Source: an uncultured Bacilli bacterium
GTDB taxonomy: Bacteria > Bacillota_I > Bacilli_A > RF39 > UBA660
Direction of reading: 5' to 3'
Assembly: GCA_947628485.1 (NCBI GenBank)
Contig: CANRAA010000003.1
Span: forward strand, 1-41,888
Length of the DNA stretch: 41,888 nt
Of the stretch, positions 1 through 41,888 are shown one piece after another. The translations under genes were made by a program, and so were the position numbers. The first letter of the stretch is position 1, and every line of letters begins with the position of its first letter. The notes under the pieces are model-generated. The model made no database searches, was not told where the DNA came from, and saw only the letters and a list, made by a program, of their open reading frames with translations.

Positions 1-39
1 CTTTATTCATAGTAAAAATTGTTTACTTTATTTACTTTA

Positions 40-68
40 TAGACTTTTCGCTAGAAATTTAGTACAAT
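40..68 (+). promoter_or_regulatory. Predicted sigma-A promoter for the radical SAM operon
   Basis: A TAGACT -35-like box (40-45) and a TACAAT -10 box (63-68) are separated by 17 bp. The expected start is near 75, and a strong AGGAGGG ribosome site (89-95) follows. The -35 is only 4/6 consensus. Confidence 0.5.
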
Positions 69-99
69 AATTTTAGAAAGAATTCTTTAGGAGGGTTTT

Positions 100-1086
100 A
101 TGTTAAAGGAAGTCAAAATTGAGTTAACTAACAGATGTATGCGTAATTGTTTTCATTGTTCAAGTCGAGCAACAAATGATAAAAAATATATTGAGGAACT
201 TTCCTTTAATGATGTCGCCAGAATTATTCTTGAGGCCAAAGAAATGGGCGCCGAAAGTGTTGTTTTTACCGGTGGTGAACCTTTAATGTATAAACACTTA
301 GATTTACTTATTGGGTTAGCTAAGGGTTTAGATTTAAAAACAACTATCTATACTTTTGCTTATAAAACTAAAGAAAATTTAAGAAAATATCGCCATTTAA
401 TAAACGCTGGTTTAGATAAAATTATTTATTCACTAGCCGATAATCTTTCTTTAGAAGAAGATGTTTCCTATTATACTAATGAAGAATTTTTTGATAAAGT
501 ATTTAAAGATAATAATGGTAAGTTAGGTTTTCATTATGCTTTAAGTAAAGACTCTTTTAGGAGTTTTCCAAGAGTTTTAAATTATACAATGGATGCTTTT
601 AAAGATAAACCTTATTTTGATAAGGTAAGTATTTTAAGATTTGTTCCCCATGGTAAAGGCACTTTTGATATGGATTTAAGTAAAAAAGAACTTTTAGAGT
701 TAAAGAAATTTTATTTAAATAGTTTATTTCAAGATAAAATAAGACTAGGTTCACCTTGGAATATTTTAGGTATTTCTAATAGTCCTTGTGTTATTGGCGA
801 TGAAATAATGATTATTGGTTTTGATGGGGTGGCTTATCCTTGTGATTCGGTTAAATATTTTAAGAATTTAGGAGTAAGCGGCAATATTAAAGATAATAGT
901 TTATTAGAGTTATATAATTCCGAATATTTTAAAAGTTTAAGAGAGGTTCAAAAGGAGTCTAGTTGCAGTGGTTGTGAAAATTATGACATTTGTAAAAGTG
1001 GTTGTTTAGGACAAAAAATTATTGATAGTCCTTATAAATCATTAAAAAGAATAATAAGGGAAAAAGATCCAAAGTGTATGAGGTAA
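100..1086 (+). CDS. Radical SAM / SPASM-domain protein
   Basis: Predicted radical S-adenosylmethionine enzyme of 328 aa. The cluster motif CMRNCFHC places the three ligands at C13, C17 and C20, and a GGEP SAM-binding motif lies near residue 58. The C-terminal third has the SPASM cysteine pattern: one Cys before a G-D-G stretch, then YPC, then CSGC, DIC, SGC and a last KC. This would hold two auxiliary Fe-S clusters. SPASM enzymes usually modify peptides, but some act on other substrates and the sequence does not reveal this one. The AGGAGGG site 5 nt upstream fixes the start. The next gene begins 1 nt after the stop, so the two are co-transcribed and probably act together. It is not a viperin: the C-terminal cysteine set and overall layout differ. 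Family is confident, substrate unknown. Confidence 0.85.
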   Translation: MLKEVKIELTNRCMRNCFHCSSRATNDKKYIEELSFNDVARIILEAKEMGAESVVFTGGEPLMYKHLDLLIGLAKGLDLKTTIYTFAYKTKENLRKYRHLINAGLDKIIYSLADNLSLEEDVSYYTNEEFFDKVFKDNNGKLGFHYALSKDSFRSFPRVLNYTMDAFKDKPYFDKVSILRFVPHGKGTFDMDLSKKELLELKKFYLNSLFQDKIRLGSPWNILGISNSPCVIGDEIMIIGFDGVAYPCDSVKYFKNLGVSGNIKDNSLLELYNSEYFKSLREVQKESSCSGCENYDICKSGCLGQKIIDSPYKSLKRIIREKDPKCMR

Positions 1087-1087
1087 A

Positions 1088-2032
1088 ATGAAAGTAAGAG
1101 AGGAAGTTTATAATTTATATTGGTATTTTGCCTGGGAAAGGCAAAATATCTTTTGGAAGAAATTAAAAGGTGAGGCATCTCCTTGGACTGATGACCCCAT
1201 ATTAAGAGAATACAAATTTTGTAATAGTTACAGAGTAAATGATCGCGTTAGTCAATATCTTCTTAAGAATGTTATTTATAATGGGAAGAAATATCGTAAA
1301 GAAGATATGTTATTTCGCATTATTCTATTTAAATTATTTAATAAAGAAAGTACATGGGAATTATTAATAAATAATTTTCAAGATATAACTTTAGAAAGTT
1401 TTAAGATGGAAGAATATTCTAAAGTTTTAACTAAGGCTAAAAGTGAAGGGATAAAACTATATAATGATGCCTACATTAGTTGTGCCAATAAAGCCTTTGG
1501 TTATAACTTCAAACACGATAATCATTTAGCCTTACTTCATAAAATGTTTTTGGAAGATTTGGTGCAAGATAAAATAATTAAATGTAAAAGTATGGAAGAG
1601 GCCTTTAATATCTTAAGAAGTTATCCTTTAATAGGTAACTTTATGGCTTATCAATTAGTAACGGATATTAACTACAGTGAAGTAGTGGACTTTAGAGAAG
1701 ATGAATTTACGGTTGCGGGTCCGGGTTCTATAAGAGGCATAAGGAAGTGTTTTACCAGTAGAGATGGTTTAAGTTATGAAGATATTATTCGTTATATGTA
1801 TGAAAATCAAGATAGGGAATTTAAAAGATTAGGACTTAATTTTAAAAGAATTGGAAATCGTCCTTTAGAACTTATTGATTGCCAAAATATCTTTTGTGAA
1901 CTAGATAAATATTGTCGTGAAAAGTTACCAAATTTAAAATCTAACCGAGTTAAGATTAAAAAGAAATATGTTCCGAAAGAAGATAAGATAGAGTATATGT
2001 ATCCGCCAAAGTGGCAGATAGAAATAAAATAA
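1088..2032 (+). CDS. 5-hmdU DNA kinase helical-domain family protein (nucleotide kinase domain-containing protein)
   Basis: 314 aa. The N-terminus (WYFAWERQNIFWKKLKG, then PWTDDPILREYKF, then YRVNDRVSQYLL) and later blocks (IGNFMAYQ near 185, AGPGSIRGIRK near 205, LIDCQNIFCELDKY near 270) match what I recall of the HMUDK_hel family. That family was first described as the helical domain of phage 5-hydroxymethyldeoxyuridine DNA kinases and is found alone in many bacteria. No Walker A loop is visible, so this protein is unlikely to be a kinase by itself. The AGPGS-RGI block resembles a helix-hairpin-helix loop of base-flipping glycosylases, which suggests DNA or nucleobase binding. It starts 1 nt after the radical SAM gene, so a joint role in base or nucleotide modification is a reasonable inference. 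The family name is from memory; function is not established. Confidence 0.65.
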   Translation: MKVREEVYNLYWYFAWERQNIFWKKLKGEASPWTDDPILREYKFCNSYRVNDRVSQYLLKNVIYNGKKYRKEDMLFRIILFKLFNKESTWELLINNFQDITLESFKMEEYSKVLTKAKSEGIKLYNDAYISCANKAFGYNFKHDNHLALLHKMFLEDLVQDKIIKCKSMEEAFNILRSYPLIGNFMAYQLVTDINYSEVVDFREDEFTVAGPGSIRGIRKCFTSRDGLSYEDIIRYMYENQDREFKRLGLNFKRIGNRPLELIDCQNIFCELDKYCREKLPNLKSNRVKIKKKYVPKEDKIEYMYPPKWQIEIK

Positions 2033-2117
2033 TTTTAAATCATAAATTTTATGGCCATATTTCGCTTGCTAATCAGTACTTTATGTAGTAAAATACTTCT
2101 TCAAGAGGGGGATTTAA

Positions 2118-2657
2118 ATGAAAAATACCGAAAATAAAATAAATAAGACATTATATGAAATTGAAACAAAGGATTTAAGTTTTAAACAATTTGAACAATA
2201 TTATAATGAAATGACATCTTTATTAGCAAAGGGTTATTCTAAAGAGGCCTGTAACATGGGTTATTCTTTATATAATGCGAATGTTTTATTAGATACATAT
2301 GAAAAATTAGAAAAATTTGAAGAATACAAAGAAAAATTAGAAGTAATTGTGGGTGAACTGGCCCGAAAATATGTCGAAAAGACTGGGGCTAATATCCCTA
2401 AAATTTTTGAAGAAATGACCCAAAAAGTTCAAAATGATAGTTTGACTTTTAAAAAATATAATTATTATGTTAATCTTTTAATCGTAGCTCATATGATTAA
2501 ATTAGAGAATATCGATTATTTAGAAATTGCTAAAACTTTACAAAGTGTTAATGTTAAAGGTAATAATAGTTTTGATAATGTTTATTTATATGTTAAAAGT
2601 TTATTAATGCTGGAAAATTTCACTAATCGATTGTCTGTTAATGATAAAAGAAGATAA
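2118..2657 (+). CDS. Hypothetical helical protein
   Basis: 179 aa, not recognised. It is Lys/Glu/Leu rich, has no signal peptide or membrane segment, and is predicted almost entirely alpha-helical, with heptad-like stretches around residues 20-85. A GAGGGGG ribosome site lies 7 nt before the ATG. It sits alone between the radical SAM pair (85 nt upstream) and a terminator, so it may be a separate transcript or the last gene of that operon. No function proposed. Confidence 0.6.
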   Translation: MKNTENKINKTLYEIETKDLSFKQFEQYYNEMTSLLAKGYSKEACNMGYSLYNANVLLDTYEKLEKFEEYKEKLEVIVGELARKYVEKTGANIPKIFEEMTQKVQNDSLTFKKYNYYVNLLIVAHMIKLENIDYLEIAKTLQSVNVKGNNSFDNVYLYVKSLLMLENFTNRLSVNDKRR

Positions 2658-2664
2658 AGAAATA

Positions 2665-2697
2665 AATAGTTAACTTTTAGTAGTTAATTATTTTTTT
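2665..2697 (+). terminator. Rho-independent terminator
   Basis: A 10-bp stem (2665-2674 with 2683-2692, one G-U pair) and an 8-nt loop run into a T tract at 2691-2697, directly after the hypothetical gene. Confidence 0.75.
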
Positions 2698-2701
2698 CCA
2701 T

Positions 2702-2709
2702 TGTATAAT
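2702..2709 (+). promoter_or_regulatory. Extended -10 promoter of the ABC-F gene
   Basis: TGTATAAT is a consensus extended -10 box with no clear -35. It overlaps the TTG at 2701 that could otherwise be taken as a start codon. The real start is therefore the ATG at 2728, preceded by a GAGG ribosome site. Confidence 0.6.
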
Positions 2710-2727
2710 TATTTCTATGAGGTTGTT

Positions 2728-4593
2728 ATGAAGATAAATATTAAAAATGGAGCTGTAACTTTAGGAATTAATACCATTTTAGAAGAAGTAAATATTGATA
2801 TAAATGATCATGATAAAATAGCCATTGTCGGAAGAAATGGAGCGGGAAAAACAACTCTTTTAAGAGCCATTATTAATCCCTCGATGTTTGAAAAAGGCCT
2901 TGGCGAAGATGATTTTAACGTTACCATTATGGGTAAATTTAAGATTGGCTATTTAGAACAAATAACTTTTTCTAATGAAGATATTACTTTAATTGAAGAG
3001 GTTAAAAAAGTATTTAGTGATTTAATAAGTTTGGAATGTAGAATTAATAATTTAGTTGAAGAAATGAATAAAAAAAATTCTTCTAAAATTATTAAAGTAT
3101 ATACAGAATTAGTAGAAAACTATAAATTACAAGGTGGTTATTCTTATCAAAAAGAATATGAGTCTTTATTAAAGAAATTTGGCTTTAGCGAGGAAGACAA
3201 GGAAAAAAGGCTAAAAGAGTTTTCGGGTGGGGAAAGAACCAAAATTGCTTTTATTAAATTGTTACTATCCAAACCTGATTTATTAATACTTGATGAACCG
3301 ACTAACCACTTGGATATTAAAACCATTGAGGCTCTAGAAGATTATCTAAAGGATTATCCTAAAACTTTAATTATTGTTTCGCATGACCGGATGTTTTTAG
3401 ATAATATCGTCGATACGGTTTATGAAATAGATTATGGGAAGACTTATAAATATAAAGGTAATTATAGTAATTATGAAAAAGAGAAAAAGTTAAGATATGA
3501 AAAAACTTTAAAAGATTATGAATTTCAACAAAAAGAAATTAAAAGATTAAGAAGTATTTATGAAAGATTTAGATTTAAACCCACTAAAGCGAAGATGGCC
3601 TTAAGTAAATTAAAACAAATTGAAAGAATGGATTTAATTGAAAAACCCAGAAAAGAAGATTTAAAAACTTTTCAAACTAATTTAAAAGAAATAACTAAAT
3701 CTAGTCAAATGGTTATGAATTTAAAAGATTTAACAATTGGTTATTATAAAGAGCTTGCTACTTTAAATTTAGAAATCCTAAGAGGGGAAAAACTCGGCAT
3801 CATTGGGGAAAATGGGATTGGTAAATCCACTTTAATTAAAACTCTTGCGGGATTAGTTAAACCTTTAAAGGGGGATATTTTGTATGGTACTAATTTAAAA
3901 ATTGGCTATTTTGACCAAAATCTCGCTATGCAAAGTAACGATAATACGGTTATTGAAGAGTTTAGATGTGAACTACCTGATTTATCTTATGAAGAAGTGA
4001 GGAAGGCTTTAGGTTCTTTTCTTTTTAAAGATGATGATGTGGATAAAAAAATAAATGTTTTAAGTGGTGGTGAAAAAGTTCGGTTACAATTATGTAAAAT
4101 TTTCTATCATAAACCCAATGTTTTAATTTTAGATGAGCCTACTAATCACATGGATATAGTGGGGAAAGAACATTTAGAAGACATTTTAAAAGAATATACG
4201 GGAACTTTAATTTTTGTTACCCATGACCGGTATTTAGTCAAAAAGATTGCATCTAGTCTTTTAGTCTTTGAAAATAACGAAGTAAAATATTATCGTTATG
4301 GGTATCAAGAATACTTAGAAAAAAGGAAAGATGTAAAAGAAGAAGTAAGACCTCAAAAAGAGAAGGTAAAAGTAAACACTTATAATTTAAATAAAGAGAT
4401 AAAACAAATTGAAAAAGAAATAACCAAGAATGAAAAAGAATTAAAAGAACTAAAGGAAAGTCTTTATAAAGAAGATGTGTATTCTAATAATGATAAATTG
4501 AATATAGTAAACGGGAAAATTGAAGAATTAGAAAAAGTTATGGAAAACTTAAATAAAACTTGGGAAGAATTATTAACTAAAATGAGTGATTAA
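2728..4593 (+). CDS. ABC-F family ATPase (ribosome-associated)
   Basis: 621 aa from the ATG at 2728. It has two ABC ATPase domains and no membrane segments. Domain 1 has Walker A GRNGAGKT, signature FSGGER and Walker B LLILDEPTNHLD. Domain 2 has GENGIGKS, LSGGEK and VLILDEPTNHMD. The charged linker between them (about residues 235-300) is the P-site-tRNA-interaction-type linker of ABC-F proteins. The last ~80 residues are a Lys/Glu coiled coil, as in Uup/YdiF-type members. ABC-F proteins bind the ribosome and resolve stalled or antibiotic-bound complexes. The subfamily is not certain, and nothing local implies antibiotic resistance. It lies in its own transcription unit between a terminator and the next promoter. 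Confidence 0.9.
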   Translation: MKINIKNGAVTLGINTILEEVNIDINDHDKIAIVGRNGAGKTTLLRAIINPSMFEKGLGEDDFNVTIMGKFKIGYLEQITFSNEDITLIEEVKKVFSDLISLECRINNLVEEMNKKNSSKIIKVYTELVENYKLQGGYSYQKEYESLLKKFGFSEEDKEKRLKEFSGGERTKIAFIKLLLSKPDLLILDEPTNHLDIKTIEALEDYLKDYPKTLIIVSHDRMFLDNIVDTVYEIDYGKTYKYKGNYSNYEKEKKLRYEKTLKDYEFQQKEIKRLRSIYERFRFKPTKAKMALSKLKQIERMDLIEKPRKEDLKTFQTNLKEITKSSQMVMNLKDLTIGYYKELATLNLEILRGEKLGIIGENGIGKSTLIKTLAGLVKPLKGDILYGTNLKIGYFDQNLAMQSNDNTVIEEFRCELPDLSYEEVRKALGSFLFKDDDVDKKINVLSGGEKVRLQLCKIFYHKPNVLILDEPTNHMDIVGKEHLEDILKEYTGTLIFVTHDRYLVKKIASSLLVFENNEVKYYRYGYQEYLEKRKDVKEEVRPQKEKVKVNTYNLNKEIKQIEKEITKNEKELKELKESLYKEDVYSNNDKLNIVNGKIEELEKVMENLNKTWEELLTKMSD

Positions 4594-4617
4594 ATATGTA
4601 AATTAACATGATTTTAT

Positions 4618-4625
4618 GGTATTAT
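4618..4625 (+). promoter_or_regulatory. Extended -10 promoter of the YdcF gene
   Basis: TGGTATTAT-type extended -10 (TATTAT at 4620-4625), 17 nt before the start codon. No convincing -35 was found. Confidence 0.4.
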
Positions 4626-4642
4626 ATAAGCCGTGGTGAAAT

Positions 4643-5212
4643 ATGCAAAATGATACAATTGAAAAAATAACTGATTTTATATTTATGGGTAAAAAAATAG
4701 AAGAATTGGATTTTTATAATTTAGCGATTGTTTTAGGAAATAATTTATATGAAGAAACAGCTGAATGTTTAAAAGATTTAGTAAATTTAAATAAAATTGA
4801 TGCTACTTCCACTATTATTATTTCGGGAAAAAAAGGAACATTAAATAAAGATTTAGATGGAACAGAAGCGGAAATTATTTATCAAAAATTTTTAAAATAT
4901 AATTTAAATATCCCTTGTCTTTTAGAAAAAGAAGCTACCAATACCAAAGAGAATTTATTATTTAGTTTAAAATATTTAGAAGATATAAAGTCTTATCGAA
5001 AAATTTTATTAATTTGTAAATCATTTTTAGCTAGAAGAGCTTTTATGTGTGCTTATAATTTAGACTATCCAATTGATAGTATTGATATCATTGGGGTGGA
5101 AAAAGAATTTGGTAAAGATAATTGGTTTACTAATGCTTTATCTCGCAAAAGAGTATTAGCGGAATTAGAAAGAATTAGTCTTTATACTGAAAAAGGAGAT
5201 TTAAAGTTATAG
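4643..5212 (+). CDS. YdcF/DUF218 family protein
   Basis: 189 aa, cytosolic, with no signal peptide. It shows the DUF218 (ElyC/SanA/YdcF) fold features: a strand with AIVLGNNLYEE near residue 29, IIISGKKG near 55, a central EKEATNTKENL block near 102 (the conserved E-x-x-x-T-x-E-N region), then a KILLICKSFLARRAF strand-helix, the place of the usual V-T-S-x-x-H-x-x-R-A. Family members are proposed to bind adenosylated ligands, and some act in envelope homeostasis; the substrate here is unknown. The GGTG ribosome site is weak. The next operon follows 34 nt downstream. Confidence 0.8.
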   Translation: MQNDTIEKITDFIFMGKKIEELDFYNLAIVLGNNLYEETAECLKDLVNLNKIDATSTIIISGKKGTLNKDLDGTEAEIIYQKFLKYNLNIPCLLEKEATNTKENLLFSLKYLEDIKSYRKILLICKSFLARRAFMCAYNLDYPIDSIDIIGVEKEFGKDNWFTNALSRKRVLAELERISLYTEKGDLKL

Positions 5213-5246
5213 AAATTTGTGTTATTATAGAAGTTGGTGATGATAC

Positions 5247-6173
5247 ATGAAAATTGGGATACCAAGAGCATTTTTATATTATAAATATCATGTTTTATGG
5301 GAAACGTTTTTTGACGAACTAGGTATTGAATATGTGGTAAGTCCCAAAACGAATAAAGATATTATTAAAAGAGGCGAAATGCATGCCATGGATGAGTCAT
5401 GTTTATCTAGTAAGATTTTTACGGGACATGTTGATTATTTAATTGATAAATGTGATTATATTTTTATTCCCAGAGTAGCATCCCTAGGGGCTCATAAAGA
5501 TATTGTTTGTTCAAAGTTTCAAGCCATTTATGATGTTATTAATAATATTTATCGAGAAAAGAACTTAAAAATATTATATTATAGTATTGATATTTTAAAT
5601 AAAGATACGGAACTTAAAGCTTTTCTTAAGATGGGTAAGTTTTTAGGTAAAAAAAAGGTGCAAGTTTTAAAGGCTTATTATATAGCCAAACAAGCCGAAA
5701 AGACCGCCAAAATGATTGAAATAAACAATCAAAATAATTTACTTAAAAATGATAAATTAAAAATATTAATTGTTTCGCATCCTTATAATATTTATGATGA
5801 ATATGTAGGTAAGCCCATTACTGATACTTTAAAAGATTTAGGAAGTGAGCCTATTTTAGCGTGTGTTGTTGATGAGAAAAAAGCGAGAGAAAAAGCCAAA
5901 AAGATTAGTGCCACTTTACCTTGGACTTTTAATAAAGAATTAGTCGGAGCCATTTCTTTATACTTTGATAAAGTTGATGGAATTATTTTAGCTTCCTCTT
6001 TTCCTTGTGGGCCAGACTCTTTAGTTAATGAAATGATTGTCAGAAAGATTAAAGGAAAACCCATTATTAATTTAGTTTTAGATGGTCAAGAAGGAACAGC
6101 GGGACTAGAAACAAGACTAGAGAGTTTTGTGGATATTTTAAATTTACAAAAAGAAGGTGGCATTCATGAGTAA
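5247..6173 (+). CDS. DUF2229 acyl-CoA dehydratase activase-related protein
   Basis: 308 aa. The N-terminus (MKIGIPRAFLYYKYHVLW, then a Cys in MDESCLSSKIFTGH) is diagnostic for the DUF2229 / CoA-substrate-specific activase-related family. A second half with FPCGPDSLVNEM and LDGQEGTAGLETRLESF is typical of the paired HgdB-like lobes. Two other genes of the same functional group follow with overlaps (6166 and 7233), and together they correspond to segments of the long fused proteins found in many anaerobes. The fused family resembles 2-hydroxyglutaryl-CoA dehydratase component B plus activator, but its physiological substrate is not established. Start: GGTGAT upstream of the ATG. Confidence 0.85.
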   Translation: MKIGIPRAFLYYKYHVLWETFFDELGIEYVVSPKTNKDIIKRGEMHAMDESCLSSKIFTGHVDYLIDKCDYIFIPRVASLGAHKDIVCSKFQAIYDVINNIYREKNLKILYYSIDILNKDTELKAFLKMGKFLGKKKVQVLKAYYIAKQAEKTAKMIEINNQNNLLKNDKLKILIVSHPYNIYDEYVGKPITDTLKDLGSEPILACVVDEKKAREKAKKISATLPWTFNKELVGAISLYFDKVDGIILASSFPCGPDSLVNEMIVRKIKGKPIINLVLDGQEGTAGLETRLESFVDILNLQKEGGIHE

Positions 6174-7236
6174 AGTAAAAGTTAATTTCCCTCGTTTTGG
6201 TTCTTATAATGTAGCCGTAAGACATATTATTGTAAATGGTTTAGGTGTTGATTATGTTGATGCCCCACCCATTACAAAGAAAACTTTAGAAATTGGGGCT
6301 AAATATTCTCCCGATTTTGTTTGTACCCCTTTTAAATATCAATTAGGAGGTTACATCGAAGCCATTGAAGCTGGAGCCAATACTTTAATTCAAGTGGGTG
6401 GAGCTTGTCGTTTAAATTACTATGGAGAACTACATGAACAAATATTAAAAGATTTAGGTTATGAGGTCCGATTTGTCAATATGGCTAACGCTGATTTTTC
6501 GAAGCCTTTAACTTTTTATGAAGAATTTAAAAAGATTAAACCGAGTGTTAATTTAAAAAAGATAACAAGTGCGGTCTTACTCGCCGTTAAAATGGTGGAA
6601 GTTATCGATAAAGTAGAAGATTACATTAGAGAGAATGTTGGTTTTGAAGTTGTGAATGGTAGTTTTGAAAAATTACATAAAGAATTTTTAGAGGACTTAA
6701 AAGAAGTTAATGATAAAAAAGAATTAAATTTAATAGCGAAACTTTATATGAGTAAACTAAAAAGAGTGGAAACTAACAAACCGAAAAATCCTTTAAGAGT
6801 CGGTATTGTTGGCGAATATTACACCATCATGGACGAATATAGCAATCATTATATGGAAAAGGAACTCGCTAAAAAAGGGATAATTATTGAAAGATGGATG
6901 AATGTATCGAATAGTATTTTTCATAATTATGTGAAAGAAATTAAGCAAAGTATTAAAAATTATGCGAAATATGATATGGGAGCCACTTCCATGTATACGA
7001 TTAAAAAAGCTTTAGACTATGCTAAAGATAATTTTGATGGTATTATTCATGTTAAAAGTTTTGGGTGTACTCCCGAGATTGATACGATGCCTGTTTTAGA
7101 AAGAATTAGTGAAGACTATAAAATACCAATTATTTATTTTAGTTTTGATACCCAAACTAGTGATGTTGGTATTAATACGAGAATTGAGGCCTTCTACGAT
7201 ATGATAATGATGAGAAAGGAAAAAAAGATAAAATGA
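6166..7236 (+). CDS. HgdB-like 2-hydroxyacyl-CoA dehydratase component family protein
   Basis: 356 aa from the ATG at 6166; the GTG at 6157 is less likely because the AAGGTGG ribosome site overlaps it. It begins KVNFPRFGSYNVA, and Cys residues in DFVCTPFKYQLGG, QVGGACRLNYYGE and KSFGCTPEIDTMPVLERI are the likely Fe-S ligands or active-site thiols, as in COG3581-type proteins. It overlaps the upstream gene by 8 bp and the activase by 4 bp (ATGA), which implies translational coupling and probable complex formation. It ends in TGA, good evidence that this genome uses the standard code. The reaction is not known; ATP-driven one-electron reduction of an acyl substrate is the family theme. Confidence 0.85.
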   Translation: MSKVKVNFPRFGSYNVAVRHIIVNGLGVDYVDAPPITKKTLEIGAKYSPDFVCTPFKYQLGGYIEAIEAGANTLIQVGGACRLNYYGELHEQILKDLGYEVRFVNMANADFSKPLTFYEEFKKIKPSVNLKKITSAVLLAVKMVEVIDKVEDYIRENVGFEVVNGSFEKLHKEFLEDLKEVNDKKELNLIAKLYMSKLKRVETNKPKNPLRVGIVGEYYTIMDEYSNHYMEKELAKKGIIIERWMNVSNSIFHNYVKEIKQSIKNYAKYDMGATSMYTIKKALDYAKDNFDGIIHVKSFGCTPEIDTMPVLERISEDYKIPIIYFSFDTQTSDVGINTRIEAFYDMIMMRKEKKIK

Positions 7237-8192
7237 AGAAAGCATATATGGGTGTAGATATTGGATCAATATCTACCAAAGGAATAATTATAGATGAAGA
7301 TAATAAAATACTAGCTAGTGAATATATATGGACGGAAGGAGACCCAATCGGGGCGGTTAAAAGATTAATAAGTATTTTAAAAGGACAATTTAATGAGAAA
7401 AAATATAAAGTAGTGGGAGTAGGAACGACAGGTTCCGCTCGTAAATTAATCGGCGTTATCCTAGGAGCCAACATTGTTAAAAATGAAATAACGGCTCATG
7501 CCATTGGAACTTTATCATTATATCCTGATGTCCATACCATTTTTGAAATTGGAGGCCAAGACTCTAAAATAATTATTATTGACCATGGTATTGTTACCGA
7601 TTATGCCATGAATACTTTATGTGCGGCTGGAACAGGATCATTTTTATCTAGTCAATCGAAAAGATTAGGTCTTGAAGTTGAAGAATTTGGGGAAATGGCT
7701 TTAAAGAGTAAGAATCCCACTAATATTGCGGCCCGTTGTACAGTTTTTGCCGAAAGTGATTTAGTTCATAAAGTCCAAATTGGTCATAAAAAAGAAGATA
7801 TAATTGCGGGACTTTGTAAGGCTGTTGTTAATAACTATTTAAATAATGTTGGTAAAGGTAAAAAGATTAGTGCTCCAATAGTATTCCAAGGCGGAGTATC
7901 TAAAAATGTCGGAGTTATTAAAGCCTTTGAAGAAGCTACTGGCGAAAAAATTATCGTGGACCCTAATTCCCATTTAATGGGAGCTCTAGGAGTAGCCATT
8001 CTATCTAAAAAAGCTCCGGAGGTAAGTTTTGATTTTAATATTGAAGATGTTACTTTTGAAACTAAAGGTATTGAATGCAAAGGATGTGCCAATAATTGTG
8101 AGAGAATTTGCGTTTATAAAGATGGAAAACTTATTGATGCTTGGGGTAATAAATGTGATAAAGGGGCTATTAAAGTTAAGGCAGGTGTGTAA
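7233..8192 (+). CDS. Acyl-CoA dehydratase activase (HgdC/BadF-BadG family ATPase)
   Basis: 319 aa ASKHA-fold ATPase. It has phosphate-1 motif GVDIGSISTKG (residues 7-17), GVGTTGSAR near 62, EIGGQDSK near 105, and the two cysteines that bind the dimer-bridging [4Fe-4S] cluster in HgdC-type activators: C130 in LCAAGTGSFL and C169 in AARCTVFAESD. The family couples ATP hydrolysis to electron delivery to its partner. Unlike plain HgdC it has a C-terminal tail with further cysteines (CKGCANNCERIC, then WGNKC), which is characteristic of the activase lobe of the long fused proteins and may bind another cluster. It overlaps the HgdB-like gene by 4 bp and the HD gene by 1 bp. Confidence 0.9.
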   Translation: MKKAYMGVDIGSISTKGIIIDEDNKILASEYIWTEGDPIGAVKRLISILKGQFNEKKYKVVGVGTTGSARKLIGVILGANIVKNEITAHAIGTLSLYPDVHTIFEIGGQDSKIIIIDHGIVTDYAMNTLCAAGTGSFLSSQSKRLGLEVEEFGEMALKSKNPTNIAARCTVFAESDLVHKVQIGHKKEDIIAGLCKAVVNNYLNNVGKGKKISAPIVFQGGVSKNVGVIKAFEEATGEKIIVDPNSHLMGALGVAILSKKAPEVSFDFNIEDVTFETKGIECKGCANNCERICVYKDGKLIDAWGNKCDKGAIKVKAGV

Positions 8193-8749
8193 TGAAAGAT
8201 ATTATAAATTTTTATACAAAGTTTGTTGAATTAGAAAATGTTTTAAGAAAAGGCTGGTTAATGCGTAGGGTTCCTGTAGATAGAAAAGAAAGCGATGCTG
8301 ACCACACCTTACAAACTATACTTCTAGCTAATTTAATTATAAAAAGATATGATATTAAAGAATTATCTATAGAAAAAGTTATGGAGATGCTTTTAATTCA
8401 TGAAATAGGAGAAATTGTTATTGGTGATATATCAATGATTGAACCTGATTATATAGAAAAAAAGAAAAAAGAAATTACAGCAGTTAATGAAATTCTAAAG
8501 TTATTAGATGAAAAATTAGCGAATTATTATTTTTCTTTATGGCAAGAATTTGAGGCCCAAGAGACTAATGAGGCTCAATTTTGCTATTTTATTGATAAAT
8601 ATGATGCGGTAATTAAAGCAAAATTTTACGATGATAAGTTTAATAAGAACGAGTATTTACAAGAATTTTATAATCATGCTCTAGAAAATTTAAAGAAAAA
8701 TAATAATATATACTTAAAATATTTCAGCATCGATACAAAAATAAAATAA
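8192..8749 (+). CDS. HD-domain hydrolase (YfbR/COG1896-like)
   Basis: 185 aa. The metal-binding HD signature is visible: RRVPVDRKESDADHTLQT (first His/Asp pair near residue 38), then LLIHEIGEIVIGD near 69 and a later FIDKYDAV. These place it with HD-type 5'-deoxynucleotidases and related YfbR-like phosphohydrolases (HD_3). It starts on the last base of the activase stop (TAATG), so it is translated with the dehydratase-activase operon. Whether it serves that system metabolically or is only co-transcribed cannot be told. A terminator follows. Substrate unknown. Confidence 0.8.
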   Translation: MKDIINFYTKFVELENVLRKGWLMRRVPVDRKESDADHTLQTILLANLIIKRYDIKELSIEKVMEMLLIHEIGEIVIGDISMIEPDYIEKKKKEITAVNEILKLLDEKLANYYFSLWQEFEAQETNEAQFCYFIDKYDAVIKAKFYDDKFNKNEYLQEFYNHALENLKKNNNIYLKYFSIDTKIK

Positions 8750-8760
8750 TTAAATTAAAA

Positions 8761-8795
8761 AAATAGCAGTCTATTTTTTAAAGATTGCTTTTTTA
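8761..8795 (+). terminator. Rho-independent terminator
   Basis: An 8-bp stem (8765-8772 with 8782-8789, one G-U) is followed by a T run. It closes the four-gene activase operon. Confidence 0.75.
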
Positions 8796-8807
8796 AATAA
8801 GAAAATC

Positions 8808-8845
8808 TTGACTTTAACCTTAGGTAATAGTTTATATTAAGGTTA
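8808..8845 (+). promoter_or_regulatory. MerR-type promoter with dyad operator
   Basis: A TTGACT -35 (8808-8813) and a TATATT -10 (8833-8838) are separated by 19 bp, the over-long spacing that MerR regulators correct by untwisting DNA. Perfect 8-bp inverted arms TAACCTTA (8815-8822) and TAAGGTTA (8838-8845) flank the spacer. The site lies just upstream of the merR-family gene at 8859, so it is the presumed autoregulated operator. Confidence 0.85.
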
Positions 8846-8858
8846 GAAAGGAGATAAT

Positions 8859-9503
8859 ATGCTTATTAATGAAGTTGAAAATATCGTGGGATTATCTAAA
8901 AAAAGTATTCGGTTTTATGAAGATAATCATTTACTAAATCCGAAAAGAAAAGATAATGACTATCGGTATTATGATGAAGAAGACATAAAGAAATTAAAAA
9001 TTATTAAATTCTTAAGAGAATTAGATGTGCCCATTAAAGAAATAAGAGAATTAAACGAAGGAAAAATAGCTTTAAAAGATTGTTTAAATAATCGGATTCA
9101 AAAAATTGATAGTTTAAAATTAAATTTTGATAAAGTAAAAGAAATGTGTCAAGAAATAATAAAAGATGATGTTACTTATGAAAATTTAAATATTGAAAAA
9201 TATTTTAAAGAAATAAATATATTAAATAAAAAGGAGAGATTTACAATGAATAGGGAGTTACCTAGTAAAGGAAAAAGAATTGGTGGGGCTGTTCTTTCTA
9301 GTTTAATTTTTAGTGGTATTTTTATCTTTTTGATTGGTCTTATTTGTTATTTTCAAATTACGGAAGCAGAAAAATGTCCATGGCCATTATTTTGGTTTTT
9401 AATGTTAATTCTTGGTTTACCAGTGGGAGCAGTTTTAATTAATTTAATTAAAAGAATTAAAGAAATTTTAGGAGGTGAAGAAGATGAAGCTAGTAAATAT
9501 TGA
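8859..9503 (+). CDS. MerR-family regulator with C-terminal membrane segments
   Basis: 214 aa. The N-terminal winged-helix MerR domain spans residues 1-70 (VGLSKKSIRFYEDNHLL, then DYRYYDEEDIKKLKIIKFLRE), followed by a dimerisation helix to about 110. Instead of a small ligand-binding tail, the C-terminus holds two strongly hydrophobic helices (about 146-166 and 176-194), making it a predicted membrane-tethered regulator that may sense an envelope signal. An AAAGGAG site and the MerR-type promoter upstream support start and autoregulation. The gene overlaps the YbjQ-family gene by 20 bp, so that protein is probably under its control. Confidence 0.85.
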   Translation: MLINEVENIVGLSKKSIRFYEDNHLLNPKRKDNDYRYYDEEDIKKLKIIKFLRELDVPIKEIRELNEGKIALKDCLNNRIQKIDSLKLNFDKVKEMCQEIIKDDVTYENLNIEKYFKEINILNKKERFTMNRELPSKGKRIGGAVLSSLIFSGIFIFLIGLICYFQITEAEKCPWPLFWFLMLILGLPVGAVLINLIKRIKEILGGEEDEASKY

Positions 9504-9804
9504 TTACTTACCAGGAGAAGAAATAGAGGAAGTTTTAGGACTTGTTAAAGGACAAATTGTCCAATCCAAAAACATCGGTCGGGATTTTATGGCCGGGCTT
9601 AAAACCATTGTCGGTGGTGAAATTGCAAGCTACACTGATATGATAAGTTTAGCTAGAAAAATGGCTACCAAAAGAATGGTTGATGAAGCCGAAAGTTTGG
9701 GGGCTGATGCTGTTATTAATATTCGTTATGGTTCTTCCGCTGTTATGGGTGGGGCTGCTGAAATTATTGTTTATGGTACGGCCGTTAAGTTAAAAAAGAA
9801 ATAA
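9484..9804 (+). CDS. YbjQ/UPF0145 family protein
   Basis: 106 aa from the ATG at 9484. The GTG at 9475 lies inside the GGAGGTGA ribosome site and is not the start. Conserved features of the pentameric UPF0145 fold are visible: KGQIVQSKNIGRDFMAGLKTIVGGE, an S-Y-T-D-M helix, ARKMATKRMVDEAESLGADAVINIR, and a terminal IIVYGTAVKL strand. The biochemical role of the family is unknown; a link to membranes or metals has been suggested. It is translationally coupled to the membrane-tethered MerR regulator. Confidence 0.85.
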   Translation: MKLVNIDYLPGEEIEEVLGLVKGQIVQSKNIGRDFMAGLKTIVGGEIASYTDMISLARKMATKRMVDEAESLGADAVINIRYGSSAVMGGAAEIIVYGTAVKLKKK

Positions 9805-9855
9805 AAAGACTTTATAAATTTAAATAGATAGATTATAATGGTTATAGGTGATAAC

Positions 9856-10476
9856 ATGAAAAAATTAATCTATCTATTTTTATTTTTGGCAATATTTACT
9901 TTTACAGGATGTTCCAAAAAAGATTTAACAAATGGGGAAATCGAAAATGTTAAATATACAGAAACGGAAGAAGTAACTAATTATGTCAAAATGGTTACTA
10001 ATAAAGATAAGGTAGTAATTATGGAGTTATATCCAGATATTGCTCCCGAAACTGTGGCTAATTTTCAAAAGTTAGTCAAAGAAAAATTTTATGATGGTTT
10101 AACTTTCCACCGGGTAATTGCCGATTTTATGGTGCAAACGGGAGATCCTCTTGGTAATGGTACTGGCGGAAGTGAGGAGACTATTAAAGGGGAATTTGCC
10201 CAAAATGGTTTTAAAAATAACTTAAAACATGAAGAAGGAATAATATCGATGGCGAGACAAGAAAAAAATTTTGATAGTGCTTCTAGTCAATTCTTTATCT
10301 GTGTTAATGATAATGATAGTATTGGTTATTTAGATGGGGCTTATGCCGCTTTTGGTAAAGTAATCGCGGGTTACGATAGTATCTTAGAAATATCTAAAGT
10401 AAGAACTGATGATTATGACAAACCAATAGTTACCCAAAGTATTAAAACAATGCGTTTTGTAAATATTGAAAAATAA
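9856..10476 (+). CDS. Cyclophilin-type peptidyl-prolyl isomerase lipoprotein
   Basis: 206 aa from the ATG at 9856. The upstream ATG at 9838 overlaps a TATAAT -10 box (9834-9839) and is rejected. The signal peptide ends in a lipobox (FTFTGC, C19), so the protein should be diacylated by the Lgt encoded at 18176 and anchored on the outer face of the membrane. The cyclophilin domain (about residues 45-200) keeps the catalytic-site motifs TFHRVIADFMVQTGDP, SMARQEKNFDSASSQFFI and the AAFGKV strand. It probably catalyses proline isomerisation of exported proteins. The next gene starts 20 nt downstream, with no terminator. Confidence 0.9.
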   Translation: MKKLIYLFLFLAIFTFTGCSKKDLTNGEIENVKYTETEEVTNYVKMVTNKDKVVIMELYPDIAPETVANFQKLVKEKFYDGLTFHRVIADFMVQTGDPLGNGTGGSEETIKGEFAQNGFKNNLKHEEGIISMARQEKNFDSASSQFFICVNDNDSIGYLDGAYAAFGKVIAGYDSILEISKVRTDDYDKPIVTQSIKTMRFVNIEK

Positions 10477-10495
10477 AAATTAATCAGGAGGTTTT

Positions 10496-12007
10496 ATGGA
10501 GAATTATTTTGATTTTATAATTTTTTTGGCTTTTGAAAGATATTACGATTATGAAGATAAAAGGTCTTTAACTTTTGAGGAGTTACATAATTATCGTGTT
10601 GCTCTTACCCAAGAACATGTTAGATACCATAATTTATTTTCTGGTTATGATGATGAATATTTACCGGGATTGCTTAAAGAATTTCATAATTTTGGTCTTA
10701 ATTTGTCTTTAGAAGTAGAAAGTAAATATTTTACAAATTTTTTAATTAATTATAAAGAATATTTTACTTATGATAAGACAAAAATTTATTTAAAAGAAGA
10801 TGTTGATATGGGGTCATTTGAAGATGTGAAATTTGAACTTCCTTTTTATGAAGATCCATATAATAAGTTAATATGTGGCGAATTAATTAGTCTAAGTGGT
10901 AGTTCAAAACCAATGGATGCTTTACATGCTTTTAAAATTAAAAATGAAACTTTAAAACTTATTGAATTAGAAAAAACTTTAGAAAAATATTATCATGAAT
11001 ATAAAATTATTAAAAATAGTCCTAATATAAATGTTATTTCTAAAAAAATAATAGATACTTTAACTAAAATAGGAAATTTTCCTTTTGCAAAAATTAGACG
11101 TTATCATTCTACCATTATTAGTTTATATGATCGAGATGATTATGATAACCTTAGTGAAGATATTTTAAAAGATAAATTTTATGAAATACATAGGATTAAT
11201 TTAAATCATTTATTAGCAAGTAGTTTTTATGATGCTATTTTTGGAACTAAATCTATCGCTTGTGATAAGTTGCTTTTAGATATGTCGGGTATATTTAAAT
11301 ATAAACGTTTTGAAGAAGCAAAAAATAGTGAAGAAGAGGAAGAAGAAATTGATCCATCTGATATAATGCAACCAGTTTTCCCTGATAAATTTTTAGAAGA
11401 AATGGAAAAAAGAAAAGAAGAATTAGGGGCTTATCATGATGACTATGAAGATGAAGTAGATGATGATGACGAAGAAGAAATAGAGGATGAAGAAGAGGAA
11501 GAAATTAGTGAAATAGAAATAGCAATGGAAGATATTAAACACTATTTATTTACTCAAGATATTAATCGAGCCTTTTATTTAAGATATATCATTTTAGCAC
11601 ATTATCTTATAAATAAATATGGAAATAATGAAGAATTAGAAAATGTTAAATCTCGGTTACTATTTTTATTAGATAACTATGGGGAAAGTTTAACCGAAGA
11701 AAAGAATTTTCTTAAAGTATTAGAAAGTGTTCCTTTAGATAAATTTACGAAAGAGGATTTTGAAGATTTCTACATGGTATCAAGAGTATTTTTAGTAGAA
11801 ATATTAAAGGGATATGCAGAAGTAGATATCTTAAAGAAATTAATGTACATTTCTACTTATTATTTATTAACTAAAGATATCGTCATAGATAGAATTATAA
11901 CTAAATATCAAAATACAGAAATAGGTAAAAAAGTAAAAAAAGTTATTTATAATAATGATTATAGTGATTTTATTGAAAAAGATAAAAAATTAATTAAAGA
12001 AAAATAG
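10496..12007 (+). CDS. Hypothetical protein with acidic linker
   Basis: 503 aa, not recognised. No signal peptide or membrane segment is seen. Two mostly helical halves are joined by an extremely acidic, low-complexity segment of Asp/Glu runs (roughly residues 275-345), probably a disordered hinge. An AGGAGG site precedes the ATG. It lies in the same transcription direction as the cyclophilin gene and ends 12 nt before a broken copy of the dCTP-deaminase-like gene start, so before the MFS insertion it would have been the direct neighbour of that gene. Confidence 0.6.
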   Translation: MENYFDFIIFLAFERYYDYEDKRSLTFEELHNYRVALTQEHVRYHNLFSGYDDEYLPGLLKEFHNFGLNLSLEVESKYFTNFLINYKEYFTYDKTKIYLKEDVDMGSFEDVKFELPFYEDPYNKLICGELISLSGSSKPMDALHAFKIKNETLKLIELEKTLEKYYHEYKIIKNSPNINVISKKIIDTLTKIGNFPFAKIRRYHSTIISLYDRDDYDNLSEDILKDKFYEIHRINLNHLLASSFYDAIFGTKSIACDKLLLDMSGIFKYKRFEEAKNSEEEEEEIDPSDIMQPVFPDKFLEEMEKRKEELGAYHDDYEDEVDDDDEEEIEDEEEEEISEIEIAMEDIKHYLFTQDINRAFYLRYIILAHYLINKYGNNEELENVKSRLLFLLDNYGESLTEEKNFLKVLESVPLDKFTKEDFEDFYMVSRVFLVEILKGYAEVDILKKLMYISTYYLLTKDIVIDRIITKYQNTEIGKKVKKVIYNNDYSDFIEKDKKLIKEK

Positions 12008-12019
12008 GTGAGGTGGGTT

Positions 12020-12096
12020 ATGTTAAATAAAGAAGGTTTAAAAAAAGAAATACCAAATAATATATATATCTAATTATGAATGAAAACTAGGAGAAA
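12020..12096 (+). pseudogene. Degenerate duplicate of the dCTP-deaminase-like gene 5' end
   Basis: The first 44 bases are identical to the start of the gene at 13464. The copy then continues recognisably for about 33 more bases with a 2-nt deletion, substitutions and a 1-nt insertion. Its frame stops after MLNKEGLKKEIPNNIYI. Together with 13464 onward it forms direct repeats flanking the MFS gene. Its AGGAG (coding sequence in the intact copy) now sits just before the MFS start codon and seems to serve as that gene's ribosome site. Confidence 0.85.
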
Positions 12097-12099
12097 CAA

Positions 12100-13350
12100 A
12101 TGGTGTACAATGATGTAGGGAAAAATTTTTTAATATCTGATTTAGCTGGGAAGGTTATAAGTGTTTTTAAGGATGTATTTTTAGGAATTTATTTTTTGAA
12201 AATAACACAAGGAAATATAGTTAATGTTTCTATGTATTATATAACTTTCTTTTTAACTTACTTAATTTGCTTAATAATTGTAAATAGATTACAAAAATTA
12301 AATTTAGTTTCTATGTTTAGAATAGGAATATTTTTAAGCTTAATGCAATGCATACTATTGTTAATCGTGGGCGAAAAAATTTCAAATTTTATAATTCTTT
12401 TTGCAATATTTGCAAGTATAGGAAATGCATTTTATTATTATCCCGAGCAAATATTAATAAAAAGAGTAAATAGAGAAGATGATTTTCAGAACTATATTAC
12501 TAAAGATCAAATTTTAAAATATACGATAAGCATCATACTTCCTTTTGTTTTGGGTTATTGTATTAGCAAAAATTCCTATGAATTAGCTTTTTCTGTATTA
12601 ATAGTAGTAATTTTAATTTGCTTTATTTTTTCATTGTTTATAAAAGAAATTGATTTAAAGCACGAAAAAATAAATTTAAAAAGATTTTTCACAAATATTA
12701 ATAAAAATGGTAATAGAAAAATAATAACATTATTAAGTTTTAGAACATTATTTAGAGGTCTAAGTTCTTTTGGTGTTCTATCGACACTCATTACTATTAT
12801 GACTTTTCTTGTGGTTTCAACTGAATTATCATTAGGAAGTATTAGTAGTTTTATAACTATTATTTCTATTTTAGTAATATATTGTACCAATAAATTTATA
12901 AAAAAAGAAAATTTATATAAATTATTCATTCCATTATCTATTATACAAAGTATAGTGGTTATAATACTTACATTTAGTATGATGTATTTTGATATAAATA
13001 TGATGATTCACATGGGCACAATAAATATAAGTATTGGATTTTTATTAGTACTTTTATATAATATAGTTAACGGAATAAGTAGTCCTATTTTTGAAATATC
13101 AAATTCAGTTGTATACTATGAATGTATGTGTAAACAAAATATTAATAAAGAAGATGAACCTAATTATGTTTTTTGGTTTGAAATTATGATAAATATTTCA
13201 AGGAGTTTAGGTTATTTAATTTTAATAATTGTTTCGAAAATAGGATTTAATTTAAATATTATTTCAGTTTTAATTGTAGTATTTACTTTAATGTATATAG
13301 CTTTTGCATATACATTAAAAAAAATAAATAAAGATTATTTATTAAATTAA
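12100..13350 (+). CDS. MFS transporter, probable recent insertion
   Basis: 416 aa integral membrane protein with about 12 hydrophobic segments and short loops, and a longer basic cytoplasmic loop around residues 185-210, as in major facilitator permeases. The substrate is unknown. It lies between a degenerate copy of the downstream gene's first ~80 bp (12020-12096) and the intact gene at 13464, so it appears to have been inserted at that gene start, with the target end reconstituted. Base use differs slightly from neighbours: it is very A-rich, with many ATA and AAT codons and few GC-ending ones. Its ribosome site derives from the duplicated coding sequence. A weaker alternative is an uncharacterised multi-pass exporter outside MFS. 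Confidence 0.75.
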   Translation: MVYNDVGKNFLISDLAGKVISVFKDVFLGIYFLKITQGNIVNVSMYYITFFLTYLICLIIVNRLQKLNLVSMFRIGIFLSLMQCILLLIVGEKISNFIILFAIFASIGNAFYYYPEQILIKRVNREDDFQNYITKDQILKYTISIILPFVLGYCISKNSYELAFSVLIVVILICFIFSLFIKEIDLKHEKINLKRFFTNINKNGNRKIITLLSFRTLFRGLSSFGVLSTLITIMTFLVVSTELSLGSISSFITIISILVIYCTNKFIKKENLYKLFIPLSIIQSIVVIILTFSMMYFDINMMIHMGTINISIGFLLVLLYNIVNGISSPIFEISNSVVYYECMCKQNINKEDEPNYVFWFEIMINISRSLGYLILIIVSKIGFNLNIISVLIVVFTLMYIAFAYTLKKINKDYLLN

Positions 13351-13463
13351 TATAAATACTATTGAAATGGATTTTTATTATTACTATAAACTGCAAAAAT
13401 AATTATATTTGTTGTTAAATAGATAATTATATATTAAACTAATTAAGTTGTTTAGGAGGTTTT

Positions 13464-13541
13464 ATGTTAAATAAAGAAGGTTTAAAAAAAGAAATACCAA
13501 ATAATATCTATGTATCTAATTGGGAAGAAAAGCTAGGAGAA
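13464..13541 (+). repeat. Direct repeat, intact copy (pair of 12020-12096)
   Basis: The first ~78 bases of the dCTP-deaminase-like gene match 12020-12096, 44 of them without change. The repeat starts exactly at the ATG in both copies; upstream only a short GAGG/AGGAGG region is similar. Confidence 0.85.
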
Positions 13542-14018
13542 AATTACATTGAAGTAACTTTAGGTGATACTTTAAAAGTTTATGATACCCCTTTTTTGGA
13601 TGTGCAAAATCCGAGTCTAACTCAAGTAATTAAAATACCCGAGGAAGGCCTTATGTTAGAGCCTAATAAACTATATTTAGGAAGAACTAATGAATATACT
13701 AAAACTTATGGGTTTGTGCCTCTTTTATCAGGAATAACTGAACTGGCTAGTTTAGGAGTGGAAATTCATATTACCGCTGGTTTTGGTGATAATGGTTTTG
13801 AAGGAACTTGGACTTTGGAAATTATATGTGCTAATCCCACCATAGTTTATCCTAATATTCCGATAGGCAGAATTTATTATTACCCTTTAATAGGTAATGG
13901 GGAAAATGTTTACCGAGGAAAATATTTTGGACAAGTTGAAGCGACGGAGTCAAGGATGGCTAAAGAATATAAAAGGGTAAAAGTGTTAGAAAAGGAAGAA
14001 CATCATGCTCACAAATAA
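13464..14018 (+). CDS. dCTP deaminase-fold protein (single domain)
   Basis: 184 aa. It has the dCTP deaminase/dUTPase beta-barrel pattern: LYLGRTNEYTKTYGFVPLLSG, VEIHITAGFGDNGFEGTWTLEI, PNIPIGRIYYY, and a C-terminal YRGKYFGQ resembling the lid motif of Dcd. In E. coli Dcd numbering it keeps the catalytic Glu138 equivalent (TLE), but the G-R-S-S-L-A-R segment reads GITELAS, losing R110, S111 and R115. It overlaps by 14 bp a gene encoding two more such domains with the opposite losses, so the two may assemble into a hetero-trimer with a composite active site. Strong AGGAGG site. Enzymatic activity is an inference. Confidence 0.75.
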   Translation: MLNKEGLKKEIPNNIYVSNWEEKLGENYIEVTLGDTLKVYDTPFLDVQNPSLTQVIKIPEEGLMLEPNKLYLGRTNEYTKTYGFVPLLSGITELASLGVEIHITAGFGDNGFEGTWTLEIICANPTIVYPNIPIGRIYYYPLIGNGENVYRGKYFGQVEATESRMAKEYKRVKVLEKEEHHAHK

Positions 14019-15027
14019 AGAAATTAAAAAACAAATAGATTTAGGAAATATTCAAATAGATAATATGCTTCATGATGCTTTAGATAAACCCAATAGTTGT
14101 CGGATTACTTTAAGTGATGAATTATATTTTTATGATTATATGGTGGTAGATACTAAAGAAAGTTATGAATATCAAGAAGAAGTATTTAAAGGGGTTATTA
14201 ATAAATTAAGAAAAACAAGAATACCAAAAAGTGGTATGCTTTTAGAACCACATAAAGTTTATTTAGCTAAGACTAATGAGTATATTAAAACTAAAGGGTA
14301 TGTTCCTGTTATGCACGGAAGAACTTCTTTATCCTTACTAGGACTTAGTATTGAACTTACGAGTGGTTATGGTACCGATAATTATGATGGACCTTTTTTA
14401 CTTAGTATAATTTGTACGAAACCCACAATAATTTATCCTAATATTGAAGTGGGCAATTTAACATTCTTTAAAAGTTTAGATGAGAAAAGCCTAGAAATTG
14501 GGATGCTTAGTGGGGATGAAATAATGAAAAGAATAACTACAGGTGATATTATAATAAATCCTGATAATAAAATATTGGTAAATCCTAATTCGGTCAATTT
14601 AAGTTTAAATCCGAAGATGGGTTATTATACGGATCCCATTTTAGATATCAAAAAAGAAAATAAAGTAGAATATTTTAATATTGGAGAAGAAGGAACTATT
14701 TTGTATCCTGATAAAACTTATTTAGGAAGAACGAATGAGTGGACCGAGACCAATAATTTAATTCCGATGATTAGTGGGCGTAGTTCTTTAGGAAGACTTG
14801 GTTACCATGTGCATTGCTCTGGAGGTATGGGTTCAATTGGGTATAAAGGTTATTTTCATTTAGGAATAAGAACAACTCTTCCTATTCGGGTTTATAAAGA
14901 TATGCTTACTTGTCAAATATATTATTTTACACCGGAAGGAGAAATAGAAAATACTTATAATGGCAGTATGCAAAATAAATGTGATGATAAATTAGGAAGT
15001 ATGTCTTATAAATTATTAAAAAAATAA
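14005..15027 (+). CDS. Tandem dCTP deaminase-fold protein (two domains)
   Basis: 340 aa containing two Dcd-like domains, roughly residues 1-165 and 170-340. Domain 1 has MHGRTSLSLLGL and GYGTDNYDGPFLLSI, so the catalytic Glu position is Ser and the second Arg is lost. Domain 2 has ISGRSSLGRLGY, keeping R110, S111 and R115 equivalents, and GYKGYFHLGI, where Glu is Gly. Neither domain looks competent alone. With the single-domain partner encoded just upstream (14-bp overlap) the total is three domains, the number in a Dcd/dUTPase trimer. The likely role is in deoxynucleotide metabolism or sensing. The AAGGAAG ribosome site lies inside the preceding gene. Confidence 0.75.
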   Translation: MLTNKEIKKQIDLGNIQIDNMLHDALDKPNSCRITLSDELYFYDYMVVDTKESYEYQEEVFKGVINKLRKTRIPKSGMLLEPHKVYLAKTNEYIKTKGYVPVMHGRTSLSLLGLSIELTSGYGTDNYDGPFLLSIICTKPTIIYPNIEVGNLTFFKSLDEKSLEIGMLSGDEIMKRITTGDIIINPDNKILVNPNSVNLSLNPKMGYYTDPILDIKKENKVEYFNIGEEGTILYPDKTYLGRTNEWTETNNLIPMISGRSSLGRLGYHVHCSGGMGSIGYKGYFHLGIRTTLPIRVYKDMLTCQIYYFTPEGEIENTYNGSMQNKCDDKLGSMSYKLLKK

Positions 15028-15061
15028 GTATAAAATAAATTAATTTGGTCATAATACTACT

Positions 15062-15112
15062 GTAGAGGGTTAATCTCTACCATAAAAGGCACTTGGGTAA
15101 TGGTGTCTTTTT
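15062..15112 (+). terminator. Two hairpins ending in a T tract
   Basis: A 6-bp hairpin (15062-15067 with 15075-15080) is followed by an 8-bp stem (15085-15092 with 15103-15110, one G-U) and TTTTT. The second hairpin is a standard terminator for the deaminase-fold operon. The first could be a small RNA structure, but I match it to no known class. Confidence 0.65.
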
Positions 15113-15134
15113 CGTATAAAATTGTAATTTAGAC

Positions 15135-15163
15135 TTGCAAATAATACAATTGTTTGATATATT
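15135..15163 (+). promoter_or_regulatory. uvrA promoter
   Basis: TTGCAA (15135-15140), a 17-bp spacer and TATATT (15158-15163). No LexA-like GAAC-N4-GTTC box was found near it, so SOS control is not supported by this sequence. Confidence 0.6.
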
Positions 15164-15226
15164 AATTATGCTTGAAATTTATGAGAAAAAGTTTAAAATA
15201 TATAGGGAATATTGTGGTGATGGAAA

Positions 15227-18043
15227 ATGGATAAAATTGTTATAAGAGGAGCAAGAGAAAATAATTTAAAAAATGTTGATTTGGAACTACCTAAGAATAA
15301 ATTAATTGTTATGACGGGAGTTTCCGGAAGTGGTAAAAGTAGTTTAGCTTTTGATACGATTTATGCTGAAGGAGAAAGAAGATATGTGGAAAGCCTATCA
15401 GCTTATGCACGGCAATTTATTGGTTCGGGTGATAAACCGGATGTGGATTCCATTGAAGGGTTATCTCCAAGTATTTCGATTGACCAAAAAACCACCAATA
15501 AAAATCCCCGTTCAACAGTCGGAACTATAACCGAATTATACGATTATTTAAGACTTTTATTTGCGAGAATTGGGGTGCCTTATTGTCCAACGCATAAAAT
15601 ACCAATAAAAAGTCAAAGTATAGAAGAAATGACCAATAAAGTTTTAAATTTTGAAGAAGGAACGAAGATTGAAATATATTCGCCAATTGTAAGAGGGGAA
15701 AAAGGAACTCATAAAGATTTAATCGAGGACTTACGCAGCAAAGGTTTTACCAGAATTTTAGTTAATGGAACTTTATATAATAGTACGGATGAGATTACTT
15801 TAGAAAAAAATATTAAAGATGATATTTATGTTTTAATTGATAAATTAAGAGTTAGTAATGATGAGCGAAGTCGGATTTTTGAAGCCTTAGAAGTTAGTGC
15901 TAAAATGGCTCATGGTTTAGTTCTTATTAAGATAAATGATACTGAAGAACTATTAATGAGTGAGAACTATGCTTGCCCTTATTGTAATTTTTCTTTAAGT
16001 GAGTTAGAGCCAAGAATGTTTTCATTTAACTCACCATATGGGGCATGTGACGAGTGTAAGGGACTTGGTACGAAGCTTAAAATTAGTGAAGATTTATTAA
16101 TTCCCGATAAAAATAAAAGTATTAATAAAGGAGCTATTGTGGCTATCAACTTAGATAATAATATGTATATGAGTAGTTTATATACGGTATCTGAACATTA
16201 CCATATCAATTTAGATATTCCGGTTAAAGATATGCCTAAAAAAGATTTAGATATTATTTTATATGGTACCAATGATATAATGGATTTCCATTATGTAGCG
16301 AAAAATGGTAGTACCAGAGATACTAAAAGTAAATATGAAGGTATAGTTAATAATTTAGAAAGACGTTATTTAGAAACTAATTCTTCTTGGATTAGAGAAT
16401 GGATTGAAGGTTTTATGGTGGAATCCGTTTGTAATGAATGTCACGGAACTAGATTAAAAGACGAGATTTTAGCCGTTAAAATTAACAAGAAAAATATTTA
16501 TGAACTTACGGAAATGGCGATTGATGAATTAAAAGAATTTTTAGAAAATTTAAAACTTACTAATGAAGAAAAAGAGATTAGTGGCCTTCTTATTAAAGAG
16601 ATTTTAGCGAGATTAGAATTCTTAATGAATGTTGGTTTAAGTTATTTAACTTTAGCGAGAAGTGCGGCGACTTTATCAGGAGGAGAAGCCCAAAGAATAA
16701 GACTAGCTACCCAAATTGGGAGTAAACTTTCGGGTGTCTTATATGTTTTAGATGAGCCATCGATTGGTTTACATCAAAGAGATAATGAAAAACTAATTAA
16801 TTCGTTAAAAGAAATGCGGGATTTGGGGAATACCTTAATTGTGGTTGAACACGATACCGATACAATGCTCGCGGCCGATTATTTGGTTGATATTGGTCCT
16901 GGGGCTGGAGATGCTGGAGGTTATGTGGTAGCCTCTGGTACTCCAGAAGAAGTAATGCAAAATGAGAAAAGTATTACGGGTCGTTATTTAAGTGGTAAAG
17001 AAAAAATTGAAATTCCTAAGAAACATCGGAAAGGTAATGGCTTATTCTTAGAAGTAAGAGGAGCTGAAGAAAACAATTTAAATAAAATAAATGTTAAATT
17101 TCCTTTAAATAAATTCATTGTGGTAACGGGCGTTTCCGGAAGTGGTAAATCAACTTTAGTTAATGAAATACTCTATAAAACCTTACATAAAGAAATATAT
17201 CGTTCGAAAGATATTCCGGGTAAATGTAAGGGTGTTAAAGGTATCGAAAATGTTGATAAAGTAGTCAATATTAGTCAAGATGCTATTGGTAGAACGCCAA
17301 GAAGTAACCCAGCTACTTATGTGGGAGTATTCGATGATATAAGAGATGTCTTCGCTAACATGAAAGAGTCGAAAATGCGGGGATATGACAAAGGAAGATT
17401 TTCCTTTAATGTTAAAGGTGGAAGATGTGAAGCCTGTTGGGGTGATGGTGTTAAGAAAATCGAAATGCATTTCTTACCAGATGTTTATGTTCCTTGTGAT
17501 GTTTGTGGGGGTAAAAGATATAATAAAGAAACTTTGGATGTTAAATTTAAAGGCAAAAGTATTGCCGATGTTTTAGATATGCGGGTAAGTGAAGCCTTGC
17601 CATTCTTTGAAAACATTCCTAAAGTTTATGATAAATTAAAAGTTATGAATGAAGTAGGACTTTCTTATATTAAATTAGGTCAAGGAGCTCCAACCTTATC
17701 GGGTGGTGAAGCCGGAAGAGTAAAACTAGCGAAAGAACTTCAAAAGAAAGCCACAGGTAAATCGGTATTTATCTTAGATGAACCTACAACGGGACTTCAT
17801 TCGGCTGACATTAAAAAACTCCTTGAAGTTTTAAATCGAATTGTTGATAATGGCGATACCGTAATTGTTATTGAACATAACTTAGATGTGATTAAACAAG
17901 CTGACTATGTTATTGATTTAGGACCTGAAGGTGGTAAATTTGGCGGAAATGTTATTGCCACTGGTACTCCAGAAGAAGTAAGTAAAATTAAGGGATCATT
18001 TACCGGAGAATTCTTAAAGAAGATATTTGACGCTAATAAATAG
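15227..18043 (+). CDS. uvrA: Excinuclease ABC subunit A
   Basis: 938 aa, normal length. UvrA is the damage-recognition ATPase dimer of nucleotide excision repair and loads UvrB. Both ABC cassettes are complete: Walker A GVSGSGKSSLAFDT (about residue 31) and GVSGSGKSTLV (about 637), signatures LSGGEAQRIRLA and LSGGEAGRVKLA, Walker B LYVLDEPSIGLHQRD and VFILDEPTTGLHS. Zinc modules appear as CPYCNF with CDECKG (about 250-280) and CEACWGDG with CDVCGG (about 735-765). The gene is monocistronic, with its own promoter and a strong terminator after it. uvrB is not in this window. Confidence 0.98.
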   Translation: MDKIVIRGARENNLKNVDLELPKNKLIVMTGVSGSGKSSLAFDTIYAEGERRYVESLSAYARQFIGSGDKPDVDSIEGLSPSISIDQKTTNKNPRSTVGTITELYDYLRLLFARIGVPYCPTHKIPIKSQSIEEMTNKVLNFEEGTKIEIYSPIVRGEKGTHKDLIEDLRSKGFTRILVNGTLYNSTDEITLEKNIKDDIYVLIDKLRVSNDERSRIFEALEVSAKMAHGLVLIKINDTEELLMSENYACPYCNFSLSELEPRMFSFNSPYGACDECKGLGTKLKISEDLLIPDKNKSINKGAIVAINLDNNMYMSSLYTVSEHYHINLDIPVKDMPKKDLDIILYGTNDIMDFHYVAKNGSTRDTKSKYEGIVNNLERRYLETNSSWIREWIEGFMVESVCNECHGTRLKDEILAVKINKKNIYELTEMAIDELKEFLENLKLTNEEKEISGLLIKEILARLEFLMNVGLSYLTLARSAATLSGGEAQRIRLATQIGSKLSGVLYVLDEPSIGLHQRDNEKLINSLKEMRDLGNTLIVVEHDTDTMLAADYLVDIGPGAGDAGGYVVASGTPEEVMQNEKSITGRYLSGKEKIEIPKKHRKGNGLFLEVRGAEENNLNKINVKFPLNKFIVVTGVSGSGKSTLVNEILYKTLHKEIYRSKDIPGKCKGVKGIENVDKVVNISQDAIGRTPRSNPATYVGVFDDIRDVFANMKESKMRGYDKGRFSFNVKGGRCEACWGDGVKKIEMHFLPDVYVPCDVCGGKRYNKETLDVKFKGKSIADVLDMRVSEALPFFENIPKVYDKLKVMNEVGLSYIKLGQGAPTLSGGEAGRVKLAKELQKKATGKSVFILDEPTTGLHSADIKKLLEVLNRIVDNGDTVIVIEHNLDVIKQADYVIDLGPEGGKFGGNVIATGTPEEVSKIKGSFTGEFLKKIFDANK

Positions 18044-18067
18044 AAAACTAATTGTAAAAAAGATTTT

Positions 18068-18115
18068 AACACAATGTACCACACAAACTTGACTTATGTG
18101 GTACGTGTGTTTTTT
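18068..18115 (+). terminator. uvrA terminator
   Basis: An 8-bp perfect stem (GTACCACA with TGTGGTAC) extends outward to about 15 bp with one bulged A, and ends in TTTTTT (18110-18115). The ATG at 18074 lies inside this stem and is not a start codon. Confidence 0.85.
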
Positions 18116-18145
18116 AAAAAGATTTCTAGTAATAGAATCTTTTTT
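18116..18145 (+). terminator. Second, tandem terminator
   Basis: A 9-bp stem (AAAAAGATT with AATCTTTTT) with a T tail, directly after the first terminator. A TACAAT box at 18150-18155 behind it is a possible lgt -10. Confidence 0.6.
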
Positions 18146-18175
18146 ATGTTACAATTAATATTGGAGAGTGGAGAT

Positions 18176-18988
18176 ATGAACCCAGTGGCATTTACAATTG
18201 GTAGTTTTGAAGTTAGATGGTATTCTCTTTTATTATTAGTAGCCATGCTTATTGCCATATTACTTTTAATAAAAGAGGGTAAAAGATTTAATATTCCCAA
18301 AGACTTTTTGTTTAATTTAGCTTTTTGGGTTATTATCTTTGGTTTAATTTCGGCAAGAATTTATTATTGTGTCTTTAATTTCTCTTTATATAAAGATAAT
18401 TTACTCGATGTTTTTAAAATATGGGAAGGTGGACTTGCTATTCATGGCGGTTTAATTGGAGGCCTTATTACTCTTATCATCTATTGTAAGAGATATAATA
18501 TTAATTCCTTTAAAGTAACGGATATGACAGTTGTTCCTTTACTTTTAGCGCAAGCCATTGGAAGATGGGGTAACTTCTTTAATGGGGAAGCTCATGGAGT
18601 AGCCACGACTTATTATCATTTAAAAGAATTACATATCCCGGAAAAGATAATTGAAGGTATGAAAATTGGTAATGTTTATTATCATCCCACCTTTTTATAT
18701 GAAAGTATTTATTGTTTAATTGGTTTTATTATTTTACTTTTTGTAAGAAGAATAAAATATTTAAAAAGAGGACAACTTACATGTATCTATATGATGTATT
18801 ATTCGGTAGGACGTTTCTTTATTGAGGCTTTAAGAACGGATTCTTTAATGCTTGGCGGTTTTAGAGCGGCCCAAATAGTTTCGATTATTTTATTCTTAGT
18901 TGGTTTAATAATATTTATTGTGTTATCAAGAAAAGGTAAATTTGAAGATTTATATAATGAAGGGGAAAATAAACCCATAATGTTTTAA
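18176..18988 (+). CDS. lgt: Prolipoprotein diacylglyceryl transferase
   Basis: 270 aa from the ATG at 18176 (GGAGAG upstream); a longer frame from 18074 would start inside a terminator. This polytopic membrane enzyme transfers diacylglycerol from phosphatidylglycerol to the lipobox cysteine of prelipoproteins. Family motifs are present: the MNPVAFTIG start, RIYYCVFN, GGLAIHGGLIGG (catalytic His region), RWGNFFNGEAHG, HPTFLYES and GRFFIEALRTDSL. About seven membrane helices fit the family. It serves proteins such as the cyclophilin lipoprotein at 9856. It is followed after 12 nt by a thioredoxin-reductase-like gene, a common lgt-trxB pairing in Bacillota. Confidence 0.97.
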   Translation: MNPVAFTIGSFEVRWYSLLLLVAMLIAILLLIKEGKRFNIPKDFLFNLAFWVIIFGLISARIYYCVFNFSLYKDNLLDVFKIWEGGLAIHGGLIGGLITLIIYCKRYNINSFKVTDMTVVPLLLAQAIGRWGNFFNGEAHGVATTYYHLKELHIPEKIIEGMKIGNVYYHPTFLYESIYCLIGFIILLFVRRIKYLKRGQLTCIYMMYYSVGRFFIEALRTDSLMLGGFRAAQIVSIILFLVGLIIFIVLSRKGKFEDLYNEGENKPIMF

Positions 18989-19000
18989 AGGAGGATTTTT

Positions 19001-19891
19001 ATGTACGATTTAATAATAATAGGAATGGGTATTGGGGGTGTTACTGCGGGTATCTATGCGAAAAGAGGCAATTTGAATGTTTTAATATTAGATAAAGGAA
19101 TGCCAGGAGGTATGCTTAATAATATTGAAAAAGTTAGTAATTACCCTGGACTTATAAATATTAAAGGAGGAGAGTTTGCTAATCTTTTATTTGATCAAGT
19201 TAAAGATTTGGAAATTCCTTATAAGTTTGAAATAGTTAATGAAATAAGAGTGGAAAATGCTAAAAAAATAGTAGTTACCGATAAAGGTGAATATGAGACG
19301 CAAAAAGTAATTATTGCGACCGGGACTAAACCTAAATATTTAGGACTAGATAATGAAAAAGATTTACTTGGAAGAGGAATAAGTACTTGTGCTACTTGTG
19401 ATGGAGCTTTCTATAAAGATAAAGATGTCGCTGTAGTTGGTTCTGGTAGTAGTGCTTTACAAGAGTCTTTGTATCTGGCTAATGTTTGTCATAAAGTCTA
19501 TCTTTTAAATAGAAAAGATAAATTTAAAGGGGAAAAGATACTCGAGAAAAAGGTCAAAGAAAAAGATAACATGGAAATTATCTATAATGTTAATATTAAA
19601 AAATATCATGAAAATGATGGTAAAATCGAAAGTATTACTTTAGATAATGAAAAAACATTAGAAGTGTCCGGAGTATTTATTTATATTGGATATAAACCTA
19701 ATACAGATTACTTACAAAATTTAAATATTTTAGATGAACAAGGTTATGTTAAAGTAGATGAGCATTTTATGACGGAGATTGATGGGGTTTATGCCATTGG
19801 CGATGTTATAAAAAAAGATATCTACCAATTAGTAACAGCGGCGAGTGATGCCATTAATGCTGTAAGTAATATTATAAAAATTAATAATTAA
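19001..19891 (+). CDS. Thioredoxin reductase-like FAD/NAD(P) oxidoreductase
   Basis: 296 aa. The N-terminal FAD site is IIGMGIGGVTAGIYAKR, the redox-active CATC lies in STCATCDGAFYKD (about residues 133-136), and the central NAD(P) site is VVGSGSSALQESLYLA. The C-terminal FAD motif is GVYAIGDVIKKD. This is the layout of low-molecular-weight thioredoxin reductases (TrxB), slightly shorter than the usual 310. The last motif lacks the usual R-Q-V, so the electron acceptor could be another thioredoxin-like protein. AAAGGAGG ribosome site; in operon with lgt. Confidence 0.88.
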   Translation: MYDLIIIGMGIGGVTAGIYAKRGNLNVLILDKGMPGGMLNNIEKVSNYPGLINIKGGEFANLLFDQVKDLEIPYKFEIVNEIRVENAKKIVVTDKGEYETQKVIIATGTKPKYLGLDNEKDLLGRGISTCATCDGAFYKDKDVAVVGSGSSALQESLYLANVCHKVYLLNRKDKFKGEKILEKKVKEKDNMEIIYNVNIKKYHENDGKIESITLDNEKTLEVSGVFIYIGYKPNTDYLQNLNILDEQGYVKVDEHFMTEIDGVYAIGDVIKKDIYQLVTAASDAINAVSNIIKINN

Positions 19892-19894
19892 GAT

Positions 19895-19931
19895 AAAAAG
19901 GTATAGCTGAGAGTTTAGTTATACCTTTTTT
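19895..19931 (+). terminator. Terminator of the lgt-trxB operon
   Basis: A 14-bp stem with one G-U (19895-19908 with 19917-19930), an 8-nt loop and a run of T. It may also act for transcripts arriving from the minus strand, since the stem starts with A5. Confidence 0.85.
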
Positions 19932-20007
19932 AAATATTCTAAAATATCTTTATCTTTTATCTTTTATATTTAAAATCTTTATTAATAAACGATATAATTA
20001 ATTCCAT

Positions 20008-20238
20008 TTATTTAACTATGGATTTTTTATAGGGTTTTCTTTCGTCAGTTCTATAAAGTAAATAGTCCGTACTTGTATTATATAAATCCGCTAGTTTACT
20101 TAATTTATGTAAGGGTATTTCATTAACACCTGACTCGTAACGGCTATATTGGGGTTGGGTAACTTTTAAAAATTTAGCAATTTCTATTTGAGACATATCT
20201 TTGTCTTCTCTTATCTCTTTTAATCTATTCATATACAT
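20008..20238 (-). CDS. XRE-family transcriptional regulator
   Basis: 76 aa, a single helix-turn-helix of the Cro/C1 type: RLKEIREDKDMSQIEIAKFL, then VTQPQYSRYESGVNEIPL and LADLYNTSTDYLL. It has no other domain. The first of two close Met codons (20238) is preferred because AGGTGA lies at proper spacing before it. It is transcribed divergently from the surface-protein genes. Two matching 19-bp palindromes lie between, one inside the promoter of those genes, so it is the obvious candidate repressor of the locus and perhaps of itself. Ligand unknown. Confidence 0.9.
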   Translation of the reverse strand: MYMNRLKEIREDKDMSQIEIAKFLKVTQPQYSRYESGVNEIPLHKLSKLADLYNTSTDYLLYRTDERKPYKKSIVK

Positions 20239-20283
20239 TATATGTCACCTAAATATAATTTTACATTATTGCTTTTCCAAATA

Positions 20284-20341
20284 TTGACTAATATACGTTT
20301 TACGTATATAATTAACTTAAGAATATACGTATAACGTATAT
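20284..20341 (+). promoter_or_regulatory. Promoter with twin palindromic operators upstream of surface locus 1
   Basis: A near-consensus promoter, TTGACT (20284-20289), 17 bp, TATAAT (20307-20312), points at the genes from 20432. Two palindromes with identical 8-bp arms ATATACGT-N3-ACGTATAT occupy 20291-20309 (inside the spacer and -10) and 20323-20341. Their centres are 32 bp apart, about three helical turns on one DNA face. This is a classic arrangement for a cooperative repressor, most simply the XRE protein at 20008. A leader of about 110 nt follows, with a 7-bp hairpin at 20355-20375 and the TTCGGTATT element at 20400. Confidence 0.85.
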
Positions 20342-20431
20342 ATTTATATATAGTATAACAATTATATTTTGTTATTATATTTTTATTTTGAATATATAAT
20401 TCGGTATTAGCAACACATAAAAGAGGTTAGT

Positions 20432-21133
20432 ATGATAAAAGAGAAAATAAGGAATTTAAAAGAGAAATTAAACTTTAAAGTAATATACATAGTAGTATGT
20501 TTAATCTTTCTTGTGGGTTTACTTTATTTTAATAAAACCCATGCTTATTATGATTATGAAAGTGGCTGGGTACCGATATTTACTGGTAAGGTAGGAAACT
20601 TTACGGGTAAAGGTGATACTAGTCCCTTAAATCAACCATCTGATGTAAATTTATTATTTTTAGTTCAAGATATAACTAATCCTAAAAATTATACTGTTAT
20701 GGAAGGAACCCCAGTAGCAGTATCAGGTTATCAAGTAAATGAAAAAAAGAGTAATTGTATACCTGCAGATGGAACATATCAAAAGTATGGGGAGAATGTT
20801 TATTCCATAGCAAGTGATGGAACAGTAACTGTAAAAGTAAAAGAAAATAAACCAAATCAAGTAGTATGTCGAATATATTATGATTATGGAAAAGATTTAA
20901 CAAAAGATGATGTTATAGTATTTGCTTTAAAAGAAGATCCATTAGGAATGGTAATCTATAATAATAAACATTATGTAATGAGTGAAGAAATACCAAGTAC
21001 AGGTTATACCTATAATAGTTCAAGTTGTAAGAATACAGATATAGCAACAAGTATAAGTTACAATGCCTCAACAGGCTTTACTTTTAAAACTAAAGGACCA
21101 AATATATGTTATGCATATTTTAATATAGGTTAG
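20432..21133 (+). CDS. Membrane-anchored surface protein with repeated Cys-pair domains
   Basis: 233 aa. A basic N-terminus and one hydrophobic helix (about residues 17-33) anchor it with the rest outside. The ectodomain contains two related beta-rich repeats, each with a Cys pair and an aromatic end (NC...VVCRIYY and SC...NICYAYF). A third copy of the same pattern opens the next gene's product. It lacks the C-terminal lectin-like domain of its neighbours. The function is not recognised; adhesin or scaffold partner is a guess. It is first in a two-gene operon under the XRE-type operator, and its stop lies 11 nt before the next ATG with AGGAGG between. Confidence 0.6.
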   Translation: MIKEKIRNLKEKLNFKVIYIVVCLIFLVGLLYFNKTHAYYDYESGWVPIFTGKVGNFTGKGDTSPLNQPSDVNLLFLVQDITNPKNYTVMEGTPVAVSGYQVNEKKSNCIPADGTYQKYGENVYSIASDGTVTVKVKENKPNQVVCRIYYDYGKDLTKDDVIVFALKEDPLGMVIYNNKHYVMSEEIPSTGYTYNSSSCKNTDIATSISYNASTGFTFKTKGPNICYAYFNIG

Positions 21134-21144
21134 GAGGATTTTAA

Positions 21145-22263
21145 ATGAAAAAGAAAGTATTAAATATTTTAGTAGTTATCTTAACAATAAGTATAATAGT
21201 TGAAGGTTATATCTGTTTTAAAAATGTTAAAAATAATAAAGTATTAGAAGATATCAAAACAGTAGATATATTTGATAATAAAGATAAGACCATATCTATA
21301 ATGGTCCAAGACCCCACAACCTTTGAATACCAATCAGATACAAGTAGAACTTCATGGCCCCAAAAGACAGAATACATATATGCTGGAACTAAATGTACTG
21401 ATGCGAGTGGAACAGATGTAGGAGATACAACACCATATTTAAAATTTGACGAAAGTGATTATACAGCAACCATAACAACTAAGAAAACAATCTATTGTAC
21501 CTTATACTTTGCTAATGGAAGACCAGCCTTAGAAGTGTTAAAGGCCAAAGGAGGAGATTACTATGCTGGAGGAGGAGACCATACAACAGTAGTGGATGAA
21601 TTGTACCGATTTAAAGGAACAGTAGGCCAAGTAGATAATAATTATATATGTTTAGGAGCATCCGAAAATCCTGATACATGTAAAGCAAATTCAGAAAACA
21701 TGTATCGAATAATCGGAGTCACAACAGATGGCAAACTAAAAGTGATAAAAGCTAAAAAATATGGAGATAATCAAAAATGGAATAGTAAAGCCTCCTCGGA
21801 TGTAAAATGGAATGCATCGACTTTATATACATACTTAAATAGTACATTTTATAATTCACTTAATGCAAGAATACAAGGATTAATAGATAACTATACATGG
21901 AAAATGGAATTAACAACATCAACACCAGGAACAACAACAGGAAATCAAGATGGAACAATACAAAATCATATAGGGTTAATGTATGGAAGTGATTATGTAA
22001 ATGCAGGAGCACAAGATAAAACAAATTGGTTATTCATACAAAATGGTTATAGTGGAAACCCAGCAGAGTTTGAATGGACAATGAGTAGTTGTGGCTACAA
22101 CGGCGGTGCCCGTGCGTGGTTTATGCGTACAGGCGGCTACTTTGGCGTGGAGCTTGTGAGCGACCCGTATGCAGTTCGTCCGGTCTTCTATCTGTTATCC
22201 ACAGTAGGATTAATAGGTGAAGGAACAGTATCTCAACCATACACTGTAACAACTATTAAATAA
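21145..22263 (+). CDS. Surface protein with DUF6273/FGE-like variable C-terminal domain
   Basis: 372 aa. An N-terminal membrane anchor (about 5-23) is followed by a Cys-pair repeat as in the previous gene, then a linker, and a C-terminal domain from about residue 130. Landmarks are VDELYRFKG, YICLG, MYRIIGVTTDGKLKVIKAKKYG, GLMYGSDYVNAG, NWLFIQNG, EWTMS, then AVRPVFYL. This order matches what I recall of DUF6273-type domains with a C-type-lectin/sulfatase-modifying-factor-like fold, whose final loops vary greatly. Between EWTMS and VRPVFYL the coding DNA abruptly becomes about 60% G+C. The likely role is extracellular ligand binding, which is an inference. Confidence 0.7.
   Translation: MKKKVLNILVVILTISIIVEGYICFKNVKNNKVLEDIKTVDIFDNKDKTISIMVQDPTTFEYQSDTSRTSWPQKTEYIYAGTKCTDASGTDVGDTTPYLKFDESDYTATITTKKTIYCTLYFANGRPALEVLKAKGGDYYAGGGDHTTVVDELYRFKGTVGQVDNNYICLGASENPDTCKANSENMYRIIGVTTDGKLKVIKAKKYGDNQKWNSKASSDVKWNASTLYTYLNSTFYNSLNARIQGLIDNYTWKMELTTSTPGTTTGNQDGTIQNHIGLMYGSDYVNAGAQDKTNWLFIQNGYSGNPAEFEWTMSSCGYNGGARAWFMRTGGYFGVELVSDPYAVRPVFYLLSTVGLIGEGTVSQPYTVTTIK
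22089..22188 (+). other. GC-rich hypervariable block, copy 1
   Basis: 60 of these 100 bases are G or C by hand count, against roughly 30% just outside. Codons such as GGC, GCG, CGT and CCG, rare elsewhere in this window, are concentrated here. Both edges coincide with protein motifs shared by three paralogues (EWTMS and VRPVFYL). Confidence 0.8.
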
Positions 22264-22297
22264 ATAATTAGATAAAAAATGATAAAAGCAAGTATAT

Positions 22298-22337
22298 TGC
22301 AAATATATTGCACTTGATTTAAAGAAAAAAATATAGT
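22298..22337 (+). promoter_or_regulatory. Promoter and dyad upstream of the RelB-like gene
   Basis: TTGCAC (22308-22313), an 18-bp spacer and TATAGT (22332-22337). A dyad TGCAA-N5-TTGCA (22298-22312) overlaps the -35, a suitable place for autorepression by the antitoxin. Confidence 0.5.
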
Positions 22338-22361
22338 ATCCTTATAAAGGAGTGATGCTTT

Positions 22362-22652
22362 ATGAGTACGATATCTAATACGACTAATATGACTATTAGA
22401 ATTGATAAAGATTTAAAGAAAAGTGTTGATGAATTATTTAAAAAACTGGGAACTACTACTAACTCCGCAATTAATATGTTTTTAAGACAATGTGAGAGGG
22501 AACAAGGTTTGGCATTTAAACCAACAATAGCTCCAAAACCTAATAAAGAATTATTAGAAACTTTACAAGAAATAGAAGATTATAAAAAAGGAAAGGTAGA
22601 TCTTCCTAGTTTTGATACAACTAAGGAATTATTTGATTATTTAAATAAATAA
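22362..22652 (+). CDS. RelB/DinJ-family antitoxin, solitary
   Basis: 96 aa. The N-terminal ribbon-helix-helix (NMTIRIDKDLKKSVDELFKKLG, with TTTNSAINMFLRQ as second helix) is typical of RelB/DinJ antitoxins that bind DNA and neutralise RelE/YafQ toxins through the C-terminal part. No toxin gene follows: 28 nt after the stop a convergent terminator and minus-strand genes begin. It may be an orphan repressor, or the toxin was lost. Good AAAGGAG site; a dyad overlaps its promoter. Confidence 0.85.
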   Translation: MSTISNTTNMTIRIDKDLKKSVDELFKKLGTTTNSAINMFLRQCEREQGLAFKPTIAPKPNKELLETLQEIEDYKKGKVDLPSFDTTKELFDYLNK

Positions 22653-22680
22653 TATTAAAAATTGAATTATATTCTAAATT

Positions 22681-22710
22681 TAAAAGAAGATAAAAAACTA
22701 TCTTCTTTTA
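22681..22710. terminator. Bidirectional terminator between convergent genes
   Basis: A perfect 12-bp stem (22681-22692 with 22699-22710) with A-rich and T-rich flanks on both strands. It includes the stop codon of the minus-strand gene ending at 22708. Confidence 0.8.
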
Positions 22711-23052
22711 AAAATCACTAATTATAGGGAAATCGCTATAATTTGATAAATATTCATTAATACTTTGAGATAAATAATAATATTTATTATCGATATTATT
22801 ATTTTTTAATAAATCTAAATAATCTTTAAATACTAACATAACTATGTCTTTATTATTGCTACTAACTAACATAATATTATAAAGTCTATTTAATTTATCT
22901 ATAATTGTTACTTCTTTATCTATTTTACCTTCTAAAGCAGATGCTTTAATAGCCTTGTCTAAACTAATAAAGGGGTATTTTGAAGTTATTTCTTGGGATA
23001 CTTGGTTAATTCTTTCATTTTCTTCTAAATTACCATTGTATTCATAATTCAT
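22708..23052 (-). CDS. Hypothetical protein, partner of ClpX-like gene
   Basis: 114 aa, not recognised, acidic, mostly helical, no membrane segment. It begins 2 nt after the ClpX-like gene and is surely co-transcribed with it, so it may be an adaptor or substrate of that ATPase. This is inference from position only. Confidence 0.55.
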   Translation of the reverse strand: MNYEYNGNLEENERINQVSQEITSKYPFISLDKAIKASALEGKIDKEVTIIDKLNRLYNIMLVSSNNKDIVMLVFKDYLDLLKNNNIDNKYYYLSQSINEYLSNYSDFPIISDF

Positions 23053-23054
23053 AA

Positions 23055-24761
23055 TTAACCTCTAACTCTTCTATTTACAGAGTTTTCATTAATTTTATTA
23101 ATCGTATATTTATCTAAATGAATAACTGGACTATCTCCTCTTAAAACTTCTTTCATATAGTAAGTTCTAATATTATTTATAACTGTTTGTAAGCTTCTAG
23201 CTCCCGTATTTAAATTATAAGCATGTTCTGAGATGGCTTCATAAGCCTCTTCATCTATTTCTAAAGTTTTACCATTCATATTAATCCATTTTTCTAATCC
23301 TATTAAAGGACTGATTGAGGACTCTTTTAAAATTCTTATTAAATCTTCTTTAGAATAATCATTGGTATGTAGGTAAGTATTAAATCTCCCAACAAGTTCT
23401 CTTTCTAAACCAATACCAATTAAATCATCAGGGGTAATACTATAATTAGACTTATCTTTATCTGTTTCTTCTGTAGCACTAAAACCTAAACTAATTTTTT
23501 TATCTTGTTTTTCTTCTCTTAAGTTCGATAATGCCCCAAGACAGACAAAAGTAAGTTTTGAGGTATCAAATTCTATTTTTTTCTTATCAAATAGATTATC
23601 TCCGACATCAATTGTATATTTACCACCACCAAGGAAGTCTAAAAGTTGTTGTTGAACAGCTTTTTTCATTTCTAAGCCATCTTTTGAAGTGGCTAGTTTA
23701 TCAAGTTCATCTAAAACAACAATTCCTCTTTGGGCTAAACTGACATTATCGCCGGCTTTATGGTATAAATCAACTAAAGTATCGGTAACATCTCCTCCTA
23801 CATAACCCGTTGAAGAATAATTAACAATGGAAGTAGCCGTAAAAGGAATATTTAACTTTTTCGTTATTTCTCTTGTAATGGCTGTTTTACCTGTTCCCGT
23901 TGGACCATCTAAAAAGATAATTGATCTTTCCCCATCAGATAATTCTTCTAAAGAGGCTAGTTGTTGATTATTAACAATGTTATAAAATAAATTTTCAGTA
24001 GTTTCTTCTTGGCCAATAAACTTTTTTAAAATGTCCTCTAAGATTTGCCATAAATGACTTTTATCTTTACCTAAAAATCCTACTGGCATAAGTTCCGGAT
24101 CAGGTAAATCTTCAGGTATTTTTTGTAAATATTTATCATATTTCTTTGGCTTATCTAAAACTTTACTTTCCAATATTTTTTCTGGTATTTCCTTTATTTT
24201 TTCTCTTTCTTGTTTACTTAAAGGGGTTACTAATTCGTTTTGAAGTAAATATTCTTCTAATTTTCTAAATATCGAATGTTTACTAAAAGTTAAACAATTT
24301 AAATTACATTTTTGAGATAATAAGTTATAAAAATTGGCCTCACTAAAGTTAGTAAATCCTAAAGATAAATAAAGTAATTCAGGACAAATTTTATTAATGC
24401 GATATCTAGAGCCTAAATTAATAATCATTTCTCTAAAAATAGAGACCATATTACTATTTGCATAAACCAAGTCATAATCTTCTTTATTTGGTAGTTTTTT
24501 TAGTTCATCTTGTCCTAAATTAACAAAAGACATAAGTCTATTTAAATTAATATCTGAAGATTCATACAAATAATCTTTAATTTTACTATTAGTAAAAAAA
24601 CCTCCTAAGAAAAAGGCCATAGCTACTTTATCTTTATCACTTAAAGTGTAACTAATTTTTTGAGAAGTATATGTTTTCTTAATTGTTTTATCTTTAATTG
24701 CCACATATATATCTGTTACTCTTTGAATATAATTACTACATCCTTCATAATCATGTTCCAT
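23055..24761 (-). CDS. ClpX-like AAA+ ATPase with unusual N-terminal domain
   Basis: 568 aa. The AAA+ core (about residues 240-540) follows ClpX: Walker A GPTGTGKT, GYVGGDV, Walker B IVVLDELDK, a sensor region with FVCLGA, an arginine region LERELVGRF, and sensor 2 NTGARSLQTVI. An ISLGF motif falls where ClpX has its IGF loop, the contact with ClpP, so it may unfold substrates for ClpP. The N-terminal 240 residues lack the ClpX zinc finger; they contain a helical domain and a basic segment (KKYDKYLQKIPEDLPDPE). This is probably a specialised unfoldase rather than housekeeping ClpX. A GGGGG ribosome site and an extended -10 precede it. Confidence 0.85.
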   Translation of the reverse strand: MEHDYEGCSNYIQRVTDIYVAIKDKTIKKTYTSQKISYTLSDKDKVAMAFFLGGFFTNSKIKDYLYESSDINLNRLMSFVNLGQDELKKLPNKEDYDLVYANSNMVSIFREMIINLGSRYRINKICPELLYLSLGFTNFSEANFYNLLSQKCNLNCLTFSKHSIFRKLEEYLLQNELVTPLSKQEREKIKEIPEKILESKVLDKPKKYDKYLQKIPEDLPDPELMPVGFLGKDKSHLWQILEDILKKFIGQEETTENLFYNIVNNQQLASLEELSDGERSIIFLDGPTGTGKTAITREITKKLNIPFTATSIVNYSSTGYVGGDVTDTLVDLYHKAGDNVSLAQRGIVVLDELDKLATSKDGLEMKKAVQQQLLDFLGGGKYTIDVGDNLFDKKKIEFDTSKLTFVCLGALSNLREEKQDKKISLGFSATEETDKDKSNYSITPDDLIGIGLERELVGRFNTYLHTNDYSKEDLIRILKESSISPLIGLEKWINMNGKTLEIDEEAYEAISEHAYNLNTGARSLQTVINNIRTYYMKEVLRGDSPVIHLDKYTINKINENSVNRRVRG

Positions 24762-24784
24762 TTTTTATTCCCCCAGTGCTAGAT

Positions 24785-24793
24785 ATTATATCA
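24785..24793 (-). promoter_or_regulatory. Extended -10 promoter of the ClpX-like operon
   Basis: Read on the minus strand: TGATATAAT, about 25 nt before the start codon. No clear -35. Confidence 0.5.
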
Positions 24794-24849
24794 CATTTTG
24801 GCTAAATTTAAATATTTAATTGTAATTTATTTTAATAATTGTTATACTT

Positions 24850-24855
24850 TATAAT
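24850..24855 (+). promoter_or_regulatory. -10 box of the CmpB-like/ugtP-like operon
   Basis: TATAAT ends only 10 nt before the ATG at 24866, so the transcript would be nearly leaderless. This is also why the TTG at 24839, which lies upstream of this box, is not accepted as a start. Confidence 0.45.
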
Positions 24856-24865
24856 AGTGAGTTGT

Positions 24866-25492
24866 ATGAAGGAATTAAGATTTTATGATTATTTTTATAT
24901 CTTTATTATAGGAAGTGTGTTTGGTTGGATATTTGAAGGCATTGGTTCAATTGTAATTGATCATTTACTTCTTAACCATTCCGCTTTAGTTTTAGGACCC
25001 ATTAATGCCATTTATGGATTTGGGGCATGTTTCCTAACTTTAATGCTTTATAAAAAACAAAAAGCCAATGTTTTAGAAATATTTTTAATATCCGTTATTG
25101 GTTGTTCAATACTTGAATACTTTATGAGTTGGGGTATGGAATTAGTCGTTGGATTTCCGGCTTGGAATTATTCGAAATTTTTTATGAATTTAAATGGTCG
25201 AATTTGTTTACAATATTCTTTAATGTGGGGTGTTTTAGGAGTCATTTATATTAAATATATTTTCCCCTTACTCCAAAAATTTATTGCTAAAATTAATCCT
25301 AAATGGGGTAACATTATAATGAAAGTTTTAATTGTATTTTTAGTATTTGATATCATTTTAACATCATTTGCGGTAATGCGAGCCCATTCTTTTGATAAAG
25401 GAATAGAACCGCATAATAGTTTTGAAAAATTTTTAGATAAAACCTTTAATCGAGATTATTTAAAAAATATGTATGGAAACAATTGGGAGTAG
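24866..25492 (+). CDS. CmpB-like putative ABC-transporter type IV membrane protein
   Basis: 208 aa from the ATG at 24866. About five hydrophobic helices. Motifs of the PF06541/COG4905 family are visible: GSVFGWIFEGIGS, LGPINAIYGFGA, LEYFMSWGMELV, AWNYSKFFMNLNGRICL and WGVLGVIYI. The family is annotated as putative ABC transporter permease, but no ATPase partner is nearby and its real function is unknown. It sits 3 nt before the glycolipid glucosyltransferase gene, so a role in membrane-lipid or envelope handling is plausible. Confidence 0.8.
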   Translation: MKELRFYDYFYIFIIGSVFGWIFEGIGSIVIDHLLLNHSALVLGPINAIYGFGACFLTLMLYKKQKANVLEIFLISVIGCSILEYFMSWGMELVVGFPAWNYSKFFMNLNGRICLQYSLMWGVLGVIYIKYIFPLLQKFIAKINPKWGNIIMKVLIVFLVFDIILTSFAVMRAHSFDKGIEPHNSFEKFLDKTFNRDYLKNMYGNNWE

Positions 25493-25495
25493 ATT

Positions 25496-26587
25496 ATGAA
25501 AGTTTTGATATTAACCTGTAATACTGGAGGCGGACACACAAGTTGTGCTAAATATATTGCGGAAGAATTAAATATGAATGATATTCATGCCGATGTTTGC
25601 AATTATTTAGAGTTAGTTGGGGAAAATATTGCCCGGATTATTGAAAAATTATATTTAGACTCTACGAAAGGTAATGGGACAATTTTTAAAGGTGTCTATC
25701 GAATTGGTGAAATTTATAATAAAAGTAATATTATAAGTCCGGTTTATTTACTTAATAAGATGGCTAAAGAAAAAATTAGTAATTATATTAAAGATAATGG
25801 TTATGATTTAACAATTTGTACTCATTTATTTCCAAGTATGGCTTTAACGGAAATTAAAAAAGAAGAGAATATTAAATTTATTAATGTGGCTACCGATTAT
25901 GAATGCATTCCTTTTTGGAATGAAACTAATCCCGATACTTTCGTAATTCCTAGTCCTAATTTAACGAATGAATTTGTGAAAAAGGGATTTGCCAAAGATA
26001 TTATTTTACCGATTGGAATACCGGTTTCTACCAATTTTCGTTTAAAACATGAGGAAATAGATATTCCTAAAGATAAAGAATATATTTTACTAACCTCGGG
26101 AAGTATGGGTTTTGGTAATATGAAAAATTTAGTTAATGAAATCTTAAAAGAAATCAAAGATTATTATTTAGTTGTTATCTGTGGTAATAATGAAAAGTTA
26201 AAAGGAATATTAGATAAAATAGATAATCCTAATTTAATTGTGGTTGGTTTTACGAAAAATATGAGTGAATACATGCAACACAGTAAAGTAGTTATTACTA
26301 AACCAGGAGGCCTTACTACTAGTGAAGTAGTTACTCTTCGTAAACCTTTAATTCATATGATGCCAATACCAGGTGTCGAAAACTACAATGCCAACTTTTT
26401 TGCAAGTAATGGTATGAGTCTAAAGGCTAAGAATATTGAAGAAGTACTTACCTGCTTAAAAAAATTATTAAAAGATGATAAGTTACAAAAAAATATGATA
26501 AAGAAACAAAAAGAATTAATTAAAGAAAATTCTTGTGAATTATTAGTCGAATATATTAAAGATAATTATATGAAAAAAAGTGCTTAA
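25496..26587 (+). CDS. UgtP/MGDG-synthase-like glycosyltransferase
   Basis: 363 aa, GT-B fold. The N-terminal MGDG-synthase domain begins MKVLILTCNTGGGHTSCAKYI, and the C-terminal nucleotide-sugar site is seen as GSMGFGNMKNLV, VICGNNEKL and ITKPGGLTTSE. These are the marks of processive diacylglycerol glucosyltransferases (UgtP/YpfP) and plant MGDG synthases, which add hexose from UDP-sugar to diacylglycerol at the membrane face. It probably makes glycolipids or the lipoteichoic-acid anchor. Co-transcribed with the CmpB-like gene. Its last codons (KKSA stop) lie inside a 27-bp repeat found inverted at 29778. Confidence 0.88.
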   Translation: MKVLILTCNTGGGHTSCAKYIAEELNMNDIHADVCNYLELVGENIARIIEKLYLDSTKGNGTIFKGVYRIGEIYNKSNIISPVYLLNKMAKEKISNYIKDNGYDLTICTHLFPSMALTEIKKEENIKFINVATDYECIPFWNETNPDTFVIPSPNLTNEFVKKGFAKDIILPIGIPVSTNFRLKHEEIDIPKDKEYILLTSGSMGFGNMKNLVNEILKEIKDYYLVVICGNNEKLKGILDKIDNPNLIVVGFTKNMSEYMQHSKVVITKPGGLTTSEVVTLRKPLIHMMPIPGVENYNANFFASNGMSLKAKNIEEVLTCLKKLLKDDKLQKNMIKKQKELIKENSCELLVEYIKDNYMKKSA

Positions 26588-26601
26588 ATTTAAGCGATTA
26601 G
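26575..26601 (+). repeat. Inverted repeat, left copy, flanking surface locus 2
   Basis: 27 bp, 25 identical to the reverse complement of 29778-29804. It spans the last codons and stop of the ugtP-like gene. Its core TTAAATTTAA is itself palindromic. Confidence 0.75.
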
Positions 26602-26724
26602 GATATTTCAAAAAAAAGAGATGAGTTATTTAATTTATAATTCTTAAGAATTTAATAAATGGAGTGAAAGGAAATTTCATTCTTTTTTAATGGTGTTGTG
26701 TTTGTAAATTCACATTATGAGATA

Positions 26725-26845
26725 TTGACTAATGTCGTTAATTGGTATATTATTTAAATATAAGGTACATAAATACGACAACAATAATATGGTATATAAA
26801 ATATAAATATATACCATATTAATAATGAAATTTATATTCGGTATT
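26725..26845 (+). promoter_or_regulatory. Promoter and leader of surface locus 2
   Basis: TTGACT (26725-26730), 17 bp, TATTAT (26748-26753). The leader has a perfect 14-bp hairpin (26785-26798 with 26808-26821) and then TTCGGTATT at 26837, exactly 32 nt before the ATG at 26869. Locus 1 has the same order: TTGACTAAT promoter, hairpin, and TTCGGTATT 32 nt before its ATG. The XRE palindromes of locus 1 are absent here. Confidence 0.65.
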
Positions 26846-26868
26846 TAAAACAAATAAGGAGAAGTAAA

Positions 26869-28334
26869 ATGGAAGAGAATAATATAAGTAATAATAACTT
26901 TAATAGAAAGAAAATGGTAAAAATAAGTATACTTGGCTTAGTAGCGTTAATTTTGGCAATCGGGGGGGGGTTACCTATGCCTACTTTACCCTAGGGGCAA
27001 TAAATAATTCAGAAGAAACAAATATAACAATTAAAACCGGAGCTAAAAAGAATATAAAATTAACTGGGGGAACAACAAATTATAAACTACATTTAGAAGT
27101 ATCTGATATGGCCCAGAATAAAATAAATTCAGTTTATTATGGGACAACAGATGTAAATAAAAATTATGAAACAGAAGAAGAAAAAGGAACAATAATATTA
27201 GGTAATATAGAAACTGAAGGAAGTTTAGTAGATGAATATACATGTAATGCCACAGTTAATATAGCATTAGATGGAGAAATGCAAAGTGCATTAAAAGATA
27301 ATGATTTAGTATTAGTAATAACTCAAGGAGAAACAACAAATACAATAGATTTATCAGAGGATATAACATCTCCTACTTTTTCGTTTGATTTAAAACAAAT
27401 AGAGCCAATTAAAGCTTACTTAAAATTTACAAATCAAGAAACCAATCAAAGTGGAATAGCCGGAAAAGAATTAAACATAACAATTAATATAAATGATTTT
27501 GCATGTGAGATAAAAAAGAGTGCTTTACCAGTATTAAAAAGTACCACATCACCAGAGTATTTAAAAGAAGCAGTAGAAAATGATGAACTTTTAAGATATG
27601 TAGGAACAGCAACCGATGCCAACGAACATAGATTAAATAATTATATATGTTTTGGAACAACTGATAAAAGTACATGCACAGAAAATCCCGATACATACAT
27701 GTATCGAATCATAGGAATAACAACCGAAAATGTAAATAGAGATTTAGGACTTGTTCCAAATCAAATAAAGATAATAAAAGCAACACCATCAAATACAAGC
27801 CAAGCATGGTCAACAGATTATGAAACAGATATAGATTGGGATAATGAGAGTAATACCGTAAAAATATATTTAAATAGCATATTCATGGAAACAATAACAA
27901 AGTTAGTAGGACCACATAATTGGAGTGATTTAATAACAAGTCAACAATGGTACAAAGGAGATAATACAAGTGCAAGTAGTAGTGAAATAGAAGTAAAAAC
28001 ATTAACAACAAGTAGTTATAAAATAGGCTTAATGTATGCCAGTGATTATATAAATGCAGGTCCAAATACTTATTCAGATAGTTTAAATAATTGGTTATTC
28101 ATCCAAAACGGCTGGAATGGAAATACTGAAGAAAATGAATGGACAATGAGTAGGTATGGCAAGAACAGCTACGACGGTTACAGTGCGTGGTATGTGGGGG
28201 CGGGCGCCACCTTGAACGATGCTGGTGTACATTGGGATACGCCTGTAGTCCGTCCCGTCTTCTATTTAATACCAAATATAACCTTAACAGGTGAAGGAAC
28301 AGAAACAAGTCCATTTATAATAAGTGAGGAGTAA
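26869..28334 (+). CDS. DUF6273-like surface protein, out of frame at a G9 tract
   Basis: The ATG at 26869 has an AAGGAG site and encodes a basic start plus a hydrophobic helix. The frame then runs into a run of nine G (26962-26970) and stops at a TAG about 25 nt later. The long frame that continues the protein (GVTYAYFTL..., to 28334) is offset. Seven or ten G would join them, and with seven the anchor aligns without gaps to the paralogue at 28339 (ILAIGGVTYAYF against ILSVVGVSYAFF). The downstream part has the same ectodomain and C-terminal lectin-like domain (YRIIGITTEN, GLMYASDYINAG, NWLFIQNG, EWTMS, VVRPVFYL). It is either phase-variable and off, or a homopolymer sequencing error. Confidence 0.75.
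28151..28260 (+). other. GC-rich hypervariable block, copy 2
   Basis: 63 of 110 bases are G or C by hand count (57%). Same position in the gene as copy 1, between EWTMS and VRPVFYL, but with a different amino acid sequence. Only GTGCGTGG and the flanks are shared. Confidence 0.8.
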
Positions 28335-28338
28335 GAAG

Positions 28339-29724
28339 ATGAATAAAAATAATAAAAGAATTATAATTATATCTACAATAGTATTAGTAATAGCCTTAAT
28401 TTTATCAGTAGTGGGAGTTTCTTATGCTTTCTTTAACTTACAAATAAATGGTGAAGATACAACAACTAAAATAGAAATATCAACGGGAGATGCTAATGGA
28501 ATAATATTATCAGGTAAAGTAGAAAACTTTCATATAACAGTAGATGCCGATGATATGGCTTATAATAATATGGGGTATTATTATGCAACAAATGAAGATA
28601 AAAATTATGTCAAAAATAAAGAAGATGGGATAAAAGAATTAGGAACAATAGAAATAAAGGGAGCATTAGAAAAACCAAATACATGTGATGCTACAATAAA
28701 AGTAGAGTTAACATCTAGTATATTAGAAAGTATTCAAGAAGGAGACTTTACCTTAGGTTTAATATATGGGAGTAATGAAACAGAAATAGATTTAAAGAAC
28801 ATACCTAGTGATGGAACAATTATAGAATTTGAACTTGATGGTAAAACAAGTCCATCATATATACAAGCCTATTTAAAATTAAATAATGCCAATAGAGATC
28901 AATCATATTTAGCAAGTCAAGAAATAAATGTAAAAGTAAATGTAGAAGATTTTATGTGTGAAGCAAGTGATGGCATACCACCACTTGAAATGTTAAAACA
29001 AACAGGTGGAGAAGTATTTGCAGGTGGAGGAGATCATACAACATTAGTGGATGAATTATATAGATATGTAGGGACATATGAAGAAGTTACAAACAACTAT
29101 ATATGTTTAGGGAAAACATTTAAAGATACATGTCAAGATGGAGAAAACATGTACAGGATAATTGGGATAACAGAAGATGGAAAATTAAAAGTAATAAAGG
29201 CAAAAAAATATGGAACAAATCAAAGATGGTTTAGTAGTAGTTCAAATAGTGAAAATTGGGGTTCAACAGAGGTATACACATATTTAAATAGTACATTTTA
29301 TAAATCATTAGATAAAAGAATACAAGGATTAATAGATAATTATACATGGAAAATGGAATATAGCAATAGTTATCCATGGGGGAGTGCAATAGTAACAAGT
29401 GAAGGAACAGTAACAGCAAATATAGGTTTAATTTATGCCAGTGATTATGTAAATGCATATAAAGATTTTTCGCTAGAAAACTGGTTATTTATTTCTCATG
29501 GATTGAATGAAAATGTAGAAGAAAACGAATGGACCATGAGTAGATATGGTTATTTCGGTGATGACGACACTTATCGTGCGTGGACTGAACTTACAGATGG
29601 ATTTATGCACGGGAGTCTTGTTGATAATGCGTTTGCTGTACGCCCTGTCTTTTACATAAAACCTAATATCACCTTATCTGGTGAAGGAACAGAAAGTAAT
29701 CCATTTATAATCCATACTAAATAA
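28339..29724 (+). CDS. Surface protein with DUF6273/FGE-like variable C-terminal domain
   Basis: 461 aa from the ATG at 28339 (GAGGAG site 28326-28331; the GTG at 28324 overlaps it and is rejected). One N-terminal membrane helix (about 7-30, ending SYAFF) is followed by a beta-rich ectodomain with a Cys pair (PNTCDA and DFMCEA) and a C-terminal domain with LYRYVG, YICLGK, MYRIIGITEDGKLKVIKAKKYG, GLIYASDYVNA, NWLFISHG, EWTMSRYG and VRPVFYIKP. It is a close paralogue of the gene just upstream and, in the C-terminal half, of the one at 21145. It probably binds an extracellular ligand. Second gene of the locus-2 operon, 4 nt after the first. Confidence 0.7.
   Translation: MNKNNKRIIIISTIVLVIALILSVVGVSYAFFNLQINGEDTTTKIEISTGDANGIILSGKVENFHITVDADDMAYNNMGYYYATNEDKNYVKNKEDGIKELGTIEIKGALEKPNTCDATIKVELTSSILESIQEGDFTLGLIYGSNETEIDLKNIPSDGTIIEFELDGKTSPSYIQAYLKLNNANRDQSYLASQEINVKVNVEDFMCEASDGIPPLEMLKQTGGEVFAGGGDHTTLVDELYRYVGTYEEVTNNYICLGKTFKDTCQDGENMYRIIGITEDGKLKVIKAKKYGTNQRWFSSSSNSENWGSTEVYTYLNSTFYKSLDKRIQGLIDNYTWKMEYSNSYPWGSAIVTSEGTVTANIGLIYASDYVNAYKDFSLENWLFISHGLNENVEENEWTMSRYGYFGDDDTYRAWTELTDGFMHGSLVDNAFAVRPVFYIKPNITLSGEGTESNPFIIHTK
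29541..29650 (+). other. GC-rich hypervariable block, copy 3
   Basis: 49 of 110 bases are G or C by hand count (45%), less extreme than copies 1 and 2 but clearly above the flanks. It encodes a third, unrelated loop sequence in the same place. Confidence 0.65.
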
Positions 29725-29777
29725 TATTTATTAAGACATATAAAAAAACAAACAGGTTTTACCTATTTGTCAACAAT

Positions 29778-29804
29778 CTAAGTGCTTAAATTTAAGCACT
29801 TTTT
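29778..29804 (-). repeat. Inverted repeat, right copy, flanking surface locus 2
   Basis: Reverse complement matches 26575-26601 at 25 of 27 positions. It includes the last codons (KSA stop) of the minus-strand CFI-box gene, and its hairpin with a T run could also terminate plus-strand transcription. Confidence 0.75.
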
Positions 29805-30388
29805 AAAGGTCCAAAATTTTTTACTAATCTTCTTCCTTTTCCTAAAGTACGAGCCTCATATTCCATATCTCTTTTAGGACTAACTAGTTCAATATTAAAT
29901 GTTTCACATAAAGTTTCCACCATATTTTTATAAATTTTAACAGCTTCTTCAACATAACCTTCTCTAATTGCATAAATACAAGGAATTAAGAAACTATCAA
30001 GTAATTTTTTGGAATAATCATAACTATTTTCCATATTCTTTAAATGATTACTTATTTCAGGACCAACTATATCATATTGTAAAAGTAAATTAGTATATTT
30101 AAAATCACATTTTAAAATGTTTTCTCTAAATAATCTTAAAATACTTAATATTTCACAATCATCACTATAACCTAAAATATCACATATCATCGTAGTTATA
30201 TAGCAGCCAGTTGGTTTAAATTCACTACTACTGGAAGTTGATTTAACCTCTTCTCTTGAATGATCTTTACAACTATCAGTTGGACATTTCCAACTACCAT
30301 TATTTTTACATTTATGCATATTAGAATTCATATAATATGTACTGTTTCGGTCGTACCAATCACAATTTGAACAACATAATGTTGCCAT
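29792..30388 (-). CDS. CFI-box-CTERM-type cysteine-rich protein
   Basis: 198 aa from the ATG at 30388, directly preceded by an AAAGGGGA site; the upstream TTG at 30406 is rejected. The first 45 residues hold a cysteine cluster ([21 protein letters not shown]) that looks like a small zinc ribbon. A short low-complexity serine linker precedes a [17 protein letters not shown] segment with the following LRLFRENIL, which resembles the CFI-box domain. That domain is common in gut Bacillota and its function is unknown. The promoter is shared back-to-back with the AAA+ gene at 30473, suggesting a functional link. Confidence 0.65.
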
Positions 30389-30417
30389 AATAATATCCCC
30401 TTTCAAAAGCGATATAT

Positions 30418-30457
30418 ATTATACAATGTTTTTCTTTTTTGTCAAGTATGGTATAAT
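30418..30457. promoter_or_regulatory. Divergent promoters
   Basis: Minus strand: TTGACA (30440-30445) and TATAAT (30418-30423) with 16 bp between. Plus strand: extended -10 TGGTATAAT ending at 30457, 15 nt before the ATG at 30473. The two promoters almost abut, so polymerase binding should compete. Confidence 0.7.
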
Positions 30458-30472
30458 AAGATTGGTGATAGT

Positions 30473-31393
30473 ATGAACGAAGAAATTCTTTCTTTAATTG
30501 ATGTCTATGGCGAAAATTTAACTGAAAAAGAATATATAACAGATCCGGCCATAGCAAGAGATAACGAAATCAAAGAGGCTATTTTAACTTTACTTACGCC
30601 CGAGAAAAGTGCTCTTTTAGTTGGTAAAGCTGGGATTGGTAAAACGGCCATTGTGGAAGGTATTGCTTATCGTATTCAAAAAAATGAAGTACCGGATGCC
30701 CTTAAGGGTTGGACAGTTATTAAAATAAATGTGGCCAGTTTAATTGGAACGACAACCAATGAAAAAGATACTCAAAGTAAACTTGATGCAATAATAAGGG
30801 AAATAGTCGCTCGGGAAAAAACCATTCTTTTTATTGATGAAACCCATCTCCTTGTTAATAGAAGTGGCGGTATTGACTTTGCTAACCTTTTAAAACCGAG
30901 TTTAGATAGAGGTTTAATTAAAATGATCGGGGCCACTACCCAAGAAGAATATGAAACTTATATTTTAAGAGATAGAGCTTTCTTAAGAAGATTTCAAAAG
31001 ATTGAAGTTAAAGAAACCGATAAACCAACTACAGTTAAAATACTTATGGGTACTATTCCAAAGCTAGAAAAACAAATTGGGGTAAAAATTAACTACAAAC
31101 CATTTCAAATTGAAAAATTTATGAAATTTATTGTCGAAATGACTGATGAATATAAAAGAGTATATGAAATTTCCAGTAGATATCCTGATATTTGTTTAAC
31201 AATTGTGGCTAATGCCTTTACTTTTGCTTTATATGATAATGAAAAGACAGTTACAACCAAACATTTTTATAAAGCTATTTGTAATTGTAAAAGTGTTTAT
31301 CCGGATGTTTTACAAAAAGAAATTCCGCGGTTTGTTCAAGAATTTAGTGAATTTATTCGCGCTGAAAATGTTAATTTAAATGATAAGGGCTAG
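30473..31393 (+). CDS. Single-domain ClpA/ClpB-type AAA+ ATPase
   Basis: 306 aa, equal to one nucleotide-binding domain of Clp/Hsp100 proteins. It shows Walker [20 protein letters not shown] (about 58-70), Walker [12 protein letters not shown] (about 122-132), a sensor-1-like [13 protein letters not shown], and arginine fingers [13 protein letters not shown]. This matches NBD1 of ClpA/B, including a C-terminal helical part. The N-domain, coiled-coil insertion and NBD2 are missing, so it cannot be a normal disaggregase and may act as an oligomeric switch with a partner such as the divergent CFI-box protein. A terminator begins at the stop codon. Confidence 0.85.
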
Positions 31394-31409
31394 AAAATAG
31401 CCTTTTTTT
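31385..31409 (+). terminator. Terminator of the AAA+ gene
   Basis: An 8-bp stem (one G-U) around a GAAAA loop, followed by T7. It overlaps the last codons. Confidence 0.8.
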
Positions 31410-31410
31410 C

Positions 31411-31439
31411 TTGCCTTTTTATATAATCTTTGGTATTAT
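31411..31439 (+). promoter_or_regulatory. tRNA-His promoter
   Basis: TTGCCT (31411-31416), 17 bp, then TATTAT (31434-31439) preceded by TGG (extended -10). The tRNA starts 12 nt downstream. Confidence 0.7.
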
Positions 31440-31451
31440 TTTAATTGTCAT

Positions 31452-31528
31452 GGCGGTCTTGGTGAAGTGGTTAACACGCCGGATTGTGGCTCCGGTATGC
31501 AAGGGTTCGATTCCCTTAGACCGCCCCA
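31452..31528 (+). tRNA. tRNA-His (GTG anticodon)
   Basis: Cloverleaf by eye: the 8-bp acceptor pairing GGCGGTCT with AGACCGCC includes the extra G-1:C73 pair unique to tRNA-His; the anticodon loop is TTGTGGC with GTG; the T-arm has GGTTCGATTCC; and CCA is encoded (31526-31528). Confidence 0.95.
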
Positions 31529-31538
31529 TTAGGGTAAT

Positions 31539-31563
31539 AACACACTATAAAGGTGTGTTTTTA
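31539..31563 (+). terminator. tRNA-His terminator
   Basis: AACACAC pairs with GTGTGTT across a 7-nt loop and is followed by T residues. Confidence 0.7.
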
Positions 31564-31606
31564 TATATACAAAAAAACAGACAATGTCTGTTAATTTCAA
31601 GTTTTA

Positions 31607-31843
31607 TCAATTCAAAGTTCTTTTTTTAACTAATTCTTTATCTTTTATCTTTTCTAAGAAATGTTCCTGAGCATCTTGTAAACTCCATTTTCCATTATCA
31701 TTACAAAGTTCTCTTGGTCTAATTTCTTCGGGATTTTTAAAAGAATTGATATATTTAGATTGTTTCCTTTGAGGATGTTCCTTATGTTCATTTAAATTAC
31801 TATAAGCATCACTAATTAAAACACCATGGGGAGTTATTCCCAT
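31607..31843 (-). CDS. Small hypothetical protein
   Basis: 78 aa, not recognised, hydrophilic, with many charged residues and no hydrophobic stretch. The GTGAT ribosome site is modest. It lies downstream of the LigD-like gene on the same strand (63 nt gap) and could be co-transcribed with it. Confidence 0.45.
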   Translation of the reverse strand: MGITPHGVLISDAYSNLNEHKEHPQRKQSKYINSFKNPEEIRPRELCNDNGKWSLQDAQEHFLEKIKDKELVKKRTLN

Positions 31844-31906
31844 AATATCACTTCTTTCTAATTAATTATTTTAGCATAAAGAAATATCTAAATAAAGATA
31901 TTTTTC

Positions 31907-33316
31907 TTAATCAAAGAAATCTTCCCAAGGATCTTTTCTTTTTAATCTTTTTATAGCCATATCGATGGTTACTTCATTAGGTTTAATTTTATCGAGTTCG
32001 CTCCAAGATATCGGCATCGAAACACGACATTTTTTTCTTAATCTAATGGAGTAAGGGGCAACACTTGTGGATGATCTTGTGTTTCTAATCCAATCAATAA
32101 ATATTTTGCCTTTTCTTTTATTTTTTCTTATGTTACTGGTATATTTATCGGGCCAAGTCTTTTCCATTAAAAGGGCAATATTTTTGGCTGTTTTTCGAAA
32201 TTCTTCCCAACTTAATTTCATCTTTAGGGGTACCAAGATATGATAACCTTTACCGCCACTAGTCTTAAGATAGGATTTTAAATCTAACTTATCTAAAATA
32301 CTCTTTAAATCTTTAACACCTTCTCTAAGTTTTTTAATACTTAATTTTTCATCAGGATCTAAATCAAAAACCATAATATCAGGTTTTTCTAAAGATTTAA
32401 TTGTACTTTCCCAAATGTGAAATTCATAACTATTTCTTTGAACTTCAGATATTAAGCCTTCAACATTTTTAATGTAGTAGTAGTCTTCTTTTTCCTTTTC
32501 GCTATCTAAAATAATTTTACCGATGCCTTTATTGTTATTTTCAAAATGTTTTTGAAAAAAGATATCACCTCCATAACCATCAGGGCATCTTATCGTACTC
32601 GTAATACGGTTATTGAGGTATGGTAACATTCTCTTAGCTACTTTATGATAGTACTTAACAATATCCATCTTGGTAACTTTGGGATTTTTAAAAATAACTT
32701 TACTCGGACTAGATATTTCAATATTATCCACAATATTTTCTTTTAAATTGGTCTTGGTTTTAATAATGTTATCTGCTATTTCTTGCATAGTCCGGTTAGT
32801 TTTAATACTTTTATTTAGTTTGGTAATATCTTTATATTCTAAATAATTGTCTTTTTCTTTAATTAAAAGCCAAGATTCACTATCATTAGGAAGTTTAATT
32901 AAAGTCCATTTTCCTTTTAATCTTTTACCATAAAGGATAAATTTAAACATTTTAATCTTAAAATTTTTATTTATTTTAGTAATGGGTTCCCAAAAGCCTT
33001 CATCCCAAAGCATGACAGTGCCACCCCCATATTCACCTTTCGGAATAGTTCCTTCAAAATTACGATAACTTAAAGGATGATCTTCCACCATAATGGCTAA
33101 CCTTTTATCTTTAGGGTTATATGATGGCCCTTTCGGAACAGCCCAACTTTTTAAAGTACCTTCCCATTCTAACCGAAAATCATAATGATCTTTCCTGGCC
33201 AGATGATGTTGGACAACAAATCTTAATTTTTTATCTTTTTTGTTTTCTACTTTCCCTTTAGGTTCTTTCGTTTTCTTAAAATCTCTTTTTGCATTATATT
33301 TATCTAAATTTGCCAT
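31907..33316 (-). CDS. LigD-like protein: 3'-phosphoesterase plus primase-polymerase, no ligase domain
   Basis: 469 aa from the ATG at 33316 (GAGGG just upstream; the ATG at 33328 has no site). The N-terminal phosphoesterase domain (about 25-155) has FVVQHHLARKDHYDFRLEW, SWAVPKGPS, EDHPLSYRNFEGTIPKGEYG, GTVMLWDEG and GKWTLIK. The C-terminal archaeo-eukaryotic-primase-type polymerase domain (about 210-469) has the metal residues in MVFDLDPDE, the catalytic KTSGGKGYHI and FIDWIRN with SVAPYSIR. In LigD these clean and extend ends during non-homologous end joining. The ATP-dependent ligase domain is absent, and no Ku gene is in the window. A TATAAT (minus strand, near 33354-33359) is a likely -10. 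Confidence 0.9.
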   Translation of the reverse strand: MANLDKYNAKRDFKKTKEPKGKVENKKDKKLRFVVQHHLARKDHYDFRLEWEGTLKSWAVPKGPSYNPKDKRLAIMVEDHPLSYRNFEGTIPKGEYGGGTVMLWDEGFWEPITKINKNFKIKMFKFILYGKRLKGKWTLIKLPNDSESWLLIKEKDNYLEYKDITKLNKSIKTNRTMQEIADNIIKTKTNLKENIVDNIEISSPSKVIFKNPKVTKMDIVKYYHKVAKRMLPYLNNRITSTIRCPDGYGGDIFFQKHFENNNKGIGKIILDSEKEKEDYYYIKNVEGLISEVQRNSYEFHIWESTIKSLEKPDIMVFDLDPDEKLSIKKLREGVKDLKSILDKLDLKSYLKTSGGKGYHILVPLKMKLSWEEFRKTAKNIALLMEKTWPDKYTSNIRKNKRKGKIFIDWIRNTRSSTSVAPYSIRLRKKCRVSMPISWSELDKIKPNEVTIDMAIKRLKRKDPWEDFFD

Positions 33317-33498
33317 AACATCCCTCATTTTTATTTTGATTTAATATTAAAAAATTATACTAGAGATAAAATATGTGTTATAATGGGATCACATCTTATA
33401 AATAGTAATAGTGTTTGGCAGTTTTTTTGTTAGTATTATTTTAAAAGCAAAAAAAATATGCTATACTTATTGTAGTAAGAAAAGTAAGGAAAAATTAG

Positions 33499-33645
33499 AT
33501 GGCCAAAAATAATTATTTGTTAGTTTCAGCAAAGTTAACATCAATAAGGCAAATTATTATTCCAAAGATTGTTCGAGAAACATTAAATATAGAAGAAGGA
33601 GATTCTGTGACTTTTTATACAATAGGAAAGTTATACAAAAAGTGA
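33499..33645 (+). CDS. AbrB/SpoVT-like swapped-hairpin protein
   Basis: About 48 aa. The stretch SIRQIIIPKIVRETLNIEEG follows the AbrB/MazE-type pattern (usual S-K-G-Q-I-T-I-P-K), with G replaced by R. It ends in TGA. It is probably a small DNA-binding regulator or the antitoxin half of a lost pair. The -10-like TATACT about 35 nt upstream has a TG extension. Coordinates may be off by one, and I could not confirm the frame with certainty; a frameshift near 33541 would make it a remnant. Confidence 0.45.
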   Translation: MAKNNYLLVSAKLTSIRQIIIPKIVRETLNIEEGDSVTFYTIGKLYKK

Positions 33646-33702
33646 AAATTATGTGTTGACATTCATTTGTTCGTATAGGATGATTATATTATCCAGGAGG
33701 TA

Positions 33703-34049
33703 ATGGTTGTGTTAGTAAATCGAGCTTATAAATTTAGAATGTATCCAAACGTTGAACAAATAGAATTAATAAATAAAACTATAGGTTGTGCAAGACTTGT
33801 ATATAATATAATGCTAAGTAAGAAAAAAGATAATTCTAAACTTAGTAAGTTAGATATGATAAAAGAAATACCAAATCTATATAATGAATATCCCTATGTG
33901 TCGAAGAAGAAATTCCTTATGTAAAATCTAATACAACATCTGTAATAGGAATAGATATGGGATAAAGTTTAATAACAATAAGTGAAGGAATAAGTTATGG
34001 TAATCCCAATTATTTAAAAAAATATGGAAAGAAGATAAAAGTTAGTTAA
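33703..34049 (+). pseudogene. Decayed tnpB (IS200/IS605-family OrfB) gene
   Basis: 73 codons encode the TnpB N-terminus (RAYKFRMYPNVEQIELINKT, then GCARLVYNIML). Soon after, in another frame, VIGIDMG followed by a stop and SLITISEGISYGNPNYLKKY corresponds to the RuvC-I region (usual GIDLG). The middle, with most of the helical domain, and everything after RuvC-I are missing. This is the scar of an IS605-type element in front of the restriction-modification genes. No functional guide RNA end could be identified. Confidence 0.85.
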
Positions 34050-34141
34050 TTAAATTTTATGAAAATTTATTATTAGGAAAAAATAATAATTTGCATTCAC
34101 AAGATTTAAATGTTAAAGATTTATTTAGGAGTGAAAGTAAT

Positions 34142-35590
34142 ATGGAAAAGATAATAAAAAATAAAATAGATGCTATTTGGTTAGATTTTGCAAATGGGGG
34201 AATGACAGATCCATTATCAGTAATAAAACAAATGACTTATTTGTTATTTATAAAAGGACTAGATGAAGTTGAAACAAATAATGAGCAAACAGAACAATTA
34301 TTAGGAGTTAAATTTAACAGAATATTTGATGAGAAACATCAGGATTGTAGATGGAGTAAATTTAAAAATTTATCTGCTACAGAAATGTTTAATTTGATGT
34401 CAACTAAGATATTTCCTTTTATAAAAAATATGAAAACTGGTAAAAATTCTTCATTTTCTAAATATATGGAAAAAGCCATGTTTATGGTTCCTAGTGCATT
34501 AGTATTGGAAAAAGTTGTTACCAAATTGGATTCAATACCAATGAAAGATAGAGATACAAAAGGGGATATTTATGAGTATTTACTTTCTAAGTTATCAACT
34601 GCTGGAAGAAATGGTCAATTTAGGACACCAAGACACATTATAAAAATGATGGTTGAATTAGTTAAACCAACTCCAAATGATATTATATGCGATCCGGCAT
34701 GTGGTACAGGTGGCTTTTTATTAGAAGCAAGTGAATATTTAAGAAAAAATCATTCTGAATTATTTAATAGTAATAGTCAAAAACATCATTTTAATAATGA
34801 TATGTTTTATGGCTTTGACACGGATGATACAATGTTAAGTATTAGTGCTATGAATATGATTATGCATGGTATTGATAATCCCAATATTGAATATAAAGAT
34901 TCTGCATCAGTAGAAAATACAGATACAGATAAATATTCATTAATATTAGCCAATCCTCCATTTAAAGGATCTATTGATGAATCAACAATTTCCCCTTCTT
35001 TGTCTAAGATATGTAATACCAAGAAAACGGAATTATTATTCTTAGCGCTATTTATTAGATCATTAAAAATTGGTGGTAGATGTGCTTGTATTGTTCCAGA
35101 CGGTGTATTATTTGGGAGTAGTAATGCTCATAAAGCAATTCGAAAAGAAATAATAGAAAATAATAAGTTAGAGGCAATTATTTCTATGCCGAGTGGAGTA
35201 TTTGCGCCATATGCTGGTGTTCAAACAGCTGTTATGATATTTACTAAAACAACAACAGGGGGAACAGATAAAGTCTGGTTTTATGATATGACTGCAGATG
35301 GTTATAGTTTGGATGCTAAACGAATACCTATAAAAAATAATGATATTCCAGATATAATAGAAAGATATAATAATCTTGAAAAAGAAAATGATAGATCTAG
35401 AACTGATAAATCTTTCTTTGTTTCTAAAGAAGAAATTGTTAACAACAATTATTATTTATCAATAAATAAGTATAAAGAAATAATCCAAGAAAAAGTAGAA
35501 TACGAAAAACCTAAAGTAATACTTAAGCAAATAATGGATATGGAAGATGAATTTCAAAAGCAACTTAAAGAGTTAAAGGAGTTATTATAA
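34142..35590 (+). CDS. hsdM: Type I restriction-modification DNA methyltransferase
   Basis: 482 aa from the ATG at 34142, which follows an AGGAGTGA site; upstream TTG codons lack one. HsdM makes N6-methyladenine with HsdS and forms the core of the restriction complex. Seen here are the N-terminal helical domain, the TAGRNGQFRTPRHIIKMMVEL region, SAM motif I DPACGTGGFLLEAS, a FDTDDTMLSISAMNM helix and catalytic motif IV ANPPFKG. The C-terminal tail is coiled and contacts HsdS. Its stop overlaps the hsdS start (TAATG). Confidence 0.96.
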   Translation: MEKIIKNKIDAIWLDFANGGMTDPLSVIKQMTYLLFIKGLDEVETNNEQTEQLLGVKFNRIFDEKHQDCRWSKFKNLSATEMFNLMSTKIFPFIKNMKTGKNSSFSKYMEKAMFMVPSALVLEKVVTKLDSIPMKDRDTKGDIYEYLLSKLSTAGRNGQFRTPRHIIKMMVELVKPTPNDIICDPACGTGGFLLEASEYLRKNHSELFNSNSQKHHFNNDMFYGFDTDDTMLSISAMNMIMHGIDNPNIEYKDSASVENTDTDKYSLILANPPFKGSIDESTISPSLSKICNTKKTELLFLALFIRSLKIGGRCACIVPDGVLFGSSNAHKAIRKEIIENNKLEAIISMPSGVFAPYAGVQTAVMIFTKTTTGGTDKVWFYDMTADGYSLDAKRIPIKNNDIPDIIERYNNLEKENDRSRTDKSFFVSKEEIVNNNYYLSINKYKEIIQEKVEYEKPKVILKQIMDMEDEFQKQLKELKELL

Positions 35591-36780
35591 TGTCAAAAGT
35601 AGAAAAAGCAATAAGTGATTATCTATTTTTTCAGGAAGGACCTGGTATAAGAAATTATCAATACACTACTGAAGGAATTAAACTACTTAACGTTTCTAAT
35701 TTAACAAATGGAAATATAGATTTAAGTAACTCAAATAGATATATTTCTTTTAAAGATGGAAATGGTAAATATAAACATTTTTTGTGTGATGAAGGTGATT
35801 TAGTAATTGCAAGTTCGGGAATAAAAGTAGATTATTTTGATAAAAAAATGGGATTTATAAAAAAGGAAATGCTTCCATTATGTATGAATACTAGTACAAT
35901 TAGATTTAAATCATTAGACTCATCAGTCCTTAATTTAAAGTATTTTATGTATTATTTAAAAAGTAATCATTTTAAAAATCAGTTAAGACATAATATAACT
36001 GGTTCAGCCCAATTGAATTTTGGACCATCACATTTAAAAAAAATGAATTTTATTTATTATGATATAAAACGTCAAAAAGAAATAGTAAAAAAATTGGAAT
36101 GTATTAATAATTTGATTGAAATAAAGAAAAAACAAATAACTAAATTTGAAGAATTAATCAAATCCCAGTTTGTTGAGATGTTTGGTAATGAAAAAAAGTA
36201 TCCTAAAGAAGAATTAAAAGATAATATAGTAGAAATGTTTATTGGTCCTTTTGGAAGCGCTTTAAAAAATGAATTTTTTGTTTCAGAGAAAAATAAATCT
36301 TGCGTTGTGTATGAACAAAAACATGCTATTAACAAATACATTGGGGATTTTAGGTATGTAGATAAACAGAAGCATAATGAATTAAAAAGATTTGAAATAT
36401 TACCTGATGATATTATTGTTAGCTGTAGGGGAACAATAGGAGAAACTTATGTAATACCAAAAAATGCTCCACTTGGAATAATGCATCCCTCTATAATGAA
36501 AATTAGATTAAATAATAATAAGTATAATGCTACATTTTTTAATGAAATAATAAAGCAATATTTAAGTGATAGTTTAAGTCAAACAAATGGTGGAACAATA
36601 AAAATGGGAATTAAGGCATCTGATTTGAAAAAAATAAAATTTATACGACCAGAATTAAAAGAGCAGTTGAAATTTATAGATATTAAAAATAAGATCGATA
36701 AACAAAAATTTGATTTTGAAAAAAGTATGAAAAAATTAGAAGAAATACAGTCGGCATTAATGCAAGAGTACTTTGGATAA
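35590..36780 (+). CDS. hsdS: Type I restriction-modification specificity subunit
   Basis: 396 aa with two target-recognition domains (about 1-160 and 205-365), each followed by a coiled-coil spacer (KECINNLIEIKKKQITKFEELIKSQF and the C-terminal KIDKQKFDFEKSMKKLEEIQSALMQ) that sets the distance between the half sites. The second domain begins with IGPFGSALKNEFF, a common S-subunit signature. The sequence recognised cannot be predicted. There is only one hsdS and no inverted-repeat partner, so no sign of a shuffling specificity system. Complete and in frame. Confidence 0.93.
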   Translation: MSKVEKAISDYLFFQEGPGIRNYQYTTEGIKLLNVSNLTNGNIDLSNSNRYISFKDGNGKYKHFLCDEGDLVIASSGIKVDYFDKKMGFIKKEMLPLCMNTSTIRFKSLDSSVLNLKYFMYYLKSNHFKNQLRHNITGSAQLNFGPSHLKKMNFIYYDIKRQKEIVKKLECINNLIEIKKKQITKFEELIKSQFVEMFGNEKKYPKEELKDNIVEMFIGPFGSALKNEFFVSEKNKSCVVYEQKHAINKYIGDFRYVDKQKHNELKRFEILPDDIIVSCRGTIGETYVIPKNAPLGIMHPSIMKIRLNNNKYNATFFNEIIKQYLSDSLSQTNGGTIKMGIKASDLKKIKFIRPELKEQLKFIDIKNKIDKQKFDFEKSMKKLEEIQSALMQEYFG

Positions 36781-36907
36781 AAGTATTCATTTATAATTTA
36801 ATAATTTAGGTTAAATTAAATGAGGAATAGCATAAATTTTGGAATATAGCTAAAAAGTATATTGTATGATAAAATTGTATTGTAGTATTTTATGAGGTGG
36901 GGAAAGT

Positions 36908-39900
36908 ATGATATCAAATTTTGATTTTGTAGAAGATAATAGATTGAAAGATGTAAAAAATGCTTGTATTGTAGCGGAACAAGGATTAAAGGTGACTTCT
37001 ACAGTATGTGTTATAATGTCAAGGAAAGCTTTAGAATTGGGTGTAAAATGGGTATATGGTGTTGATGGAGAATTAACTGTGCCTTATGAGCAAACTTTAG
37101 CAACTTTAATTTATGATAAAAACTTTAAAAATATAATAGATCCCATCTTATTCAAAAAAATTATTTATATTCAAAAGTTAGGTAATCAAGCAGTTCATAG
37201 TAGCAAAAAATAAATAAGCAAGAAGCTGTTTTAGCACTTAAAAATCTTCATGATTTTATATTATGGATAACATATTTGTATTGTGATAAATATATAGAGC
37301 ATGAATTTAATGAAAGTATTATACCAAATCCAGAAAATAATATGTTATATGAAGAAATGCCAAACAATTTGTTAGGGAAACTAAATGAAAATGATAAAAC
37401 AATAGAACAATTACAAAATCAGTATAAGGATTCAAGAAAACAAAATACTATTAGTAGAAAAGAAAAACAAAGTTCAATTCCGTATGATATTAAAGATATT
37501 TCAGAATTTAAGACACGTAAACAATATATTGATTTGGAACTAGAAATAGCAGGATGGGAATTTAATAATAACATAGTTGAAGAAGAGCCTGTAATAGGTA
37601 TGCCTAATGCATCAGGTGATGGATTTGTAGATTATGTTTTAATGGGTGCAAATGGAAAGCCAGTGGGATTGGTCGAAGCAAAAAGAACTTCTAAAGATGC
37701 AAGAGTTGGTCAACAACAAGCAAAAATATATGCTGATTGTTTAGAAAAAAAATATAATCAAAGACCTATTATATTCTTTAGTAATGGATTTGACATTTTT
37801 ATGTGGGATGATTTAAATTATCCTTATAGAAAAGTATCTGGTTTTTATACTCAAGATGAATTACAGATGTTAATTGACAGAAGAACACAAAAAAAAGATT
37901 TAAAACATATTTCAATAGATGAGAATATAACTAATAGAACTTATCAACAAGAAGCAATAAAAGCTTATTGTGATGATTTAAATAATCATCAAAGGAAAGG
38001 GTTATTGGTAATGGCTACTGGAACAGGTAAAACAAGAACTGCAGTATCTATTGTTGATGTTTTAATAAATAATAATTGGATTAAAAATATACTATTTTTA
38101 GCTGATAGAGCTGAATTAGTAAAACAAGCAAAAAGAGCGTTTAATAAATTATTGCCATCTTTATCAACTATTAATTTAGTAAGTGATAAAGACAATGCTG
38201 AAAATGCAAGAATGGTGTTTTCTACGTATCAAACTATGATAAATGCTATTGATGACATAAAAACAAAAGATAACAAAAAGTTATTTACAGTTGGTCATTT
38301 TGATTTAATAATTGTTGATGAAGCTCACAGAAGTATTTATAAAAAATATCAAGCAATATTTGATTATTTTGATGGATATTTATTAGGTTTAACAGCTACG
38401 CCAAGAAGTGATATTGATAAAAATACATATAAAATATTTGAATTGCAAGATAATGTTCCTACATATTCATACGAATATGAAGAAGCTGTTGCAAATGGAT
38501 TTTTAGTTGATTATCATACTATAGAGTGTTCAACAAAATTTATTAGAGAGGGAATTAAGTATAATGAATTATCTGAAGAAGATAAAGAATCCTTTGAAGA
38601 TACATTTGCAAATAGTGAAGATGTAGTAGATACAGTTGAAGCTTCAGCAATAAATAGTTGGTTATTTAATGATGATACAATTGATAAAATATTAAATACA
38701 TTAATGGAGAAAGGACTAAAAGTTGAAAGTAATGATAAACTTGGTAAAACAATTATTTTTGCTAAGAATCATAAGCATGCTGAAGCCATAGAAAAAAGAT
38801 TTAATTTATTATATCCTCAATACAATGGTCATTTTGCTCGAGTAATAGATATACATACAAATTACTATTCATCATTGATAGAAGATTTTTCTGACAGTAC
38901 TAAAATGCCTCAAATAGCGATATCAGTTGATATGTTAGATACGGGAATAGATATTCCTGAAATATTAAATTTAGTATTCTTTAAAGAAGTTAAGTCAAAA
39001 GTTAAATTTTTACAAATGATTGGTAGAGGAACAAGACTTTGTCCTGATTTATTTGGGTTAGGTAAAGATAAAAAAGAATTTTATATATTTGATGCATGTC
39101 AAAACTTTGAGTTTTTTGAACAAAATCCTAAGGGTAAAGAATCAACTGTTGGCATTAGTCTTTCACAATTTATTTTTGAATTAAAAGTTGATATATTAAG
39201 AGAATTAGAAAAAGTAGAATATTTAAATGATGATGAATATATTAATTACAAAAATTTATTATTAGAAGAATTAGTTGATACAGTTAATTCCTTTAATACA
39301 TTAAGATTTGATGTAAGGCAAAGAATAAAATATGTTGAAAAATATAAAGAAGCTGTTAATTGGAATAACTTAACTGATTTAGCAGTTAAAGAAATAAAAG
39401 ATAATTTAACTTCTTTAATAGCTTCTAATGATAATGATGAATCAGCAAAGCAATTTGATAGATTGATGTTAGCTATTGAATTATCAAAAATGCTTAATAT
39501 AAAATATGAAAGAGAAATAAAACAATTAAATCATATTGGTGAGGGATTGACAAGACTTATGAATATTCCTCAAGTTCAAGTTAAGAAAGAAGATATTAAA
39601 AAAATATTAAAAGATAATTATATAGAAAGATCTGATATTATTGAAATTGATCGAATAAGAGATTCATTAAGAGATCTTATTAAATATCTTCCCCAAAAAA
39701 TTAGAAAAGATGTTTATACAGATTTTAATGATTATATAAATATTGTTGAAAAAGATGATAGAAAAATTGAACAAAAAGAATTATCAGATTATAAGAAAAA
39801 AGTTAATTTCTATTTAAAAAATCATGTGGATAATGAAATAATAAATAAAATAAGAAACAACGAAAAAATTAGTCAAGAAGAAATTAATAAACTTCAAGAT

Positions 39901-40257
39901 ATATTATTTAATGATTTAAACTCTAATAAAGAAGAATACAATATGAATTATAATAATGAATCTTTAGTTTTATTAGTAAGAAAAACAGTAGGATTATCCA
40001 AAGAGACCATTGATAAAGAATTTTCTAAGTATATAAATGAGAATGAGCTTAATGTAGAACAAACAAGATTTATAAATTTAATTAAAAATTATATTATGAA
40101 AAATGGTGTAATTGATAAAAAAATATTAAATGAAGATCCATTTACAAATTATGGCAGTATTCTTCAACTATTTGATGGTCAAATTAATTTAATTAAAATT
40201 TTAATTGCTATTATAGATCTTATTAATGTAAATGGTGAATTTAATCAAAACTTTTAA
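36908..40257 (+). CDS. hsdR: Type I restriction endonuclease subunit R, frameshifted
   Basis: One gene in two frames. 36908-37213 encodes the N-terminal DUF4145 region (ISNFDFVEDN, then KALELGVKWVYG, ending QAVHSSKK). It stops because the A run at 37205-37210 has six A; a seventh would continue as KINKQEAVLALKNLHDF into the frame running to 40257, giving about 1116 aa. The remainder has the nuclease core (DYVLMGANGKPVGLVEAK), translocase motifs ATGTGKTRTA, IIVDEAHRS, LTATPRSD and MIGRGTRLCPDLFG, and a C-terminal helical region. The TTG at 37276 is not a real start. The R subunit is therefore probably off, or a base is missing in the assembly, while methylation genes are intact. Confidence 0.9.
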
Positions 40258-40263
40258 AATGTG

Positions 40264-40294
40264 AATTAAAGTGCAAATTTTGCACTTTTAATTA
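40264..40294 (+). terminator. hsdR terminator
   Basis: A near-perfect hairpin with AAAGTGCA pairing with TGCACTTT and AATTA/TAATT outside it. The following T run is short. Confidence 0.6.
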
Positions 40295-40308
40295 CGATTT
40301 TGTATAAT
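40280..40308 (+). promoter_or_regulatory. fic promoter
   Basis: TTGCAC (40280-40285), 17 bp, TATAAT (40303-40308) with TG in front of the spacer end. The -35 lies inside the hsdR terminator hairpin, so read-through and initiation may interfere. Confidence 0.7.
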
Positions 40309-40329
40309 TATAATGGAGATGGTTAGTAT

Positions 40330-41382
40330 ATGAAGAATAATGAAAAATGGAACATGGAATTATCTGAATATATTAAACAAAATGAACCTAGTCAAAAAGA
40401 AAAAGCTAAAATTTGGAAAACGGCAATTGGACTTCAAGATGTTGATGGATTAAAACCTTCACAATATTTAATAGAAACTGCTAAAGAACATATTGAAGGA
40501 AATATTAGTATTGATGAAGTAAAGAAAAGAATAGATGATTATTATAAAATAGAAAATAATCGTAAGTTAGAAAGCACTAGTGAAGAAGCTGATAAAGTTT
40601 CGGCTAGAATAACTGAAATTTTAAGTGAAAATAGTTTTAATTTTAATATTTTTGAATTAATTAGTATTCATTTAAGATTATTTAAAGGAATATATAAAGA
40701 AGCTGGTAAGATTAGAAATTATAATTTTACTAAAAAAGAATGGATTTTAAATGATGATACAGTAATATATTCTTCATTTAAAACTATAAAAGAAACTTTA
40801 GAGTATGATTTAGATCAAGAAAGAAATTTTTCATATAAAGATTTATCTTTAGAAGAATCAATAAAACACATTGCCAGATTTACCGCTAATATTTGGCAAG
40901 TACATCCTTTTTGTGAAGGAAATACAAGAACAACAGCGGTCTTTATCATAAAATATTTAAGAACATTTGGTTTTAAGATAAATGACGATGTATTTGCAGA
41001 AAATTCATGGTATTTTAGAAATTCATTAGTTAGAGCCAATTATAAAAATTTTGAAAAAAACATTTTTGAAGATACATCTTATTTAGAAAAGTTCTTCTTT
41101 AATTTATTAAGTGATACTAAATATGAACTTAAAAATAGATATATCCACATAGATTACAAGAATAAGAAATATAAGCCAAATTCAAATAATAAAAAGTATA
41201 CTTTAGAAGAACAAGCAATTATAAATATCATAAAACTAAATGAATCAATTAAACAAGAAGAAATTGCTAAGGAAATAAATAAATCACTTAGAACAGTAAA
41301 ATCTATAATGAAGGGAATGCAAGAGAAGGGTATGATTACTCGTATCGGTGGGAAGAAGAATGGTAAATGGATGGTTTTATAG
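40330..41382 (+). CDS. Fic-domain AMP-transferase-like protein with C-terminal winged helix
   Basis: 350 aa. The Fic core is about residues 75-265, with the active-site loop HPFCEGNTRTTAVF (catalytic His and Arg preserved), so a nucleotide transfer (usually AMP from ATP) to a hydroxyl side chain of a target protein is expected. The N-terminal 70 residues with GLKPSQYLIETAKEHIEGN and ISIDEVKKRIDDYY resemble a fused VbhA-type inhibitory region, but the classic S/T-x-x-x-E-G/N is not clean. The C-terminus (IKQEEIAKEINKSLRTVKSIM, MITRIGGKKNGKW) is a winged helix, suggesting DNA binding or autoregulation. Fic genes often sit beside type I restriction systems, as here. Confidence 0.88.
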   Translation: MKNNEKWNMELSEYIKQNEPSQKEKAKIWKTAIGLQDVDGLKPSQYLIETAKEHIEGNISIDEVKKRIDDYYKIENNRKLESTSEEADKVSARITEILSENSFNFNIFELISIHLRLFKGIYKEAGKIRNYNFTKKEWILNDDTVIYSSFKTIKETLEYDLDQERNFSYKDLSLEESIKHIARFTANIWQVHPFCEGNTRTTAVFIIKYLRTFGFKINDDVFAENSWYFRNSLVRANYKNFEKNIFEDTSYLEKFFFNLLSDTKYELKNRYIHIDYKNKKYKPNSNNKKYTLEEQAIINIIKLNESIKQEEIAKEINKSLRTVKSIMKGMQEKGMITRIGGKKNGKWMVL

Positions 41383-41476
41383 AAAAGTTAAAACTATTAG
41401 AGTATAATTAATACATTAAATTTGATTAAGCTAACAAAATTAAGGTAATTACATATCTTATAATAGGTGATATACT

Positions 41477-41545
41477 ATGGATGAAAGAGCAACTAAAAAG
41501 GTGGTAATTGATGCTGGACATGGAGGTATCGGTTTAGCCCAATAA
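41477..41545 (+). pseudogene. Fragment of an N-acetylmuramoyl-L-alanine amidase gene
   Basis: A 22-codon frame begins at the ATG after AGGTGATAT and contains KKVVIDAGHGG, the opening strand and first zinc histidine of Amidase_3 enzymes. It then stops at TAA; the rest of the enzyme is absent from the following sequence. It is probably the end of a deleted cell-wall hydrolase gene, marking the right side of the restriction-modification insertion. Confidence 0.7.
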
Positions 41546-41586
41546 AATTATAGAATGACTATAAATGCTGGTAAATACAAGAGTTT

Positions 41587-41613
41587 AAGGTACTTGATAA
41601 AAGTATCTTTTAT
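41587..41613 (+). terminator. Terminator
   Basis: A 9-bp stem with one G-U (41587-41595 with 41601-41609) and T-rich tail. A separate 12-bp palindrome TTAGCGCGCTAA follows at 41629-41640. Confidence 0.6.
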
Positions 41614-41647
41614 TATAATTAAATTCGATTAGCGCGCTAAAAATAAG

Positions 41648-41688
41648 CACAAACATCGGTAATTGGTTGTTAATTACCGATGTTTGTG
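41648..41688. promoter_or_regulatory. 17-bp perfect inverted repeat before the AbiEi-like gene
   Basis: Arms 41648-41664 and 41672-41688 are perfectly complementary with a 7-nt loop. There is no T run downstream on the plus strand, and a TAAAAT -10-like box follows at once. AbiEi antitoxins are known to repress their own promoters by binding inverted repeats, so this is the presumed operator; a minus-strand terminator is the alternative. Confidence 0.6.
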
Positions 41689-41717
41689 ATAAAATTGTAA
41701 TATGAGGAAGTGATAAT

Positions 41718-41888
41718 ATGCTTTATTCTTATAAAGAACTTTTAAAAATTGAAAAAAGCAGATATAATATCGAAAAAAAATTAAAAAAGAAAGAAATATT
41801 TAAAGTTGAAAATGGTATTTATTCAACAAAAGAAATAGTCAATCCAACTCTCATATATGCTAAAAAATATCCGAATGCTATTGTAACA
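41718..41888 (+). CDS. AbiEi-like antitoxin, N-terminal part (runs off the window)
   Basis: The first 57 codons are visible. MLYSYKELLKIEKSRYNIEKKL, KEIFKVENGIYS and later AKKYPNAIV match the winged-helix start of AbiEi-family antitoxins of type IV toxin-antitoxin/abortive-infection systems. The partner AbiEii nucleotidyltransferase, if present, would lie beyond the right edge. GAGGAAG site 7 nt upstream; the 17-bp palindrome ahead of it fits autoregulation. Confidence 0.75.
   Translation, partial: MLYSYKELLKIEKSRYNIEKKLKKKEIFKVENGIYSTKEIVNPTLIYAKKYPNAIVT

What the first reader, a model, noticed from the sequence alone, without database searches (positions are those of the whole stretch)
100..2032. 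Coupled radical SAM/SPASM enzyme and 5-hmdU-kinase-helical-domain protein
Two genes 1 nt apart pair a seven-cysteine SPASM-type radical SAM enzyme with a P-loop-less protein that looks like the DNA/base-binding helical domain of phage thymidine hypermodification kinases. Neither a hydroxylase nor a kinase domain is present, so this is not the known phage pathway. It could be a stand-alone system that modifies DNA bases, tRNA or nucleotides, or a defence module. The pairing is seen; the role is inference.
Basis: partly seen in the sequence, partly recalled or inferred. Interest (0 to 1): 0.8.

Follow-up and report, generated by a model that had tools for sequence, protein, structure and literature searches.

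The report
Paired radical-SAM and base-binding protein cassette
A two-gene mobile cassette in gut bacteria joins a radical enzyme to a relative of the base-handling part of a phage DNA-modifying kinase, and it probably modifies thymine-type bases or nucleotides, perhaps as phage defence, although this has not been tested.

Summary
Window 100-1086 encodes a radical SAM enzyme with a complete seven-cysteine SPASM motif. One nucleotide later, 1088-2032 encodes a full-length PF18723 (HMUDK_hel) protein (353 bits, cut-off 25) with no P-loop. The pair is not peculiar to this genome: 24 of 63 Bacillota-type HMUDK_hel loci in named genomes have the same radical SAM gene directly upstream, in many unrelated contexts. 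The two proteins co-diverge (Mantel r 0.94), and among the window's relatives the radical SAM gene was never seen without its partner. The other 39 loci lack it, so radical SAM is an add-on. Elsewhere the same family is joined to a 5-hmdU kinase, a thymidylate kinase (radical SAM gene next door), a glycosyltransferase or DUF1643. Its modelled fold matches the helical half of SP10 5-hmdU DNA kinase. I read the helical protein as a base-presenting subunit and the radical SAM enzyme as its catalyst, modifying a thymine-type base in DNA or nucleotides. Defence is plausible: relatives sit beside TIR, Nmad2 and CBASS genes, and a 2026 study validated 5-hmdU-kinase and thymidylate-synthase domains in defence. 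Enrichment of defence genes around the window-type pair itself is weak. Substrate and product are unknown.

The parts
89..95 (+). Shine-Dalgarno-like AGGAGGG before the radical SAM gene
   Evidence: read from sequence
100..1086 (+). radical SAM/SPASM enzyme gene, 328 aa
   Evidence: Pfam PF04055 57.5 bits and PF13186 39.8 bits; AlphaFold model pLDDT 82.9, best PDB fold matches PqqE, SuiB, BlsE, E 1.3e-11 to 2.8e-10
136..159 (+). CX3CX2C motif (C13, C17, C20), ligands of the SAM-binding [4Fe-4S] cluster
   Evidence: sequence; at least 90% conserved in 26 aligned homologues
787..1077 (+). SPASM region with seven cysteines C230, C248, C289, C292, C298, C302, C326 (auxiliary cluster sites)
   Evidence: Pfam PF13186; C230, C248, C298 and C302 invariant, C289, C292 and C326 at least 90% conserved
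1088..2032 (+). stand-alone HMUDK_hel (PF18723) protein gene, 314 aa
   Evidence: 353 bits against cut-off 25; model pLDDT 94.9; fold match to SP10 5-hmdU DNA kinase TM 0.83
1622..1654 (+). helix-hairpin-helix-like segment YPLIGNFMAYQ (aa 179-189) with invariant F185 and Q189
   Evidence: alignment of 63 sequences; the glycosylase resemblance is inference
1712..1738 (+). VAGPGSIRG segment (aa 209-217); G211, G213 and G217 invariant

Best explanation
The two genes form a mobile two-subunit base-modification cassette. The HMUDK_hel protein, whose fold is that of the helical half of phage 5-hmdU DNA kinase, binds and presents a thymine-type base (flipped out of DNA, or in a nucleotide). The SPASM radical SAM enzyme carries out a 5'-deoxyadenosyl-radical reaction on that base or on a group attached to it. 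The helical protein is an exchangeable presenter that other lineages couple to a kinase, a thymidylate kinase or a glycosyltransferase, and here to radical SAM. The likely benefit is anti-phage. Shown: both families, the conserved pairing, co-divergence, sporadic distribution, the exchange of partners, and the (predicted) fold. Inferred: physical interaction, the substrate, DNA rather than free nucleotide, the reaction, and the defence role.
For: PF18723 membership over the whole protein. Fold match to SP10 5-hmdU DNA kinase TM 0.83 and weaker matches to phage amino acid:DNA transferases (TM about 0.5, prob 1.0). Radical SAM gene immediately upstream in 24 of 63 Bacillota-type loci, mostly 0-12 nt apart. 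Co-divergence r 0.94, 0 of 2000 permutations. In 23 genomes of the genus the radical SAM gene occurs only where HMUDK_hel does. Partner exchange: PF18748 kinase fused (SBSphiC) or adjacent (SN1), thymidylate-kinase fusion with radical SAM next door (L115), glycosyltransferase fusion (L126), DUF1643 fusion (L113). ThyA-like, MazG-like and dCTP-deaminase-like genes recur beside relatives. TIR-Nmad2-HMUDK_hel-radical SAM operon in Parabacteroides. A 5-hydroxymethyluracil kinase domain was validated in an E. coli defence system (PMC13092281).
Against: 39 of 63 close relatives lack the radical SAM gene, and no residue separates paired from orphan helical proteins, so radical SAM is not needed for the core role. 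No thymidylate-synthase-type hydroxymethylase, kinase or ADDT gene was found in the genome, so the classical 5-hmdU substrate would not be made there. The radical SAM enzyme is not detectably related to the phage thymidine-pathway one. No clear defence-island signal around the window-type pair. The HhH-glycosylase resemblance is weak (E at least 0.28; no profile match).
Confidence: 0.48

Rival explanations
1. The pair makes a modified free nucleotide (antiviral chain terminator or signal), as viperins make ddhNTPs, with the helical protein holding a thymidylate-like nucleotide.
For: Weak PADLOC viperin-model matches (38 bits) and viperin among the fold matches; a thymidylate-kinase fusion sits beside a radical SAM gene in L115; MazG-like and TIR genes near relatives.
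Against: SPASM is not part of viperin; PqqE, SuiB and BlsE fit better; phage relatives of the helical protein belong to DNA modification pathways.
Confidence: 0.2
2. The radical SAM enzyme is a maturase that modifies a peptide or its partner protein, as many SPASM enzymes do.
For: The best family and fold matches are mostly peptide, protein or cofactor maturases.
Against: Little or no space for a conserved precursor peptide in several loci (38-109 nt upstream and -21 to 81 nt downstream in most same-genus loci); no residue distinguishes paired from orphan helical proteins.
Confidence: 0.1
3. The pair recognises and removes or attacks hypermodified thymine in invading phage DNA (type IV-like defence).
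For: The helical protein belongs to a family of thymidine-hypermodification proteins; sporadic, mobile distribution; no endogenous modification pathway seen.
Against: No nuclease or consistent effector in the pair; phage relatives make, not remove, the modification.
Confidence: 0.1
4. The pair is an oxygen-independent DNA repair system for thymine lesions, comparable in logic to spore photoproduct lyase.
For: Radical SAM enzymes can repair thymine in DNA (general knowledge); weak glycosylase-like fold matches; anaerobic gut hosts.
Against: Sporadic rather than core distribution (7 of 36 other same-genus genomes, none of 23 from other families in that set); no spore photoproduct lyase among the sequence matches shown.
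Confidence: 0.07

Closest known systems
Phage 5-hmdU DNA kinase (HMUDK; PF18748 + PF18723; SP10-type fusion, M6/SN1-type separate genes)
   Same: Full-length PF18723 half; fold match to SP10 kinase TM 0.83; 26% identity to the SN1 aGPT-Pplase1 protein, which is also PF18723
   Different: No kinase domain in the protein and none found in the genome; SPASM radical SAM partner instead
M6/SN1 phage thymidine hypermodification cassette (Nmad5, aGPT-Pplase1, kinase, rSAM, PLP enzyme, aGPT-Pplase2)
   Same: A PF18723 protein and a radical SAM enzyme encoded close together
   Different: The phage radical SAM protein is 480 aa and shares no detectable BLAST similarity with the window's; no hydroxymethylase, kinase or ADDT found here, and no PLP enzyme in the pair
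Validated E. coli defence system(s) with 5hmdUk, thymidylate synthase, dNMPk and NMAD domains (DefensePredictor, PMC13092281)
   Same: Contains a 5-hmdU kinase domain; relatives of the window protein sit beside ThyA-like and Nmad2 genes
   Different: No radical SAM is mentioned in that paper; the window pair lacks ThyA and Nmad
Prokaryotic viperins (pVip)
   Same: Radical SAM fold; weak model match (38 bits)
   Different: The window enzyme has a SPASM domain and closer matches to PqqE, SuiB and BlsE

Membership tests
PF18723 HMUDK_hel (formerly aGPT-Pplase1) | match over the whole model above the curated cut-off | tested here: met
   353 bits vs 25, positions 2-280 of 281
PF18723 HMUDK_hel (formerly aGPT-Pplase1) | same fold as a characterised member | tested here: met
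   SP10 5-hmdU DNA kinase TM 0.83, E 1.4e-14 (predicted structures on both sides)
5-hmdU DNA kinase (complete enzyme) | P-loop kinase domain, fused or encoded next door | tested here: not met
   no Walker A in the protein, no PF18748 match in the protein; no PF18748 match in the 90%-complete genome (no control rang)
SPASM radical SAM enzymes | CX3CX2C plus seven-cysteine SPASM pattern | tested here: met
SPASM radical SAM enzymes | membership of a named functional subgroup (NCBIfam equivalog) | tested here: not met
   best is PqqE, 61 bits vs cut-off 381; the generic SPASM domain model passes (34.7 vs 27)
Phage thymidine hypermodification pathway | dUMP hydroxymethylase of the thymidylate-synthase family | tested here: not met
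   no PF00303 match in own genome, controls rang in 9 of 14; ThyX is present; genome about 90% complete
Phage thymidine hypermodification pathway | amino acid:DNA transferase (PF18724) | tested here: inconclusive
   no match in own genome, but no control rang
Phage thymidine hypermodification pathway | homologous radical SAM enzyme | tested here: not met
   no BLASTP similarity to SN1_022; no phage match covers 80% of the query
Known anti-phage defence system | match of both proteins to PADLOC models | tested here: not met
   helical protein 0 families; radical SAM only weak pVip matches
Known anti-phage defence system | location in defence islands | tested here: inconclusive
   TIR/Nmad2/CBASS genes beside distant relatives; scattered candidate hits beside window-type pairs, no background rate measured
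Known anti-phage defence system | protection against phage | not testable with these tools
   needs plating assays
HhH-GPD DNA glycosylase superfamily | significant fold or profile match | tested here: inconclusive
   most top PDB matches are HhH glycosylases but E at least 0.28; no match to an Nth-type profile

The most novel reading that the evidence does not exclude
A bacterial, host-borne DNA hypermodification system in which a kinase-free HMUDK_hel protein presents ordinary thymine to a SPASM radical SAM enzyme, giving a new radical-made thymine derivative that protects against phage without any 5-hmdU intermediate.
Probability: 0.2. Interest if true: 0.88.

Novelty: new variant of a known kind. 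Interest (0 to 1): 0.62.

Why it matters
If right, base hypermodification of the phage type exists as a compact two-gene bacterial cassette that uses radical chemistry in place of phosphorylation. It would show that the helical half of 5-hmdU DNA kinase is a general base-presenting module, help explain the many orphan copies in gut Bacilli, and offer a tractable anaerobic enzyme pair. The partner-exchange pattern makes the function of PF18723, so far named only after its kinase, directly testable.

Tried and rejected
An effector hidden upstream of the contig start: rejected, because the sister genomes have an ABC exporter there and the window genome's own copy lies at the edge of contig C77. 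RiPP precursor next to the pair: little or no room in several loci. Fixed positions separating radical-SAM-paired from orphan helical proteins: none found. Profile link to Nth-type HhH glycosylases: none. M6-type radical SAM as a homologue: no similarity. Genes downstream (179-aa protein, ABC-F, DUF218): dropped as parts, since they come and go at the same site and a relative of the 179-aa protein occurs in a genome without the pair. Defence enrichment by PADLOC: scattered only. RNA fold after the pair: no better than shuffled. Key papers on thymidine hypermodification (PMC8989533, PMC5889632; also doi 10.1093/nar/gkt573) and on nucleotide-centric conflict systems (PMC4678834) are not held.

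Full report
Observation. The first passes the Pfam cut-offs for Radical_SAM and SPASM and carries the full seven-cysteine SPASM pattern, almost entirely conserved in 26 homologues. No NCBIfam equivalog comes near its cut-off. The second is PF18723 (HMUDK_hel) over its whole length, 353 bits against a cut-off of 25, with no other domain and no Walker A motif.

What PF18723 is. The Pfam name fits proteins like SBSphiC L182 (636 aa), in which a PF18748 kinase domain is fused to PF18723. In the M6-like phage SN1 the two halves are separate neighbouring genes, annotated aGPT-Pplase1 and P-loop kinase, followed by a radical SAM gene. PF18723 is thus the family also annotated as aGPT-Pplase1, and a PF18723 protein without a kinase domain is common in phages too. 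The window protein is 26% identical to the SN1 one. Its AlphaFold model (pLDDT 94.9) matches SP10 5-hmdU DNA kinase (TM 0.83), other HMUDK_hel proteins, and more weakly phage amino acid:DNA transferases. Against the PDB most of the top matches are HhH DNA glycosylases, but none is significant, and a profile comparison found nothing, so that link stays a lead.

The pair is real and mobile. In the window's genus eight genomes carry HMUDK_hel, the window's own included (7 of 36 others), at nine loci, and all nine have the radical SAM gene directly upstream. G393, of another genus in the family, has the helical gene without it. In the 23 genomes of the genus searched for the radical SAM gene it was found only in the five with HMUDK_hel, and at the same places. 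Of 63 Bacillota-type loci (one is labelled Saccharibacteria) 24 have the radical SAM gene upstream, most within 0-12 nt, and 39 do not; only one of those 39 has less than 1.2 kb of upstream sequence. On the tree of 96 helical proteins the label needs 9 changes against 27.5 for shuffled labels (quick tree, many open forks). Radical SAM and helical distances correlate at 0.94 (n 29, 0 of 2000 permutations). In several genomes lacking the pair the site between the ABC exporter and the acyl-CoA dehydratase activator-type genes is empty or holds other cargo, so it is a variable insertion site. GC content barely differs from the rest of the window (0.281 against 0.274).

Partner exchange. The helical module is fused to a thymidylate-kinase domain in viral contig L115, with a radical SAM gene (30% identical to the window's) next door; to a glycosyltransferase domain in L126 (837 aa); and to DUF1643 in cyanobacterial L113. 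A ThyA-like family occurs within five genes in 28 loci, a MazG-like family in 18 and DUF1643 in 14 (family names from annotation of members, and from Pfam for DUF1643). PGAP calls another neighbour family thymidylate synthase, but Pfam finds no domain in the copy tested, so I do not rely on it. On a Parabacteroides plasmid the order is TIR, Nmad2, HMUDK_hel, radical SAM. Other relatives sit near TIR genes or a CBASS-type phospholipase. This pattern is why I read the helical protein as a substrate-presenting subunit that works with different catalysts.

Why not the known phage pathway. The window genome (about 90% complete) has ThyX and no ThyA-family match, no PF18748 and no PF18724 match, although the last two searches had no ringing control. 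The phage radical SAM enzyme is not detectably related to the window's, and the window's has no full-length match in the phage collection. Two of its nearest full-length plasmid relatives outside this pairing lie in operons with SMEK-domain proteins.

Defence. For: a 2026 study lists a 5-hydroxymethyluracil kinase and a thymidylate synthase among domains newly validated in anti-phage defence, with an NMAD domain in the figure legend (PMC13092281); TIR, Nmad2 and CBASS neighbours of relatives; sporadic distribution. Against: no PADLOC model fits the pair; neighbours of window-type pairs show only scattered candidate families, not clearly more than neighbours of orphan copies, and no background rate was measured. 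One pair (L031) lies near a caspase-domain gene and a Ham1-family gene. I put defence at roughly 0.4 and base or nucleotide modification of some kind at roughly 0.7, split between DNA (best explanation) and free nucleotides (first rival).

Limits. All structural statements rest on predicted models. Tree support is moderate. Neighbour families came from simple ORF calling and BLAST clustering. Most genomes are metagenome-assembled. The central thymidine-hypermodification papers could not be read here, so statements about that pathway rest on annotation, on the short reports cited, and on general knowledge.

Noticed in passing
window 34091-40257: Type I restriction-modification system: HsdM (34091-35590), HsdS-like (35590-36780), a short ORF (36908-37213) and a restriction subunit (37276-40257), with a Fic-like protein at 40330-41382 (the Fic and HsdS labels are from reading the sequence).
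   Followed up: partly
window 31907-33328 (-): LigD-type phosphoesterase plus primase-polymerase protein without a ligase domain in the same protein.
   Followed up: partly
window 13464-15027: Two adjacent dCTP-deaminase-like (DCD) genes, the second with two DCD matches.
   Followed up: partly
L126 6450-8963 and L133: Viral-contig protein of 837 aa with a glycosyltransferase group 1 match in front of HMUDK_hel, next to a ThyA-like gene.
   Followed up: partly
L115 4935-10027: Viral-contig operon: small possible carrier protein, HTH, ImmA-like, unknown 271-aa protein, thymidylate-kinase::HMUDK_hel fusion, radical SAM.
   Followed up: partly
L018 4853-9495 and L129 6853-9943: Near-identical Bacteroidales operon TIR, Nmad2, HMUDK_hel, radical SAM, on a Parabacteroides plasmid and in an IMG/VR contig, near an integrase.
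   Followed up: partly
L031 218-7973: A second radical SAM/HMUDK_hel pair in genome G016 near genes for a caspase-domain protein, an unassigned 359-aa protein and a Ham1-family protein.
   Followed up: partly
L184, L185: Two near full-length radical SAM relatives outside this pairing follow SMEK-domain protein genes on alphaproteobacterial plasmids, which may be another conflict system.
   Followed up: no
L097-L113: Cyanobacterial HMUDK_hel genes often stand next to DUF1643 genes (fused in L113).
   Followed up: no
L011, L013 (G369 contig C58): An apparently broken HMUDK_hel gene with in-frame stops.
   Followed up: no
window 21145-22263, 27108-29724: Several probable surface proteins with shared segments; a DUF6273 match was found in the one tested.
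   Followed up: no
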